Shown piece by piece: positions 1 through 64,000 of a stretch of 64,000 bases of DNA (position 1 is its first letter; every line of letters starts with the position of its first letter). The translations under genes and the position numbers were made by a program. The DNA comes from Isosphaera pallida ATCC 43644 (lineage in GTDB: Bacteria; Planctomycetota; Planctomycetia; Isosphaerales; Isosphaeraceae). The notes beneath the pieces were generated by a model. The model worked only from the letters and a program-made list of their open reading frames with translations, made no database searches and was not told the DNA's origin. The DNA lies in the NCBI RefSeq assembly GCF_000186345.1, contig NC_014962.1, forward strand, positions 620,001 to 684,000, given 5' to 3'.

Positions 1-2271
1 ACCGGGATCGACCTGATCGCCGGCCAAAAGGTTCAGCAAGGCGGTTCGGCTGGCATTGTCGCCCAGCAGGGCAGCGAGTTGCCGAGCGGCGAAGGGGGCG
101 GTGTCGCGGCGGGCCAGGCGACCGATCTTGGAACCCAGCGCCTCGATCCAAGCGGCGCGTGGGGAGCTGCCGCCGTCGCCGACGCGGGCGACCAACACAC
201 TCAAGACCTCGTCCAGACGTTGGGCGAAGCGTTGTTGGGTTAGGTCGAGCAGCCGGGCCGCGTCGGCTGGTTCGACGATCCCAGCGAGGCGGGCCAGCAT
301 GGGTTCGAGGTTGGGGGCCGGTTGGTCGGCGGGGGCGTTGGCGAGGGCGTTGAGGAAGACCGTCGCGCCACGGGAGCCGTCCGGTTTGCGGGTTGTGGCG
401 GGGGCGTCGTCGCCGCCTTCCGGGTCACCGGGCAGCAGGGGGTGGAGATTTTGCCAGACCACGCGAGCTAACAGGTCGTCCTGGGAGGGGTGGCGCGCCA
501 GGGTCGCCAGCAGTTCCACCGGGTCGATGATGCCGTCGGGCATCTTGCGGGCGGCAACGGCCACTTGCAGGGCGACCTTGGGGTCGGGGTCGAGGGCGAG
601 TTCGACGATGCGGTGCCAGACCCGGCGATCGACTTGACGCGAGGGGACCGGAGTCCGTCCGGCCTCGTCTCGAACTGCCACCGCCTCGCGTCGGGCAGGG
701 GGACCGGCGGGGGCGTTGCCCACAGCGCGCACCGCCCAGGCCCGCACGGTCGGGTCGGGGTGGCTCAGCAGAGTCAAATGGTCTTCGACTGGTAGGTTGC
801 CAATGGCCACGCGGGTGAATAAGGCGTTGAGCCGGGTGACGCGGGGCAGCGAGTCGTCCAGAATCATCTGTTGCAGACGCTGGGCGATTGCCGGGGTGCC
901 GCGCTCCCAGAGCAAGCGGCGGGCCTGGTCGCGAAGATAATCGTTGCTCGCGCCCAGACGTTCGAGGAGTTGGGCGTCGGTTTCGGCGGCCAAGTTCAGA
1001 CCAACAACGCGCGGAGTGTCGCCGTAGCGGATGCGATAGAGACGACCCCGCAAGCGGTCGATGCCTTCGGGGTCGCGGTTGGCGTCTTGATAACAGTGGT
1101 AGCGGTCGTACCAATCCAGAACATAGAGGCAGCCATCGGGACCGGTTTTTTGGACGACCGGCATGAACCAGGCGTCATTGGCGGTGAGGAAGTCGGGGTG
1201 CTTGGTGCCTTTGTAGGTGGCTCCGACAGGGTTGACCTCATCGACGTTGATGCAACCGCCGTGGATGTTGCCCATGTAGAGTTTGCCGCGGTAGGCGGGC
1301 GGGTAGGCGTCGGAGTCGAAGAAGTGGATGCCGCAGTAGGCCGCCTTCTGGTGGCCGTAATCCACGATCGATTCGGCCTTCCAGGTGTGGGGAGGGTAGG
1401 GGCCGCCCTGACGGTGGTAGTAGCCGGTTTCGACCAGATGCCAGAGGTGGTCGATCACGCAGGCCGACAGGAAGGCGTCTCCTTCATGGTTGAACGCCAC
1501 GCCCCAGGGGTTGCTGGTTCCTTCGGCGAAGACCTCAAACTCGCGCGTGACTGGATGGATGCGGAACAAGGCGCAAGTGAACTTGTGAATGCGTCCCCGG
1601 TAGGCGATGGTCGAGGGGTTGAAGACGCCGTTGAGGCCGTAGAGCCAGCCGTCGGGTCCCCAGGTCAGCGAGTTGGGCAGTTCGTGGGTGTCGTCGCGTC
1701 CAAACCCAGTGAGGACGACTTCGCGGTGGTCGGCTTGGCCGTCGCCGTTGGTGTCTTTGAGGAAGAGCAGGTCGGGGGCATTGGCCAGCCAGACCCCGCC
1801 GCCGCCCACCGCGACTCCCGAGGGGATGTTCAGGCCGTCGGCGAAGACGGTCACCTTGTCGGCCTTGCCATCGCCGTTGGTGTCTTCGAGAACTTTGAGA
1901 CGGTCGCGGCCCGGGCCGGCGGAGCGTCGGGGATATTCGAGGCTCTCGGTAATCCAGAACCGGCCCTTCTCGTCGATCGTCATGGCGACCGGGTTGACCA
2001 GGTCGGGTTCGGCGGCCACAAGTTCGACGTGGAACCCGTCGGGCACGGTCATCGCCGCGCGGGCCGTTTCGGGGTCACGGGCGGGGTTGGGGGGGCGATC
2101 CTGGTTGTGCGGCACCGGCTCGTCCTGGCCCGATGTTGCCACACCCCACGACAGGGTCGTCATGACCCCAATCAACGCGGCGGCGACCCGCCACGACGCG
2201 GCGGGATGGCTGGAAGAGCGGCGAGCGTGGGAGCGGAACCGCTCGAAATCAAAATGGGATGTCGCAAACAT
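1..2271 (-). CDS. PVC-type membrane-bound dehydrogenase, 5' part (runs off the window)
   Basis: The minus strand is open from an ATG at 2271 to the window edge, giving the first 757 residues of a longer protein whose C-terminus lies outside. Residues about 28-46 are a hydrophobic export signal ending near TSGQ. Next comes a beta-propeller-like part typical of the planctomycete 'putative membrane-bound dehydrogenase' N-terminal family (TIGR02604). It has repeated D-T-N-G-D-G-K/Q-A-D calcium-loop-like motifs and conserved stretches such as PVAMTIDEKGRFWITES and GPDGCLYVLDWYDRYH. From about residue 400 the sequence becomes helical and HEAT-like. In this family a cytochrome c/heme-binding tail often follows, but that part would be outside the window. 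It is probably an exported oxidoreductase acting on sugars or alcohols; the substrate cannot be told. A 537-codon open frame on the opposite strand is a GC-driven shadow. Confidence 0.85.
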   Translation of the reverse strand, partial: MFATSHFDFERFRSHARRSSSHPAASWRVAAALIGVMTTLSWGVATSGQDEPVPHNQDRPPNPARDPETARAAMTVPDGFHVELVAAEPDLVNPVAMTIDEKGRFWITESLEYPRRSAGPGRDRLKVLEDTNGDGKADKVTVFADGLNIPSGVAVGGGGVWLANAPDLLFLKDTNGDGQADHREVVLTGFGRDDTHELPNSLTWGPDGWLYGLNGVFNPSTIAYRGRIHKFTCALFRIHPVTREFEVFAEGTSNPWGVAFNHEGDAFLSACVIDHLWHLVETGYYHRQGGPYPPHTWKAESIVDYGHQKAAYCGIHFFDSDAYPPAYRGKLYMGNIHGGCINVDEVNPVGATYKGTKHPDFLTANDAWFMPVVQKTGPDGCLYVLDWYDRYHCYQDANRDPEGIDRLRGRLYRIRYGDTPRVVGLNLAAETDAQLLERLGASNDYLRDQARRLLWERGTPAIAQRLQQMILDDSLPRVTRLNALFTRVAIGNLPVEDHLTLLSHPDPTVRAWAVRAVGNAPAGPPARREAVAVRDEAGRTPVPSRQVDRRVWHRIVELALDPDPKVALQVAVAARKMPDGIIDPVELLATLARHPSQDDLLARVVWQNLHPLLPGDPEGGDDAPATTRKPDGSRGATVFLNALANAPADQPAPNLEPMLARLAGIVEPADAARLLDLTQQRFAQRLDEVLSVLVARVGDGGSSPRAAWIEALGSKIGRLARRDTAPFAARQLAALLGDNASRTALLNLLAGDQVDPG

Positions 2272-2769
2272 AGGGAGTCGCTCCGGGAACAAATCGGCCC
2301 AGTGGGACACCGGCGCGCGGGGCGGTGGGATCGGGCACGCGGGGCGTGTGGGTCGGGCGGTGGGGGGATGGTTTGGAACGCCGAGGAAGGAGTGGCCGCA
2401 TCACGACCAAGAGGCCGTGTCGAACGGCATCCCACCCGGTGGGACCAGACCGATCGCGCGGCGATAGGTCACATCGCACGATGAAGGAGGCGAGGGCGCG
2501 CCAGTTGGAACCGAGCGGAGACCAAAAAGAAAAGGCTCGGTGGACTTGCCCACGATGGGTTCGATGATATCACGCGGGAGCCGTTCTTCCCATCGGGAAC
2601 CGGACCCACTCGACCGATCGCCGTCGAATCCAAACGCGGCGCGAATGGCGTAAACCGAACGAAACGCGGAGGATTCCGTCAGCGCATAGCAAATCCGCCC
2701 TGGACCGTCGCTTGATGGTCCGGGGCGGGTTCGGGAGTCGAGAGCAGGTTGGCGGCGACATGGGCTGAG
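2272..2769. other. Intergenic gap
   Basis: No convincing gene is seen. It separates the 3' end of the sigma factor gene from the start of the dehydrogenase gene, both on the minus strand, so it should hold the dehydrogenase promoter. The only structure noted is the small hairpin at 2702-2721. Confidence 0.5.
2702..2721 (-). terminator. Possible terminator hairpin after the sigma factor gene
   Basis: GGACCGTC and GATGGTCC pair as an 8 bp stem with one G-T wobble around a GCTT loop, about 50 bases past the sigma factor stop codon. There is no T tract, so it is only a weak candidate. Confidence 0.25.
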
Positions 2770-4467
2770 TTAGATCGGCAGGTCGATCTTCTCTTCCTGG
2801 GCGATCTTGCGGAGCTTCTGCTGGGCGCGGGCTTCGATCTGACGGACCCGCTCTTTCGTGATACCCAATTCCTTGCCCAGTTGCTCCAGGGTCATCTCCT
2901 TGGCTCCGTTGATGCCGAAGCGGGAGACAATGATCTTCTGCTCGCGGGGTTCCAGTTTGGAGAGCATGCCGTTGACCCCTTCGCGCATCCGCCGCTGGTT
3001 GGACTCCTGCTCGTGTTCGTCAGAGCGGTTGTCGGCGGCGGCCTCGAACATCTCCTCGTGTCCGGTGACGAACCGATCCCGGCGGTAGTTCTCCTCGGGG
3101 ATGGTGCGGGCGAAGTTCTTCATAATCGCCCAGGAGGCGTAGGTGGAGAACTTGTTGCCGCGGGCGAAGTCGAACTTCTCCACCGCCCGGATCAGCGACA
3201 TGTTGCCGTCGGAGACCAAGTCGAAGAAATTGTTGGAGGGGCCAACGTGACGCTTGGCGATCGAGACCACCAGCCGCAGGTTAGCCGAGATGATCTGGTT
3301 CTTGACCGCTAGGGCCTCTTCCTGAAGCGCTTCGATCTGATCGAGGTCGCCAGCACGGGCGCGGGCGGGATCGACCTGATCGCGCAACTTCTGGGCCAAA
3401 TACTTCAGGAAGTTCATCTTGCGGAACAGGTGGGTCTCCTGCTCGCGGGACAACAGCGGCACTTCGTAGAGCGACGCGAGATACGGTGGCAATCCCTTGG
3501 GAGCCTTGGCCTTGCGGGGAGTCTTGCCATCCTCTGGCATCGGCATCGGGCCCAACACCTCGGCCTTGCGCACGGGGTCGGCGGCGATCGCTGGGAATTC
3601 CTCGTTGTCGATGAACTCAAGTTTGGTGGCCAACAGCCGCTGCGCCCGCACCTCGTTGATGATCCGATAGATACTCGAACGAGTGCGGCGGTGCTGCTTG
3701 GCCAGCACTTCGACGGCAACCCCCAGGCGATGCTGATTAAAGATCATCTGCTTGGTCTCGTCCTCTAACGGAGCCGACCACTCCGGGAAAATCGGACGAT
3801 CCGGATGATCGCGGTCGTAATCGCGCAAGGTGGTTCGAATGGTTTCTGTGGAGCGTTCCATGGCGACAGCGATCCTCCGAGCAATTTCGATCAATCCCAA
3901 CCCAACTCGATCCTCTTCCGCCAAGCGACGGGCCCGACGGATGATATCCTCCCGCTCTTCGGGAGTAACGTGGCGAAATCGAGAACCACGTTCGACCTGG
4001 GCTTGATGAGCGGCGACGAACCGGGCGACACTGGAGTCTAGAAATCCAACGCGTGGCTTGCCGTTGATCAAAAACCGGCGGGCCACCAAACCCTGACGAC
4101 GCCACCGCGACACCGTCCGAACCGAGACGTTGAACTTCCGGCTCAACGATTCAACCGTCCAAATCGGTTCACCAACCGTTTCGATCGGCTGGGCCACCGA
4201 GGCGGCCAGGTCGTGCAGCAACCGGGTCAGGTCGTGCCGCGCTTCGGCTCCATCCAACATCAGACCCGGTTCGGCTTGCGAAGGTTCGGACCGAAACCCG
4301 GTGACGCGATAACAAAGGTATTCAAACGGATAGTACCGATCGGCTTCCAACTCCTCCAGCAGCGCTTCGATGCGGTTTACCTGCTCCAGGCGGCGCTCGG
4401 GGGTGGCGACGCGGAGCTGCTGATCCCTCAAGAGTTTCATCGCCGAGTGGCGAAATAAACCGGCCAT
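2770..4467 (-). CDS. Sigma-70 family RNA polymerase sigma factor with N-terminal helix-turn-helix region
   Basis: A 565-residue protein. The ATG at 4467 is preferred over one at 4572 because GGAGGGGAGG lies just before it. The C-terminal half is sigma-70-like. Region 1.2/2 spans about 331-458, with SANLRLVVSIAKRHV and the DNA-melting stretch KFSTYASWAIMKNFAR. Region 4 spans about 503-556, with MTLEQLGKELGITKERVRQIE. The usual region 3 is not visible; residues 459-502 form a charged linker instead. The N-terminal half is unusual. It has a MerR/excisionase-like segment (about 104-135, SLSRKFNVSVRTVSRWRR) and two more helix-turn-helix-like segments near 193-216 and 250-272. It probably directs RNA polymerase to a set of promoters. 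Whether it is the principal housekeeping factor cannot be decided from this window. Confidence 0.9.
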   Translation of the reverse strand: MAGLFRHSAMKLLRDQQLRVATPERRLEQVNRIEALLEELEADRYYPFEYLCYRVTGFRSEPSQAEPGLMLDGAEARHDLTRLLHDLAASVAQPIETVGEPIWTVESLSRKFNVSVRTVSRWRRQGLVARRFLINGKPRVGFLDSSVARFVAAHQAQVERGSRFRHVTPEEREDIIRRARRLAEEDRVGLGLIEIARRIAVAMERSTETIRTTLRDYDRDHPDRPIFPEWSAPLEDETKQMIFNQHRLGVAVEVLAKQHRRTRSSIYRIINEVRAQRLLATKLEFIDNEEFPAIAADPVRKAEVLGPMPMPEDGKTPRKAKAPKGLPPYLASLYEVPLLSREQETHLFRKMNFLKYLAQKLRDQVDPARARAGDLDQIEALQEEALAVKNQIISANLRLVVSIAKRHVGPSNNFFDLVSDGNMSLIRAVEKFDFARGNKFSTYASWAIMKNFARTIPEENYRRDRFVTGHEEMFEAAADNRSDEHEQESNQRRMREGVNGMLSKLEPREQKIIVSRFGINGAKEMTLEQLGKELGITKERVRQIEARAQQKLRKIAQEEKIDLPI

Positions 4468-4670
4468 GACCTCCCCTCCGCGTTCTCCAAACCAACCACG
4501 CCGCGGTTCAACCAGTCCGCCCCGTTGGCAGGCCTCCCCGATTGCCGCCGCCACCGCGTTTCCATCCAACAACCCTCTTCCGGTAAATCGTTCCCGGGCC
4601 CGTCAGCCGGGCCAATGACAAGGACAAGGATGCTGCAGCGAAGCGAATCAAGGGCGATGACCCCCTCCTG

Positions 4671-4693
4671 CTCGCCTCGCCTCGCCTCGCCTC
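4671..4693. repeat. Pentanucleotide repeat (CTCGC)4 plus CTC
   Basis: Four perfect CTCGC units plus CTC lie about 200 bases upstream of the sigma factor start. It is one of several 5-base repeats found only between genes in this window. Confidence 0.85.
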
Positions 4694-5336
4694 ATTCCTT
4701 CCGTCCACCATTCCCAGATCGAAACCGGGTGGGCGAAGGCGTCGAGATCACTGATCCCGATCATCAACAGAGTGGCGGTTGGTGAATCCTTCCCGCTTCA
4801 CCCCTCCAACGAGCGCTACCGCTCCGACGATACAGACGGAGTAGCGCGGTTGTTGGTGACGAACGACGATTGAATCACCTCGACGGACCGCCAAACCGAG
4901 CCGATTCTCTTTCCATCGACTCGCCGCGTTGGCTCACCCAAGTGATTCGCTGCGGGTGGGCCGATCTTTCTTCCGAAGAGAAGATTGGCTGAAAGTCGAG
5001 TCGAGAGACACTGATGCGCGTGTTCGTTCCCCGCTCGACTTAGACGTCGGAACCCGTCATGGAGTTCCTTGTCTTGTTCCTCACGCTGAGTTGACAAGGG
5101 GCACCGGGACCGTCTTGACCGATCCCGCGGAGGGGTTGAGACTCAAGCACCCCCTCTTCCGCATTCAAACCCCTCTGGTTGACTCGATGACTCAAACCGT
5201 TCCCGACATATCGTTCGGGGCTTCCATGAACGACCCCCCGATCTGGGTTGCAAGGTGGAGGAGTTGACCTTTGCCGTGTCGCTCCCAGAAAGAGAAAGAG
5301 AAAGAAATCCTTTCGTGCTTGCCGAATCCCTTCGCC

Positions 5337-5388
5337 TTTGGTCATCCCCTCCCCAATCTTGCTTTGGTCATCCCCTCCCCAATCTTGC
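5337..5388. repeat. 26-base perfect tandem duplication
   Basis: Two exact copies of a 26-base unit beginning TTTGGTCATCCC lie head to tail in non-coding DNA (5337-5362 and 5363-5388). Confidence 0.9.
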
Positions 5389-5761
5389 TAGATGAAAAGA
5401 AAAATCAGGCAAGCTTGAAAAGCCAATCCTCGTGGCGTCAATTAAGCAAGGGCGACACGGCGAGTTGGCTTTTCAAAGGCCGACGTGACCATTGGGGGGG
5501 AAGCACTTTGCAGCGGGAGGGGATGAGTGTAATCTCACGGGACACCTCAGGGGCGTGACCTCGCTTTCAACACCACATAGCCCCCCACCTTGCAAGATCG
5601 TGCTGCAACGAGCTTCCCTCCTTCTTCCTATACGATTTTGTCGAAGGATTAGTCCAAATTTTGTCGAAGCCGGGAGAGAATTTTGTTCCGGAGCCCCTGA
5701 GTCTCCGCATCTGAGGGAGGAGTGAGGTTGAGGGTTGGGGGGGATCGCGCTGGGTTGTTTA

Positions 5762-6802
5762 TCAAGGTTCGGCGGGAGCGGCGAGACGCAGAATCAAGAA
5801 TCCATCCCGAATTTCGATTGACTCTAAGGACCGCAACAGTCGTTTTCCGTCGGACTGGGTTTCGATCTGAGCGTTGAAGTCAAGGCGTCGAAGGCGATTG
5901 AGCAAGTTGGTCGGGAGCGTCCGTCCTTTGATTCGCACGTCGTGGACATCCAGTTTGAGCCGACCATCCTTGAGAGCGACGGCGATCCTCGCCTCGCCGT
6001 TGAGGTAGCGTTCTTCTTCCAGGCGGATGCCGATCCAACTGATCGGCACGCTGAACTGACAATGGAGATGGTCTTGCTCGATGAAGACCACAATCCGGTC
6101 GCGCAATTCCCGGAAATCGGGATGGTCCTGGATGAGCGTATTGATCTGATCGGCGTTGAGCCGCAGCTCCAAGAGGTCTGGCTCCCACCTCGCGGGCGGC
6201 TGGGATTGTAAGTCGGCGGGAGCGGGTTCGACCGGTGGATCGGCCCCGGGTGAAGTTTGGGCGATCGGTGGAGAAGAGGGAGGATTGGGGATCGGAGTGG
6301 GTGGCTTGGATTCAGGGCGTTGGGAAGGACCAGAAGAAGGGGGAGGAAGGGAGGATTCGAGTCGGCGCTTGAAGGTTTCATAATCCGACTTCAAGCTGCG
6401 GACAAGCGGTTCGGGAAGGGGTTCCACTCGGGGAAGGGGTTGAGGTTGATCCTCGCTGTAAGCGAGGACCTCGCGATAGAGCACACGGAGCAGAACGCCG
6501 GCGGCGATCATGCCGACGACGCCGACGACGACCAGGCTCACGCATCCCAAGGCAATGCATCCTGCCCAACCCCGCTGGTTCGTCTTCCGTGGCGAGGAGG
6601 GGAGCTTCGAGGCGGGGTCGGAGTGGGTTCCGGTGGCGAAGCCGTCCAGGTCGTGGTCGATGGGAGGAGGGGAGGTTTTGTTGGCCGGATCGGGGTGGTT
6701 CAAGTTCGTCGCTCCGTCGGTGTGTGATGGCGGCCAAAAAAGCAGTTGGGAGGGGGTGGAAAGGTGATGAGGTGGGGAGGAGTTGGGACGAGAGCAAGAC
6801 AA
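5762..6802 (-). CDS. Single-pass membrane protein of unknown function
   Basis: 346 residues. A Pro/Ser-rich N-terminal tail of about 80 residues is followed by one transmembrane helix (about 82-108, a run of small and aliphatic residues including SLVVVGVVGMIAAGVLL). A long Pro/Ser linker follows. The C-terminal domain of about 150 residues has motifs such as LNADQINTLI and EQDHLHCQFSVPISW, recalling lipid-binding-like domains of envelope proteins, but I cannot assign a family. The start lies 56 bases after the stop of the upstream FHA-kinase gene on the same strand, so the two may be co-transcribed and the protein could be a partner or substrate of that kinase. Function unknown. Confidence 0.7.
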   Translation of the reverse strand: MSCSRPNSSPPHHLSTPSQLLFWPPSHTDGATNLNHPDPANKTSPPPIDHDLDGFATGTHSDPASKLPSSPRKTNQRGWAGCIALGCVSLVVVGVVGMIAAGVLLRVLYREVLAYSEDQPQPLPRVEPLPEPLVRSLKSDYETFKRRLESSLPPPSSGPSQRPESKPPTPIPNPPSSPPIAQTSPGADPPVEPAPADLQSQPPARWEPDLLELRLNADQINTLIQDHPDFRELRDRIVVFIEQDHLHCQFSVPISWIGIRLEEERYLNGEARIAVALKDGRLKLDVHDVRIKGRTLPTNLLNRLRRLDFNAQIETQSDGKRLLRSLESIEIRDGFLILRLAAPAEP

Positions 6803-6858
6803 GAGAGAAACGGAGAAGTGGGGGTGTTGGAGGAGACACAGGGGTCTCCCCTGTCTAA

Positions 6859-8310
6859 CTAATCGTGGGCGAAGGGTTTGAGGGCGTGTCGGAAGGCCCG
6901 CGCGGTGGGAAAACGATCCGCGGGGTTTGGGGCCAGACTGACGCGCAGAACCTCTTCCAAACCTGGGGGAGCGTCGGGTCGGAAGCGACGCAACGGGATG
7001 GTCGGCTCCTCCAGAAGCGCGCGCATCAGCTCGCCGCCGTCCTCGGGAAGGTCGCGGGGGGGACGGCCCGCCAGAAGATGATAGAGCGTGGCGGCTAGGG
7101 CATACAAATCGCCCGAGGGCAACACCGAACGGAAGTCGGTGACCTGTTCGGGTGGCAGAAACGGTAGGGTGCCCCGCAATTCCCCCGAGAAGGTCAGGCC
7201 GCCCGAAAGACCCAAGCCGCGATAACTCTTGGCCAGACCAAAGTCGGTCAGCTTGGCCACACGTGGCGCGCGGGGACGATCCACGCCTTCGGGACCAGGA
7301 CCGATCAGGATATTCTCCGGCTTTACGTCGCGGTGAACGATTCCCAGGGCGTGGGCGTGGTCCAACGCTTTGAGGACCTGAAGCGCCACGCGGCAGGCGC
7401 GTCCCACGGGATAGGGGCCGGGGTGGCGGCGGACGAGTTCGTCGAGGTTAGGGCCGGCGACGTATTCCATGGCGAACCAAATCTGGCCCCGGCTCACGCC
7501 GTGATCGAACAGTTCGACAATGTGGGGGTGCTTGAGCTTGCGCAGAACGCTAACCTCGCGGTTGAACCGATCGACCGCCGAGCGGGTTGCGGCTACCTCC
7601 GGCACGATTAGTTTCAACGCCACGGCCCGACCGGTCGGTTCATGGCGGGCCAGATGCACCACCCCCATGCCGCCGCGCCCCAGTTGACGAAGGAGCGTGT
7701 AGCCGGGAATCGGTTGGGGAGACTCGGCCGCTTTGCCGCGGCACGCTTCACAAAGCCAAGTGATCGACTCATTCCCACCGGGGCCCGGTTGGCTTGGAGA
7801 TCCACCAGCGACGTTCAGACCCGCTGGAGCACGACGTCCACAGCCAAGGCAACGCACCCGCGACTCGACGAGTTCTCCCGTTTGCGACGACGGACTCTCG
7901 CCGATTGGTGCCCGCGTGGTAGACCACTCGGCGGTCGTTCGAGAAGAAAGCAACTCCGCCCGAGCGGGGGGGGACAGAGTCGCGGTCGAGGTCGCGTCAT
8001 CGGGCGGATCGCCGCAAACCCAATCCAAAGTGAACCGGCTGGCTCCGGCGGCGATCACATCCCCTGCCTCCAACTGAACTTCTGTCACCCGCGCGGCGTT
8101 GACGAACGTGCCGTTGGTGCTGCCCAAGTCACGCAGCACACAGCGTTGATCGCGGACCTCAAGCAGAAAATGGTCGCGCGACAGCACCTGGTCTTCGGGA
8201 ATCGGGCACTGGGCGAAGCGGGATCGTCCCACCACGAACAGTTCGCCGGGGTTGATCATAAAGACGCGCCCTCGTCGTGGACCCTCGGTGATTTCGAGGC
8301 GCGCCTTCAT
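6859..8310 (-). CDS. FHA domain and serine/threonine protein kinase
   Basis: 483 residues with no transmembrane helix, so a cytosolic kinase. An N-terminal FHA domain (about 20-95; VGRSRFAQCPI, LSRDHF, LGSTNGTFVN) binds phosphothreonine peptides. A zinc-ribbon-like pair of motifs (CLGCGRRAP and CEACRGK, about 152-187) follows. A complete Hanks-type kinase domain spans about 204-480, with the glycine loop LGRGGMGVVHLA, the lysine in VALKLI, the catalytic loop HRDVKPENIL and the DFG motif LTDFGLAK. FHA, zinc ribbon and kinase in one soluble protein is typical of planctomycete signalling. Targets are unknown; the membrane protein encoded directly downstream is a candidate. Confidence 0.93.
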   Translation of the reverse strand: MKARLEITEGPRRGRVFMINPGELFVVGRSRFAQCPIPEDQVLSRDHFLLEVRDQRCVLRDLGSTNGTFVNAARVTEVQLEAGDVIAAGASRFTLDWVCGDPPDDATSTATLSPPARAELLSSRTTAEWSTTRAPIGESPSSQTGELVESRVRCLGCGRRAPAGLNVAGGSPSQPGPGGNESITWLCEACRGKAAESPQPIPGYTLLRQLGRGGMGVVHLARHEPTGRAVALKLIVPEVAATRSAVDRFNREVSVLRKLKHPHIVELFDHGVSRGQIWFAMEYVAGPNLDELVRRHPGPYPVGRACRVALQVLKALDHAHALGIVHRDVKPENILIGPGPEGVDRPRAPRVAKLTDFGLAKSYRGLGLSGGLTFSGELRGTLPFLPPEQVTDFRSVLPSGDLYALAATLYHLLAGRPPRDLPEDGGELMRALLEEPTIPLRRFRPDAPPGLEEVLRVSLAPNPADRFPTARAFRHALKPFAHD

Positions 8311-8581
8311 AAACCGATTCCCTTTAACGTATGAACCTTGACCGCTCGATGGAACCTTCTTAGGTCGGAGCGGGTCGGAGTGAGGCGGACGCCCGACTTT
8401 TCAACCCGCGCCGCCGTGGCCAACCTGCGTGGGCGGTGTCGCTTCGCCGTCGTCGGCTCCTCGAAAACATGGTACGCTGGGCATGGTCCCGGATCGAGTC
8501 GTCATCTTCGACGATTCTCCTCCGTGGCGGGAGTCCCGTCTCGTGAAGCCGTCTCCAACCCGCCCGCCGACCCCGACCCCG

Positions 8582-9520
8582 ATGGATGAACCCGACGCGG
8601 TGTCCGACCTCGGCGCACCAACGGACGTGCCGGGTTGGACCGGATCGCCCCTGGTGGCGCTGGAGTCCACCCTGATCGCCCAAGGGCTTCCCTGGCCCGA
8701 CAACCTGGCCACCGCCTTAGAGGCGCAACGCGCGGTTGCTGAGTCGGGGGCGGAAGGACGCACATTAGCGATCCTGGAAGGAAAACCTCGCTTGGGTCTG
8801 AGTGTTGAGGAACTTGAAGGGATGGCGCGGAGGGGTTCCAGCCGCTTCCGCAAGGCGGCCCGCCGCGACCTTGCCGCCGCGTTGGCGTTGGGGTGGGACG
8901 CTGCCACCACGGTTTCGGCCACGCTGTTCCTGGCCCGACGAGCGGGCATCCGCGTCATGGCCACCGGCGGTTTGGGCGGAGTCCACCGGGGTTGGACCGA
9001 GCGTCCCGACCTCTCCGGCGACCTGCTTGAGCTCGCCGACGCTCATGGATGCGTGGTGGTGTGTTCTGGATTCAAGTCCATCTTGGATCTGCCAGCCACC
9101 CTCGAAGCCCTCGAGACCCTGGGAGTCGCGCTCGTTGGTTACTGCACCGACGACTTGCCTGCCTTCACCGAACGTTCCAGCGGCCTGCCCGTTCCCGCAA
9201 GGGTCGAGACCCCCGATCAAATCGCCAAAATCGTCCGCGCCCATCGGACACTTGGATTGCCAGGAGCCATCGTGGTGGTCCAACCGGTCGATCAGGCCGT
9301 CGCGCTGGAGGACCGCCTCGCTCGGGAGGCCTTGGACGAAGCGCTCATTGACGCCGAGCGACAAGGCGTTCATGGAGCCGCGTTGACGCCATTTTTGCTG
9401 GGTCGCCTTCGTGATCGAACCGGGGGAGCCTCTCTGATCGCCAACCGTCGCCTGATCGTGGACAACGCCCGACTCGCCGGAGCCATCGCCGTTGCTCTGG
9501 CCGGAACTGGCACTGACTGA
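8582..9520 (+). CDS. psuG: Pseudouridine-5'-phosphate glycosidase
   Basis: PsuG reversibly joins or splits uracil and ribose-5-phosphate and acts in pseudouridine breakdown. Conserved family stretches are clear: VALESTLIAQGLP near the N-terminus, a Lys-containing RKAARRDL, ATGGLGGVHRG, VVCSGFKSILDLPATLEALETLGV, LVGYCTDDLPAF and LTPFLLGRL. The frame extends upstream to GTG 8429 and ATG 8483. The ATG at 8582 places about 24 residues before VALEST, as in the family, but no clear ribosome site decides between them. No pseudouridine kinase (psuK) gene lies next to it. Confidence 0.88.
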   Translation: MDEPDAVSDLGAPTDVPGWTGSPLVALESTLIAQGLPWPDNLATALEAQRAVAESGAEGRTLAILEGKPRLGLSVEELEGMARRGSSRFRKAARRDLAAALALGWDAATTVSATLFLARRAGIRVMATGGLGGVHRGWTERPDLSGDLLELADAHGCVVVCSGFKSILDLPATLEALETLGVALVGYCTDDLPAFTERSSGLPVPARVETPDQIAKIVRAHRTLGLPGAIVVVQPVDQAVALEDRLAREALDEALIDAERQGVHGAALTPFLLGRLRDRTGGASLIANRRLIVDNARLAGAIAVALAGTGTD

Positions 9521-10119
9521 CAAACCAGAGATCCGCTCCACCATGAAGGGATGATGAATGTCCGCAGCTGACGCTAGGGCCACGCCGCGGCGGTCCAACG
9601 TTTCGATTGGCTCAGGATCGCAAGGCCACGGCGACCCGACTTGGACAGAGCGCGCGAATCCCAAAGGGAGCGGCCGCGGCGAACCGTTGCGTTACGAGGC
9701 GGGAAAGGCTGGAGAATCAAGCGTTGATGCTTGGTACCAACGGCAGGGATGAGGATTTTCGCCTCCACAAGGAGAAACCCATCGCCCCGGGCGGTCTCCG
9801 CGCGTAGAATGGAGGCGATGTGAGGCGTTCCGCCCCGCCTGCATACATAGTCGTGTTGTGTTGGTGTTGTTGCTCTTCCCTGTCCGTTCCACCCCGGCGC
9901 GTCCCAAGCGCGTCGCATGATTCCTGGTCGAATTCATCGTGGCTGCGTCGATCCTCTAGGGTTCCATTGTTCAACGAGGGACTCGGCTAAGGATTCAAGG
10001 GAGGCGGTGCCACGAGGACGGAATTCGTTCGGTCGAATCCGCGGCGTCGCCTAGCTTCGGTCCAACCAACCGCTCCGCCAAGTCGTGGCCCGCGCGGGTT
10101 GGAACCTTTGGATGGTCCC
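9521..10119. other. Intergenic gap upstream of the succinate dehydrogenase operon
   Basis: About 600 bases with no convincing gene or RNA. It should contain the promoter of sdhC-sdhA-sdhB, but no good -35/-10 pair was picked out with confidence. Confidence 0.5.
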
Positions 10120-10971
10120 ATGCTCAAAGCGTTCTCCACGTCGGTCGGGAAAAAGGCGATCGTCGCCGTCACCGGCCTCGGTTTGTTTTTGTTCGTGTTC
10201 GGGCACATGGTGGGCAACCTCCAGTTTTTCCTGGGGCGCGATACGCTGAACCGCTACGCCGAGTTCCTGCACTCGGTGCCCGAATTGCTCTGGGTGGTGC
10301 GGCTGGGGTTGTTGGCCTTCATCGTACTCCACATCGCGGTGACGGTGAAGCTGTGGGCCGAAAACCAAGCCGCCCGTCCCACCCGCTACGTCTATCAGAA
10401 CTATCAGCGCGCTACCCTGGGGTCGCGGTACATGATCCTCTCGGGTCTGACCGTATTGGCTTTCATCGTCTACCACCTGCTCCATTTCACGGTGCGGGTC
10501 GTGCCGGACGATTACGCCTATTTGTATGAGGACAAGATCGACGGCATTCCCGTGGTGCTCAGCCGCGAATCTCCCCTTCCCGGCCACGGTCCGGCCACCA
10601 AGGTGGTGGTCCGCGTTGCGTCCCCGTCCCCGTCGCTAGCGGACGACGCCACTGAATCTCAAGCGGCCGCCGAGATGACCGTTAGCAGCCGCAACCTGCG
10701 GCACGATTGCTACGGCATGGTGCTGGCCGGTTTCAGCCAACCCCCAGTCGTGGCATTTTATTTGCTCGCTCAGGTTCTGCTGGCATTTCACTTGAGTCAC
10801 GGAGCCAGCAGTATGTTTCAGACCCTGGGTTGGAACAGCCCCCGCTACCGCCCGCTCGTGTCACGCATCGGTCCGGTGATGGCCACCATCATCTGTCTGG
10901 GCTTCATTTCCGTTCCGATCGCCATTCAAATTGACGTGTGGACCGGCGTGTTCGGCTTCGCCGCCGGTTGA
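10120..10971 (+). CDS. sdhC: Succinate dehydrogenase/fumarate reductase cytochrome b subunit
   Basis: 283 residues, the membrane anchor and heme-binding subunit of complex II. The ATG at 10120 is preferred over an in-frame TTG at 10099. Five hydrophobic segments are visible with conserved histidines in GHMVGNLQFF, FIVLHIAV, VYHLLHF and AFHLSHGASSMFQTLGW, the pattern of the single-polypeptide b558 type of Bacillus, Bacteroidetes and delta-proteobacteria. An insertion of about 40 polar residues (around 165-200) separates VPDDYAYLYED from HDCYGMVLAGF and lengthens the usual loop. It is followed by sdhA after a 226-base gap and then sdhB, the usual C-A-B order. There is no separate sdhD. Confidence 0.92.
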   Translation: MLKAFSTSVGKKAIVAVTGLGLFLFVFGHMVGNLQFFLGRDTLNRYAEFLHSVPELLWVVRLGLLAFIVLHIAVTVKLWAENQAARPTRYVYQNYQRATLGSRYMILSGLTVLAFIVYHLLHFTVRVVPDDYAYLYEDKIDGIPVVLSRESPLPGHGPATKVVVRVASPSPSLADDATESQAAAEMTVSSRNLRHDCYGMVLAGFSQPPVVAFYLLAQVLLAFHLSHGASSMFQTLGWNSPRYRPLVSRIGPVMATIICLGFISVPIAIQIDVWTGVFGFAAG

Positions 10972-11197
10972 GCATTCGGTCGCATTGCGCTTGGTTCCTT
11001 CCCACCATCGCGCCATCCAATAATGGCCCGCTGACAAGGGACGCGCTCAACCTCCGTCGAGAGGATCGGCGTTTCTCTCAAGCAACCTCATTCCGCCTTT
11101 CCCACCAATTTCTCACCCCGACCCGCCCCGCTTTCAGGGCCCAGCGCGGCTTCCGCCCTGCCGCTGCGCTGGACACGCGAAAGGACCTCCCGCGATC

Positions 11198-13125
<1,928 letters not shown>

Positions 13126-13126
<1 letters not shown>

Positions 13127-13941
13127 TGAGTCATTCCAACGGCCACGCCTCCGCCAACGGCCACGCCTCCGCCAACGGCCACGGCAAGACCCTTAACCTC
13201 ACGCTGCACATTTGGCGACAAAGCGGCCCGGACGCTCCTGGACGCATGGTCCCCTACAAGCTTGAAGGGGTCTCCACTGATTGCTCCTTTCTGGAAATGC
13301 TCGACTTGCTCAACGAGCAACTCATTCTCAAAGGCGAAGACCCCATCGCCTTTGAACATGACTGCCGGGAAGGGATTTGCGGATGCTGTGGCGTGGTGAT
13401 TAACGGTCATCCTCACGGACCGGAGCAAACCACCACCTGCCAACTCCATATGCGCAGCTTCCAGGACGGAGCTGAACTTTACATCGAGCCGTGGCGCGCT
13501 AAGGCGTTCCCAGTCATCAAGGACCTCGTGGTGGACCGCTCGGCGTTCGATCGGATCATCCAGGCTGGCGGCTACATCTCGACCAACACCGGGTCGGCCC
13601 CCGAGGCCAACTCGATCCTGGTCAAGAAGGAGGAGGCTGAGGCCGCCTTCAACGCCGCCACCTGCATTGGCTGCGGCGCGTGCGTGGCGGCCTGTCCCAA
13701 CGCCTCGGCGATGCTCTTCGTCGCGGCCAAGGTGGCCCACTTTGCCCATCTACCCCAAGGCCAGATCGAATCGTCCAGGCGCGCTCGGGCGATGGTCGCC
13801 CAGATGGACCAGGAAGGATTCGGCAACTGCACCAACCACGGCGAATGCGAAGCCGCCTGTCCCAAGGGCATCAGCCTGGACAACATTGTGCTGCTCAACC
13901 GCGAATATCTCAAAGCGTCCTTAGCCACCGCGGGAACGTGA
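13126..13941 (+). CDS. sdhB: Succinate dehydrogenase/fumarate reductase iron-sulfur subunit
   Basis: 271 residues carrying the three iron-sulfur clusters of complex II. The [2Fe-2S] cysteines are in [10 protein letters not shown] and TTTCQLHM. The two other clusters are held by [15 protein letters not shown] and by [16 protein letters not shown]. The ATG overlaps the sdhA stop by one base. The N-terminal tail is extended by a small repeat (NGHASA twice, then NGHG) that is not part of the ferredoxin fold and comes from an 18-base DNA repeat. Confidence 0.96.
13138..13173 (+). repeat. 18-base coding tandem repeat in sdhB
   Basis: Two exact 18-base units plus a partial third encode the NGHASA repeat at the N-terminus of SdhB. 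Unit changes would stay in frame and alter the tail length only. Confidence 0.85.
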
Positions 13942-14062
13942 TTCCATTCCCTCGTCTTAACAGGCAAGCCGTCCGCCTCTTGTTTCAAGGCGTGATCGCT
14001 TTGGAAACGTAAGGGCCGCCGATAGGACGTGGCCCATTTGTTCATCATGCCGGCCCGAAGCT

Positions 14063-14608
14063 GTGCGACGTTTCACAACGCCGCTCGGTTTCAGGCCGTT
14101 TTGCGTCGAGTGCAACTGCGAGCCGTATCTTCAGAACAACCCTGGTGGCAGCGGGTATGCGGGAAATGGACCTACAGCGACCTGGCAGATTTCGAACTTC
14201 ACCCAGGCTAGCGGCGTCCGGTGGCCGGTCGATTTGACCACCGATCCCGGTGGGTTGGGCGTTCAGGTGGGTGGACCCTTTCTGACGCTGGCCGATTGGC
14301 TGAATCCTTCCGTAGATCATGGCGCGGCGGCGGGGTTCCAGAACATCGCCAGCGTGCTGAATGCGGGCACGATTGTGACGGTGCAGATCGGCCAGGGGGC
14401 GGGCAACCCCAACACGATCGGGTACGTGGAGTCGATCACCTACACCTACACCTACACCGCGTTTTCCGGTCCAACAACCTATGTGGGGAACTTTGGGGTG
14501 ACGCCGCTCGACAATGTGGTTCCCGAGCCTTCGACCTGGGTGTTGACGGCGTTGGTGTTGGTCGGTTCGGGACTAGCTTGGCGGCGTCGGCGGTCGCGTT
14601 GGGATTAA
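14063..14608 (+). pseudogene. 5'-truncated PEP-CTERM protein gene remnant
   Basis: A frame of 181 codons ends with a textbook PEP-CTERM sorting tail: VVPEPSTW, a hydrophobic helix (VLTALVLVGSGLAW) and a terminal RRRRSR cluster. Such proteins need an N-terminal Sec signal, but none is present. The frame opens at a GTG with no ribosome site, and the upstream 120 bases contain no signal peptide in any frame. The middle has the small, Gly/Asn/Thr-rich composition of secreted beta proteins. It is most likely the 3' end of a gene whose 5' end was lost behind sdhB, though a short expressed protein cannot be excluded. Confidence 0.55.
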
Positions 14609-15033
14609 GTTGGCTGGAAACATCATCTCGTCATCTTGGCTCGAGTTGGGATGGGAAAGCTTGGGGAGCGTGAACCTCGGCAGGTCGGGGTGACCCGCGC
14701 GACGAGATTCGCGCTCCCCAGGCGATCAACCAAACAACCGGAATCCGACCGGACCGCCACGCCACGGGATGAGGCGGGGCAGGCGAGGCCGAATGGTCGG
14801 CGCTCCAGGCGGAGGAATGGACGGGCGGGATCGACCAGGAGACCGCGCCCGTGCCAGGGTGGGCGATCGGATCGGTCGGGGTCGGAGCCCAGAACCCGCG
14901 AGGCGGCGTGGAGGCCGAACCAACGAACCATTAGGCAGGCTCGACCGAGATCGACGTTACTTTGACGAGCGGAGTCGATTCGGTGCGACGCGGGACACGG
15001 CGAAACATCCCGATGCGGAGCGTCGTGTGGGGT
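14609..15033. other. Intergenic gap between convergent genes
   Basis: No gene seen. It holds the long hairpin at 14663-14719 and lies between the PEP-CTERM remnant and the 3' end of csrA, which converge here. Confidence 0.5.
14663..14719. repeat. Long imperfect inverted repeat (17 bp stem)
   Basis: The arms GGGGAGCGTGAACCTCG and CGAGATTCGCGCTCCCC pair over 17 positions with one mismatch and one G-T wobble. The 23-base loop contains a further GGTC/GACC pairing. No T tract follows. It could be a bidirectional terminator for the converging genes or a REP-like element; no second copy was noticed in this window. Confidence 0.75.
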
Positions 15034-15318
15034 TTAGGAGCGGTTGGCGTTGCGCGTCTGGTCGTCGCCGCGGCGGCGAGTCTCCCGACGGAACGGCGGG
15101 CTGACGCGGTCAAGCTGACGGGCCTCCTGGGGGTCCAGGCGACTTGCCTGCTTGTTTTCGCGTTGAATCGCCTCGTAAACCTCTTGACGATGCACCGAGA
15201 CTTCGATTGGGGCCGCGATCCCCAACCGAACTTTATCGCCCCGAATATCCACCACCGTGATGACAATGTCATCACCGATGATGATGCTTTCATCGCGGTG
15301 TCGGGACAGAACCAGCAT
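15034..15318 (-). CDS. csrA: Carbon storage/translational regulator CsrA
   Basis: 94 residues. The N-terminal 60 match CsrA closely: [18 protein letters not shown], then the RNA-binding [22 protein letters not shown]. CsrA binds GGA motifs in mRNA leaders and represses translation. The C-terminus carries about 30 extra basic residues. It lies downstream of fliW on the same strand, the classical FliW-CsrA pair in which FliW sequesters CsrA. The leader just before the start reads GGAGGAAGGAGCCCGAAG, so several GGA motifs overlap the ribosome site and autorepression is plausible. Confidence 0.95.
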
Positions 15319-15336
15319 CTTCGGGCTCCTTCCTCC
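15319..15336 (-). promoter_or_regulatory. csrA ribosome site with clustered GGA motifs
   Basis: On the minus strand the 18 bases before the csrA ATG read GGAGGAAGGAGCCCGAAG. They contain three GGA triplets inside the Shine-Dalgarno region, the arrangement expected for CsrA binding its own mRNA. Confidence 0.5.
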
Positions 15337-15455
15337 GCCGCCGAGCGTCGAGGACCATCCGTGGTCGTCGGCGAAAGGTCTCGGCGGACTTCAAGACAAC
15401 GGGGTTGCCGGAGGGGACGATGACGAAGCAGTCGAGTCCGGCAGCGGGAGATGGC

Positions 15456-15543
15456 AAGGCGACGCGATGACGCCTGAGAAACCGGAGACCAACCGTCGCC
15501 TGGCGGACGACGCGCTACTAGGAAGGCGACGCGGTGACGCCTG
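15456..15543. repeat. Direct repeat between fliW and csrA
   Basis: A 21-base sequence beginning AAGGCGACGCG occurs at 15456-15476 and again at 15523-15543 with one base difference. It lies in the leader between the two genes. Confidence 0.7.
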
Positions 15544-15574
15544 GGGATGACCGGAACCGGCCGGCCCACCTTCC

Positions 15575-16099
15575 TCAAAGCGAGACCCGCGCCACAACGT
15601 CGATTAGTCCGGCCGCGGCGGCCTCAACGGGTTCGGAAGAGTCCGAATCCTGCGACGACGCGGGTTGGGCGACCGACGCGGAGCTACCCAGGGGATACCT
15701 CACCGCGTAGCGGCTGGAGGTCAGCACGATTTGGCGTCCCAAACGCCGGTGGGGATTGATCACCAGCGGACCTTGGAGATTGACGGTGAGACCTCCGGTC
15801 TCTCCCCGATTGAGGATGACGTAAACCACAGCGTCGTCACCGTTGGTCAACTCCAGCGCCGCTTTGTCGCCGGGCCGGAGATCCAGCTTGTACTCGGTCA
15901 CCACCTGCTCGGGGGTGACCAAGGCGAAGGCCGTTTCGGGATCGGTCGTGCTTTGCAGCCAGGTCAAGCCGGCGACGACCGGATCGGGAATCAACGCATA
16001 CGAGGTAAGGGATCGAAACCCGACCAGCCCTTCCGGCACTCGGATGAGTTGGTCGTCGGTCACCTGGACCACGCCAAATCGAGTCGTGACGAGATTCAC
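15575..16099 (-). CDS. fliW: Flagellar assembly factor FliW
   Basis: 174 residues. Typical FliW motifs are the start MNLVTTRFGVVQV, the central VPEGLVGF, the VTPEQVV stretch and LQGPLVINPHRRLGRQIVL near the C-terminus. FliW binds CsrA and flagellin, linking flagellin synthesis to CsrA activity. The neighbouring csrA supports this. The C-terminal 30 residues (Ser/Ala-rich, with SSQDSDSSEP) extend beyond the usual length. No flagellar structural gene is in the window. Confidence 0.93.
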   Translation of the reverse strand: MNLVTTRFGVVQVTDDQLIRVPEGLVGFRSLTSYALIPDPVVAGLTWLQSTTDPETAFALVTPEQVVTEYKLDLRPGDKAALELTNGDDAVVYVILNRGETGGLTVNLQGPLVINPHRRLGRQIVLTSSRYAVRYPLGSSASVAQPASSQDSDSSEPVEAAAAGLIDVVARVSL

Positions 16100-16721
16100 G
16101 TCCTGTTTCCTCCCGGAGCCGACTCCGCCTCAACACCGTCCCTGGCCGTTGAGCCGAGCGTCCAACTCCCTGTTCCGCCCCAACCCGAATGGTCTGGATC
16201 GACGAATCGTCGGAGTCCCGCAACTTCACTTGAGTCCACGTGAAATCTTGGAAACCCCTCCGCCCGTTCCAATCCCTCCGGGTCATCGCTTTGCGTCGCA
16301 ACGGATCGAGTCATTCCTCCGAGGACGACCAGGCGTCGGACCGATAGAGGTTCGCCTGCGCGACCGAACCTTCACGTCGCGGTCGCGGCGATCGGTTCCT
16401 TCCGACCCATCGCAACCCACGTGTGGTCCAGCGTCGGCGATTCTCCTCGATCGAAACCACCCTCTCCTCCCGCGGCAAACCACCCGCCCCACGACGGCGT
16501 CTCCGTCCGCGTCGCGGGTCGGTTTGGCCATGCCTTGTATCGACCCCATCCAACTTGCCCGCCCACCGTCACCCCTCGGGTTTCACCCTCACCCCCTCGG
16601 GATCGTCCCATCGCGCCGGGCGTTCCGGGCGTAGCGATTGGAAAGGCTGAGGATTGAGGGAAGTGGTGTGACTGGGTTGGTTATGACGCCAGGGGCCGGA
16701 TCGACTCGAATGAGAACGGGG
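16100..16721. other. Intergenic gap
   Basis: About 620 bases upstream of fliW and downstream of the hydrolase gene. Open frames are short, overlapping and without recognisable domains. Nothing specific is seen beyond the fliW leader (GGGAGGAAACAGGACG just before the fliW start). Confidence 0.5.
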
Positions 16722-17939
16722 TCACTCCGCGGGATTGGATTTGATGGGTTGGATTGAGGATCGAGCGGCGAGACGTTGTTCTAGCCACTGGTAGGCGCGT
16801 TGGCGGGTCGCGGGTGGAAAATCATGGCCGGTGTCCGGGAATTCGGCGACCAACGCCTCGGGGGCGTCCCACAGTTTGAAGATCGGACGAGCTGCCTCCA
16901 GACAGTCTTTGACTCCTTGAACATCGAAGTTGTCGTCGTGCAGCGGAGCGGAGACGAACAGACCCCGCGGGGCCACCGCCGCGACCACCTCGGGGAAGTC
17001 GAACGGCATTCGCGCTGGGTCGAGATGGTGAACGGTTCGGATGCGTGGCATGTAACCCTGGTGTGACCAACCGCTCAGGTCGCCGTTTTTGTAGCGGGGG
17101 AAGCTGGTGAAGCCGCACGAGGTTACGGTCGCGGCAAGTCGCTCGTCGAAGACGGCGGTGAACAGGGCGTTGTGGCCGCCCAGCGAGTGACCGATCGCAC
17201 CGATCCGAGCGGGATCGACCGAGTCCAAAGCGGTAAGCAGATCCACGCCTCGGAGGTTATCCCGGATCGCCTTCATCGTGGCTGAGACGTATCCCAAGGC
17301 GTAGGGATCAACGCGATGCGCGCCGAAGCCGGGGTAGTCGGGCGCGAGGACGACAAAGCCCCGCGCCGCCAGTTCGACGCCGTAGCGGCGATTGGGGTGG
17401 TCGCCCAGACCGACCGGTTCATCCTTGCCGATCCGAATGGTCTGGTGGAGCGCTAACATAGCGGGTCGTCGGGTCGGCTTGGAGCGGTCTTGGCAGTCGA
17501 GGGGTTCGAGCAGCCAGGCGGGCACGGCGACCGGCTTTGAGTCGCCGGCCGGACCGGGGTCGGGAGCGTAGGTCAAGAGGGTGCGTCGGATCGGAATCCC
17601 GTCGTGTTCGACCTCCTCGCGTTGGAGGATGGTTGTGTTCAACGGTCCTTGGCGACAAGGACCCTCCACGGGCAGGGGACCCATCACCTGCTGCATCGCC
17701 TCTCGAATCCGCTGGCGACGCTCGTTCCACTCGTCGCGGTTGCGAAGCGCCCGGGTGTTGCCCTGGGAGTCGATCACGAGATCGGGTCGATCGTGACGGT
17801 CGCGATACGATGACGCGGCAGAGACGCACGCCCAAATCCGGCCTGCCCACCCCCAACTCGCGGCGATGGCCACCCCCATGAAGCCGCGGCGGGTTGGGAC
17901 GACGGGGTGAAGTGGATGAGATCGTGTCAGCGGGCGCAT
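16722..17939 (-). CDS. Tat-exported alpha/beta hydrolase (dienelactone hydrolase/acetyl-xylan-esterase-like)
   Basis: 405 residues. The N-terminus has a twin-arginine signal (TRRGFMG followed by a hydrophobic stretch ending WAC), so export in folded form is expected. The catalytic domain shows the nucleophile elbow GHSLGGHNA and a likely acid/histidine in PLHDDNFD and DTGHDF. The oxyanion-side region (VLAPDYPGFGAH) resembles large planctomycete esterase/peptidase-like hydrolases that are often annotated as acetyl xylan esterases. It follows glgX on the same strand after 33 bases, so the two may be co-transcribed. The substrate is unknown. Confidence 0.8.
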   Translation of the reverse strand: MRPLTRSHPLHPVVPTRRGFMGVAIAASWGWAGRIWACVSAASSYRDRHDRPDLVIDSQGNTRALRNRDEWNERRQRIREAMQQVMGPLPVEGPCRQGPLNTTILQREEVEHDGIPIRRTLLTYAPDPGPAGDSKPVAVPAWLLEPLDCQDRSKPTRRPAMLALHQTIRIGKDEPVGLGDHPNRRYGVELAARGFVVLAPDYPGFGAHRVDPYALGYVSATMKAIRDNLRGVDLLTALDSVDPARIGAIGHSLGGHNALFTAVFDERLAATVTSCGFTSFPRYKNGDLSGWSHQGYMPRIRTVHHLDPARMPFDFPEVVAAVAPRGLFVSAPLHDDNFDVQGVKDCLEAARPIFKLWDAPEALVAEFPDTGHDFPPATRQRAYQWLEQRLAARSSIQPIKSNPAE

Positions 17940-17972
17940 AAGAAGAGTTCCGTCACGTTGAGTGGAGCGGGT

Positions 17973-20093
17973 TCACCGCGATTCGGAGACCAAAACCAGC
18001 AACGAGCGCGCCTCGAGGGTCTGAGGTTTGAAGAACTCGACGATTGGCCCTTGATCCAGACCGACGATATCGTGGGGAGAGGGGCGGGCGGTGTCGATAG
18101 CGCGCCGCCACTTGCGCCCGGTGGGAGACTGGGGAATCACAAACTCGAGAGGTTCGTGGTAAGCGTTGAAGGCGATGTAGAGGTCGCGGTCCACCACCCG
18201 CTCGCGGTCGCAACGACGTCCATCGTAAGCCAGCGCCAGGGTACGGCTCCAAGGGGCGAAGTCAGGCTTGTTGGGTTTGACACCGTGCCAGTGGATGTCC
18301 GGCTCGGGTCCCTCGCCCGTGAGAAAGGTCCGACGTCTGAGAACCGGATGACGCTTGCGCAACGCGATTAACATAGTGACAAAGCGGAGAAAGTCGGCCT
18401 GATCGCGGGCGCGATTCCAATCGACCCAACCGATTTCGTTGTCCTGGCACCAGGCGTTGTTGTTGCCCCGCTGGGTGCGCAGAAACTCGTCCCCGCCCAA
18501 AATCATCGGTACCCCCTGGGAAAGCAGCAGGGTGGCCATCAGGTTGCGAACCTGACGGTAACGCAGCTTCAACACCTCGGGGTCGTCGGTTTCACCCTCG
18601 ACACCGCAATTCCATGAGTGATTATAGTTACATCCATCTCGATTTCCTTCGCCGTTGGCTTCGTTGTGTTTCTCGTTATAGGAGACGAGATCCCAGAGGG
18701 TGAAGCCGTCGTGGCAGGTGATGAAATTGACCGAGTGGAGCGGGCTGCGGTCGCGGTAGAGGTCCTGGCTGCCGCAGATGCGGCTGGCCAGGGCGGGGAC
18801 CATGTTCTCGTCCCCTTTCCAGAACCGCCGCACGTCGTCGCGGAACTTGCCGTTCCACTCCATCCAGCGATTGCCGAAGGGGAAGCTGCCGACCTGGTAG
18901 AGTCCCCCGGCGTCCCAGGGTTCGGCGATGAGTTTGACGTCGGCTAGCAAACCGTCCTCGGTGATCATCTCGACGATCGGCGGTTCGACCAGTACGTTGC
19001 CGGTGCGGTCCCGACCGAAGACGCTGGCCAGGTCGAACCGGAAGCCGTCGATCCCCGCCCGCGCCACGTAGCCGCGGAGCGAGGAGATCACGTGTTCGCG
19101 CATGATGGGGTGATTGCCGTTGACCGTGTTGCCGCATCCGCTGAAGTTGAGGTAGCGGCCTTGGTCGTCGAGCATGTAGTAAAGCGCGTTATCCAAGCCG
19201 CGGAAGCTGTAGGTCGGGCCACCCTTGCCGCCTTCGGCGGTGTGGTTGAACACCACGTCGAGGATCACCTCCATTCCTTCGTGGTGAAAAGCGCGGACCA
19301 TCGAGCGGAATTCGGTCAGCGGGTTGGTTCCGGTTGGGTCGGAGGCGTAGGCGGCCTTGGGGGCTGCGAAGGTGATGGTGTTGTAGCCCCAGAAGTTGCG
19401 GTGTCGCTCGCCGGTGAACGGGTTGCGGAAGGGGCAGTCGTTCTCGTCGAACTCGTCGACCGGGAGCAGTTCGACGCCAGTGACCCCAAGGTCCTTCAGA
19501 TAAGGAATCTTTTCGATGAGGCCTGCGTAGGTTCCTGGATGGGTCACGCCGGAGCTGGGGTGAATGGTGTAACCCCGGACGTGCAGCTCGTAGAGGATCG
19601 AATCCTCGCGGGGAATCCGGGGTGATACCTCCACCGAGTCGTCGCGCGAGAAGTCGGCAATCAAGCTGTAGCGCGGCGGTCCCCCCCGGTGTCCCCACGG
19701 CTTGCCGCAGGACATTCCGGGCGCGTTGGGGTCGATCAAGATCAGGTCGGGGTTGTAGGCATGCTTGGGCCCCTTGGGACCATCCACCCGGTAGCCGTAC
19801 GAAAACTCCAGGTCGGCCGGCAGGCCGTCAATTCGGATGTGCCAGTGGTCGCCGGTGCGGTTGACCTTGGGGTCCAGCGGAATTTCGGCCTGGGGCACGA
19901 CCCCGCAAACGTCGAACAACGCCAGCGTCACTGCGGTGCCGTTGCGACACAACAGGGCGAAATTGATCCCCTGGGGGGTCGGGGTCGCCCCTAACGGCAA
20001 CGGAGCGCCCCGCGTCACCTTGAGTTCCCGCCCCCGGAACTGATACGTCCGGTTTCGCCTCAACCAGGTTGCGCGACTCAACGAGGATGTCAT
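17973..20093 (-). CDS. glgX: Glycogen debranching enzyme (isoamylase type)
   Basis: 706 residues from the ATG at 20093, which has GGAGGGAGGGGATCGC before it; an upstream in-frame start at 20168 is less likely. It removes alpha-1,6 branches from glycogen or limit dextrins. An N-terminal CBM48-like part precedes the GH13 domain. The GH13 conserved regions are present: DVVFNHTAEGG, the nucleophile Asp in GFRFDLASVFGRD, the acid Glu in LIAEPWDAGG, and NFITCHDGFTL with the transition-state His/Asp. No other glycogen gene is adjacent. Confidence 0.94.
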   Translation of the reverse strand: MTSSLSRATWLRRNRTYQFRGRELKVTRGAPLPLGATPTPQGINFALLCRNGTAVTLALFDVCGVVPQAEIPLDPKVNRTGDHWHIRIDGLPADLEFSYGYRVDGPKGPKHAYNPDLILIDPNAPGMSCGKPWGHRGGPPRYSLIADFSRDDSVEVSPRIPREDSILYELHVRGYTIHPSSGVTHPGTYAGLIEKIPYLKDLGVTGVELLPVDEFDENDCPFRNPFTGERHRNFWGYNTITFAAPKAAYASDPTGTNPLTEFRSMVRAFHHEGMEVILDVVFNHTAEGGKGGPTYSFRGLDNALYYMLDDQGRYLNFSGCGNTVNGNHPIMREHVISSLRGYVARAGIDGFRFDLASVFGRDRTGNVLVEPPIVEMITEDGLLADVKLIAEPWDAGGLYQVGSFPFGNRWMEWNGKFRDDVRRFWKGDENMVPALASRICGSQDLYRDRSPLHSVNFITCHDGFTLWDLVSYNEKHNEANGEGNRDGCNYNHSWNCGVEGETDDPEVLKLRYRQVRNLMATLLLSQGVPMILGGDEFLRTQRGNNNAWCQDNEIGWVDWNRARDQADFLRFVTMLIALRKRHPVLRRRTFLTGEGPEPDIHWHGVKPNKPDFAPWSRTLALAYDGRRCDRERVVDRDLYIAFNAYHEPLEFVIPQSPTGRKWRRAIDTARPSPHDIVGLDQGPIVEFFKPQTLEARSLLVLVSESR

Positions 20094-20514
20094 GCGATCC
20101 CCTCCCTCCGGCCGTCGGTCGTCGCAATCGACCTTGCCCGCTGGTTCTCCAAGGCCGAGTGTCCTCAATCAAACCAATTGGGATTGGATGAAATTGGATG
20201 AGCCAGGCGGGAAAAGGCGATTGGAGCGTGGATCGTACAACGGCGATCGACTGGATTCAAGCAAAGAGAAGGAGCCAAGGTCGATTTAGTTTGTTGGGAG
20301 TGGGTCAAACGATCAGCATGATTCGAGAGGGTTGTCAAGATTGTCGGGAATCAGCTAAAATTAGCGAATGATTGGATTGTGTGTTCTGCTGTGGGGACGG
20401 GACGATCGAGAGATGCTCGACATGGTGTCGGGTTTGCTCGGTCAAGCCGGGTTCCCGCCGAAGCGGGTCGCTGGACCATGCACGGTTGGAACACCTCATC
20501 GGGAGATTGTCGTG
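20094..20514. other. Divergent intergenic region between glgX and the secreted protein gene
   Basis: Promoters for both directions should lie here. The plus-strand promoter at 20332-20361 is the clearest element; no protein-coding signal is convincing. Confidence 0.5.
20332..20361 (+). promoter_or_regulatory. Sigma-70-like promoter for the secreted low-complexity protein
   Basis: TTGTCA and TAAAAT are separated by 18 bases. Transcription would start near 20368 and leave a leader of about 145 bases before the ATG at 20515. Confidence 0.55.
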
Positions 20515-21945
20515 ATGCGTACCGGCAAAGCGCTGGGCTGGAGACAAGTGGCAACGGGCTTGGGGTTGGCCCTAACGATGGCGTGGGGAGCCGCCGAGGC
20601 AATGGCCACTGGCCACGGCCTGCGTCGGGGGGGCGACATCGTGGTGGGGCCGGTCGAGACCGTGCTGGTTGAGCCGTCTACCTATGTGGTTCCAACCGCC
20701 TTCGTGGTGCCGGCCACGCGAACCACATTCCTTCCGGTCTCGACCGTGCGCTATCAACTGGTACCTACCACCCGCCTCGTAACCGCGCCGGTGACCACCA
20801 CCTACGTCGCCTCGCCGACGGTGCTGGTGGCCGGACAGCCGGTGCGCAACGTTTTCCGACGACTGGCCCCAACCCGTTACGATCGGATCACCACCACCTC
20901 GGGAGTGTTGATCGAAACCGACCCCCTGGTGGTCGCTCCGACCCGCTTGGTGGAGACAACCAGTCTGGTTCTGCCCTCCTCGTCGGTGGTGGTCTCGGAA
21001 GTCGTTTCCAGTGATTCGGTTTGCTGCGGAGGGACCGCCGTGGTGACCTATGGCGCTCCGATCGCGTCGAACGAGACGGTGGTCATCACCGAGTCCCCCT
21101 CCGCCTCCTCCACGGGGATGGCCTCCACCCCCACCGATCGCAGCCGCGATCGCGCGGCCCAGCCCGCCACGACCATGACGCCGGAGCGTCGCAACCGCAT
21201 TGCCAACCTGTCTCGGCCGCTCAATACCCCTCAAATCGCCAACGATCGCCAATCTGTCGTCGCGCCGGTCGCCCCACGGATCGAATCGACCCCGATGAAC
21301 ACTCCTCCCCCCCCAGCCCGAACCTCCCCGCCCGCCAAATCCACCCCCGAACCTCGTTCCAAACCGTCGGTCGATTCCCTCGACGACGCCGACCTGCCCC
21401 CCTTGCCCCCGGCCGACGACGGCATCCTTGACCCTGCGCCTCGTTTAGAATCGCCGCCGCCCAATCCGGCAACCCCGCCGGAGCGGACCGGTGAGAGCGA
21501 CACCGTTCCCCTGCCCAACAGCAGCGGCGACGCGACTCCCGCCGCTTCCTCGCCCAAGCCGTCCACTCGTCTTGAAGAGAGCGACCCGGTTGAGATTCCC
21601 AGCCTCGACCTACCCCCTGCGGTCGGTTCCGGCATCAACCGCCGCGACGCCCGCAAGCCGGTCGTCATGGCGATCCTCGAAGGCCGCGTCCTCAACGGTC
21701 AAACCCGCCTGCCTGAAGCCGGCGTCCGCGTCATTCTGTCTGACCTTGAACGTAAGCAGGAGGATCGGGTGGTCCAAACCGATGCCCAGGGTCGCTATCT
21801 CGTCAAGCTGCCCGACGGCGTTTGGAACCTCTCGGCCCAGTTTGATGATGGACGCATGCGTAACTATGGCGACTTTGTCGTCATGGACGGCGTCGTCACC
21901 GACGCCAACGGCAGGGTCTATGCTAATGTCGTGCTGCGACGTTGA
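20515..21945 (+). CDS. Secreted low-complexity protein with C-terminal carboxypeptidase-regulatory-like domain
   Basis: 476 residues from the ATG at 20515, which has GGGAG nine bases upstream. A Sec signal peptide (about 1-31, ending AEAMATG) is followed by a Val/Thr/Pro-rich region with repeated V-P-T and PT-x-x-V-x-x-T patterns. A long Pro/Ser linker with many charged residues follows. The last about 95 residues (from VVMAILEGRVLNGQ) look like a carboxypeptidase-regulatory/transthyretin-like beta domain, with ARVILSDLE- and TDAQGRYLVKLPDG-type strands. It is probably a surface or periplasmic protein; no enzyme motif is visible. Confidence 0.75.
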   Translation: MRTGKALGWRQVATGLGLALTMAWGAAEAMATGHGLRRGGDIVVGPVETVLVEPSTYVVPTAFVVPATRTTFLPVSTVRYQLVPTTRLVTAPVTTTYVASPTVLVAGQPVRNVFRRLAPTRYDRITTTSGVLIETDPLVVAPTRLVETTSLVLPSSSVVVSEVVSSDSVCCGGTAVVTYGAPIASNETVVITESPSASSTGMASTPTDRSRDRAAQPATTMTPERRNRIANLSRPLNTPQIANDRQSVVAPVAPRIESTPMNTPPPPARTSPPAKSTPEPRSKPSVDSLDDADLPPLPPADDGILDPAPRLESPPPNPATPPERTGESDTVPLPNSSGDATPAASSPKPSTRLEESDPVEIPSLDLPPAVGSGINRRDARKPVVMAILEGRVLNGQTRLPEAGVRVILSDLERKQEDRVVQTDAQGRYLVKLPDGVWNLSAQFDDGRMRNYGDFVVMDGVVTDANGRVYANVVLRR

Positions 21946-22266
21946 CGTGGATTGCCCAACTCCCAAACGCCGCGGGTGTCCGTTCTCCAACTCCCACGTT
22001 GTCCTTCGCCCGCTCCCGCCGCCAACCACTCGGGTCACAACGACGCGCCGATTGGACCGGGGTTGTGCAATCCCGGCTCAATCGGCGATGCTTTTCTGAT
22101 AGGGGGAGTGACCACCGGATTTGGTTGGGTCCGCGTGGACAACACGCGCTACGCTCGCCAACCCACCCCAACCCTTCGCCGCGCCCAGATTCGCGTTTCG
22201 AACCGGTTGCCTTCACCTGCTGCCTCCTTCTCCAAGCCAAACCAAATCACTCCGTGAGGTTCCATC
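21946..22266. other. Intergenic gap
   Basis: No gene or clear regulatory structure seen. It precedes the DUF2007-like gene. Confidence 0.45.
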
Positions 22267-22512
22267 ATGAGCGACGAAATCGAGGTCGGCCTGGTGTCCA
22301 ATGACGTGGAAGCCACCCTGGTGGTCAATCTGCTACTGGAAAAAGGAATCGCAGCCCGCAGCGACGCCTCATCGACCGGCCCGCTCTTCGGCGGCGCGAG
22401 TTTCGACGCCGGCCATCGGATTCTCGTTCCCGTCGAATCGGCTCGCAAAGCCCGGGAAATCCTGGAACACTACCCTAACTTCAAACCACGCGATGCCTCC
22501 GCCGACTCTTGA
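22267..22512 (+). CDS. DUF2007-like small signalling protein
   Basis: 81 residues. The fold-size and pattern (VGLVSNDVEATLVVNLLLEKGI, then a loop, then HRILVPVESARKAREIL) match the DUF2007/putative prokaryotic signal-transducing family, a small ferredoxin-like domain of unknown ligand. Its end overlaps the following glycosyltransferase start by 20 bases, so the two are translationally coupled. Confidence 0.8.
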   Translation: MSDEIEVGLVSNDVEATLVVNLLLEKGIAARSDASSTGPLFGGASFDAGHRILVPVESARKAREILEHYPNFKPRDASADS

Positions 22513-23794
22513 ACCAATTACCCAGCTTGCCTTCCTCTCCACGGCCAGCTTGGAACCAGGATCCGAGCCGAGCGAGGTCGGCGACGGACAACGGTTGCGG
22601 GTGGGGTTGCTGGTCAGTTGGTTTTATCCGGCCGAAAGCGGAGCGGAGCGTCAGGCGCTGGAGCAAGGGCGGGAGCTCTTGCGACAAGGCCACCAGGTTG
22701 GCGTCGTTACCGGACGTTTGCCGGGCCGTCCCAGCTTCGAGAGGATCGACGGCTTGGAGGTTCACCGAGTCATCCGCTCGATCCGGTTGGGACCGCTCTT
22801 CGGCCTCTCCTACCTGGCCTCGGCGGTGGCAGCTTTGATTCGGTTGGGACCACGTTTCGACGTGATTCACACCCACCAAGCGCTTTGGGAAGCGATCGCC
22901 GCGGGTCTGGCCCGTCCCGGTCTGGGACGGGTGCCTGTGCTGGTGCAACCGGCCAGTTCGGGTGCCTTCGGCGAAGCCGACCAATTGCGGACCCTGCGAG
23001 GCTGGCCGATTTTGCTGCGCTGGATGCTCCGCAACGACGGCTTCGTGGCGATTTCCCGCGAGATCGCCGACCAATGGCGCACCCTTGGCGTGCCCGAGGA
23101 CCGTCTTTGGCTCAGCCGCAGCGGAGTGGACGCGCGGCGCTTTCATCCCGGTCCGTCCGCCTGGGACCGCCCGACTGTCGATTCGCCCCCGAGTCCCCTG
23201 CCGCCCCGCCCCCGAGTGGTGTTCACTGGACGACTTCATCCTCAAAAAAACCTGGATTTCCTGATCGATGTTTGGCCCGAGGCGCGACGGCGGGCCGGCG
23301 GAGTCGGTTCGCTGTTGCTGGCCGGTGATGGCCCCGAGCGCGACCGCCTGGAGCGTCTGGCCGCGTGTCGTTTGGAAGAGTTTGGTCCCGAGGCGGTTGG
23401 TTCAATCCGCTGGCTGGGACGAGTAGCCGATCCCTCCGAGCTGCTCAGGGCGTGCGACCTGTTCGTGCTGCCCTCGGTGGCCGAAGGGATGAGCAACTCG
23501 CTCTTGGAGGCGATGGCCAGCGGCCTGCCCTCGGTGGTCTCGAAAATCGGTGGCAATGTCGATTTGATCTCCGAAGGGCCTGAAGCGACCGGTCGTCTAG
23601 TCGATCCCACCGACCGCGACGGCTGGATCAACGCCCTAAGCGACTTGTTGAGCGATCCGACGACTCGTCAAGCGATGGGCCGACGCGCCCGCGCCCGTAT
23701 CGAAGCCGAGTACGACCTCCCGGTAGTGGTGGCCGCAAATCTCAAGATCTATCGAGAATTAATCCGCCGTCGAAGTCGCGGGGCGGCGACTTGA
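22493..23794 (+). CDS. Glycosyltransferase family 4
   Basis: 433 residues from the ATG at 22493, which overlaps the preceding gene by 20 bases; the frame itself is open further upstream. The N-terminal Rossmann half has LRVGLLVSWFYPAESGAERQ, the GT4 donor-binding opening, and VIHTHQALWEA. The C-terminal half has VVFTGRLHPQKNLDFLIDVW, LLLAGDGPERDRLE and PSVAEGMSNSLLEAMASGLPSVV, with the E-x7-E nucleotide-sugar motif. It transfers a sugar from a nucleotide donor, probably in envelope or exopolysaccharide synthesis. Acceptor unknown. Confidence 0.92.
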   Translation: MPPPTLEPITQLAFLSTASLEPGSEPSEVGDGQRLRVGLLVSWFYPAESGAERQALEQGRELLRQGHQVGVVTGRLPGRPSFERIDGLEVHRVIRSIRLGPLFGLSYLASAVAALIRLGPRFDVIHTHQALWEAIAAGLARPGLGRVPVLVQPASSGAFGEADQLRTLRGWPILLRWMLRNDGFVAISREIADQWRTLGVPEDRLWLSRSGVDARRFHPGPSAWDRPTVDSPPSPLPPRPRVVFTGRLHPQKNLDFLIDVWPEARRRAGGVGSLLLAGDGPERDRLERLAACRLEEFGPEAVGSIRWLGRVADPSELLRACDLFVLPSVAEGMSNSLLEAMASGLPSVVSKIGGNVDLISEGPEATGRLVDPTDRDGWINALSDLLSDPTTRQAMGRRARARIEAEYDLPVVVAANLKIYRELIRRRSRGAAT

Positions 23795-23819
23795 CAGCGG
23801 AGCGACGCGAGGCGAGAAT
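23791..23819 (+). promoter_or_regulatory. Candidate promoter for plsX
   Basis: TTGACA, overlapping the stop codon of the glycosyltransferase gene, is followed after 17 bases by GAGAAT. The -35 is perfect and the -10 matches four of six positions. It lies 105 bases before the plsX start. Confidence 0.4.
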
Positions 23820-23923
23820 CAAGTCGCTGTTGAAGTATGCCTCACGCGAGCCATCCTGTCCCGATTTCCTTGATATGGTCGTGATGGAGCTGGAACTTCA
23901 AATCAAAATGGGGTGAATGGCTT

Positions 23924-24997
23924 ATGAGAATTGCCTTGGACGTGATGGGAGGCGACCACGCTCCCGGGCCGATCGTCAAGGGAGCGGTGGAGGCGACGCG
24001 GGATCAGCCTGGGTTGACTGTCGTGTTAGTTGGCCCGACCGAACGAATCGAGGCCGAACTGACCCAATTTCCCGAGGCCGACCGCGATCGCCTCCCCATT
24101 GTCGAAGCCAGCGAATTCATCACGATGGAGGATAAGCCGGTCGAGGCATTGCGCCGCAAGCGCGACAATTCGATCGCCAAGTGCTGGGGCCTGATGGCCC
24201 GGGGCGAGGTTAAGGCGGTCGTCTCAGCAGGCAACACTGGGGCGATGGTGGCCGCTGGATTAATGAATGCCAAGATGTATTTACCCGGTATCAGGCGTCC
24301 AGGAATCGCGGCGATCTTCCCGTCGCATCAAGGTCCTATCGTTATTATGGACGTCGGGGCAAACCTCGCCGCCAAACCGGAAGATCTCTATCAGTATGGT
24401 GTCATGGGAGCGATTTATTCTGAACACGTTCTCGGCGTCACCGCGCCCCGAATCGGCCTGCTCAACATCGGCTCCGAGGAAGGCAAAGGCAACGAGCTGG
24501 TGCGGGCCGCCTTCACGCTCTTCCAGCAAAGCCACCTGGCCAACCGCTTCGTGGGTCACGTCGAGGGCCGCGACCTCTACGAAGGCCACGCCCGCGTCGT
24601 TGTCTGCGAAGGCTTCGTGGGCAACGTGCTGCTCAAGGCCGGTGAGGGAGCCGTGGAGTTCCTCTTCTCCGTCCTCAACCAGGACTTCGCTCAGCTCTCC
24701 ACCGCCCTGCCCGGCGATCTCGGTCTTCAACTCCGCGATCGCCTGAGATGCATCAAGACCCGCTTCGAATATCAAGAGTTCGGCGGCGCGCCGTTGTTGG
24801 GCATCCAAGGCGCGTGCATCATCTGTCATGGCTCCTCCGGCGACCGCGCTATTCACAACGCGCTGAGAGTCGCCGCGACCATGGCCGAGGTCAAACTCAA
24901 CGAACTCATCCTTGATGCCTTGGCAGATTCCCCCGCCCAACCCAGCCACGCCGACGCCAACCCCGTGCCTCTAGGATCAGACCCCAACCCAGCCTAA
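23924..24997 (+). CDS. plsX: Phosphate acyltransferase PlsX
   Basis: 357 residues. PlsX converts acyl-ACP and phosphate to acyl-phosphate for phospholipid synthesis. The N-terminal MRIALDVMGGDHAPGPIVKGA is the family signature, and GNTGAMVAAGL, GLLNIGSEEGKG, VEGRDLYEGHARVVVCEGFVGN and ACIICHGSSGDRAI are also conserved. It heads a plsX-fabD-fabG group; the rpmF gene that often precedes plsX is not visible here. Confidence 0.96.
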   Translation: MRIALDVMGGDHAPGPIVKGAVEATRDQPGLTVVLVGPTERIEAELTQFPEADRDRLPIVEASEFITMEDKPVEALRRKRDNSIAKCWGLMARGEVKAVVSAGNTGAMVAAGLMNAKMYLPGIRRPGIAAIFPSHQGPIVIMDVGANLAAKPEDLYQYGVMGAIYSEHVLGVTAPRIGLLNIGSEEGKGNELVRAAFTLFQQSHLANRFVGHVEGRDLYEGHARVVVCEGFVGNVLLKAGEGAVEFLFSVLNQDFAQLSTALPGDLGLQLRDRLRCIKTRFEYQEFGGAPLLGIQGACIICHGSSGDRAIHNALRVAATMAEVKLNELILDALADSPAQPSHADANPVPLGSDPNPA

Positions 24998-25030
24998 TCG
25001 ACCTTGAGCTAGATGTCGTAAAGGTAACCT

Positions 25031-25067
25031 GTTTTGATCACTTAGGAATCGATTTGCTTGATCAAAC
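25031..25067. repeat. Inverted repeat between plsX and fabD
   Basis: TTTTGATCA and TGATCAAAC form opposing arms 18 bases apart, with one extra T in the left arm. It could be a hairpin or an operator; there is no T tract. It precedes fabD by about 70 bases. Confidence 0.4.
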
Positions 25068-25137
25068 ATGATCGTCACCGCGTTTCCAGAGTGTGGTCGA
25101 TCGAGCCTGGCGAGACGAGGGTGAAGGAGTGGGTCTG

Positions 25138-26049
25138 ATGGGGCGAACCGCCTTTTTGTTTCCTGGTCAAGGCGCTCAGGTGGTGGGGATGGGTTGCGAG
25201 CTAATCCGCGACCGTGCCGAGGCCCGCGATCTCTTCGCACGGGCCAACGACCTGCTCGGCTTTGACTTGACCGCGATTTGCCTCGACGGCCCGCCCGAGG
25301 CTCTTAACGCCACCGACGTGAGCCAGCCCGCGATCTTCGTGGCCAGCCTCGCGGCGCTCGAGGATCTCAAAGCGACCCGACCCGAGGTCGTCGCCGCCTG
25401 TGAAGGGGCCGCCGGGCTAAGTCTGGGTGAATACACCGCCCTGACCTTCGCCGGCGCATTGGACTTCGAGGCTGGCCTCAAAATTGTCCGGCTCCGCGGC
25501 CAAGCGATGCAGGAGGCGGCCCTCGCCTCCCCCAGCGGCATGACGAGCGTCATTGGTTTGGATGAAGCCGCGATCGATCAACTCTGTCAACGTCTCGCTC
25601 CTTACGGCCGTCTTTGGAAGGCCAACCTGCTGGGACACGGTAACATCGTCGTCTCGGGTGAGAACGCGGCGCTGGAACACCTCGAACCGATCGCCGCCGA
25701 ACTAGGCGCGTCCCGCTGCGTCCCTCTGACGGTCGCCGGAGCGTTCCATACCCCGTTGATGAAACCGGCCGACCAGCGCCTCGCCGCCGCGCTGGCCGAG
25801 ATCGAACTGCGTCCGCCCCGTCTGCCGGTTTACTCTAACGTGGACGCCCGCGTTCATACCGATCCCGACGAAATCCGCGACCTGCTGGTGCGCCAGGTGA
25901 TCGCCCCCGTGCGCTGGGAGGAGTCGATGAACGCCATGATCGCCGACGGGTTCGACTCGTTCATTGAGATCGGCCCCGGACGTGTGCTGGCCGGTCTGCT
26001 CAAGCGAATCCATCGCAAAATTCCTTGTGAGAATATTCCGGCTCGTTGA
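25138..26049 (+). CDS. fabD: Malonyl-CoA:ACP transacylase FabD
   Basis: 303 residues from the ATG at 25138 with AAGGAGTGGG upstream. It loads malonyl groups onto acyl carrier protein. The family motifs are FLFPGQGAQVVGMG, the nucleophile Ser in AGLSLGEYTAL (usual GHSLGE with His changed to Leu), the Arg-containing RGQAMQEAA, and the catalytic His in AGAFHTPLM. The change GHSLGE to GLSLGE is seen in other FabD proteins too. fabG follows on the same strand after 99 bases. Confidence 0.95.
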   Translation: MGRTAFLFPGQGAQVVGMGCELIRDRAEARDLFARANDLLGFDLTAICLDGPPEALNATDVSQPAIFVASLAALEDLKATRPEVVAACEGAAGLSLGEYTALTFAGALDFEAGLKIVRLRGQAMQEAALASPSGMTSVIGLDEAAIDQLCQRLAPYGRLWKANLLGHGNIVVSGENAALEHLEPIAAELGASRCVPLTVAGAFHTPLMKPADQRLAAALAEIELRPPRLPVYSNVDARVHTDPDEIRDLLVRQVIAPVRWEESMNAMIADGFDSFIEIGPGRVLAGLLKRIHRKIPCENIPAR

Positions 26050-26148
26050 TTATGACGTCGCAACTGCGCTGCTAGATCCAAACCTTCCTATTTGGACTTG
26101 CGACTTGATGTCGAATTCCACTCTATTTCGACCCGGAGGCCCCGCCCG

Positions 26149-26931
26149 ATGAGTTCCGCCGCTGAAACCTTTCAAGGATGTTTGGTTGATCTGACCGGGC
26201 AAACCGCCCTGGTGACAGGGGCTTCACGGGGCATTGGCCGGGCGATTGCCCACCAGTTGGCTCGCTGTGGCGCGAATCTGGCCCTGGTGGCCCGCAGCGA
26301 GGCGTCCCTGCATTCGGTGATTGAGGAAATCGCCGCCCTGGGCACACCCGGCAAGGTCCAGGCGTTCCCCGGCGACGTCGGCAAGGCTGAGGAGATCGAG
26401 GCGATCGTCGCCAAGGTCGAGGAGACGATGGGTGGGCGCATCGAAATCCTGGTCAACAACGCCGGAATCACCCGCGACGGTCTCTTATTGAATATGTCTG
26501 ACGATCAATGGGACGAGGTCATCCTGGTCAACCTCCGCAGCGTCTTCGTCTTCTGTCGCGCAGTGGCGCGGTTGATGCTCCGCCAGCGTTACGGGCGGAT
26601 CGTCAACGTGTCGAGCGTGTCCGGGGTAGTGGGCAACGCCGGCCAAACCAATTACTCGGCCAGCAAGGCCGGGGTGATCGGGTTCACCAAGGCACTTTCG
26701 CGTGAGTTGGGTAAGCGCAAAATCACCGCCAACGTGGTCGCTCCCGGCTTCATCGCCACTGACATGACCGAGAGGTTGCCCGACGACATCAAGAAGATGG
26801 TCAAAGAAAAGACCTCACTGCAACGCATGGGGGAACCGTCCGAAATCGCCGACGCCGTGACCTGGTTGGTCGGCCCGGGAGCGGGTTACGTCACCGGTCA
26901 GGTCATTGTGGTAGACGGCGGTCTGACATAA
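26149..26931 (+). CDS. fabG: 3-oxoacyl-ACP reductase FabG
   Basis: 260 residues from the ATG at 26149 with CGGAGG upstream. A short-chain dehydrogenase that reduces 3-ketoacyl-ACP with NADPH. It shows the nucleotide motif TGASRGIGRAI, NNAGITRDGLL, the catalytic Ser (NVSSVSGVVG), the Y-x3-K of YSASKAG, and NVVAPGFIATDM. The ending VTGQVIVVDGGLT is standard. The usual next genes acpP and fabF are absent: the following gene is on the opposite strand and converges on this one. Confidence 0.95.
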   Translation: MSSAAETFQGCLVDLTGQTALVTGASRGIGRAIAHQLARCGANLALVARSEASLHSVIEEIAALGTPGKVQAFPGDVGKAEEIEAIVAKVEETMGGRIEILVNNAGITRDGLLLNMSDDQWDEVILVNLRSVFVFCRAVARLMLRQRYGRIVNVSSVSGVVGNAGQTNYSASKAGVIGFTKALSRELGKRKITANVVAPGFIATDMTERLPDDIKKMVKEKTSLQRMGEPSEIADAVTWLVGPGAGYVTGQVIVVDGGLT

Positions 26932-27024
26932 GCGTCTCAACCAGGAAACCGAACAACCTGTTCCGCGCCTCTTCCGTTTCGACTGCAGGAGGAGCGGGAC
27001 GGATTCCGACCCATATGCTTGATC

Positions 27025-28866
27025 TTAATAATCCTCCGCCGAGATGATTTCCCCACCGTTACGGGTGCTGAGCATTTGCCAGACGCCCGAGGCGGGCACA
27101 TTCTCCCACCACCCTTGGCTGTGCTCGCTGGCTCCGACGGGAAGACCGCTGGCCACGTTATTGGGCCAGGAGGAGATGGTCTCTTTCACGAAACGAACCG
27201 AGCCGTCGCCCATCAGCGCGTTCAAGCCGCCGGGGTGGAGGCTCGACGCCGAGTGAATCCACCCCAAAGTTGCAACCCGGCTCAGTTTCTTGGGGGCGTT
27301 GGGCGGATACATCGTGGTGAAGACCGTATCGCCCCAGTTGCCGGCGACGTACCAACCAAACCGCTTGGAAAGCGAAGGATCCAGCGCGTCGAGTTCCCGA
27401 AGCAGGGTCGTGGCCTTTTCGGACACGAACAGGGTATGGCTCAGGCCGTCGCGGACCATCGCCAGGGTCACGGGTGAGAGGTCGTGAAAGACCCCGTTCA
27501 TTTGAGCGAACCTCATGGGAGGGACCACGCAGTTGTCCCAAGGCAACGGAAATCCATGAGTTCGAAGTGTGCCCATACACCCCACGTAACTGGTGAACAC
27601 CATTTGTAACCGCGTGTCGGGAGAAAGCAAGTCGTCCGGTGTGAATCTCCCCTCGAAGGCCATCTCGCGGGGCCGGCCCGAGTCAGGGTCGCTGGGACAG
27701 GCGTAAATCCCGACCGAAACGGTATGAATTGTCCGGTTCTCCACCCCGAAGACAGTCAAATTCTGATTAATCGCATTGTGAAGAGGAGTTTGTTCCACGA
27801 ACGGCAGAATAAAAACGTGGAGGCTTTTGTCAATGAGCAACGATGTGCAAGGTGGATTGGGACCGGAGTAGCGCGGATCGTAGGATTTGATGCGACCCGG
27901 CGGCAGACAACCGAACACGTCGTGGTAGTTCTGCAAGCCCAGACCAAATTGCTTGAGATGGTTGGCGCATTGCGCCCGTCGCGCCGCCTCCCGCGCGGAT
28001 TGGACGGCGGGGAGGAGCAAGGCGATCAGCGCCGCGATGACGGCGATCACCACCAGCAACTCGATCAGGGTGAACCCCGATCGCGCCGCGCTGAGAGAGG
28101 CCACCCGGTTCGACCTCAAGGCGACGACTCGGAGAACGATGGACACCAAGAGCGCGACAACCGCCAGACCCGCCCAGATGGACCAGGTGGGCCAGGCCGG
28201 TTCGCCCCCGGGCTCGAAGTCCAACAGTGAGTCGGGAAGACCAAACTGGCTGAGTTTGAATTGGGAATCCGCCACCTTGGTTGGTTCAAATGTCTCGAAT
28301 TGATGAATGTACTCTTCGGCTGCTCCTTTTGAAGGCACAAACTGACTCACGATCTCCTTGGGAAGGATCTCCCCTTTCGGCCCTCGCTGGTAACGAATCC
28401 GAGCCTTTTCTCGCATACCCGCCGGGGTACCCTCTCTGATTCCGCGAGGTAGGAGTTTGACGTCGTACTCCGCAATCGCCCAATCGGAGTTGGGAAGGAG
28501 GGTGACGCTTCCATCTCCAACCCAGTGGGAGGGGTCGTCACATCGGAACTCAAACTTGACTTGGGGTTCTCCTTCCGCCGAGAGTGATTCGGAAGTCTTG
28601 ACGATTCGGAACGAGGGATGTCCTAGGATCGTTTTGATTGGGACCATGCTGATTGTGAACGCGGCCTTGATCAGAGAGTCAACTTGGAGATCAAGGCTGA
28701 TCTGGAATTTGCGGTAATCTTGGCCTCCTTCTTTTTGGACAATCGCATTGACGACGAAAGGTTCATGTTCGGATTCTCGAGTAAGACGGAAGAAGTAATC
28801 GGAAGTTTCACATAGAACACTAGAGAAAGATGAGACCTCGTTCTTAAAAAAGAAAATTGTGTACAA
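27025..28866 (-). CDS. Exported-domain/DUF1559 prepilin fusion, main part of a split gene
   Basis: 613 codons from a TTG at 28866. Residues 1-220 belong to an extracytoplasmic domain of unknown function. A transmembrane helix follows (about 228-250). The loop [14 protein letters not shown] then leads into a type IV prepilin signal at about 264 ([17 protein letters not shown]). The remaining part is DUF1559: [25 protein letters not shown], then H-x9-DG near the end ([17 protein letters not shown]). A prepilin signal so far inside a protein is unusual. The natural N-terminus appears to be in 28877-29086; a TAA and a one-base T-run insertion separate the two frames, so this may be a pseudogene part. 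Confidence 0.75.
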
Positions 28867-28876
28867 ACATACGATT

Positions 28877-29086
28877 TTAATTTTGAGTGTAAATTAAAAA
28901 TCGGTATTCATGGTTTTTTCCTTCACGAGATGCTCCTTCGCATTGAACCTCAGCCACGGCGGTTTCGAGCTTGGCGGCGGCATCGGGGTATTCGGCCTTC
29001 AGCCGAGCTTCCCAGCCGGGTGGGTTTTCTTGAATGACCAGAGAGATCATCGCACCGAAAAAGAGAGAGCAAAGAAGTACCGGCAT
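28877..29086 (-). CDS. 5' part of the split prepilin-fusion gene (signal peptide and start of the exported domain)
   Basis: 69 codons from the ATG at 29086, preceded by GAGGTG. Residues 1-19 are a signal peptide ([19 protein letters not shown]), and the rest (about 20-69: [35 protein letters not shown]) looks like the opening of an exported beta/alpha domain. It stops at TAA 28877-28879. Without that stop, the same frame reads on as [10 protein letters not shown]. Removing one T from the six-T run at 28846-28851 would then join it to KNEVSSF in the downstream frame. I infer that the two open frames were once one gene of about 690 codons. Confidence 0.55.
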
Positions 29087-29106
29087 GGTTCACCTCAAAT
29101 AAATAA

Positions 29107-29137
29107 TAAGAGAGCCTTTGTTTTAAAGACTCTCTTA
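29107..29137 (-). terminator. Terminator/attenuator-like hairpin behind the Cys-rich gene
   Basis: On the minus strand TAAGAGAG...CTCTCTTA pairs over 8 bp, continues with a 4 bp CTTT/AAAG stem after one mismatch, and is followed by an A/T-rich TTATTATTTATTT stretch. It lies after the Cys-rich gene and directly before the ribosome site of the downstream gene, so it could be a partial terminator. Confidence 0.55.
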
Positions 29138-29141
29138 CTAC

Positions 29142-29174
29142 GATCAAGTTGATCATTTGGTAGTTAACTTGATC
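29142..29174. repeat. Inverted repeat after the Cys-rich gene
   Basis: GATCAAGTT (29142-29150) and AACTTGATC (29166-29174) are perfect 9-base inverted arms. It is a second hairpin just behind the stop codon of the Cys-rich gene. Confidence 0.6.
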
Positions 29175-29189
29175 ACGGACGCTATCGGA

Positions 29190-29420
29190 TCAGATCACAC
29201 AGAGGGTGCCAAAACACCTGCAATCGGCACACATAGCCGTGGGGCAGGTCACATTGCCTGTGCAAGTGCATTTCACATCGACACATTGGAGTGCGATTGG
29301 CGTCGGCGTTTGCGGATCATCAGCCCAGGAGTTTCCAGCCGAGGCGAACAGGGCGAGACCGAAGAGGAAGGTCGTGGCCGCCGCGCTCAGCGACGAACTG
29401 AGACGAATGAGGCGAGACAT
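29190..29420 (-). CDS. Secreted cysteine-rich mini-protein of unknown function
   Basis: 76 residues from the ATG at 29420, with AAAGAG upstream; an open frame extends to 29507 but lacks a ribosome site. Residues 1-32 form a clear Sec signal (hydrophobic core TTFLFGLALFASAG, cleavage expected after SWA). The mature part of about 43 residues has eight cysteines in its last 31 residues (spacing C-x4-C-x-C-x5-C-x4-C-x2-C-x-C-x4-C), so a disulfide-knotted or metal-binding mini-protein is likely. It is encoded between a DUF1573 gene and the prepilin fusion, and terminator-like hairpins follow it. No family is recognised. Confidence 0.65.
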   Translation of the reverse strand: MSRLIRLSSSLSAAATTFLFGLALFASAGNSWADDPQTPTPIALQCVDVKCTCTGNVTCPTAMCADCRCFGTLCVI

Positions 29421-29503
29421 TGAGACTCTTTGTGGGTTGGTGAGAAACGGAGAAAGAAGGGAGACAGTGGGAAAGGTCGTCCATAACCCGACGGACCTGA
29501 ACA

Positions 29504-30046
29504 TCACTTCCTTGATTCGTTGGGGATGGTCTTTTCAAGATTCTCTTGGACGAGTTCCTCGATGGAGCGTCCCGCGGACCTCACGACTCCCGAGACTCGC
29601 AGTCCAACGGTTCGGTGTTTGCGGTCATCGGTGAAAAGGAGAATCTCTTGGCTGACCGGGCCTTCGTCCTCCAGGGTCGTCTTGAGTTTGACGTTGAGCG
29701 GCCGCGTTTCGCCGGGAGGGATCGTCATTGGCAGATCCCCAGTGGCAACGCAGGTGCAAACCGACTGCGCGCCGACGATGGTGATTGGCTGAGTCTTCCA
29801 GTTCGTGAGGTGAAAGACGACAATTCCGTCGGTCCCTCGATCAATGGTTCCGAATGATTTGGAATGCGTGTCCGGGATCAATCGCGCGCCCGCCAAATAG
29901 GCCGAGGCGACGCCGATGGAGCCAAACCACGCGAAGACCCAGGTCGCGAGTCCGATCAGACCAACGCTTGCGACGATCAACGCTGGTCCCAACTTGACCC
30001 TGAATTGCGAGGGCGCGACCTTGGATTCGATCATGTTTATCGACAT
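29504..30046 (-). CDS. DUF1573-family membrane-anchored protein
   Basis: 180 residues from the ATG at 30046, with AAGGAGTG before it; its ATG overlaps the stop of the upstream broken gene (TGATG). An N-terminal anchor helix (about 22-48) is followed by a DUF1573 domain, an Ig-like beta-sandwich: FGTIDRGTDGIVVFHLTN, a Cys pair in SVCTCVAT, IPPGETRPLNVKLKT and LFTDDRKHRTVGLRVSGVV. DUF1573 proteins are exported, and in several bacteria they are encoded next to secreted small proteins. The role is unknown. Confidence 0.8.
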   Translation of the reverse strand: MSINMIESKVAPSQFRVKLGPALIVASVGLIGLATWVFAWFGSIGVASAYLAGARLIPDTHSKSFGTIDRGTDGIVVFHLTNWKTQPITIVGAQSVCTCVATGDLPMTIPPGETRPLNVKLKTTLEDEGPVSQEILLFTDDRKHRTVGLRVSGVVRSAGRSIEELVQENLEKTIPNESRK

Positions 30047-30566
30047 CACTCCTTGTCTCGTGGCGCTGGTACGAACATCGCCGGTGTCGGAGAAACACGC
30101 GCCCGATCCTCGCCGACTTCCAACTCCACCTTGGTCCGAAAGAGAACCTCGTTTCGCGGGTTCCGACCAGTCAACGCGACCGCGAGCCTTCCCCGGAAAT
30201 CGGGGTTGTGCGTGGGATCGAAGATCACCACGAGACGAGCGGATTCGCCGGCGCGAGATGGATGGGTGATGGGCTTGCTTGAACGCAAGGACAAGTCGAT
30301 TCCACTCGCGCAAGCGTCACGGAGTCATCGCTTGGGTTTTGCAGCTTCAAGAGGTGTTGGGCGGATTGCCCAGGCGCAAGCTGTCACAGCGACACCGGAT
30401 CAGGTGCCACATGAAGGGGGAAAAGCCGCTCCGCGGGTGGCGTGGAATGGGAACGGTTCAGGTTGGACCAAGCCAGCGTCGTGAAGACGAAAACCAGGAG
30501 GGCGGCCAAACCAATTCGAACGAATCGCACGTTCAGCCGTGTCGAGTCGGCCAGTCTCGTGGGCAT
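30046..30566 (-). pseudogene. Second DUF1573-like gene, broken by a stop and a frameshift
   Basis: The frame starts at ATG 30566 with a membrane anchor (LNVRFVRIGLAALLVFVFTTLAW) and stops at TGA 30384-30386. Reading past that stop, the same frame gives QLAPGQSAQHLLKLQNP, VTLARVESTCPCVQASP and IHLAP, a typical DUF1573 core including the Cys pair. The match then continues only in another frame (GESARLVVIFDPTHNPDFRG, ending RDKE at 30046), which requires a one-base deletion near 30253. Two lesions in one gene suggest decay. The C-terminal fragment still ends in a TGATG overlap with the next gene. Confidence 0.7.
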
Positions 30567-30816
30567 AGGGTGGCACGCCTATGGTTCGGGTACGGGGAAT
30601 CGACCCTTAATAGAACCAGAGTAGCTTTCCGAGAAGGACTCGTCAAGTGGATTTTCAAGAAGACTCGTTTAATTTGCAGCGCGAAGGTGTTTGATAGTCC
30701 GTGGGGACGTCGTGATGTTTGATTCAGGTGGCTGCCCAACCCGGTCTCGGGCGCGCGTCCGTCTTGTTGGACGGGCGTGCGACCTGAGCCGGGGTTGGGC
30801 GTGATCTTGGGAGCGA

Positions 30817-31596
30817 TCAGGCCGGGTTGGGTTGAAACCGGGGCTGAGTGAGAACCGCCCAACGATCGGCGACGCCGTGGGGACCGGCGGCGTCGAGGTC
30901 GATGGAGTCGAGCGGGGGGATCGGCACGGTCGAGACGATCTGAGTCTGGAAGGTGGCCTTGGCGAGCCATTCCACTTGAGCGAACCGGCCCCGCGATTGG
31001 AGGATCAGCCCCTTCCAGGGGTCGCGGCGGTGGATCGAGGCGGGGGAATTCAGGTCGAAGGCCGGAACCGCCATCAGGAAGCGCCAGGGCCAGCGGGCGA
31101 GCATCCGTTTCAGTTCCACGAACCAACCCGCGCGACGATGTCCCACCACATGATCGGCCAAATCCAGCACTTGTAACAGTGGGTCGAGATGGGCGGCGGT
31201 CCAGGGTTGGCGGCTGGCGGCGATCAGGATGATCGGCTGTTCGGCGTCCTGAGTCGCGCGAGTCAGAGCAGCGGCGACGCCGTCGGGGGCGATTGGCTCA
31301 ATGCGAACCTCAGACGGCCGTCTGCGTTCGCTTAAAAGTGTTGTCAGACTTTGTGCCACTGCCTCGCCATCCGCGCGATCCGTTTCCGTTTCGCGGGCGA
31401 TCAGCACCACGACTCGCACTTCGGAGCTCGTTGGCAACGGATCGCGCTTCATCTTCGCTTCAAATGGGTCCAGGTCCGCGAGGTCGTTGACTGGTTTTGG
31501 CGGTGGCGGAGCGGGCTTGGGTGGAGAGGGGGCCGCTCCGCGAACCGGAGCGGGTTTGACCAACCTTGGTTTGGGCTGCGGTTTGGATTGACCCAT
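30817..31596 (-). CDS. Uncharacterised protein with degenerate glycosyltransferase-2-like domain
   Basis: 259 residues. The first 35 are Pro/Lys-rich. The remainder has the outline of a GT2 core: SSEVRVVVLIARETE, PIILIAASRQPWTAAHLDPLLQVLDLADHVVGHRR, and near the end FAQVEWLAKATFQTQIVSTVPIP. The DxD metal-binding motif expected in an active enzyme is not seen (the position reads AAS), so it may be an inactive or regulatory relative. It starts one base after the stop of the aminotransferase gene (TAAGATG), so the pair is translationally coupled. Confidence 0.55.
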   Translation of the reverse strand: MGQSKPQPKPRLVKPAPVRGAAPSPPKPAPPPPKPVNDLADLDPFEAKMKRDPLPTSSEVRVVVLIARETETDRADGEAVAQSLTTLLSERRRPSEVRIEPIAPDGVAAALTRATQDAEQPIILIAASRQPWTAAHLDPLLQVLDLADHVVGHRRAGWFVELKRMLARWPWRFLMAVPAFDLNSPASIHRRDPWKGLILQSRGRFAQVEWLAKATFQTQIVSTVPIPPLDSIDLDAAGPHGVADRWAVLTQPRFQPNPA

Positions 31597-31597
31597 C

Positions 31598-32590
31598 TTA
31601 GGACGCCGCCGTGGTTAGGGAGGCCGAGGACGCGCTAGAGGTGTCGTGGTGGGCGGATGACCGTCGCATACCAACACCAAAGTCGGCCCAGGGGTCGGGG
31701 GCGTTGGGACCGGCGGCGAGCCATTCGGCGAGCGCCTGAGCGTAGGCGTCCTGCAAAGCGCGGGTGATTGGACCGGGACGGCCGTCTCGAATCGGTCGGC
31801 CGTCGAGTTTCACCACCGGCATGACCTCGATGGTGGTGCCGACCAGCATGACCTCGGCGGTTTGAGTGCGAAGCTCATCTAGCGTCACCTCCTCCTCGAC
31901 GAAGGAGCGTCCGATTCGCTCGGCCAGCTTGCGAGCAAGGTGGCGGGTGGTGCCGGGCAGAATCTCTGGCCCTTCGGGCGTGGCGGCGATGCGTCCCCCG
32001 CGGACCCAAAGGACCGAGGAATGGGTCGCCTCGGTGACGTATCCCCGCGCGTCGAACAACACTGCCTCCAAACATTCGGCTTCTGCGGCGTCCTGAGCTG
32101 CCAGGACGTTGGCCAAGAGGTTGGTCGACTTGATGTCGCAACGTTTCCAACGGTGGTCAGGGCGGCTCACGACGCCGACCCCGGTTTCCTGCCTAAGACG
32201 GGTGGGACGCACGTCAAAGGGCTGAACCACGATCAGTTCGGTGGGCGGAGTCCCAGGCGCAGGGAAGGCGTGTCGGCGGGGCGCAACCCCTCGGGTAATC
32301 TGGATATAGACGGTTCCTTCGCGCACTCCGGATTGTTCGATAGTCTGGCGCGTCCGGCTCATTAGTTGGGTCAAATCGACACCGGTGATGCGGACCGCGG
32401 CCAAACTGTGTTCCAACCGCCTAAGGTGGGCCGACTCGAGCCAGCAACGGCCATCGTAGAGCCGAACGACTTCGTAAACCGAGTCGCCGAAGAGAAACCC
32501 GCGATCCCAGATGGGCACACGGGTTTCCTCGGGCGGGGCAAATTCACCGTTGAGACAGGCCAGACTACGTGGACCGGCGACGTCGGACAT
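31598..32590 (-). CDS. Class IV aminotransferase (D-amino-acid/branched-chain type)
   Basis: 330 residues from the ATG at 32590 (GGAAGG nine bases upstream). It is PLP-dependent. WDRGFLFGDSVYEVVRLYDG near the N-terminus, the Lys-bearing CDIKSTNLLANVLA that forms the PLP aldimine, the Glu in GYVTEATHSSVLWV, and LPGTTRHLA identify fold type IV (Dat/IlvE/PabC). The start and size are closest to D-alanine aminotransferase-like enzymes, but substrate choice cannot be read reliably. The following gene is coupled to it. It is divergent from thioredoxin. Confidence 0.88.
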   Translation of the reverse strand: MSDVAGPRSLACLNGEFAPPEETRVPIWDRGFLFGDSVYEVVRLYDGRCWLESAHLRRLEHSLAAVRITGVDLTQLMSRTRQTIEQSGVREGTVYIQITRGVAPRRHAFPAPGTPPTELIVVQPFDVRPTRLRQETGVGVVSRPDHRWKRCDIKSTNLLANVLAAQDAAEAECLEAVLFDARGYVTEATHSSVLWVRGGRIAATPEGPEILPGTTRHLARKLAERIGRSFVEEEVTLDELRTQTAEVMLVGTTIEVMPVVKLDGRPIRDGRPGPITRALQDAYAQALAEWLAAGPNAPDPWADFGVGMRRSSAHHDTSSASSASLTTAAS

Positions 32591-32920
32591 GGCAACCATC
32601 CTTCCAAAAACGGATTGGAACCAAGCGGGTCGGACCTGGACCGCATCAAGATCGGTCCATCGAGAGCAGGGAGGGTCGATTGACTCGGATAGGGGCGATC
32701 TTATAATGGGTGTCATTCGTCCTTGGCGCGCAAGCTTCGCCCCGCTTGGCGAACTGCCGCCATTGTGAGCGCCGGAACGGCCCGGACGCAAGTCGTCGTC
32801 GCGTTTTCACCCTCTTCCTTCAGGATCTGGCGTGGCGTCTCGAATGAGACGGCGGGCGTCCCCCCAACGTGGCCGAATCGGTTGTCCTACCCACCCTCCA
32901 ACGGGAGCGAGTCGTCGATC
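32591..32920. other. Divergent intergenic region between the aminotransferase and thioredoxin genes
   Basis: Contains a strong plus-strand promoter (32680-32707). The long leader before trxA has no recognised riboswitch. Confidence 0.5.
32680..32707 (+). promoter_or_regulatory. Sigma-70 promoter for trxA
   Basis: TTGACT and a perfect TATAAT are 16 bases apart. Transcription would start near 32714, leaving about 207 bases of leader before the thioredoxin ATG. Confidence 0.65.
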
Positions 32921-33253
32921 ATGGCCGGGCACGTCGCCGAATTCACCGACGCCAATTGGACCACCGAGGTGATGGAATCCCCCATTCCCGTGCTGGTTGA
33001 TTTTTGGGCCCCCTGGTGTGGTCCCTGCCGTACTCTGGCGCCGACCATCGAGAAGCTGGCCGCCGAGTTCGAGGGCCGAGTCAAAGTCGGCAAGATGAAT
33101 ACTGATGAGAATCCCAACATTCCTGGTGGTTTGCGAATCTCTGCGATTCCCACCGTGATCTTGTTCCATGAGGGGAAGGTGGTCGATCGGCTCGTCGGCG
33201 TCACGCCGGAGGGCAAGTTCCGCGACGTGTTGGCCAAGATCAACATCCAGTGA
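32921..33253 (+). CDS. trxA: Thioredoxin
   Basis: 110 residues from the ATG at 32921; the frame is open for 66 codons upstream, but that part does not resemble thioredoxin. The active site is WAPWCGPC, and the cis-Pro region is AIPTVILFHEGK. The length is typical for cytosolic thioredoxin, a general disulfide reductase. The strong promoter upstream suggests its own transcription start; trpF follows 148 bases later. Confidence 0.95.
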   Translation: MAGHVAEFTDANWTTEVMESPIPVLVDFWAPWCGPCRTLAPTIEKLAAEFEGRVKVGKMNTDENPNIPGGLRISAIPTVILFHEGKVVDRLVGVTPEGKFRDVLAKINIQ

Positions 33254-33401
33254 CGATCGTCTACGCGTCGTTGGGGATGGCAATCGCACCTGCCCTTGTT
33301 GCTGCGGCAGGGCGACCCTCCACGCGGGCCGCTTGGTCACATCCTCAAACCACGCTCACGCCCGCGCCTTGCCTTTGTCAATCCCTCCACCGCGTCACGC
33401 C

Positions 33402-34139
33402 ATGAGCCTCCCCGATCACGCTTACGCCGCCGTGTCTTCATCCTCCCCGCTTCGCGTCAAGATCTGCGGCGTGGTGAACCTGGCTGCGGCCAACGCTGCG
33501 CGTCGAGCCGGAGCTGACTGGATCGGGTTGAATTTCTCTCCCCCCTCACCACGCGCTCTTGATCCGCCCGAGTCCGCCGCCGAGATTGTCGCGGCCTTGG
33601 GACATGAGCGGGTGGTGGGTCTGTTCGTCAACCGTCCCGTGCCCGAGATCGCGGCATTCGCCCAGCGCGTGGGGCTGCGTCTGATCCAACTCCACGGCGA
33701 TGAGACACCCAAGGAGGCCCAACTCCTAGCGTCCGCCGGGCTTCAGGTGATCAAGGCGTTTCGCATCGGAGACGCCGAGGCGATTGCCCAGGCGCGACGA
33801 TGGCTTGACCAGGCTCACGCTCTTACCCAAGGCCAAGTCCCCTTCGCTTGCCTCTTCGACGCCTTCGTGCCCGGTCGTTTCGGCGGCACCGGCGCAACCC
33901 TAGCGGCCTCGCTTCTTGAAGGCTTGCGTCCCATGATGGCCTCATCGGCGCTCCGTCCCATCCTCGCCGGCGGCTTGACGCCGGAGAACCTCGCCGAACG
34001 CTTGGAGCTGTGTCCAGCGCGGCCCTGGATGGTTGATGTTGCCGGAGGCGTGGAATCCGCCCCTGGAGTCAAAGACCCCACGCGGATGGCGGCGTTCGTG
34101 GCCGCGGCTCGCCGGTTCGCCGCTTCCCGTTTCGAGTGA
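33402..34139 (+). CDS. trpF: Phosphoribosylanthranilate isomerase
   Basis: 245 residues, catalysing the third step of tryptophan synthesis. The motifs are VKICGVVNLAAANAARRAGADWIGLNF (N-terminal strand with catalytic Cys), VGLFVN, IQLHGDETP, the acid Asp in LFDAFVPGRFGGTG, and ILAGGLTPENLAE. The C-terminal AGGVESAPGVKD closes the TIM barrel. It stands alone without other trp genes, common in planctomycetes. Confidence 0.93.
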   Translation: MSLPDHAYAAVSSSSPLRVKICGVVNLAAANAARRAGADWIGLNFSPPSPRALDPPESAAEIVAALGHERVVGLFVNRPVPEIAAFAQRVGLRLIQLHGDETPKEAQLLASAGLQVIKAFRIGDAEAIAQARRWLDQAHALTQGQVPFACLFDAFVPGRFGGTGATLAASLLEGLRPMMASSALRPILAGGLTPENLAERLELCPARPWMVDVAGGVESAPGVKDPTRMAAFVAAARRFAASRFE

Positions 34140-34205
34140 ACGACCCGTTGGTTCACCTTGGCTTGGGACGACCCTCCACCTCTTGGTCTAACTTCGAGTG
34201 CACTT

Positions 34206-36896
34206 ATGAGCGCCTCTCCCGATCCATCGCCGGGTTCGACGGCGTTGTCTCCGCTGACGCCGCCGGAGTTGCTGGCCCCGGCCGGTGATTGGGAGTGTTT
34301 GCGAGCGGCGATCGAAAATGGAGCCGACGCCGTCTACCTAGGGCTGCGGGGCGGACACAACGCCCGCGCCCGCGCGGCCAACTTCGCGCTGGAGGAGCTG
34401 CCGGAGGTGATGGCGACGCTCCATCATCGGGGAGTCAAAGGATTTGTCACTCTGAATACCTTGGTCTTTCCCCGCGAACTCGACGACCTGGAGCCGCTGG
34501 TTCGTCGAATCGCCGAAGCTGGCACCGACGCGGTGATTGTGCAGGACCTGGGGTTGGTTCGCCTCATTCGCGCGATCACGCCCGACCTGGAGATTCACGC
34601 CTCCACGCAGATGTCGGTCACCAGCGCCTCGGGAGTCAGGTTGGCCCGCGAGTTGGGATGCGCTCGGGTAGTGCTGGCCCGCGAGCTTTCGCTCAAAGAG
34701 ATTGCCGCGATTCGCCGCGAAGTCGATCTCCCGGTCGAGGTGTTCGTGCATGGAGCGCTTTGCGTGGCCTACTCGGGCCAATGTCTTACCAGCGAGGCGC
34801 TGGGGGGGCGCTCAGCCAACCGCGGGGCATGCGCGCAGGCGTGCCGAATGCCTTACGAAATCGTCCGCGATGGCGAATTGATGGATCTGGATCATCAGAA
34901 ATATCTCGTGAGTCCGCAGGACCTGGCCGCGCACGATTTGATTCCCCAACTCGCTGCCCTCGGAGTCGCCAGTCTCAAGATCGAAGGACGGCTCAAAGGT
35001 CCCGAATATGTGGCGGGGGTGGTGCGGCATTATCGCCGCGTCCTGGACCAACTCGCGGACCGGGGACCGGAGGAGGCCACCCGCGCGGCGCTTGATCCCG
35101 AGGCGATCCGAACGCTGGAGTTGACCTTCTCGCGCGGTTTGACCCACGGCTTTCTCGAAGGTCTCAACCACAAGAAGCTGGTTCGGGGCGACTACGCCAA
35201 GAAGCGGGGGTTGTTCCTCGGCCAGGTGACTTCGGTTCGGGGTGGTTGGATCGGAGTGAACCTCGCCGCGCCGGTCAAGCCGGGCGACGGGTTGGTATTT
35301 GATGGCGATGAACGACTCGACGTGCCTGAACAAGGAGGGCGGGTCTACCAGCTTCGCCGTCTCAGCCGGCGCGCTCGACTCGACCCTGTTGATCGCGCGG
35401 AGGCTGGCCTAGTTGAACTAGCGTTTAGTCGTCGCGATCTCGACCCGAACCAAATTCATGTGGGACAACGGGTCTGGAAAACCGACGACCCTGAACTCAA
35501 CCGGGCGTTGCGCGCCACCTTCGAGGGCGGCAAGCCCCGGCGTCGTTTGCGACTTGATCTGACCTTGAGAGCCCGGCTCGGTGCGCCGTTGCGTCTGGAG
35601 GGGCGGGTGCCGGAATGGTCGCGGATGGAGTCTGGGAAAGAGCTTCACGTGGTGGTCGAGTCGCCCGAGCCTCTGGTCGAGGCGCACTCGCGGCCCATTG
35701 AGGAGGCGGAACTTCGCAATCAGCTAGACCGTCTGGGTGACACGGTTTATCAATTGGGTCGCTTGACTATTGAACGCGACCCCGCCGCGCATCTGCCCAA
35801 AAGTTTGCTCAACCAAATGCGTCGGGCGTTGACGGCTCAACTCGACCGCTTGGCTACCGCGCCTCCTCATCGCGTTTTGGCGTCGGAGCCAGTGTTGCCC
35901 GCGCTGCGCCGGGCGGTTCCCCGTTGCGATGTCGGGACCACGACCACCCCGACGGAATCCCCGCGGTTGTCAGTGCTTTGCCGCAACTCGGCTCAAGCCG
36001 AGGCCATCGCCGCGCTTGGACCCGACCTCTTGACGTTAGAGTATCACGACCTCCGAAATTATCGGGAGTCGATTGCACGGATACGGTCGATCGCGCCGAA
36101 CTTGCCCATTCATGTGGCGACTCCGCGTATTGAAAAACCAGGTGAAGCACCGATTTTCAGATATTTGATGAAGTCCAAGCCCGATGGTCTTCTGGTGCGG
36201 AATCACGGCGGGTTGGAGTTTTGCGCGACACACAAGGTGCCGTTCGTGGCCGATTTCTCGCTCAATGCCGCCAATGAATTGACCGTCGCCCTGCTACTGG
36301 ACAAAGGAGCCTCGCGCGTCACCGCTTCCTACGATTTGAGTCTTGAGCAAGTGCTTGATCTGTTGGAGCCGACTCGCCTCGATCCGTCGCGGGTGGAGAT
36401 CGTTCTGCACCAACATATTCCCATGTTCCACATGGCGCATTGCGTCTTCTGCGCGTTTCTTTCGCCGGGGACCGACAAGACCAATTGTGGGCGTCCATGC
36501 GATCGTCACGAGGTCAAGCTGCGCGATCGTGTTGGGGCGGAGCATCCGCTCAAAGCCGACGTGGGGTGCCGCAACACCCTCTTCAACGCGACCGCCCAGT
36601 CCGCCGTCCGCGACTTGCCCCGCCTGCGCGAGCGGGGAGCGGTTTGGTATCGAGTCGAACTTCTCGACGAACCCCCCCAGACGGCCGCGGCCATAGTCGA
36701 GTTGTATCAACAAGCGCTCCAAGACGCGACCATTGGCCGGTCGGTTTGGACCAAATTGAACGCCGAATTTGGTTATGGGTTGACTCGGGGAACCTTCGGC
36801 CACCAAACGCCCGAATCGAATCTGGTTCAGATTCGCCGACGTTCTCCCGCGCATGGGGTGAGGGAGGGGGTTGGTTTGGGCGGATCCTCACCGTGA
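34206..36896 (+). CDS. Peptidase U32 family protein (RlhA-like, with DUF3656-type C-terminal part)
   Basis: 896 residues. The N-terminal half is the U32 domain: PELLAPAGDWECLRAAIENGADAVYLGL, IVQDLGLVRLIR, and the family signature EVFVHGALCVAYSGQC with several cysteines (NRGACAQACRMPY). The long C-terminal half carries the DUF3656 region and further cysteines (AHCVFCAFL, NCGRPC). Proteins of this length include E. coli RlhA, which makes 5-hydroxycytidine in 23S rRNA. Whether this protein modifies RNA or is a protease is not decided by the sequence. Confidence 0.85.
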   Translation: MSASPDPSPGSTALSPLTPPELLAPAGDWECLRAAIENGADAVYLGLRGGHNARARAANFALEELPEVMATLHHRGVKGFVTLNTLVFPRELDDLEPLVRRIAEAGTDAVIVQDLGLVRLIRAITPDLEIHASTQMSVTSASGVRLARELGCARVVLARELSLKEIAAIRREVDLPVEVFVHGALCVAYSGQCLTSEALGGRSANRGACAQACRMPYEIVRDGELMDLDHQKYLVSPQDLAAHDLIPQLAALGVASLKIEGRLKGPEYVAGVVRHYRRVLDQLADRGPEEATRAALDPEAIRTLELTFSRGLTHGFLEGLNHKKLVRGDYAKKRGLFLGQVTSVRGGWIGVNLAAPVKPGDGLVFDGDERLDVPEQGGRVYQLRRLSRRARLDPVDRAEAGLVELAFSRRDLDPNQIHVGQRVWKTDDPELNRALRATFEGGKPRRRLRLDLTLRARLGAPLRLEGRVPEWSRMESGKELHVVVESPEPLVEAHSRPIEEAELRNQLDRLGDTVYQLGRLTIERDPAAHLPKSLLNQMRRALTAQLDRLATAPPHRVLASEPVLPALRRAVPRCDVGTTTTPTESPRLSVLCRNSAQAEAIAALGPDLLTLEYHDLRNYRESIARIRSIAPNLPIHVATPRIEKPGEAPIFRYLMKSKPDGLLVRNHGGLEFCATHKVPFVADFSLNAANELTVALLLDKGASRVTASYDLSLEQVLDLLEPTRLDPSRVEIVLHQHIPMFHMAHCVFCAFLSPGTDKTNCGRPCDRHEVKLRDRVGAEHPLKADVGCRNTLFNATAQSAVRDLPRLRERGAVWYRVELLDEPPQTAAAIVELYQQALQDATIGRSVWTKLNAEFGYGLTRGTFGHQTPESNLVQIRRRSPAHGVREGVGLGGSSP

Positions 36897-36913
36897 CGAG
36901 GACCGCGGCGCGC

Positions 36914-36948
36914 ATCCAATCCAATCCAATCCAATCCAATCCAATCCA
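36914..36948. repeat. Pentanucleotide repeat (ATCCA)7
   Basis: Seven perfect ATCCA units lie just after the stop of the U32 gene. Such a run is prone to slippage and could serve as a strain marker. Confidence 0.95.
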
Positions 36949-36983
36949 GGACCTCGTTGGCAATCCCAACGGTCCATAACCAA

Positions 36984-37026
36984 GGTTGCCCGGCCCGGAA
37001 CAACGCTCCGGCCCGGGCAACCTTTT
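36984..37026 (+). terminator. Intrinsic terminator after the U32 gene
   Basis: GGTTGCCCGGCCCGGA and TCCGGCCCGGGCAACC pair over 16 positions with one mismatch around a 7-base loop and are followed by TTTT. It ends the thioredoxin-trpF-U32 transcription direction. Confidence 0.8.
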
Positions 37027-37188
37027 CAACTTGACTCCAACCAACTCCACGCCACGCTCAAGCGTGACGGTTCATCTCAATCTCAAGAGGGTTGACAACA
37101 ACGATCGCGATGGTGTGAGGGGCTTGCGTTGCGACACCCTCCCGAGGCTTCACGAGGCTTGGTCGGTGAACGACGCGGCCTGAACCGC

Positions 37189-38505
37189 TCAGGCAAACTT
37201 GGTGACCCCCGGGATTGGCACCGGACGCTTGGGCACCTCGTCGGTCCAGGCGAGGGTGGCCGGGCCGAGGTCTTCGGTGGAGTTCATCGCCATGTCCCAG
37301 GTGATGACCTGCCCGGTGTAAGCAGCCATGCGGCCCATAATCGCCAGCAGGGTGCTCTTGGCAACAAAGTCGCCGTCGGCCTTGGGTCGTCCTTCACGGA
37401 TCGAGGTGAACAGCACTTCATGTTCGTACTGATACATGTTGTGCTGAGCGCGGTCGCGGTTGCGCCAGGGTTGGGCTCCGGTGATGCGGGGGGCGAAGAC
37501 GTCGAAGACACCTTGGGAGCCGAGGACGTAGTCTTTGACCTGGTTGGCGGTTTGTCGCCAGTGGCGGCATTGGTGGTAGCCGCGGACGCCGTTTTCGTAT
37601 TCGTAAACGATGGAGAAGTGGTCGTAGATGTTGCCGTATTTGGCGTCGGTCCGCGACTGGCGACCGCCCACGCCGAAGCAGCGGACGGGGGGAACGTCCT
37701 TCATGGCCCAGGCCATCGTGTCGATCCCGTGGATCGCTTGTTCAACGATGTGATCGCCCGAGAGCCAGTCGTAGTAATACCAGTTGCGCATCTGATATTC
37801 CATTTCGGACTGGCATTGGTCGCGGGTGACGCGGGGCTCCCAGACGCCTCCAGAGTTGTAGGTGGTTTCGATGGCGACGAGGTCGCCGATGGCACCGTCG
37901 TGAACCTTGGCCATGCCTTCGACGCGGGGCTTGTAGTAACGCCAGCAAAGGCCGGCGACGACGGAGAGGTTCTTGCTCTGAGCGACCTTGCAGGCGTCCA
38001 GGAATTTGCGGACGCCGGGGGCGTCGGTGGCGATCGGTTTTTCGACGAAGGCGTGCTTGCCGCGTTCGGCGGCGTAGGCCATATGGTCGGGACGGAACCG
38101 CGGAGTCGAGGCCAGGATCACCACGTCGGCCTCGTCAGTGGCGGCCTTATAGGCGTCGAAACCAACGAAGCGGCGGTCGGAGGGCACCTCCACCCGCGAG
38201 GCCACCGGGCTTTGCTGGAGCGCGGCGAGCGACGATTCAATCTGATCGGCGAAGGCGTCGGCCATCGCCACGAGCTTGGTGTTGGGGTCAGCCGACAGCG
38301 CGTTCTCCGCCGCGCCGGTGCCGCGTCCGCCGCAACCGATCAGAGCCACCTTAAGCGTGTCCGTCCCGGCAGCGTGGACTAGGGGGACCATCGTCAACAG
38401 CGACGCGCCGGCAGCGGTCTTGACGAACGCGCGTCGGTTGGGAACACCGATTGCAGCAGGCGGAGGTGCGACGGGGTCCAAGGAGGCGGGGGCGACCTTG
38501 CGCAT
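37189..38505 (-). CDS. Tat-exported Gfo/Idh/MocA family oxidoreductase
   Basis: 438 residues from the ATG at 38505 (GGGAGA upstream). A Tat signal (NRRAFVKTAAGASLLTMVPL) directs export. The NAD(P)-binding domain begins LKVALIGCGGRGTGAAENAL, and the family EKP motif appears in KHAFVEKPIATD. The catalytic-side GDHIVEQAIHGIDTMAWAM and a C-terminal alpha/beta domain follow. Planctomycetes carry many such exported dehydrogenases acting on sugars; this one has no sugar-utilisation neighbours, so the substrate is unknown. Confidence 0.9.
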   Translation of the reverse strand: MRKVAPASLDPVAPPPAAIGVPNRRAFVKTAAGASLLTMVPLVHAAGTDTLKVALIGCGGRGTGAAENALSADPNTKLVAMADAFADQIESSLAALQQSPVASRVEVPSDRRFVGFDAYKAATDEADVVILASTPRFRPDHMAYAAERGKHAFVEKPIATDAPGVRKFLDACKVAQSKNLSVVAGLCWRYYKPRVEGMAKVHDGAIGDLVAIETTYNSGGVWEPRVTRDQCQSEMEYQMRNWYYYDWLSGDHIVEQAIHGIDTMAWAMKDVPPVRCFGVGGRQSRTDAKYGNIYDHFSIVYEYENGVRGYHQCRHWRQTANQVKDYVLGSQGVFDVFAPRITGAQPWRNRDRAQHNMYQYEHEVLFTSIREGRPKADGDFVAKSTLLAIMGRMAAYTGQVITWDMAMNSTEDLGPATLAWTDEVPKRPVPIPGVTKFA

Positions 38506-38890
38506 GACGGAACGTCTCCCGAATTCTCGAAAGGTGGAACGACGAAATCCGATGGGGAGGGAAGGAGGAATCCTAAGCGGTTGGGTTGCTTGAACCAACC
38601 AGGGTGGGTTGGGTTAGGTGAGGAAGCGGCCGCGACACGATGACCACGGCCGGGAGGGAAGGCCAGGCGGAGCGGGTTTCATGCGGAAGGGAACAAGCCG
38701 TCGTTAGCGAGTCCGCAACCCTCGCCTAGTCTCAGTCGCGCCGAAACGAGACGTCCCGACGCGCCATTTGTCGGAACCTTGTTAATCCAAACGCATCCTA
38801 CCTCACCCCGATCGCGCTGGATAGGGGGAACCCGGATGTGATAACGCGGCGGGATTGGTTAAAGCGATCGGATCGGTCCCATGTGTTCGT
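38506..38890. other. Intergenic gap
   Basis: No gene seen between pxpA and the MocA-type gene. It probably holds the latter's promoter. Confidence 0.45.
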
Positions 38891-39715
38891 CTATGCCTTG
38901 GGAGAGGGGAGGGGGATTGGGGTTGCGTCGCTCGTTTGGCGGGGCGTGGGCCACCCCACTTGCCAACCGGAGCGCTTGATGACCTGGCGCGTCCAACGGG
39001 CGAGTTCAACTGCTTCGGGGCGATCGCCGTGGACGCACAGGGTTTCGACCCCACGGGTGAGAAGATCCTCAATTTGGCGGGCGATGTCCTCGGGGTCGGT
39101 CAGGATCGCGCCGGGTTGAGAGCGTGGCCAGAGTCGTCCCTGGGATGTCAAACGCCGATCGACGAACCCTTCGGCGACAACCCGCAAAGCAGGATGGCGG
39201 CGGGTCGCCCGCTCGAAAAGAGGAGTGTGGGGCATCCCCACCAAGTCCAACCCCAGGAGGTGGGCCACGTCGAGCGCGGTGTCGACGAGGTCGGGATCGT
39301 CGAGAATTTGATGATACAGCGCGCCGTGAGGTTTGAGGAACGCCACCGTTAAACCGAACTCGCCGGCCCAGGCAATCAGGTCGTGGGTTTGTTCGAGCAG
39401 AAGGTCGCGGAGTCCTTGGGGTGTGATGGGCAGGACGCGGCGTCCGAAGTGGTCGGGGTCGGGATGGCCTGGATGAGCGCCGACTCGGAGCGTTGGCGTC
39501 GCGCCGGGTTGGTGAGAGTCGCGTTGCCGGGCGATGGCTTCCAGGGTGCGTCGTACGTCGTCGGGCGTTCCGGCATGGCGGGCGCAACCGAGGTTGGCCG
39601 AGGTGATCTCAGGCAGGATCGCCGCGTCCCAGGGGAGACCTTCGCCGAGGTCGGCGTTGAGATCAATGAGGCGTGGGCGGAACGCGGGCGGGGCCGAGGT
39701 TGGAACATCGCTCAT
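38891..39715 (-). CDS. pxpA: LamB/YcsF family protein, 5-oxoprolinase subunit A
   Basis: 274 residues. The N-terminus IDLNADLGEGLPWD is the family signature, followed by SANLGCARHAGTPDDV, VGAHPGHPDPDHFGRR, FLKPHGALYHQI and ETLCVHGDRPEAV. PxpA acts with PxpB and PxpC to hydrolyse 5-oxoproline with ATP. It overlaps the end of the pxpB gene (ATGA). No pxpC lies beside the pair in this window. Confidence 0.9.
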   Translation of the reverse strand: MSDVPTSAPPAFRPRLIDLNADLGEGLPWDAAILPEITSANLGCARHAGTPDDVRRTLEAIARQRDSHQPGATPTLRVGAHPGHPDPDHFGRRVLPITPQGLRDLLLEQTHDLIAWAGEFGLTVAFLKPHGALYHQILDDPDLVDTALDVAHLLGLDLVGMPHTPLFERATRRHPALRVVAEGFVDRRLTSQGRLWPRSQPGAILTDPEDIARQIEDLLTRGVETLCVHGDRPEAVELARWTRQVIKRSGWQVGWPTPRQTSDATPIPLPSPKA

Positions 39716-40392
39716 GGGCGTGGGATGGGGTCCGGTGGGTGATCACGGAGTCGTTGGAACTCGTCGGGATCAATGGGTTGGAAGCTGACGCTGTCGCCCA
39801 CGTGGAAGCGGAACCAATCGCGTTCCAGGTCGGCCAGGATCAGGGGGGTGCGTCCGATCAAGCGCCAGCCTCCGGGGGAGACGCGGGGATAGATGCCGGT
39901 CTGGTCGCCCGCCAGAGCCACCGAACCCACCTCCACCCGCGGACGGGGCCGAGCCAGCCGCGGAATCGCCCTGAGGGGGGAGGAGGGCGTCGTCGGCTCC
40001 AGATAGGGAAAGCCGGGCAGAAAGCCGATCGCCGCGACGCGGTAAGTCGCCGCAGCGTGGGCGGCGGCGACCGCCTCGGGACTCAGCCCGACCCGATCGG
40101 CCACCCACTCCAGGTCGGGACCATCGTAGCGAACCGGAATCGTATGGTGGACTACGGAAACGACCCGCTTGCCCTCCTCAATCCACCGTAAACCCTCACG
40201 CAGGCGACAGGGCAACTCCTCGGCGGGGTCGATCCGGTCGGGGTCCACCAGTACCGCGACTGTCTCGAAGGCGGCGACCACATCCAACACCCCAGGCCAG
40301 CTCGCACGCTCGACCCAACGCGCAAAGGCCGACGCCCGCTCGACGCACTCGAAACGCATCAGCCAGCCACGCTCGCCCAGTGGTTCCATCAT
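39712..40392 (-). CDS. pxpB: KipI-like 5-oxoprolinase subunit B
   Basis: 226 residues, start at ATG 40392 (a second ATG is directly next to it). It has the KipI/PxpB core: HTIPVRYDGPDLEWVADRVGLSPEAV, YRVAAIGFLPGFPYL, the PRLARPRPRVEVGSVALAG motif and QTGIYPRVSPGGWRLIGRTPL. It forms the ATP-dependent 5-oxoprolinase with PxpA and PxpC. Its stop overlaps the pxpA start by four bases. In Bacillus the homologue KipI also binds a sporulation kinase, but nothing here suggests that role. Confidence 0.88.
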   Translation of the reverse strand: MMEPLGERGWLMRFECVERASAFARWVERASWPGVLDVVAAFETVAVLVDPDRIDPAEELPCRLREGLRWIEEGKRVVSVVHHTIPVRYDGPDLEWVADRVGLSPEAVAAAHAAATYRVAAIGFLPGFPYLEPTTPSSPLRAIPRLARPRPRVEVGSVALAGDQTGIYPRVSPGGWRLIGRTPLILADLERDWFRFHVGDSVSFQPIDPDEFQRLRDHPPDPIPRP

Positions 40393-40513
40393 AATTGGGC
40401 CCCTGATGACGACGAGATAGCCTTCCTTTAGGTTGAGTTGGTTTTGGTGGCAAAGCCTCAATAGATCAAGGAAATCAATCTTTTCGGTTCTCCAAAAATT
40501 TCAACATGGCAGG

Positions 40514-40541
40514 TTGAAAAGAGGGGGCTTGGGTGTATCCT
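40514..40541 (+). promoter_or_regulatory. Candidate promoter for the permease gene
   Basis: TTGAAA and TATCCT are 16 bases apart, about 95 bases before the ATG at 40637. The region upstream is locally A/T-richer than its surroundings. Confidence 0.4.
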
Positions 40542-40636
40542 CGTGGGGACTTAGCCAAGCGGGGGAGGCAAAGGGAGTCGGGTTGGCGTGGGGATGAGTG
40601 CCAAGGCGAGGCGAGGATGTCGAAGAGGTGGGTTTC

Positions 40637-42229
40637 ATGAGTGACGTGCTGACCTCGGTGATGGGCGGAGTCTTACGTCTGCTTCAGGCGGGGGGGGACG
40701 CGGTGCCCCACCTGTTAGTGGGAGTCATCACGGCGGGCGTGGCCTGGGCGATTGGTCCCAGACGAGTGCGCGCGTTGTTGGGGGCGGAGGAGGGACGTGG
40801 GTTCCTAATGGCGTCGTTTAAGGTGTGGTTGGTGGGCTTGGCGTTGCCTCTGGACGCGCTGGGGGTTCTGCCGGTTCTGCCGATCCTGACTGGTTCAGGG
40901 GTGCGGCTAGGTCTGGTGGTGATGTTCGCGTTGTCGGCTCCGCTGTTCAATCCGTTGTCGCTGGCCTATGCGGCCGGTTCGATGACGCTGGGTTTGGTGG
41001 CGACTCATTTGGGGTTGGCTTGGCTGTTTCCAGCTCTGGTGGGTTGGTTGGCGGAACGCCTCGCCCGGGTTTGGTCGGCGGGGGATGAAACACATACGCC
41101 GCCGCTGGCCTCGCTGGGTTCAAGCGATCGGGCGACGCGGGCGATCCGCGCGGTGGGCTGGAGCGCCGCAGGCGCGGGAGGATGGTGGCGGGACGTGGCC
41201 TGGGCGCTGGCGGGGACCATACTGGTTGGAGCGTTCTATCCCAACTGGTTGATGGACGACCACACCGGCCAGGGTGACCCCACCGCACCCTTGCGCATGG
41301 CCGGTTTGACCTCGTTCTATCTGGTCAATCCAGAGAAGCTGGTGCCGTTGCTGGCCCAGGCCGAACAGAAAGCCGGTTCCTCGGGAGCCTCGGTGGTTTT
41401 GACTTTGCTGGGAGTGGGCTTGAGTTTGGGGCTGATCTCCTATCTGGCGCGTGTCTGCTCGTTGCGCTTGGCGTTGAGCGTCCTGGGCTTAACGCTGGGG
41501 TTGGGACTGGCGTTGGCTCAGGCGGTTCATGGTTTTCTGCCAACTCGTTCAAGCGAGTATGACTACAATCACGCCTTTGATCAGATGGCGCGTCCGCCGG
41601 TGTCGGAGAATTTCAACACATTCTTCCAAAAGTTACGGGAGACGATCACGCCGGTCCCCAACGGCACCGCGAATCCCGCCGCGCCGACGGGTCTGGGGAT
41701 GTTGCTGGCGATCGTGGTGGTCGGGACGATCGACCGCCGACGTGTTCAGGCCCGGAGGTCGGAGGATTCTCAAAACGAGGCGGTGGTCGATCCCGACGGC
41801 GGGCCGATCGGCGGGGGCGGTTGGAATGTGATCTTCCCGCAGTGGTTGGTCGTGTTGCTGGGTGGGCTGATCGCTTTGGGGGTGTTAGTCGGGGCGTTGT
41901 ACGCCTTTTTGCCCGGTCCCCAGGCCACGCTCGACGCCATCGGCATCGCGCGGGCGGAGGTTGCCAGCTTCGGGGCGGCGGAAGCGCGGTCGGATCGTCT
42001 GGTCCAGCTCCACGCATGGCGCACGGCGTTGGGTCGCCTAGACTGGGGAATGAGGTTGCGTGGTCAACGGCTGACTCCTGATCAGGTCCACATGGTGCGA
42101 ACAATCCTCGGTCATCTCGACGAGGCGATTGCCCGGACTGAAGCAGGCGACGACGAGGCGGCGATGGCCGCGTTTCGTCAGGCCAATCTGCTCCATCCGG
42201 CGCTCCGAACCGCTGTGTTGGAACATTGA
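40637..42229 (+). CDS. Predicted multi-pass permease (COG0701/ArsP-like)
   Basis: 530 residues from the ATG at 40637, with AGAGGTGGG upstream. About ten hydrophobic helices are visible, in two groups separated by a soluble loop. The first group contains LPLDALGVLPVLPIL and MFALSAPLFNPLSLAYAAGSM, which fit the pattern of the COG0701/DUF318 permease family, but the Cys-rich motif found in the metal(loid)-exporting members is not present. After the last helix (about 415-440) a soluble helical tail of about 90 residues follows. Substrate unknown. Confidence 0.65.
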   Translation: MSDVLTSVMGGVLRLLQAGGDAVPHLLVGVITAGVAWAIGPRRVRALLGAEEGRGFLMASFKVWLVGLALPLDALGVLPVLPILTGSGVRLGLVVMFALSAPLFNPLSLAYAAGSMTLGLVATHLGLAWLFPALVGWLAERLARVWSAGDETHTPPLASLGSSDRATRAIRAVGWSAAGAGGWWRDVAWALAGTILVGAFYPNWLMDDHTGQGDPTAPLRMAGLTSFYLVNPEKLVPLLAQAEQKAGSSGASVVLTLLGVGLSLGLISYLARVCSLRLALSVLGLTLGLGLALAQAVHGFLPTRSSEYDYNHAFDQMARPPVSENFNTFFQKLRETITPVPNGTANPAAPTGLGMLLAIVVVGTIDRRRVQARRSEDSQNEAVVDPDGGPIGGGGWNVIFPQWLVVLLGGLIALGVLVGALYAFLPGPQATLDAIGIARAEVASFGAAEARSDRLVQLHAWRTALGRLDWGMRLRGQRLTPDQVHMVRTILGHLDEAIARTEAGDDEAAMAAFRQANLLHPALRTAVLEH

Positions 42230-42480
42230 AACGAAACGTGATCTTCGAGACAAGCCACGGCGTGCCCGATGGTCACAACTGCCATTGATCAACGTCATTG
42301 AGAGCAGAGCGGGCATTGGGCAAATCTCGAAGGGTGGTGGTTGGGGGAGCGGTTCGCCTAGGCGAAACGCGACCGAGTTGCTACAACCGCCTCCGATTCG
42401 ACCCGGTCCGTCCGGCGGATGATCCGATCAACTTCCATGTGACACGCAGCCAACCAAACGGAATGGAGGAGGGTGCGGGT
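42230..42480. other. Gap before the GlmU-like gene
   Basis: A frame is open through here into the following gene, but the protein-like sequence starts at 42481. Nothing else is seen. Confidence 0.4.
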
Positions 42481-43878
42481 ATGGCGATCCCAGCACGGTT
42501 GGTGATGGTAGAGGATGACGCCGTCGCGGGGCTCGACCCGCTGACCTTGACCCGCCCGGCCTTCGAGCTGCGGTTGGGCATGACCACCCTGCGGGACAAG
42601 GCCGCCCGCGCCGCGGGTCTGCAACAGGCCCCTCACGCCGCGCTGATTCGTTCCCACCTGGCGGCCTACTGGCGGGAGCGCGACCCCTGCCTTGCGATCA
42701 ACACCCTCGCCACCGAGGGACGCCTGCACGACCAACCGGCCCTGGTGGTCAACGCCCGATTCATACCCGGCGAGACGTTCGACTTGGTCCACACGATCGC
42801 CCAAGCTAATCGCCCGGTCTTAGGATTTTGCGATGACCTGCCGGCCTTCGCCCTAGTCGGTCCCGACCAGTTGCGCGGTCTTGACGAGGTTCACGCCGTC
42901 GGCGCGTGGTTCGAGCGTCTGGCCACGCAGCCGGGAGTCGAGACGGTTGCGACCGACGGCGAGTGGATTCGCTATCCGTGGGACCTCGTTGCTCGCAACG
43001 CCCGCCACCTGGAACGCGATTTCCAAAACCTCACGCGCAAGACCAACGGTCAAGGTCCCCGCTTCGACCTCGACGAGTTCCTGGCCGGTGGACAACGCGC
43101 GTTGGTAGGGCCGGCTGATCGCCTCTGGATTGATCCCACTGCGCGAATCGACCCCTTCACCGTGCTGGACACCACCGGAGGACCAATCGTCATCGAAGCC
43201 GGAGCCCTTCTCCAACCATTCACCCGCGTGGAGGGTCCCTGCTACATTGGAGCGCGCACCCAGCTCTTCCGGGCCAACCTGCGGGGTGGGGTCAGTCTGG
43301 GACCGGAATGCCGCATCGGCGGCGAGGTCGAGGAAAGTTTGGTGTTGGGCTACTCCAACAAATATCACGAAGGCTTCCTAGGACACGCCTACATCGGCGA
43401 ATGGGTCAATCTGGGTGCGATCACCTCCAACTCCGATCTGCGCAACGACTACGGCCCAGTGGTCGTTCCCCTAGGAGGCGACCCGGTCCCCAGCGGGATG
43501 CTCAAGGTAGGCTGCTTCGTGGGTGACCACACCCGTACTGGCTTGGGCAGCATGATCAACACTGGCACCGTGGTGGGAGTCATGTGCAACCTCCTGCCCG
43601 CTGGAACCCTACTGCCCAAACATGTGCCGTCGTTCACAGCGGTGCTCTACGGTAAGGTCGCTCCCGGATTCGACCTCGATCATCTCTTCGCCACCGCGAG
43701 GACAGTCAAGGGGCGTCGCGGCTTGAGCTTCACCGCCGCCGAGGAGGAGTTCTATTTGACCCTCTTCGAACGCACCCGGTTCGAGCGCGAACGCGCCTTC
43801 ACCCGTTCGGCGGCTAAACGATGGGCTCATCCGGCGTCGTTGCCGAGCGTCTCAGCTTCTCAACAACAACACGGCTGA
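42481..43878 (+). CDS. GlmU-like putative sugar nucleotidyltransferase
   Basis: 465 residues from the ATG at 42481 (GGAGGAGGG upstream). The N-terminal part (ARLVMVEDDAVAGLDPLTLTRP, AFELRLGMTTLRDKA) belongs to the group annotated 'putative sugar nucleotidyltransferase' and lacks the GlmU pyrophosphorylase signature. The C-terminal half is a left-handed beta-helix (about 240-420) with hexapeptide repeats such as IDPTARIDPFTVLD, YIGARTQLFRANLRGG, HAYIGEWVNLGAITSNSDLRNDYGPV and TGLGSMINTGTVVGVM. It lies 102 bases before glmS, so a role in activating an amino sugar for envelope polymers is plausible. Confidence 0.8.
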   Translation: MAIPARLVMVEDDAVAGLDPLTLTRPAFELRLGMTTLRDKAARAAGLQQAPHAALIRSHLAAYWRERDPCLAINTLATEGRLHDQPALVVNARFIPGETFDLVHTIAQANRPVLGFCDDLPAFALVGPDQLRGLDEVHAVGAWFERLATQPGVETVATDGEWIRYPWDLVARNARHLERDFQNLTRKTNGQGPRFDLDEFLAGGQRALVGPADRLWIDPTARIDPFTVLDTTGGPIVIEAGALLQPFTRVEGPCYIGARTQLFRANLRGGVSLGPECRIGGEVEESLVLGYSNKYHEGFLGHAYIGEWVNLGAITSNSDLRNDYGPVVVPLGGDPVPSGMLKVGCFVGDHTRTGLGSMINTGTVVGVMCNLLPAGTLLPKHVPSFTAVLYGKVAPGFDLDHLFATARTVKGRRGLSFTAAEEEFYLTLFERTRFERERAFTRSAAKRWAHPASLPSVSASQQQHG

Positions 43879-43980
43879 CCGCGCTTAAAGCGCATTTATG
43901 TTCACCGGGCCCTGTAGACTGATCGTTCGATCGGAATTGTGGTTTGGCCACGTCACGTCCCGACGACGGAGCGACCAAGG

Positions 43981-45828
<1,848 letters not shown>

Positions 45829-45845
45829 ACCTCACCGAAGCCTGA

Positions 45846-47426
45846 TCACGTCGGGCGTTTGAGGACCGCCAGCACGCTCAGGCCGAATGGGGTCGAGAGA
45901 TGACGCAGCAGGCTGGTTTCGAGGCGTTGGAACCGGATCAAGGCGGTGTTCAGCCAATCCGGAACGGCAGGAAACTTGGCCTCGGGGGGCCGGTCGCCGG
46001 GAGGTTTGCGGGTGAGCAAACGTTGAACCACGGCGACCGGCAAGAGCAGGCTGAAGGCGTAGGTCGAGCGGGTCACCTCGAAGCCGGCTTCGCGGGCGCG
46101 GGCGAGCAGTTCGGAGGCAACGTAGCGCCGATGGTGCATCAGGGCCACGTCGTGTTCGCCCCAGAGGAAACGGTAAGCCGGTACGGTCAGCACCAGATGA
46201 CCCCCCGGCTTGAGTACCCGCTTCCACTCAATGAGCGCAGCGCGGTCGTCTTCAAGATGTTCCAGAATGTCGGTGGCGACCAACGCATCGGCGGTCGCAT
46301 CGCCCAAGGGCAGCTTGGTAGCGTCGCCCCTTGCCAGTTCAGAGAGGCCGCGGCGTTGGCAGCGTTCCAAAGCCTGGTCGGAAAAATCGACCCCCACTAC
46401 CGTGCCGAACCGGGTCCAGGCCAGGGCGTTGGCCCCCGTGCCGCAACCCACGTCGAGAATCACCGCCCCCTCCGGCAAATTCAACCGTGCGACCCAATCG
46501 GCCACCAACTCACGCCGGGCGACGAACCACCAGTAATGGTCCTCAGTGCGATACATTCGCTCATATTCAGGTTCAAGCATAATTTTGGGATTGAGGATCT
46601 CGGGCCTGGTTTGCATCTGCTGGGGAACCCAGTGGCGAGTATGCCGCGTGATCCGCACCAATTCAAGGGCGGCGCGGAGGAAATCGGTTGGTTTGAGTTT
46701 GGAACCGGCCACGTCGCGCCACTGGCTCAGGACGTATTCGTACACCACCGTTTCGACCGGCGGAAGGGCTTCCAGGCGGGCCAATCGTTGCATACGGGCC
46801 AGAATCTCCACGTCGAAGATCCAGCGCGAGTGAAACGGCTCGGCGAAGACCGCCCGCAACGGCTCGGAGACGCGGAACAGCTTGGCGCCGCATTGGGTGT
46901 CATAGACCGACAAACCCAAACTCAACGATGCGAAGGTGGCGAAGACCCGTCCCAGATAATGCCGCGTGGCGCGGCGTTCGATCTGTCGGCCCATCAACTT
47001 CACCCGCGAGCCGATGACCGCCACGAGGTGGGGGCGATCCTGAAACACCCGCAGGAAGCCGGGAATCTCCTCCAACGGAGTGGCGAGGTCGGCGTCCCAG
47101 TAGCCGACAAACTCCGCTGAGGGCCAATGCTCTAGGCCTCTGAGTACCCCTTGTCGCACCGCTTCAGCCTTGCCGACATTGCGGGTCAGATCCAAGACAT
47201 CCAGGCGTTCAGGATGATGAGCAGCCAGTTCGCGGAGATGTTCCAAGGTCCGATCCGTGCTGCCGTCATTGACCAGAAGCAGTCGCACCCCCGGATCGGC
47301 TCCCTGGAGGAAACGGGCGAAGGCGTCGCGGTCAAGCCGTCGGGCCTCGTTGAAGCATGGGACGACCACCACGACCCGGACCAAGTTATCATGGAAGATC
47401 GTCAATTGATTCTTTTGAAATTGCAT
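45846..47426 (-). CDS. Glycosyltransferase 2 / SAM methyltransferase fusion protein
   Basis: 526 residues from the ATG at 47426; an alternative start is at 47465, and neither has a clear ribosome site. The N-terminal half is a GT2 of the dolichol-phosphate-mannose-synthase type: VVVVVPCFNEARRLD, LLLVNDGSTDRTLE, RNVGKAEAVRQG, the WDADLATP metal-binding motif and FDVEILARM. The C-terminal half is a class I methyltransferase: VILDVGCGTGANALAW, VVGVDFSDQALERC, ATDILEHLEDDRAALIEWKRVLKPGGHLVL and LWGEHDVALMHHRRY. Joining the two activities in one chain suggests that the transferred sugar or a linked lipid is also methylated. The gene converges on glmS, with stop codons 18 bases apart. Confidence 0.85.
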   Translation of the reverse strand: MQFQKNQLTIFHDNLVRVVVVVPCFNEARRLDRDAFARFLQGADPGVRLLLVNDGSTDRTLEHLRELAAHHPERLDVLDLTRNVGKAEAVRQGVLRGLEHWPSAEFVGYWDADLATPLEEIPGFLRVFQDRPHLVAVIGSRVKLMGRQIERRATRHYLGRVFATFASLSLGLSVYDTQCGAKLFRVSEPLRAVFAEPFHSRWIFDVEILARMQRLARLEALPPVETVVYEYVLSQWRDVAGSKLKPTDFLRAALELVRITRHTRHWVPQQMQTRPEILNPKIMLEPEYERMYRTEDHYWWFVARRELVADWVARLNLPEGAVILDVGCGTGANALAWTRFGTVVGVDFSDQALERCQRRGLSELARGDATKLPLGDATADALVATDILEHLEDDRAALIEWKRVLKPGGHLVLTVPAYRFLWGEHDVALMHHRRYVASELLARAREAGFEVTRSTYAFSLLLPVAVVQRLLTRKPPGDRPPEAKFPAVPDWLNTALIRFQRLETSLLRHLSTPFGLSVLAVLKRPT

Positions 47427-47482
47427 ATGTGCAAAAGTTGAATCCAAATATCCTAGCCCACGCATTAGGTTCGGGATTCAAA

Positions 47483-48193
47483 TCAGGTGGCAAGTGGGGG
47501 GTGGTTGTCGTTGGTGGGCGTGGCGTGGTGGGTGGTTGTTGGGTGTCCCGCGCGTCGCAACGCGAACTCGACCCACTCGACCAGATCGGTCGGTTCGGCC
47601 ATCGCGCCGACGCCGTGATCGCCGCAAGCCAGGGTTTTGACGATTGGGGCGGCCAGGGTCAGACGTCGGACGTGGCGATGAATGGTGACGGCTGCGTCCT
47701 CCAGGTGAAATCGCGGGATCGCGTCGGGGTCGTTGGGGTCGTCGGCAAGGTCGCGGGCGATCATGGCGAGATGACGGCAGGTGACTGGATGACGCCACAT
47801 GGCGGTGTTCATCGCCGGAGCTAAAAGCACCGGACGCTCGGGCAGCCAAGCCCGATAGACGCACGCCAACGCATTGTCGCACAACCCCAGGGCGAAACGC
47901 GCCAGGGTCTGGGCGTCGAGCGGAGCGACCATGAGCAGGTCGCCCCAGTCGCGCCAAAGGATGTGGGGAATGGGATCGCCGCGTTGATAGCGTTCCTCGG
48001 GCCATTCCTGTTCGTCGCGGAGCAACTCGACGGTGGGATCGTCGAAGTCGCTGGGGTCGAAGAAATGCAACGCTCGCGCGGTGGCGATCACGCGAACCTC
48101 GTGGCCGCGACCACGCAGCAGACGCACCACCTCTGGGGTTTTCAACGCGGCGACCGAGCCGGTTGTTCCCAGCACCACGCGAGCCATGATCAT
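47483..48193 (-). CDS. CoaC-like phosphopantothenoylcysteine decarboxylase/flavoprotein
   Basis: 236 residues from the ATG at 48193 (TGGAGCGCTG upstream); a start at 48232 is less likely. It is an HFCD-family flavoprotein: VVLGTTGSVAALKTPEVVRLL at the FMN-binding N-terminus, the His in ILWRDWGDLLMVAPLDAQTLAR, the decarboxylase signature PAMNTAMW and ACGDHGVGAM near the C-terminus. No CoaB synthetase half is fused or adjacent. In many bacteria this function belongs to a bifunctional coaBC gene, so a CoaC-only enzyme or a related decarboxylase is possible. Confidence 0.8.
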   Translation of the reverse strand: MIMARVVLGTTGSVAALKTPEVVRLLRGRGHEVRVIATARALHFFDPSDFDDPTVELLRDEQEWPEERYQRGDPIPHILWRDWGDLLMVAPLDAQTLARFALGLCDNALACVYRAWLPERPVLLAPAMNTAMWRHPVTCRHLAMIARDLADDPNDPDAIPRFHLEDAAVTIHRHVRRLTLAAPIVKTLACGDHGVGAMAEPTDLVEWVEFALRRAGHPTTTHHATPTNDNHPPLAT

Positions 48194-48402
48194 CAGCGCT
48201 CCAGGGTCGGATTCGGACTTGCCTTGAGCCATGATAAGCCAAGGCCGTCACATGCGAAATGGTTTGAACCAAGACGTGAAAACTGACTTGGGTTGGATGG
48301 TGGGTTAGGAGAAGCGAGTCCGAACTCATTGGGCCGAGATGGAACGGACCCGCGGGATTTTCTTTCTTTTCGAAGGGAAACCAAGTCAGTCCCAGAGCGC
48401 TC

Positions 48403-48648
48403 TCAGCGGTTTTCGATGGTGAAGGGTTCCATCGTTTCGTTGACGGCGGTCACCAGGCGGTTCCAGAGGTTGGTTTCCAAGGCATCGCGTTGGCGAGGAG
48501 TGAGCCGAAGGCGTTCGTGGGCTTGGCTGGCGAGGACGTGAACAAGAGCCTGAAGGTCGATCTCGATCAATCCTTCCAAACCGTCGTACTCGCCGGGCAG
48601 CTTCAAGGAGGTCAAGGGACGCGGTGGGGTGGTGGAGATCATGGGCAT
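48403..48648 (-). CDS. Small conserved-looking protein next to CoaC (function unknown)
   Basis: 81 residues from the ATG at 48648, with GGAAGG upstream. A Pro-rich start (MPMISTTPPRP) is followed by a helical, acidic/basic body (LEGLIEIDLQALVHVLASQ, RLRLTPRQRDALETNLWNRL, ending TIENR). It is encoded upstream of the CoaC-like gene on the same strand, the place where rpoZ sits in many bacteria. I see no clear omega-subunit motif, so that assignment is only a positional guess. Confidence 0.5.
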   Translation of the reverse strand: MPMISTTPPRPLTSLKLPGEYDGLEGLIEIDLQALVHVLASQAHERLRLTPRQRDALETNLWNRLVTAVNETMEPFTIENR

Positions 48649-49324
48649 CGTAGGTGACACCTTCCTTGGCCGATCGGAAGCGAGGGCACGCCAGCTACGC
48701 CACCGCCAACCTGAAGGGACACGCGGAAGGCAGCTAGGGCCCGGACCCGAAGCGACGCCACGCGGCGGAACACGCTTTGGGCCGATAGGCGGGACATCCG
48801 GTCCCGTCGTTCGATCTTCGAACGTAGGCGCGCCAACGGGTCCGGTCAAGCGCGAACCAGGTTCGCCCCCGAAATTCGGCGACTCGGGGAGACTTCCCGA
48901 GGGGAGGCCGTTGGAAGGGGTCGGAGCGCGACGGGAGGAACCGGCTCACATGAGGAGGTCTGGCTCAAATCGGCGACTTGCCGGCCTGCCGGCGAGGTGG
49001 GCAACCGGGGGAGGTCTCGGTCTGGTCGGTTGAGCCCGCGAAGGTTAGGATGAGGGCCGTTCAACCGGATCGTTCGGTGATCGACCCGCGCGGCCCGCCC
49101 GCCGCGTGGTCATGGAGCGAACCGCGCGCGGCCGGGCCGTGTCCCAACCGGCGGTTCATTCGATCGAACGATTCGACTCGATTCGACTCGACTCGATTCA
49201 ACGCCGTCAATGCCCCCAACAGGGGTTCGATCCCGCCCGCGAACGAGCAGGGATCGGCGGAAGACGAGCCGTGGGATGAGATGATCCGATCCCGTGTGTT
49301 TGTTGGAAGGGAAACCGATCCGCG
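48649..49324. other. Divergent intergenic region upstream of hisS
   Basis: About 680 bases with no convincing gene; it should hold promoters for the small gene (minus) and the hisS operon (plus). A pentanucleotide repeat lies at 49171-49199. Confidence 0.5.
49171..49199. repeat. Imperfect ATTCG/ACTCG pentanucleotide repeat upstream of hisS
   Basis: Units alternate between ATTCG and ACTCG. The 20-base core CTCGATTCGACTCGACTCGA (49177-49196) recurs exactly at 56078-56097 in front of rpmI. Confidence 0.85.
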
Positions 49325-50755
49325 ATGATTGATCCCCGCGTCGCCAGTGGCCTGAGAGACCTGCCGCCCAGCCTGGCGATCCCCCGTGAACATCTCGCCA
49401 CGGTGTTTCGCGGCGTGTTCGCCCGCGCCGGGTTCGTGCCGATTGAAACCCCGCACATCGAGCGTTTGGAGGTCCTCACCGGCAAAGGGGCCGGGTCCGA
49501 GGAGGTGTTGCGTCAGATTTTCGACGTGACCAACAAGGGGGGCAAACCGGGCGAACTGGCGTTACGGTTCGATTTGACGGTCCCCCTGGCGCGGTTCATC
49601 GCTAAGCATGTGGACACGGTGGGGGTTCCGTTCAAGCGTTACGCGATCGGCTCGGTGTTCCGGGGCGAACGTCCCGCCAAGGGGCGGTTCCGCGAGTTCA
49701 CCCAGTGCGATGTGGATATCGTCGGCGTCGATGGCCCCTTGGCCGACGCCGAGGCGGTGCTGGCGATCCACGACGCCCTCAAGGCGGCCGGGATTCCCCC
49801 GTTTCGGATCAAGCTCAACCACCGCGCCATTCTCGACGGCTTGCTCGAGACCCTCGGAGCGTCCGAGCGTCTGCCGGCGGTGCTGAGGTCGCTCGACAAA
49901 CTCGATAAGATCGGTCGGGACAAGGTGATCGAGGAATTGACAGGGGTTCGTCGTCGCCCCGAAGGCCAGGGCGAATCCGACGCCGCGGCCCCTTGCTCGC
50001 CGCCGGAAGAAACAGAGTGCGAGCCGGTCCTCACGCCCGAGCAGGCCGCCCGTGTGCTGAACTTCGCCGAGAAGGGCCGGGGCGGTTTGGAGGTTCTGGA
50101 CTTAGCGAAGATCGACCCGGAGGCCGCCGCCCACCCCAAGGCGATCGCCGGGGTGGAACGGCTTCGCCAGGTCGTCGAACTGGCCCAGGCCGGCGGGGCC
50201 GATCCCGAGCGGATTGGTGTTGATCTCGGGCTAGCGCGGGGCCTGGATTATTACACCGGGATCATCCTGGAAACGGTGGTCCTCGGCTGGGAGCGATTTG
50301 GCAGCGTCGCCTCCGGGGGGCGTTACGACAACCTCGCGGGTCTGTTCACCTCCCGACGTTTGCCCGGCGTTGGCGCGTCGATCGGTCTGGATCGTCTGCT
50401 TGCCCTTCTGGAAGAGGCCGGAACGCTCGAGACTCGTGGCACCATCGCGCCAGTGCTGGTTACGTGGTTTCCGGGCGTTCCCGGCGCGGTTCCTCTCGGG
50501 CTGGCGGCTCGTTTGCGGGCCGTCGGCGTCGGGGCGGAAGTTTATCCCGAACCGATCGCCGTGGGCAAACAGATGGGCTACGGCTCGCAACGGGGCCACC
50601 GCTTGGGCCTGATCGTTGGACCCGACGAGGTGGCGGCCCGGGTGTTCAACCTCCGCGACCTGGCCAGCCGCGACGAACTCAAAGCCATTCCCTGGGACCG
50701 CCTCGAATCCACGATCCAGCACCGCCTCAACCTGAGCGAAGGAGCGCCCGCGTGA
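49325..50755 (+). CDS. hisS: Histidyl-tRNA synthetase
   Basis: 476 residues. A class II aminoacyl-tRNA synthetase. The motif 2 region is RYAIGSVFRGERPAKGRFREFTQCDVDIVG; the histidine-binding motif is DLGLARGLDYYTG; and motif 3 is GVGASIGLDRLLALL. The anticodon-binding domain follows at about 380-470. A Glu/Pro-rich insertion of about 25 residues (near 215-240) is not typical. Its stop overlaps the GTG start of the next gene (GTGA), forming an operon with hisZ and hisG. Confidence 0.95.
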   Translation: MIDPRVASGLRDLPPSLAIPREHLATVFRGVFARAGFVPIETPHIERLEVLTGKGAGSEEVLRQIFDVTNKGGKPGELALRFDLTVPLARFIAKHVDTVGVPFKRYAIGSVFRGERPAKGRFREFTQCDVDIVGVDGPLADAEAVLAIHDALKAAGIPPFRIKLNHRAILDGLLETLGASERLPAVLRSLDKLDKIGRDKVIEELTGVRRRPEGQGESDAAAPCSPPEETECEPVLTPEQAARVLNFAEKGRGGLEVLDLAKIDPEAAAHPKAIAGVERLRQVVELAQAGGADPERIGVDLGLARGLDYYTGIILETVVLGWERFGSVASGGRYDNLAGLFTSRRLPGVGASIGLDRLLALLEEAGTLETRGTIAPVLVTWFPGVPGAVPLGLAARLRAVGVGAEVYPEPIAVGKQMGYGSQRGHRLGLIVGPDEVAARVFNLRDLASRDELKAIPWDRLESTIQHRLNLSEGAPA

Positions 50756-52521
50756 CCGCCGATCCGCCCGCCAACGTCTCCCAGCCCAACGAGCCCGCGT
50801 CCTCGCCCCAGCTTGCCGCTTCCTTGGACGACCCCGACCTGGAGCCGCCGATCGAGCCGATCCGGGGCACCCGTGGTTGGTCGCCTCATTCGTTCGAGAG
50901 TCTGGAGGTCGTCGAGGAAGCGCTCATGGCCAGCTTCCTCCAGGCCGGTTACGACCGTCTGCGAACCCCGGTATTGGAGCCGGTCGAACTCCACGCCCGC
51001 AAAAGCGGCGCGGCGATTGTTTCCAAACTCTTCGAGGTCAACGGGGCGGAGGTTCCTGCCTGCCTCCGTCCTGAGTTCACCGCCGGCATCGTGCGGACCT
51101 TCTCGGCGATGGAGCAGACGCCAACCCTGCCGTGGCGGGTCTGCGTCTCGGGTCCGGTCTTCCGCAACGAGGCAGTCGGTGAGTTGGCCGAGCGTCCCGA
51201 ACCCAACGGCATCACCCAACCCAAGCTGCGCGAGTTCCACCAGGTCGGAGTCGAACTTCTAGGAGCCTCCGGTCCCGAGATCGACGCCGAAATCATCTGG
51301 CTGGCCGATTGGTCGTTAGCTCGCCTTGGGATTGAACAACGGCTCATTCGTCTGGGGGATTTGAGTCTGGCTCGCGAGGTGTTGGCTGGGGCCGGTCTGC
51401 CGCCGGCGCTGCTGGCTCCTCTGATTGAAATGGTCAGCGAAGGGGCGGCCCAGGGCGGTTCAGTGCGTTCGATGGAGCGGGGGTTGGATCAGTTGAGCCG
51501 TTGGGCCGCCCTGTCTGTGTCGGGCGGACCCGACCGGCACGACGAGGAGTCCGCCCACGCCTCGGCCTCCGCCTCCATGTCCAACGCCAGCTCGACTGAC
51601 CTGGAACGGATGCTCGGCGTGGCGCTGCCCGGCCAGGCGGGCCGGGGCCGCCGCGACCCCGCCGAAATCACCCGGCGCTTGCAACGCAAGTGGACCCTGG
51701 CGCGGCAACTGCCCGCGGTGTTGGACCGTTTGCGAGGCGGCGTCGAGCGGTTGCATGATCTGAGGGGACCGGCCCCGACGATTTTGCCCCGGTTGGAGCG
51801 CGAGTTCGGCGCGGTCGCGCCGGCCTCGACGGCGGCGATTCAAGACTTAGTCGCGTCGTTGGCCGACCACGGCGTTGATCCCGACCGGATTGAACTGGAC
51901 TTGGGGTTGGGTCGGGGTCTGGGCTTCTACTCGCGGATGGTCTTCGAGATCGTCGCCCGCACGCCGCGGGGTCCAGTCGAACTTGGCGGCGGAGGACGCT
52001 ACGACGGCCTGGCCCGCGTGCTGGGCAGTACCCGCGACGACCGCGGGGTCGGCTTTGCCTTGGGGTTGGAGCGGGTCTGGCATGTGCTGAACGCCTCAGG
52101 ACGGTTGCGGTCCTCCCCCTGGCGCGAACCGTTGGGATTCCTGGTCTTGCCCGATGGTCCCCGGCGGATTCCTCAAGCGGTCGGCCTGGCGGTTCACTTG
52201 CGTGACCTTCGCCAACGCGCGGTGCTGGAAACCAACCTTCATCCCCATCACCCCGAAGCGCAAGCCCGCGCCGCCGAACTCGGCGTGGCGCATGTGGTGG
52301 TAGTGCGGGGTCCCTGGCGCGATTCGGGTTCGCTGCTGATCCAGTCGCCCCCCGCGGCCCCGCCCCGCGCCGTTGGCCTGGAGGAACTCACCGCTTTGAC
52401 CGCCGAGAACCCCGGATCGGGACCAGGTCGGGGATCCTCCGCGTCCACGGCCACCTCTGTCGGTCTCTCCAACGCCTCGAATCCGAGTGCCGCCACCACC
52501 CGCTGGACCGCGAGGGATTGA
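50752..52521 (+). CDS. hisZ: ATP phosphoribosyltransferase regulatory subunit (HisZ-like)
   Basis: 589 residues from the GTG at 50752 (AAGGAG upstream; start overlaps the hisS stop). It is a HisRS-like catalytic fold without aminoacylation signatures. Present are the N-terminal IRGTRGWSP, LRPEFTAGIVRTFSAM, VSGPVFRNE, REFHQVGVELLG and a changed histidine motif (LDLGLGRGLGFYSRMVFEI). A Ser/Ala/Asp-rich insertion lies around residues 260-300. The C-terminal 200 residues include VELGGGGRYDGL and a region like the anticodon-binding fold. HisZ activates ATP phosphoribosyltransferase; the next gene is hisG. Confidence 0.8.
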   Translation: MTADPPANVSQPNEPASSPQLAASLDDPDLEPPIEPIRGTRGWSPHSFESLEVVEEALMASFLQAGYDRLRTPVLEPVELHARKSGAAIVSKLFEVNGAEVPACLRPEFTAGIVRTFSAMEQTPTLPWRVCVSGPVFRNEAVGELAERPEPNGITQPKLREFHQVGVELLGASGPEIDAEIIWLADWSLARLGIEQRLIRLGDLSLAREVLAGAGLPPALLAPLIEMVSEGAAQGGSVRSMERGLDQLSRWAALSVSGGPDRHDEESAHASASASMSNASSTDLERMLGVALPGQAGRGRRDPAEITRRLQRKWTLARQLPAVLDRLRGGVERLHDLRGPAPTILPRLEREFGAVAPASTAAIQDLVASLADHGVDPDRIELDLGLGRGLGFYSRMVFEIVARTPRGPVELGGGGRYDGLARVLGSTRDDRGVGFALGLERVWHVLNASGRLRSSPWREPLGFLVLPDGPRRIPQAVGLAVHLRDLRQRAVLETNLHPHHPEAQARAAELGVAHVVVVRGPWRDSGSLLIQSPPAAPPRAVGLEELTALTAENPGSGPGRGSSASTATSVGLSNASNPSAATTRWTARD

Positions 52522-52526
52522 CCCCA

Positions 52527-53663
52527 ATGACCCACTCCTCCCACGGTTTGCTGGATCCGCTCGACCCGATCCGTTTGGCGCTACCCTCCAAGGGGGAACT
52601 GGCCGATGGCGCGGTTGACCTGCTCAAGTCGGCGGGCTTCAAAGTCAAACGGACCAGTCCACGTCAATACGAAGCCCAGATCGCCGGGCGGCCTCGGTTC
52701 CACGTCGTTTTCATGCGGCCCACCGACATCGTCACCCAGGTCCACGAAGGACGTTGCCACCTGGGGGTCACCGGCGGCGATCTCCACGCCGAGCGCGCCG
52801 CTCAAGCCGATCAAGCCCGAATCGTGTTGCCCGACCTGGGTTACGGCGGCTGCCGCCTGGTGGTCGCCGTGCCCGAGTCGTGGGTCGATGTGGCTCATAT
52901 GATCGACCTCGCCGAACTCGCGCATGACTTCAAAACCCGCGGTCGAGCGTTCCGCGTCTCCACCAAGTCGCCCCGTCTGGTCCGCGACCATTTCCATCAC
53001 TGGGGCATCTTCTCGTTCCAAATTGTGGAGTCCGACGGGGCGCTGGAACTTCACCCCTCGCTAGGCATCGCCGACATCATCGTGGACCTGACCTCCTCGG
53101 GCACCACGCTCAAGGACAACCGGCTCAAGGAAATCGCCGAGGGAACGGTGCTGGAATCCTCCGCAGTATTGATCGGTCACACGCCCAGCCTCCGAACCCT
53201 GCTGGCCGAAGGGGACGACGGCCCGCTGGCGCATCTGCTCGACGCCATCGAAGGAGCCCGCGAGGCCGAGACCTGTCACCACCTCGAAGTGGTGGGCGGC
53301 CGCCCTATGGTCTATGGAGACGCCGACGCCGAAAAAGTCGCCGCGTATCTGGCGGCCCGAGGTGCGTCGCAGATTTACCGCGGCGAGGTCCGCGACGAGG
53401 AAGGCCGGATCGGTTGGCGGGTCACCGCCCGGATCGCCGCCGGTCAGGTCGTCGCCTGCCAACGCGCTTTGTTCGATCTTGGGGCCAGTCGAATCGTGGC
53501 CCTGCCCACCCATTTCGTCTTCGACCGCGAACGTCCCCGCGCCTTCGACCGCCTACGCGCGGAGCTGCTCGGCTCAGACGCCAAACCAGCCCCAACCGCG
53601 ACCCTCCCCACTGCTGTCCCCGCCCCCGAACCACCCGCGGCCAGCCCGACCGGGTCGGCTTGA
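52527..53663 (+). CDS. hisG: ATP phosphoribosyltransferase, long form
   Basis: 378 residues from the ATG at 52527. It catalyses the first, regulated step of histidine synthesis. LALPSKGELADGAVDLL, HVVFMRPTDIVTQVHEGRCHLGVTGGDL, and the PRPP loop GIADIIVDLTSSGTTLKDN identify it. Residues about 250-335 form an extra C-terminal regulatory-like domain (GWRVTARIAAGQ, LFDLGASRIVALP), the HisG_C/ACT-like type of long HisG enzymes. A Pro/Ala tail ends the protein. Long HisG normally works without HisZ, yet hisZ lies immediately upstream. Confidence 0.9.
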   Translation: MTHSSHGLLDPLDPIRLALPSKGELADGAVDLLKSAGFKVKRTSPRQYEAQIAGRPRFHVVFMRPTDIVTQVHEGRCHLGVTGGDLHAERAAQADQARIVLPDLGYGGCRLVVAVPESWVDVAHMIDLAELAHDFKTRGRAFRVSTKSPRLVRDHFHHWGIFSFQIVESDGALELHPSLGIADIIVDLTSSGTTLKDNRLKEIAEGTVLESSAVLIGHTPSLRTLLAEGDDGPLAHLLDAIEGAREAETCHHLEVVGGRPMVYGDADAEKVAAYLAARGASQIYRGEVRDEEGRIGWRVTARIAAGQVVACQRALFDLGASRIVALPTHFVFDRERPRAFDRLRAELLGSDAKPAPTATLPTAVPAPEPPAASPTGSA

Positions 53664-53711
53664 GATGAGAAGTCAACCAATTGCTCAAGTCCGCTGCCTG
53701 AATCTCTTCAA

Positions 53712-54566
53712 ATGCATGACCAAAAACACCAACAGCGTAATAAACATACATGCGATCGCTACGACGATCCCCGCGCCTGGCCGTCCTGGCGTTTGCCCGA
53801 AGGCACCGATCGGGGCCTTTGGGAGTACGTCCACTCCGACGAGATCGCCCGCACCGAGTTCGACCTGTTCCGCGATGATCCGCTCTGCCGCACTGATGAG
53901 GCGATCCTGATGGAATGGACTCCAAAGAGTCCGGGGCGAGTCTTGGATTTGGGTTGCGGCGCGGGTCGCCACAGTCTGCTGCTGGCCGCGAACGGCTTCG
54001 AGGTGGTGGCCGTCGATCTATCCCAACCGTTATTGCGCGAGGTCAAACGGCGGACCTACGACGCGGGACTGGCCAGACGGATCGCTCCGCTACGGGCCAA
54101 CCTTCGCCGTCTGGAATGCCTGGCCGACGCCTCGTTCGATCTGGCGGTCTGCCTGTTCAGCACCCTGGGCATGGTTCGCGGAGCCGATCACCGCGCGGCG
54201 GTGGTCCGACAAGTGGCCCGATTGCTCAAGCCGGACGGCTCGTTGATTCTTCATGCCCATAACCTTTGGCTCAATCTGCGGGTGCCGGGAGGTCGTCGCT
54301 GGTTGCTTGGCCAACTGGGTTCCGCTTTGGCCGGCAATCCCTATTGGGGGGATCGTTCCGCGTGTTACCGCGGCGTCGCCAACGTCGTTGTGCATCTTTT
54401 CACTTGGGGCGAACTGGTTGGCTTGCTGCGGAGCGCGGGTCTTCGGGTCGTTCGCAAACTACCGCTGCACGAGGCGACCGCGCGACCTATCCCCGCTCCT
54501 TGGTTGTTCCCCCACATCCGAGCCGGCGGATGGATTCTCCAAGCCCGACGATCGAACCAAAACTAG
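53712..54566 (+). CDS. Class I SAM-dependent methyltransferase
   Basis: 284 residues. The cofactor-binding motif is RVLDLGCGAGRHSLLLAANG, followed by VVAVDLSQPLLREV and FDLAVCLFSTLGMV, then a LLKPDGSLILHAHN strand. The C-terminal 80 residues (WGDRSACYRGVANVV, FTWGELVGLLRSAGLRVVRKL) form an extra cap. The substrate is unknown. It starts 48 bases after hisG and could be transcribed with it, but there is no clear ribosome site at the ATG. Confidence 0.8.
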   Translation: MHDQKHQQRNKHTCDRYDDPRAWPSWRLPEGTDRGLWEYVHSDEIARTEFDLFRDDPLCRTDEAILMEWTPKSPGRVLDLGCGAGRHSLLLAANGFEVVAVDLSQPLLREVKRRTYDAGLARRIAPLRANLRRLECLADASFDLAVCLFSTLGMVRGADHRAAVVRQVARLLKPDGSLILHAHNLWLNLRVPGGRRWLLGQLGSALAGNPYWGDRSACYRGVANVVVHLFTWGELVGLLRSAGLRVVRKLPLHEATARPIPAPWLFPHIRAGGWILQARRSNQN

Positions 54567-55138
54567 GCTGTACTGACCATCACCCAGGTCGTTTCAACCG
54601 AGGTCCGATGGGAGGACGCGACCCATTTCCAACCGATTCCGTGGTTCCCAACCCAACAGGGCCATTTCCAACGTCCTGGGAACGAAATCCGGCCACCGTG
54701 CGACCCCTCCTCTCACCATCCCGGTTCATCTGCCCCTGCTTGCTCAACACCGCCAGAGTCGGGGAACCCGCATCATCAGTTGTTGCGCGTCGCAAGCTCA
54801 AACGATGATCCCCCAAGCCACAGTCCGTTTAACGCCTGTCGGCTCGCGTGGCTCAATTAAAAATGACAATAGGACTTAGTCTCAATTCTTCGAGGATGAG
54901 ATGGCCGCAATCCCTGAGCTCGTTGCGAACCCTGTCGAGCTTGAGCGGAGTGGTTTTTGCTGGAACTTGGCGTGCGGACCCGGAAATCCCCAAAGCTGCC
55001 CTTGACGGCTCCCCCGTGGGAAATGTAAAAATTTGGTTTGGATGGTCTGGGACGGGCTGCGTTCGACCGCGTAGCCCGGCCCCTGAGGACTTGCCAGGTT
55101 TGACCCCATGACTTCGTCCCGACGAGGAGGATTTGGCC
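54567..55138. other. Leader region of the infC operon
   Basis: About 570 bases without a gene. Just before infC, the segments GGGACG (near 55047) and CGTCCC (near 55116) can pair and enclose a second hairpin (CGGGCT...AGCCCG). This may be a leader structure, as infC operons are often regulated there. It is not a recognised Rfam-type element by eye. Confidence 0.4.
55125..55130 (+). promoter_or_regulatory. Shine-Dalgarno site that decides the infC start
   Basis: A perfect AGGAGG ends 8 bases before an ATT codon (55139), 2 bases before a TTG (55133) and 20 bases before the first ATG (55151). Only the ATT has normal spacing, the known non-canonical start used by infC. Confidence 0.65.
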
Positions 55139-55669
55139 ATTCCCTCACCGATGCCCAACGCGGCCCCCGATCGGGGATTGCGGATCAACGAACAGATTCG
55201 GATTTCCCCCATCCGCGTCGTCAGCGCCGACGGCGAAATGTTGGGGATTTTGCCACGGGAACGCGCCCTGGAATTGGCGCGCGAAGCCGGGCTGGACCTG
55301 GTCGAGGTCTCGCCCAACGAACGGCCGCCCGTGTGCAAAATTATGGACTACGGCAAGTTCAAGTACGAGCAGAAGAAGAAGGCCTCCAAGAACAAGCCCC
55401 ATCAGGCGGTTCTCAAGGAAATTCGGGTCCGTCCCAAGACCGGAGAACACGACATCGAGTTCAAGGTCAAGCAAGCCCGCGGCTTCTTGGCCGACAAAGA
55501 TAAGGTGCAGTTGGTCGTCCAATTCCGGGGGCGGGAACTGGCTCACATCGAGGAAGGGCGCAAGGTGATGAACGAGGTCCTCCAAATGCTGGAGGATGTC
55601 GCCAAAATTGAACGCGCCCCCACGATGGAAAATCGGAAGATGATCGCCATCGTGGCTCCCAAGGTGTGA
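55139..55669 (+). CDS. infC: Translation initiation factor IF-3
   Basis: 176 residues when started at the ATT at 55139. IF-3 keeps 30S subunits free and checks start codons. The N-terminal domain has [15 protein letters not shown] and [27 protein letters not shown]; the C-terminal domain has [21 protein letters not shown] and [18 protein letters not shown]. It heads an infC-rpmI-rplT-pheS group, the usual bacterial order, though with long gaps. An ATT start would allow IF-3 to repress its own synthesis. Confidence 0.93.
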
Positions 55670-56122
55670 CTATCCCCTCCAGCGCGAGGCGACCCTCGGG
55701 ATGAGGGCCGTCTTCGCGTATGGGGCAATCGGAAGTCGCCGATGGGTTTGGTTCTTCTCATCCTAACGATCTCGTCCCAAGCCTTTGGGGGAGGGGGTTG
55801 AGGATCTGTCTCGGTTTTTTCGACGAACCCCCTGGTTTCGGAAGACCAAGCGCGGTACCATGACACGCAGAGGATGTAACCAAATGGGGAGTGCCGTCCC
55901 TTGACGCTGGGGACACGCAATGGCTTGCGACGAGGCGTCGGACGCGTCAGGATGAGCGTGTCGGTTGCGTTCATGAGGCGCGGGTTTGGTCTCCTTCCCC
56001 TTTGACACGTTCCAGGTTTCGACTCGACGACGAGCGGCCGAGCCGGCGGTTGACCGGATGGGATGTCTTGCCATCGTCTCGATTCGACTCGACTCGACTT
56101 CGGCCCCGCCGGATCCACAATC
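55670..56122. other. Gap between infC and rpmI
   Basis: About 450 bases with no gene recognised. It holds the ATTCG/ACTCG repeat at 56078-56099, 24 bases before rpmI. In most bacteria infC and rpmI are much closer, so a second promoter may lie here. Confidence 0.45.
56078..56099. repeat. ATTCG/ACTCG repeat before rpmI, shared with the hisS leader
   Basis: The 20-base sequence CTCGATTCGACTCGACTCGA is identical to 49177-49196 upstream of hisS. It lies 25 bases before the rpmI ATG. Confidence 0.85.
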
Positions 56123-56401
56123 ATGCCCTCGATCAAAGCAAAGACCCACAAGGGAATCAAAAAGCGGTTCAAAGTGACCGGCACCGGCAAGGTGATCCAC
56201 AAGCGGTGTGGCTCATCGCACCTGAACAGCCACAAGAGCGGCAAGAAAATCCGCCAGCTCCGGCGCAAGTCGGTCATCACGGTCAACGCGGTCGCTCAGA
56301 AGCTGCGTCGGCACCTCCGGACTCGCGAAGTCATCACGCCGGGTCGTGGCAAGGCTGCCGCCGAACCTGCCACCCCGACGACCGAGTCATCTGAGTCTTG
56401 A
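56123..56401 (+). CDS. rpmI: Ribosomal protein bL35
   Basis: 92 residues. The L35 core is clear: MPSIKAKTHKGIKKRFKVTGTGKV, HLNSHKSGKKIRQLRRK and the C-terminal basic helix. bL35 is usually about 65 residues; here a Pro/Glu/Ser tail of about 25 residues (AAAEPATPTTESSES) is added. It lies between infC and rplT. Confidence 0.95.
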   Translation: MPSIKAKTHKGIKKRFKVTGTGKVIHKRCGSSHLNSHKSGKKIRQLRRKSVITVNAVAQKLRRHLRTREVITPGRGKAAAEPATPTTESSES

Positions 56402-56722
56402 ACTCGCCGAATTCCCCACTGCACTGCATGTTCCAAGACCGTCAACCAAAACTTCGTTGGCTCGGGTAAAGAACATGCGGAGATGACCGCAGTTTCGACC
56501 CTGCGAACCGGTTTCCGAGCGGACAGCGTGGCGATCGGATTGCGATGGCGGCGAGTCGGCATCGTTTCAGGCCGTGGCCCGGTGCCAAGCTAGGTTGGTT
56601 GGTCGTCGCAAGGTGGGAGTGCGTGGCCCTGTTGCTCCCTAACTCTTCCAGCGCTGTTGCGTCGAGTTGAACTCTTTGATTTGATTTTTCCCTCCTCTTT
56701 TTGAATCGGGTTGAAATCAGCC
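56402..56722. other. Gap between rpmI and rplT
   Basis: About 320 bases. Just before rplT there is a pyrimidine-rich stretch flanked by TGATTT (near 56677) and AAATCA (near 56713), which could pair and mask the start; rplT lacks an obvious Shine-Dalgarno. This may be an autoregulatory site, but no known leader class was recognised. Confidence 0.35.
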
Positions 56723-57115
56723 ATGCGCGCGCCCAAAGGTGCGGCCCGAAACAAGGCCAAGAAACGCATTTTCAAGCGGTCCAAGGGATTCGTGGGTGGT
56801 CGTCGCCGTCTGTTGAAGTCGGCCAAGGAAACCCTGTTGCGGGCAGGTGTGTTTGCCTACCGCGATCGTCGAACCAAGAAGCGTCAATTCCGCCGGTTGT
56901 TCATCACCCGGCTCAACGCCGCCGCGCGGATGCGCGACTTGCGTTATAGCGAGCTCATCAACGGGTTGAAGCTGTCGAAATGCGGTCTCGACCGCAAGAG
57001 CCTCAGCGAGTTGGCGATCTTCGATCCCGAGGTGTTCGACGTTATCGTGGCCCGCGCCCGCGAGGCGTTGCAACAGGCCGCGGCTCATCGCAATACCGCC
57101 AAAGCCGCCGTGTAA
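56723..57115 (+). CDS. rplT: Ribosomal protein bL20
   Basis: 130 residues from the ATG at 56723 (an in-frame TTG lies four codons before). The family sequence is typical: MRAPKGAARNKAKKRIFKRSKGF, then RDRRTKKRQFRRLFITRLNAAAR and SELINGLKLSKCGLDRKSLSELA. bL20 is a 50S assembly protein and in several bacteria represses its own operon through an rRNA-like site. Confidence 0.96.
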   Translation: MRAPKGAARNKAKKRIFKRSKGFVGGRRRLLKSAKETLLRAGVFAYRDRRTKKRQFRRLFITRLNAAARMRDLRYSELINGLKLSKCGLDRKSLSELAIFDPEVFDVIVARAREALQQAAAHRNTAKAAV

Positions 57116-57352
57116 CCCCGACCTGATCAGAGTCAAACTCGGTTCGTCCCAGCCCTGGAGGTTGGACGCGAAACGGGTCAGGATTGGCTGCGTCGTTGGA
57201 GCGAGGGATCGCACGGCGCGTCGCTTCGTCCCCGCGTCGCATGACCTCCTTCCTCCTTTCCGTGTTCAACCACTTCCGTCCCTCACGACGCCGTTATTCG
57301 TTGAACACCCTCTCCCCCGCACCGTCATCGCATGTGTGAGGCGCGTCAGCCG

Positions 57353-58375
57353 ATGAGTGCTTCTCCGCCTGAAACGGCTCCGGAGGTTTCCCAGGCATTA
57401 GACGATTTACGCTGCCTGGAGATGGAGGGGCGGGCCGCGTTTGAGGCGGCCGCTACCCCCGAGGCGGTTGAAGCGGCTCGGGTAGACTTTCTGGGAATGA
57501 AGTCGGGGCGGCTCAAATCGGCTCAAGCTCGCCTCAAGGAGTTGAACCCCGCTGGCAAGCGGATTTACGGTCAAGCGTTCAACGAGACCAAAGCAGCGCT
57601 GGAGCAAGCTCACGAGGCGGCTCGGCTTCGGGTGTCCTCTCAGCGCGGCGTTGCGTCGCGGCTGGACGTGACCCTGCCAGGAACAGCTCCGCGGTTGGGT
57701 CATCGTCATCCGTTGACTCAAACCATTGAAGAACTCATCGACCTGTTTGCCCGGTTCGGCTTCAGCCTGGCGCTTGGTCCGGAAGTCGAGGACGTGTTCC
57801 ACAACTTCGAGGCGCTCAACATTCCCGAGACGCATCCAGCCCGCGACCCGTCCGACAACTTCTATCTCAACACCGGCGCGCTTCTAAGGTCGCAGACCAG
57901 TACGGTACAGATCCGGGTGATGGAGGCGCAACGTCCACCGGTGCGGATCATCTCGCTGGGCCGGGTGTATCGTCCCGATGAGATGGATCAAACCCATTCG
58001 TTCATGTTCCACCAGATTGAAGGGCTGATGGTCGATCGTGGGGTCACGATGGCCGACCTCAAGACGGTCCTCCGCATGTTTTGCTCCGCCTATTTGGGTG
58101 AGGAGGTGACGATTCGGTTCCGTCCCTCGTTCTTTCCCTTCACCGAACCCTCGGTGGAGGTAGATATGAAGTGGATCGGCGGCGACCACTGGGTCGAGAT
58201 GGGGGGGGCGGGGATGGTCGATCCCAACGTGTTGCGGGCCGTGGGCTACGATCCGGAGCAGGTCACCGGTTTCGCGTTTGGCTTGGGGATCGAACGTCTC
58301 TGTATGCGTCGGCATCAAATCGACGACATTCGCCTGTTTTACCAAAACGACGCTCGATTTCTGCGTCAATTCTGA
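57353..58375 (+). CDS. pheS: Phenylalanyl-tRNA synthetase alpha subunit
   Basis: 340 residues from the ATG at 57353. The class II core shows HPLTQTIEELIDLFARFGF, EVEDVFHNFEALNIPETHPAR, LLRSQTSTVQIRVM, motif 2 (RIISLGRVYRPDEMDQTHSFMFHQIEGL) and motif 3 (GFAFGLGIERLCM). The N-terminal coiled coil (about 20-90) contacts tRNA. The beta subunit gene pheT, which normally follows, is not here: the next gene is on the other strand. Confidence 0.95.
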   Translation: MSASPPETAPEVSQALDDLRCLEMEGRAAFEAAATPEAVEAARVDFLGMKSGRLKSAQARLKELNPAGKRIYGQAFNETKAALEQAHEAARLRVSSQRGVASRLDVTLPGTAPRLGHRHPLTQTIEELIDLFARFGFSLALGPEVEDVFHNFEALNIPETHPARDPSDNFYLNTGALLRSQTSTVQIRVMEAQRPPVRIISLGRVYRPDEMDQTHSFMFHQIEGLMVDRGVTMADLKTVLRMFCSAYLGEEVTIRFRPSFFPFTEPSVEVDMKWIGGDHWVEMGGAGMVDPNVLRAVGYDPEQVTGFAFGLGIERLCMRRHQIDDIRLFYQNDARFLRQF

Positions 58376-58394
58376 GCTGGGCTTTCAGAGAGGT

Positions 58395-59255
58395 TTAGGA
58401 CAGACCTGGAGGAAACGTCGAGTTCGGGTTGGAGTCAAGTGTGTCGCCCCAAGCCTGACGTCTCAGGTCGTCAATGGCGCTCATGAGGCGTCGGGCTACC
58501 TCGTTGAGCTGGTCGCGTTCGCGGCGGTTAGGGTCCAAGCCTTCGCGGAGTTGGTCGGCAAGAATCGGAGGGCCGAATCGGAGTTCAGCGCGCGAGGGTG
58601 TGACAAACGCCCGAAACACGTTGTTGGTCGGGGGTGTTCCACGCAGATAAGCGGGAATCACCAGCACGCCGGCCTTGAGGGCGACAAACGCCGCGCCGGG
58701 GCGGGCCTCCAGCAGTTCCTTGCCGGAAAGAGGGAGAATCCGGCCTTCAGGAAAGATCGGCACCACGCGGCCTCGTTTCAACGCGCGGATCGCCTCACGC
58801 GCGGCAGCTAGGTCAGACCCGTCGCGACGAACGGGGATCCCGCCAACCATTCGGATGATGGGCCGCGCCCACCAGGGTTCGGCGAATTCACGAGCCACCA
58901 TGAAGCCCAAAACCCGTCGGCAAGCGGCTTGGAGTAAAAATGGGTCGATCCCGCAAGTATGATTACAAATCAGCAACGCGGGGCCGGAGTGGGGCAGGGG
59001 ACACGGGTTGACCACCACAAGGCGATGCATCAAACGACAATAAAGCCAGTTGATCCACCAAAGACAAGCGGCCGCAGGTCCGACGGCGTCCTCAGGGGGA
59101 AAAGGAATCCGTCGGGGATCGAACGTTTGTGGACCGACGGAAGCCCGTCGAACAACCAGGGCACCCACCAGAGCGGCCAATCCTATGATAACCGTAAGGC
59201 TAAAAGCCTTGATTGTAATGATGTCAGATATTATTCTTTGATTCACCAAGCCCAC
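58395..59255 (-). CDS. 1-acyl-sn-glycerol-3-phosphate acyltransferase-like protein
   Basis: 286 residues from a GTG at 59255. An N-terminal helix (about 12-35) anchors it in the membrane. The PlsC acyltransferase motifs are NHTCGIDPF (H-x4-D), GGIPVRRDGSD, PIFPEGRI (FPEG) and VLVIPAYLRG. It probably adds the second acyl chain during phospholipid synthesis, but distant relatives act on other acceptors. It converges on pheS, with 19 bases between the stop codons. Confidence 0.83.
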   Translation of the reverse strand: MGLVNQRIISDIITIKAFSLTVIIGLAALVGALVVRRASVGPQTFDPRRIPFPPEDAVGPAAACLWWINWLYCRLMHRLVVVNPCPLPHSGPALLICNHTCGIDPFLLQAACRRVLGFMVAREFAEPWWARPIIRMVGGIPVRRDGSDLAAAREAIRALKRGRVVPIFPEGRILPLSGKELLEARPGAAFVALKAGVLVIPAYLRGTPPTNNVFRAFVTPSRAELRFGPPILADQLREGLDPNRRERDQLNEVARRLMSAIDDLRRQAWGDTLDSNPNSTFPPGLS

Positions 59256-59396
59256 TCCGCAATGATGATCAGCAATCAGGACAAGTTAATGGTTGCGTAT
59301 CAGTGCATTGTGAATCCGAACCCTGGCTGGGTGGTCGTTGGCCGGGGTTCGGAACGGATTGAGCTCAATGATTGTAACGAATATGGACGGGTTGCT

Positions 59397-60743
59397 TCAA
59401 GCTCGGTTGGTTCGGCGGCGTGCTGCCAGGATTGCCAACGCGCCACCACTCAATGTCCAAACGAGGACGGCGTGTGGTTCGGGGACGGGCGCGGCCAGGA
59501 TTTGGGCTTGAACCGCGTCTTGAGGGAGGATTTCGGTCCAGCCGCCGCCGTGCAGGGAACAGGTGTTGCCCAGCGCGCAGGACGGGCGATCTCCAATCTC
59601 CTGACCCAACCGCACGCCGGGACGGTGCGAGACCGACCGAAAGTCCCGGCTGAGGAGGTCGGCCACCGCCTCGGGACCAAACACCGCTTCGGGGTCAGTG
59701 ATCACCTCCCATGAAGTTATTCCCGAGTCAAGATATAAGCCGGTGGTGTCATGGTGGTCCACGCCGAACACGTGCATAAGTTCATGAGCGATATTGTTGG
59801 ACAGCGCTGTGATCAATTCGTCCAACGTTTGAGGTTGAGTGAATTTGTCCACAAAGGTGAAGCCGTGGAAACCAGTGTGGGCGATGCCGACCGCCGAGGG
59901 GATCGGACCATACGACGCGCCTGAGACCACGCTCAGCGAGCGGCGAGTGAAATCGTTGGGATTGATGGTCAATTCAAGTTCGGGCACAGATACCCCCTCC
60001 GGCGCGTAGCGCTCGAAGCTGCGAGTGTAGACGCCCTCGACCTTGCTGAGGATCTGATCGATCAACTGACGTTGTGTGGCGGGGTCTGGGGGTTGTCCTT
60101 GAAAGAACCGGGTGATCGCCGGACTTTGATACCACGGTCCCGGAGTTCCTACCGTCAGTGAGTCCGCAAAGGCATAAGGACCTGAACTAAAATTGATGAA
60201 AGCATCATAATCCGACCGTCTCAGCAAATTCGTTGTAGACGAAAAACTTGGTCCTGGATTGGTTGGCGCAGAGGTCAGAGAGGGAGGGGGGGAGGGAACT
60301 GGCAAACGATGTGGTAAAGAATAAAAATGCGTTGGTACAACAATGGGTTCCGGCGGGACGATCTCGGGTTGCCGAAAGGCGAAGGCGCGTGGCGCAGTCG
60401 CGGGCGCTTCCGCGTTGAATCGGGTTGGGACCGTGGTCGTGGGGCGGTTCTGCGACCACGTGACCACAGGGCGAGACACCGCGCCTGGGGAGGACGAGTT
60501 GCCCGAGGGCGTGGTTTCAGCCGACACCGAGTCTGGCTCGAAGGCATCGGACGCCGTTGGGGACGAGCCTTCGCGAATGGCCTGCCAACTGGTGCGAACC
60601 ATCCAAATTCCATCGGCCCATCCCAGAGCGTCGGCCCGCGCGGCGGGGATCGTCCCGCCACCCGACCATCCCGCCAACATCAGAGTCGCCCAGGTGGCCG
60701 CGGCGACTCGGCTTCCGCTTTGAACCCCGCGCTTGACCATCAT
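59397..60743 (-). CDS. PEP-CTERM-anchored metzincin-type zinc protease
   Basis: 448 residues from the ATG at 60743 (GGGAGG upstream). A signal peptide (about 12-38, ending AARADA) is followed by a low-complexity Pro/Ser region (about 60-175). The catalytic part contains the extended zinc motif HELMHVFGVDH at about 320-330 (H-E-x2-H-x2-G-x2-H), the metzincin signature. The C-terminus is a PEP-CTERM sorting tail: VPEPHAVL, a hydrophobic helix and RRRTNR. It is probably exported and processed by an exosortase. No exosortase gene is in the window. Confidence 0.85.
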   Translation of the reverse strand: MMVKRGVQSGSRVAAATWATLMLAGWSGGGTIPAARADALGWADGIWMVRTSWQAIREGSSPTASDAFEPDSVSAETTPSGNSSSPGAVSRPVVTWSQNRPTTTVPTRFNAEAPATAPRAFAFRQPEIVPPEPIVVPTHFYSLPHRLPVPSPPPSLTSAPTNPGPSFSSTTNLLRRSDYDAFINFSSGPYAFADSLTVGTPGPWYQSPAITRFFQGQPPDPATQRQLIDQILSKVEGVYTRSFERYAPEGVSVPELELTINPNDFTRRSLSVVSGASYGPIPSAVGIAHTGFHGFTFVDKFTQPQTLDELITALSNNIAHELMHVFGVDHHDTTGLYLDSGITSWEVITDPEAVFGPEAVADLLSRDFRSVSHRPGVRLGQEIGDRPSCALGNTCSLHGGGWTEILPQDAVQAQILAAPVPEPHAVLVWTLSGGALAILAARRRTNRA

Positions 60744-61554
60744 GCGAACCGTCCTCCCGATCCCTGGGTGGGTCTGGTCCGTACCGAACCCGTCGAGTCC
60801 GCGTCGCGTGCGATCCTTACCGAACCCGTCGAGTCCGCGTCGCGTGCGATCCTTGTGGACGGTTGCCGTCGATCAGCCGAGCGTTTCGATCCGATCCGCC
60901 ACCGTTCGACAAGAAACGAATGTGAGCCTGAGTTTGAAAAGGGTGGGAGCCTCCTTGCTCCCTCCGACACGACGGCATCCATTCCCTCGCGTCGGTGACT
61001 CTTCGGGGTTCATCATGCAGCTTGAATGCCAAACATCGAGAGAAGTCGCATAGGACGTTGCCGTCGTCGGAGCCGTGGTTCCGTCTCGGTCGTAACCCTT
61101 GAACTAGAAAAAGGTTGAGAAAGACCACTCCACATCGGATCCCGACGGCCTTGAAAATCACAAACGAGAGAGAATCGGCTTGGCGGGGGAGGTTCTTGAT
61201 TTCTTTTGGAAAGTCACCCACGTCGTCGGTCACGAGGGAAAAAGTGGGTGGGGTTGTTTGTTCAAAACGGATTATAGGGGTTGACGCGGTTGTGTGGTCG
61301 GGTTGACGAGAAACGTCGCGGAGGGAACCAAGAAATTCGTAAGTTCGGCAAGGTCGGCAACTTTGTGCCATACTGCCTTTCGGGAGATCGATTCGATTTC
61401 AGCGATTGGGAACATGGAATGGAATCGCGTTGCGGTTCCGGCCTCGGATCGGATTGACTTGAAGCTGACCTCTGGTTCATCGCGCCGGGATTCGCTGGAC
61501 TCCACTTCGTTCGCCTTACGGGGTTCGACCAAACCAGATCGAGGATGTTCAATC
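60744..61554. other. Divergent intergenic gap
   Basis: About 810 bases. Overlapping open frames on both strands have no recognisable domain. It should contain promoters for the metzincin gene (minus) and the acidic protein gene (plus). It holds a 36-base tandem duplication. Confidence 0.45.
60783..60854. repeat. 36-base perfect tandem duplication upstream of the metzincin gene
   Basis: Two exact copies (60783-60818 and 60819-60854) beginning ACCGAACCCGTCG lie 40-110 bases upstream of the ATG at 60743, so they are in its leader or promoter. Confidence 0.95.
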
Positions 61555-62550
61555 ATGAGCGCGTCTCAGACCTCGCCTTCGACGTGGAACGACGCGACCG
61601 CCGAGGAACTCGGTGGTTTCGACCGTAACCATGTGGCCCGTCTCTATGTTGGCGATCCGGTGGCACGGTTGCTGCTTGATCATTTCGCTGCGGTGGCTCC
61701 CGAGAAAGCCTCTTACGTCAATTCGCTGGAGTCGTTGCTGATCCGCAAGTCGCTCTCTGAAGACTTCCCGGCTCCGAGTCGTCGTCAGATTGTCGATGTC
61801 CTGCAGGAGTTGGAGCAAGCCGGTTGCGGCGAATACTGGGCGGGCAAACATGATTGGTCATCTCGATTCAATTGGTCGGTCGATTCTAACGACGTAGGGC
61901 GTCTCGCTGCCGAACACGCCGGGCTGATTGATCCGGGCGAGTTGGTTTCCACCAATGGCCAAGAGGTGCAAGCCGCCGAGGGTGGGGCTACGGTCTCGTC
62001 CGAGGGCGCGCCGTTGGCCGCTGGCGGCTCGGCCGACACCGCCGTCGCGGGGGCTGACTTGGTGGAAGCCGCCTCCTTCACCGCTGAGGCGTTCTCTCAA
62101 TTGGGAGCCGCCTGGGGCGATCTAGCTGCCGAGGCCGAAGCCCTCGTCGAGACACCCGTAGAGAGCCCGCCATCGAGTGAGCCGTCCAGCGATTGGAACG
62201 CCGCGGCCTCGGCCCCGGTCGAGGTCGCAAGGGAGGAGCCGGTTGCCGAGGCGGTTGAGGCCCCGGTCGAGCCGGCGCAGGTTGATCAGCCCGAACCGGA
62301 GCCGGCGGCGGTCGCCGCGGTGGAAGAGTCCGCGGCGTGGCATTCCGAACCCGTCGCGGCGAACGAACCAAGTATCGTGGCTTCGGGGGCGGCGATCGTG
62401 GACGAGGAGTCCGAAAACGCTGCCTACCTCGAACACAGCTTCCAACTGCGTCCCGGTCTGCGGATCACCTTGACCCTCCCCACCGATCTGACCCGCTCGG
62501 AAGCGCGTCGGCTGGCGATCTTCCTCAAGAGTTTGCCGTTTCAAGATTGA
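61555..62550 (+). CDS. Acidic protein of unknown function
   Basis: 331 residues from the ATG at 61555 (GAGG ten bases upstream); the frame is open further upstream without protein character. The first about 120 residues are globular (DRNHVARLYVGDPVARLLLDHF, SYVNSLESLLIRKSLS, RRQIVDVLQELEQAGCGEY). The middle is a long Ala/Glu/Pro/Val-rich acidic linker. The last about 45 residues (EHSFQLRPGLRITLTLPTDLTRSEARRLAIFLKSLPF) form a compact conserved-looking tail also seen at the ends of other planctomycete proteins. No enzyme motif. Confidence 0.7.
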   Translation: MSASQTSPSTWNDATAEELGGFDRNHVARLYVGDPVARLLLDHFAAVAPEKASYVNSLESLLIRKSLSEDFPAPSRRQIVDVLQELEQAGCGEYWAGKHDWSSRFNWSVDSNDVGRLAAEHAGLIDPGELVSTNGQEVQAAEGGATVSSEGAPLAAGGSADTAVAGADLVEAASFTAEAFSQLGAAWGDLAAEAEALVETPVESPPSSEPSSDWNAAASAPVEVAREEPVAEAVEAPVEPAQVDQPEPEPAAVAAVEESAAWHSEPVAANEPSIVASGAAIVDEESENAAYLEHSFQLRPGLRITLTLPTDLTRSEARRLAIFLKSLPFQD

Positions 62551-62601
62551 GTGTTCTCAATGGGTTGAATGAGATCGCATCGCGCCTACGCCACGCTCCA
62601 T

Positions 62602-62641
62602 CGTCGGGAAGGGATCAGGCTTCCGTGAACCCTTCCCGACG
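62602..62641. terminator. Perfect 12 bp inverted repeat, terminator-like
   Basis: CGTCGGGAAGGG and CCCTTCCCGACG pair perfectly over 12 bp around a 16-base loop, about 50 bases after the stop of the acidic protein gene. No T tract follows, so it may be a factor-dependent or bidirectional terminator. Confidence 0.55.
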
Positions 62642-62772
62642 TGAGTGTCTCTGGAGACTAGTGGGCCGTTGCGATCGGGTGGGCAAACCAAGGGAGGGAT
62701 GCTACGATCGCAACCATCACAACCTAGTCGCATGGAGTCGTTTGAGTCACGTTTTCCGACGGAGGGATCGTA

Positions 62773-63891
62773 ATGGCCCGTCAACAACACCGAGGCAAAA
62801 ATCCCTCCCAAGTCGATTGGGCCGAGCGGTCCCACTTCATGGAAGCCATTCGTGCCGCCGGTGAGTTCGATGATACGCCGGTCTTGATTTACGCCGACTT
62901 TCTAGAGGAGCAAGGCGAGCCGGAACGCGCCAACTTCATCCGTCTTCAGGTCGAAGCGGCTCGAAGTTGGGGTGACTCCGCCGAACGCCGGCGGACGGTT
63001 CGACGAACAATCCAGGAACTACTCGAAACCCACGCCGGGCTGTGGCGCGAGCGTGAACTGCCTTTGATTCGAGGGCTCAACTGGAACCATTACGAACGTG
63101 GTCTGGTGCGGACGATTACGGTTAGGCGGCTGCAAATCGTTGTCGAATACGCCGACACGATTTTCAACGCCGCCCCGATCGACGGCGTCTGCCTCCGCGA
63201 TCCGCCATCCGACGCCTTCATCTCCAACACGCTCCTCAACCAAACCCCCGCCGACCAACTCGCCTGGATCGAGCATCCCGTTTGGGACTGGATTCAACGC
63301 TTCGACTTCAAAGGATGCGAGCTTCGAGGCCGCCTGCTTGTCTTCGTGGAACGAGCGCGATGGCCAAAAGCCCGGACGCTGAACCTTTCCGGCTGCCGTC
63401 TGGAGGACGAAGACCTGCAAGGCATGGCCTTCGGACGTTGGGAACCCCTCACCCGCGTGATTCGACTCAACCTGAATCACAACACCTTCTCGGACGAGGG
63501 ATTGATCACGCTCGCTGAATCGCTGGCGCATGGAACCAAAATGCTTCCTCTGGAAGAATTGTTCCTTGCTGGACATTGCGAATCGGTTTGGAGGCCAAGC
63601 GAAGTTCCCGAGGAACCCCCACCCTCGCCATCCCTGTTTGAAAGACTTCGAGAGCGTCTTTCTTTTCGGGGTAGCCGTCCCCAAGAGACAAGACCTCCCA
63701 GGGGACAATTTCATCTTGAAGCCCGCGGACGTTTGACCAAGCAGGTGATTCCGGCGTTGGTCAAACTGGCCAACGCCGCGCCGAAGTTGCGTACGATCGA
63801 CCTGAGCGATCATCCTGCCTTGGTTGAACCCGAGGTCGTCCAGCCGCTTAGGGATAGTGGAATTCGAGTGTGCATTGGTATGCGGCGCTAG
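62773..63891 (+). CDS. TIGR02996 repeat-companion protein with leucine-rich repeats
   Basis: 372 residues from the ATG at 62773 (GGAGGG upstream). The N-terminal about 55 residues match the TIGR02996 domain, abundant in planctomycetes: FMEAIRAAGEFDDTPVLIYADFLEEQGEPERANFIRLQ. The rest contains degenerate leucine-rich repeats (ARTLNLSGCRLEDEDLQGM, VIRLNLNHNTFSDEGLITLAE, LRTIDLSDHPAL). A Pro/Arg-rich loop interrupts them around 285-315. Such proteins probably mediate protein contacts; the partner is unknown. Confidence 0.85.
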   Translation: MARQQHRGKNPSQVDWAERSHFMEAIRAAGEFDDTPVLIYADFLEEQGEPERANFIRLQVEAARSWGDSAERRRTVRRTIQELLETHAGLWRERELPLIRGLNWNHYERGLVRTITVRRLQIVVEYADTIFNAAPIDGVCLRDPPSDAFISNTLLNQTPADQLAWIEHPVWDWIQRFDFKGCELRGRLLVFVERARWPKARTLNLSGCRLEDEDLQGMAFGRWEPLTRVIRLNLNHNTFSDEGLITLAESLAHGTKMLPLEELFLAGHCESVWRPSEVPEEPPPSPSLFERLRERLSFRGSRPQETRPPRGQFHLEARGRLTKQVIPALVKLANAAPKLRTIDLSDHPALVEPEVVQPLRDSGIRVCIGMRR

Positions 63892-64000
63892 ATAGAACGA
63901 CTTGAATGATGATCTTAGGAGTCGATCTTCCTGGCATCATTATCAGTCACGTCGAGAATGGGTTAACCTTGGTAATCATCACCTATGAGGACCAAGTAGC

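Follow-up and report, generated by a model that had tools for sequence, protein, structure and literature searches.

A recurrent planctomycete cassette that pairs cysteine-rich, predicted secreted mini-proteins with a variable membrane-anchored partner

A gene for a cysteine-rich mini-protein with a predicted signal peptide and the gene for a membrane-anchored protein, here named NTD, very probably constitute an exchangeable cognate pair within a cassette that recurs among planctomycetes. The cassette lies on one strand and consists of one or two DUF1573 genes, a small open reading frame (ORF) with a signal peptide and 6-16 cysteines, an NTD gene and a DUF1559 prepilin gene. Comparison of sequences among relatives establishes the gene order, the family, its constant and variable segments and their joint replacement, and on that basis the co-exchanged variable parts are the mini-protein and the NTD ectodomain, not DUF1573 or the prepilin. 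The joint swap of these parts suggests a toxin-immunity or self-recognition system; a constant signal peptide and anchor combined with a swapped mature peptide and ectodomain point strongly to conflict or recognition. No paper describing such a system was found in the limited subset of open-licence literature that was searched.

Genes and state of the Isosphaera pallida locus

The window, i.e. the whole stretch of 64 kb that was analysed, comprises bases 620001-684000 of contig 2 in a 5,529,304-base, two-contig genome (larger contig 5,472,964 bases) of Isosphaera pallida. The minus strand of the window, from 30566 down to 27025, carries a broken DUF1573 gene, an intact DUF1573 gene, the mini-protein gene, two hairpins, a small ORF and a 613-aa ORF. 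The mini-protein gene (29190..29420, minus strand, as are all features below) is an ORF of 76 aa, and the profile A2, which includes its relatives and is described in the next section, recovers more members genome-wide. Its predicted signal peptide (residues 1-33, ending ..GNSWA/DD..; 29322-29420) is followed by a mature part of 43 aa (29193-29321) in which eight cysteines are spaced C-x4-C-x-C-x5-C-x4-C-x2-C-x-C-x4-C. The signal peptide, a mature length of about 43 residues and the eight cysteines had been described in a sequence-only reading of this DNA. Directly 3' of the gene are two RNA hairpins (about 29142-29174 and 29103-29141; together 29103..29174) with z = -5.9 versus dinucleotide shuffles; no RNA family of Rfam was found in the 64-kb window.

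The apparently intact DUF1573 gene (29504..30046) encodes an N-terminal transmembrane (TM) segment and an Ig-like DUF1573 domain (PF07610, E = 4.9e-10; 39.7 bits, above the Pfam gathering cut-off of 26.1), and is also scored by the NCBIfam model of seleno DUF1573-like proteins. The second DUF1573 gene (30046..30566) is broken by an in-frame TGA and a subsequent frame change that shifts its C-terminal half; a 41-aa piece of the gene still matches the DUF1573 profile (5e-9). A selenoprotein reading of this broken gene was rejected because the TGA does not coincide with the CxC site and has a frame change behind it; simple decay or a sequencing error is preferred.

A frame break near 28870 divides the NTD gene of the window in two. 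The N-terminal piece (28877..29086), recognised by the NTD profile (E = 4e-8) and by alignment with intact relatives, encodes the signal peptide and the motif EYPDAAAKL, and is in a different frame from the remainder (28087..28866; NTD profile E = 3.7e-72), which encodes the ectodomain, LolA-like by the predicted fold of a relative, a second motif and the TM anchor. This C-terminal part is fused in frame, as the 613-aa ORF (27025-28866), to a DUF1559 prepilin (27025..28086) that has a prepilin signal and an H-X9-DG end and matches PF07596 (E = 4.8e-47; 161.7 bits, cut-off 23.3), PF07963 (E = 3e-5; 23.8 bits, cut-off 21.2) and TIGR04294. The sequence-only reading had correctly placed two DUF1573-type genes, one of them broken, upstream of the mini-protein gene, and two hairpins and a prepilin fusion downstream of it, but it had missed NTD as the fourth protein of the locus, the ORF at 28877-29086 being the N-terminal piece thereof.

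With its broken DUF1573, split NTD and NTD-prepilin fusion, the window copy may be partly decayed; alternatively, sequencing errors may account for the frame breaks. The segment 28820-28930, at the NTD frame break, is unusually A+T-rich. The same genome has five such loci (the window and L090-L093), some of them damaged. One of these, L093 (G000:C2:4534158-4535386), has a truncated mini-protein and an NTD interrupted by a stop, and several of the I. pallida cassette copies look decayed.

Recurrence of the cassette and properties of its two variable families

A first survey of the regions around relatives of DUF1573 and NTD in 45 Isosphaeraceae genomes, together with the searches described here, found the same gene order repeated across dozens of genomes of Isosphaeraceae and other Planctomycetia. 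The mini-protein of the window, searched as a single sequence, found no clear homolog in the 45 Isosphaeraceae genomes, but such a search is misleading because the conserved part of the mini-proteins is the cysteine frame only. An alignment of 29 mini-proteins (A2) has five invariant cysteine columns, and its profile was run as an independent test on 248 genomes of the class. New members were found in families outside the building set of the profile, probably including some of the Gemmatales and Pirellulales, with E-values down to 1e-17, and 11 of the 12 new matches at E up to 1e-4 are inside a cassette (the exception is L193). A pattern of the NTD motifs, applied to 84,980 genomes, retrieved 34 stretches of which about 30 are planctomycete, with further mini-proteins. 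Altogether 64 mini-NTD pairs were listed, one of them truncated (L093), from at least four planctomycete families.

The position of the mini-protein was controlled by a purely compositional criterion, with exclusion of the window and of all loci that had been fetched through mini-proteins. An ORF with a signal peptide and many cysteines is directly upstream of 48/113 NTD genes versus 1/241 other genes (Fisher p = 1.3e-26, uncorrected for relatedness). When all loci are counted, such an ORF precedes 61 of 130 NTD genes, none of 57 prepilin genes and 2 of 293 other genes, and follows 49 of 82 DUF1573 genes. Many NTD genes have no mini-protein in front, and mini-proteins are absent from many genomes. 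The search proposed by the sequence-only reading, for homologs with conserved cysteines beside DUF1573 and DUF1559 genes in planctomycetes, thus found them, and the recurrent cassette supports its view of the mini-protein as the cysteine-rich product, with predicted secretion, of a DUF1573/prepilin locus; DUF1573 and the prepilin may, as it also proposed, be partners at the surface or in export.

No longer conserved neighbourhood was found: the flanking genes that were tested (LepA, apolipoprotein N-acyltransferase, MacB-type transporter, PSD1, YTV and AAA/OLD) differ from locus to locus. Just behind the cassette of Planctopirus limnophila there is an OLD-like AAA/TOPRIM gene (L170:7877-9838), of a type often met in phage defence, which is absent at that place in a congener (L169). 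Large ORFs (660-800 aa) with no Pfam match are directly upstream of three cassettes (L104:517-2511, L106:736-3129, L114:567-2882).

The mini-proteins are apparently an undescribed family of cysteine-rich, predicted secreted proteins of planctomycetes, with no Pfam or NCBIfam family assigned and no toxin domain recognised by either library in the 29 that were scanned (the best NCBIfam match, E = 0.029, is unrelated). The number of cysteines is even in 45 of 52 mature parts (p = 7e-8), as expected for disulfides, and the last cysteine is mostly at most 5 residues from the end. The signal peptide has an AxA-like end in 61/64. By these predictions (a Sec signal with an AxA-type end, no lipobox and paired cysteines), the mini-proteins have the features of disulfide-rich secreted peptides. 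A lipoprotein identity was rejected, as a lipobox-like site occurs in just 2/64, and so was that of a cationic antimicrobial peptide, as charges are mostly negative (median net charge of the mature part -3). An AF2 model of the window mini-protein has pLDDT of about 50-56 in the mature part and is not interpretable. Over the family, hairpin potential is higher behind the mini-protein genes than upstream (mean z of -1.47 versus -0.43; below -2 in 27% versus 9%), the hairpins of the window being among the strongest; they are a possible terminator or attenuator that would let the mini-protein outnumber NTD, which is a reasonable reading.

Relatives of NTD were searched with the first 250 residues of the 613-aa ORF, which have no match in Pfam or NCBIfam and make up most of a protein of ~330-400 aa. 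NTD has a signal peptide, two motifs, of which one resembles EYPxAxxxL and the other is FTLxAFGLPE, and then a TM helix and a basic tail; fused prepilins aside, 20 NTDs had no match in Pfam or NCBIfam and no sequence match in the PDB. The AF2 model of a relative (L249, 30 sequences; mean pLDDT 85.6) has a signal helix, a sheet of ~12 strands and a C-terminal TM helix (302-328), and its residues 36-288 group with LolA, LolB and related proteins in both Foldseek (E = 2.1e-8 to LolA3) and VIA-align (Z of 12.3 to 3bk5, with rmsd 5.0 over 206 residues, and 11.5 to LolB). The modelled fold is that of the LolA/LolB superfamily, with no detectable sequence match, and NTD is predicted to be a membrane-anchored protein with a LolA/LolB-fold ectodomain.

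The end of NTD resembles a three-part sorting signal (FTLSAFGLPEP, then the TM helix, then an arginine-rich end), and one NTD shows weak similarity to the LPxTATN sorting domain (E = 0.014). NTD-prepilin fusions like that of the window occur in L119 and L206. Fusions of NTD and DUF1573, of ~430 aa, occur in one genus of a neighbouring family that has no cysteine-rich mini-protein gene there (L165:5066-6352, L165:6482-7774, L166:5057-6355, L167:5080-6366), and tie the two proteins together functionally. Tandem NTD arrays (L171, L161, L163, L239), some of which alternate with DUF1559 prepilins or DUF1573, have most or all copies without a mini-protein; their ectodomains are variable and their tails constant, like spare immunity or receptor genes.

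Joint replacement of the mature peptide and the NTD ectodomain

Replacement is seen between two Planctopirus genomes, a congener of P. limnophila (L169) and P. limnophila itself (L170), which are assembled in one and two contigs; several other loci come from assembled metagenomes, in which repeats may be joined wrongly. BLAST aligns the two loci in two blocks, each 92.7% identical, with no match between them: one of 2.5 kb upstream that extends into the signal peptide of the mini-protein, and one of 3.2 kb that starts in the last part of the first NTD gene (NTD1). In steps of 100 bp, most values lie at 85-99% in the flanks, against 36-65% for the segment that runs from the mature part of the mini-protein through the NTD1 ectodomain; at the protein level, the NTD1 copies share 33% of the first 285 aligned residues but 73% of the final 94. 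Third codon positions in the cysteine-rich part agree at 0.32, i.e. they are saturated, which implies that the alleles diverged long before the surrounding genomes split, and old alleles in near-identical flanks indicate allele replacement, not fast point mutation.

Tandem mini-NTD units within single genomes (L109, L187/L232, L194, L200, L245) have signal peptides that are 96-100% identical in amino acids. Among 19 pairs with signal peptide identity above 0.6, all but one have cysteine-rich parts (0.20-0.41) and ectodomains (0.02-0.44) near background while NTD tails are 0.82-0.94 identical; the exception, a recent duplicate of a whole unit in L189, keeps both the cysteine-rich part (0.80) and the ectodomain (0.90). 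One genome has five mini-proteins with one common signal peptide (MKKLWNDWSGPVAFTLG..VWAD) and five different cysteine-rich parts. At the DNA level these units agree to 88-98% in the signal peptide and to 82-91% over the final 150 bases of NTD, as against about 50% in the mature part and over the initial 700 bases of NTD. The reverse is seen in L192, where mini-proteins and NTDs are related and signal peptides are unrelated. The patterns of Planctopirus, of the tandem units and of L192 imply that mature peptide and ectodomain travel together, and with this joint replacement the pair behaves as an exchangeable specificity cassette. Two features of polymorphic toxin-immunity loci are thereby found in relatives: a constant trafficking region with an exchanged mature part, and an adjacent partner gene that is co-exchanged.

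Counted against exchange are one pair of loci (L117/L118) that is uniformly 80% identical with no exchange, the window itself, in which no recent exchange is seen and whose paralogues are divergent, and a Mantel correlation between cysteine-rich part and ectodomain (r = 0.42) that is significant but carried by two close pairs (rank r = 0.02). Counted in favour of a matched pair, net charges of mini-protein and ectodomain are weakly and negatively correlated (rho = -0.31, p = 0.026, uncorrected for relatedness). As a further exception, between L128 and L204 NTD and prepilin are 98% identical, and a mini-protein and a DUF1573 gene are in front in L128 and not in L204. An inverted repeat is found at that break point.

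Possible functions and likeness to known systems

The most likely purpose of the pair, put forward with slightly less than even confidence, is antagonism among close relatives, in which the mini-protein would be a toxin and NTD would confer self-immunity. The two-gene units, their joint replacement, the downstream position of the partner (toxin-then-immunity being the commonest pair order in polymorphic toxin loci; PMC3482391) and the spare partners resemble polymorphic toxin-immunity loci and, to an equal extent, the plant SCR/SRK locus (PMC13033167). Surplus NTDs without a mini-protein, including unpaired tandem arrays (L161, L171), are counted in its favour as spare immunity genes. Counted against it are the lack of any recognised toxin domain or immunity family, the mostly acidic nature of the mini-proteins, which sets them apart from cationic antimicrobial peptides, and the usual ligands of LolA folds, namely lipids or lipoproteins.

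Under the toxin-immunity reading, DUF1573 and the DUF1559 prepilin would be constant, shared parts, and the mini-protein and NTD the variable unit. Mature peptide and ectodomain may be swapped as a block through homologous recombination between near-identical stretches, those of the signal peptide on one side and of the 3' anchor DNA of NTD on the other. The mini-protein would be exported by Sec, oxidised, and then released or put on display, steps in which a DUF1559 pseudopilus and DUF1573 may take part. The NTD ectodomain would be outside the inner membrane, anchored by the C-terminal TM helix and basic tail, and would bind its mini-protein specifically at the producer's own membrane.

A distinctly less probable alternative is a ligand-receptor pair for self or kin recognition or for a species-specific signal, with the mini-protein as ligand and NTD as polymorphic receptor or co-receptor. 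An analogue of a self-recognition locus, in which many allelic pairs of a mini-protein and a LolA-fold membrane receptor would decide, among close relatives, between self and non-self and DUF1573 and DUF1559 would be common export or display machinery, is unlikely to the same degree. Isosphaera grows as filaments. Other planctomycetes form rosettes (PMC3035269), and both are settings where recognition could matter; moreover, the mini-proteins are acidic and do not look lytic, and the architecture is S-locus-like, with a conserved signal peptide, a cysteine-framework peptide and a linked polymorphic ectodomain with a constant anchor (PMC13033167). A receptor function is harder to reconcile with the cytoplasmic tail of NTD, which is short and has no signalling domain, with the many NTDs that have no mini-protein, and with a cassette that has no dedicated regulator.

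Somewhat more doubtful than recognition is a structural or adhesive product, in which the mini-protein would be disulfide-linked in the protein-rich envelope of planctomycetes or a pilus-associated fibre and NTD would be a LolA-like escort; that phage, grazers or substrate drive mini-protein diversity within such a product is doubtful in equal measure. LolA-fold carriers escort exported clients, the cassette includes a prepilin, and a client and its escort would be co-exchanged too, but several mini-proteins with unrelated mature parts per genome, and their absence from many genomes, are a poor fit to an essential wall part.

Small exported proteins such as the NVEALA group are found beside DUF1573 in Bacteroidetes, and the sequence-only reading had proposed the locus as a planctomycete counterpart. 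A small exported cysteine-containing protein does adjoin DUF1573 here; nevertheless such kinship is improbable, for 29 mini-proteins yielded nothing relevant and no match beyond noise at E up to 1 in NCBIfam, which we take to include an NVEALA model, and a variable NTD partner and a prepilin are foreign to that picture. No text on NVEALA was found in the subset of open-licence literature searched. That the mini-protein is no gene but a chance cysteine-rich reading frame among unrelated genes, as the single-sequence search without a clear homolog might suggest, is hardly credible, being ruled out by A2 profile members in the right place of the cassette in independent families (E down to 1e-17) and by the slot control (48/113 versus 1/241).

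If toxin-immunity or recognition is the true purpose, planctomycetes would possess a previously unseen kind of antagonism by peptides, each with its matching immunity, or else a recognition locus of the ligand-receptor type in bacteria. In addition to the mini-protein family, a testable function is offered for three orphan groups of planctomycetes, namely the DUF1573 and DUF1559 proteins found here and the unnamed NTD family. Genome-wide analysis of essential genes has been performed in P. limnophila (PMC10632474), and the presence of a cassette copy in this species makes gene removal and mixing tests look practical.

Among known systems and families, the DUF1573 (PF07610) and DUF1559 (PF07596) genes of the window are clear members of theirs; DUF1559 is so large a family in planctomycetes (68 paralogs in P. 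limnophila; PMC10632474) that its presence alone says little. The NTD ectodomain model resembles periplasmic proteins of the LolA/LolB/RseB fold (Z 12.3, Foldseek E 2e-8), from which NTD differs in its C-terminal TM anchor, its hypervariability, its pairing with a peptide gene and its lack of a Pfam or NCBIfam sequence match. Conotoxin precursors, like the mini-proteins, have a conserved signal peptide and a hypervariable cysteine-framework mature peptide (PMC11860864), but they are animal venom components that have no linked partner gene and diversify by duplication and mutation. The Brassica S-locus genes SCR/SP11 and SRK (PMC13033167) likewise combine a small secreted cysteine-framework peptide, with eight cysteines in SCR as in the window mini-protein, and a tightly linked polymorphic ectodomain with a constant membrane anchor, although the S-locus serves sexual self-incompatibility in a plant through a receptor kinase and no homology is expected. 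Polymorphic toxin-immunity systems, including CDI (PMC3482391), share with the cassette a constant trafficking part, an exchangeable effector, a downstream co-exchanged partner and spare partner copies. They differ in that the constant part here is a Sec signal peptide only, the putative effector is a predicted disulfide-rich peptide of 40-100 aa in which no toxin domain is recognised, and the putative immunity partner is a large membrane-anchored protein of predicted LolA fold.
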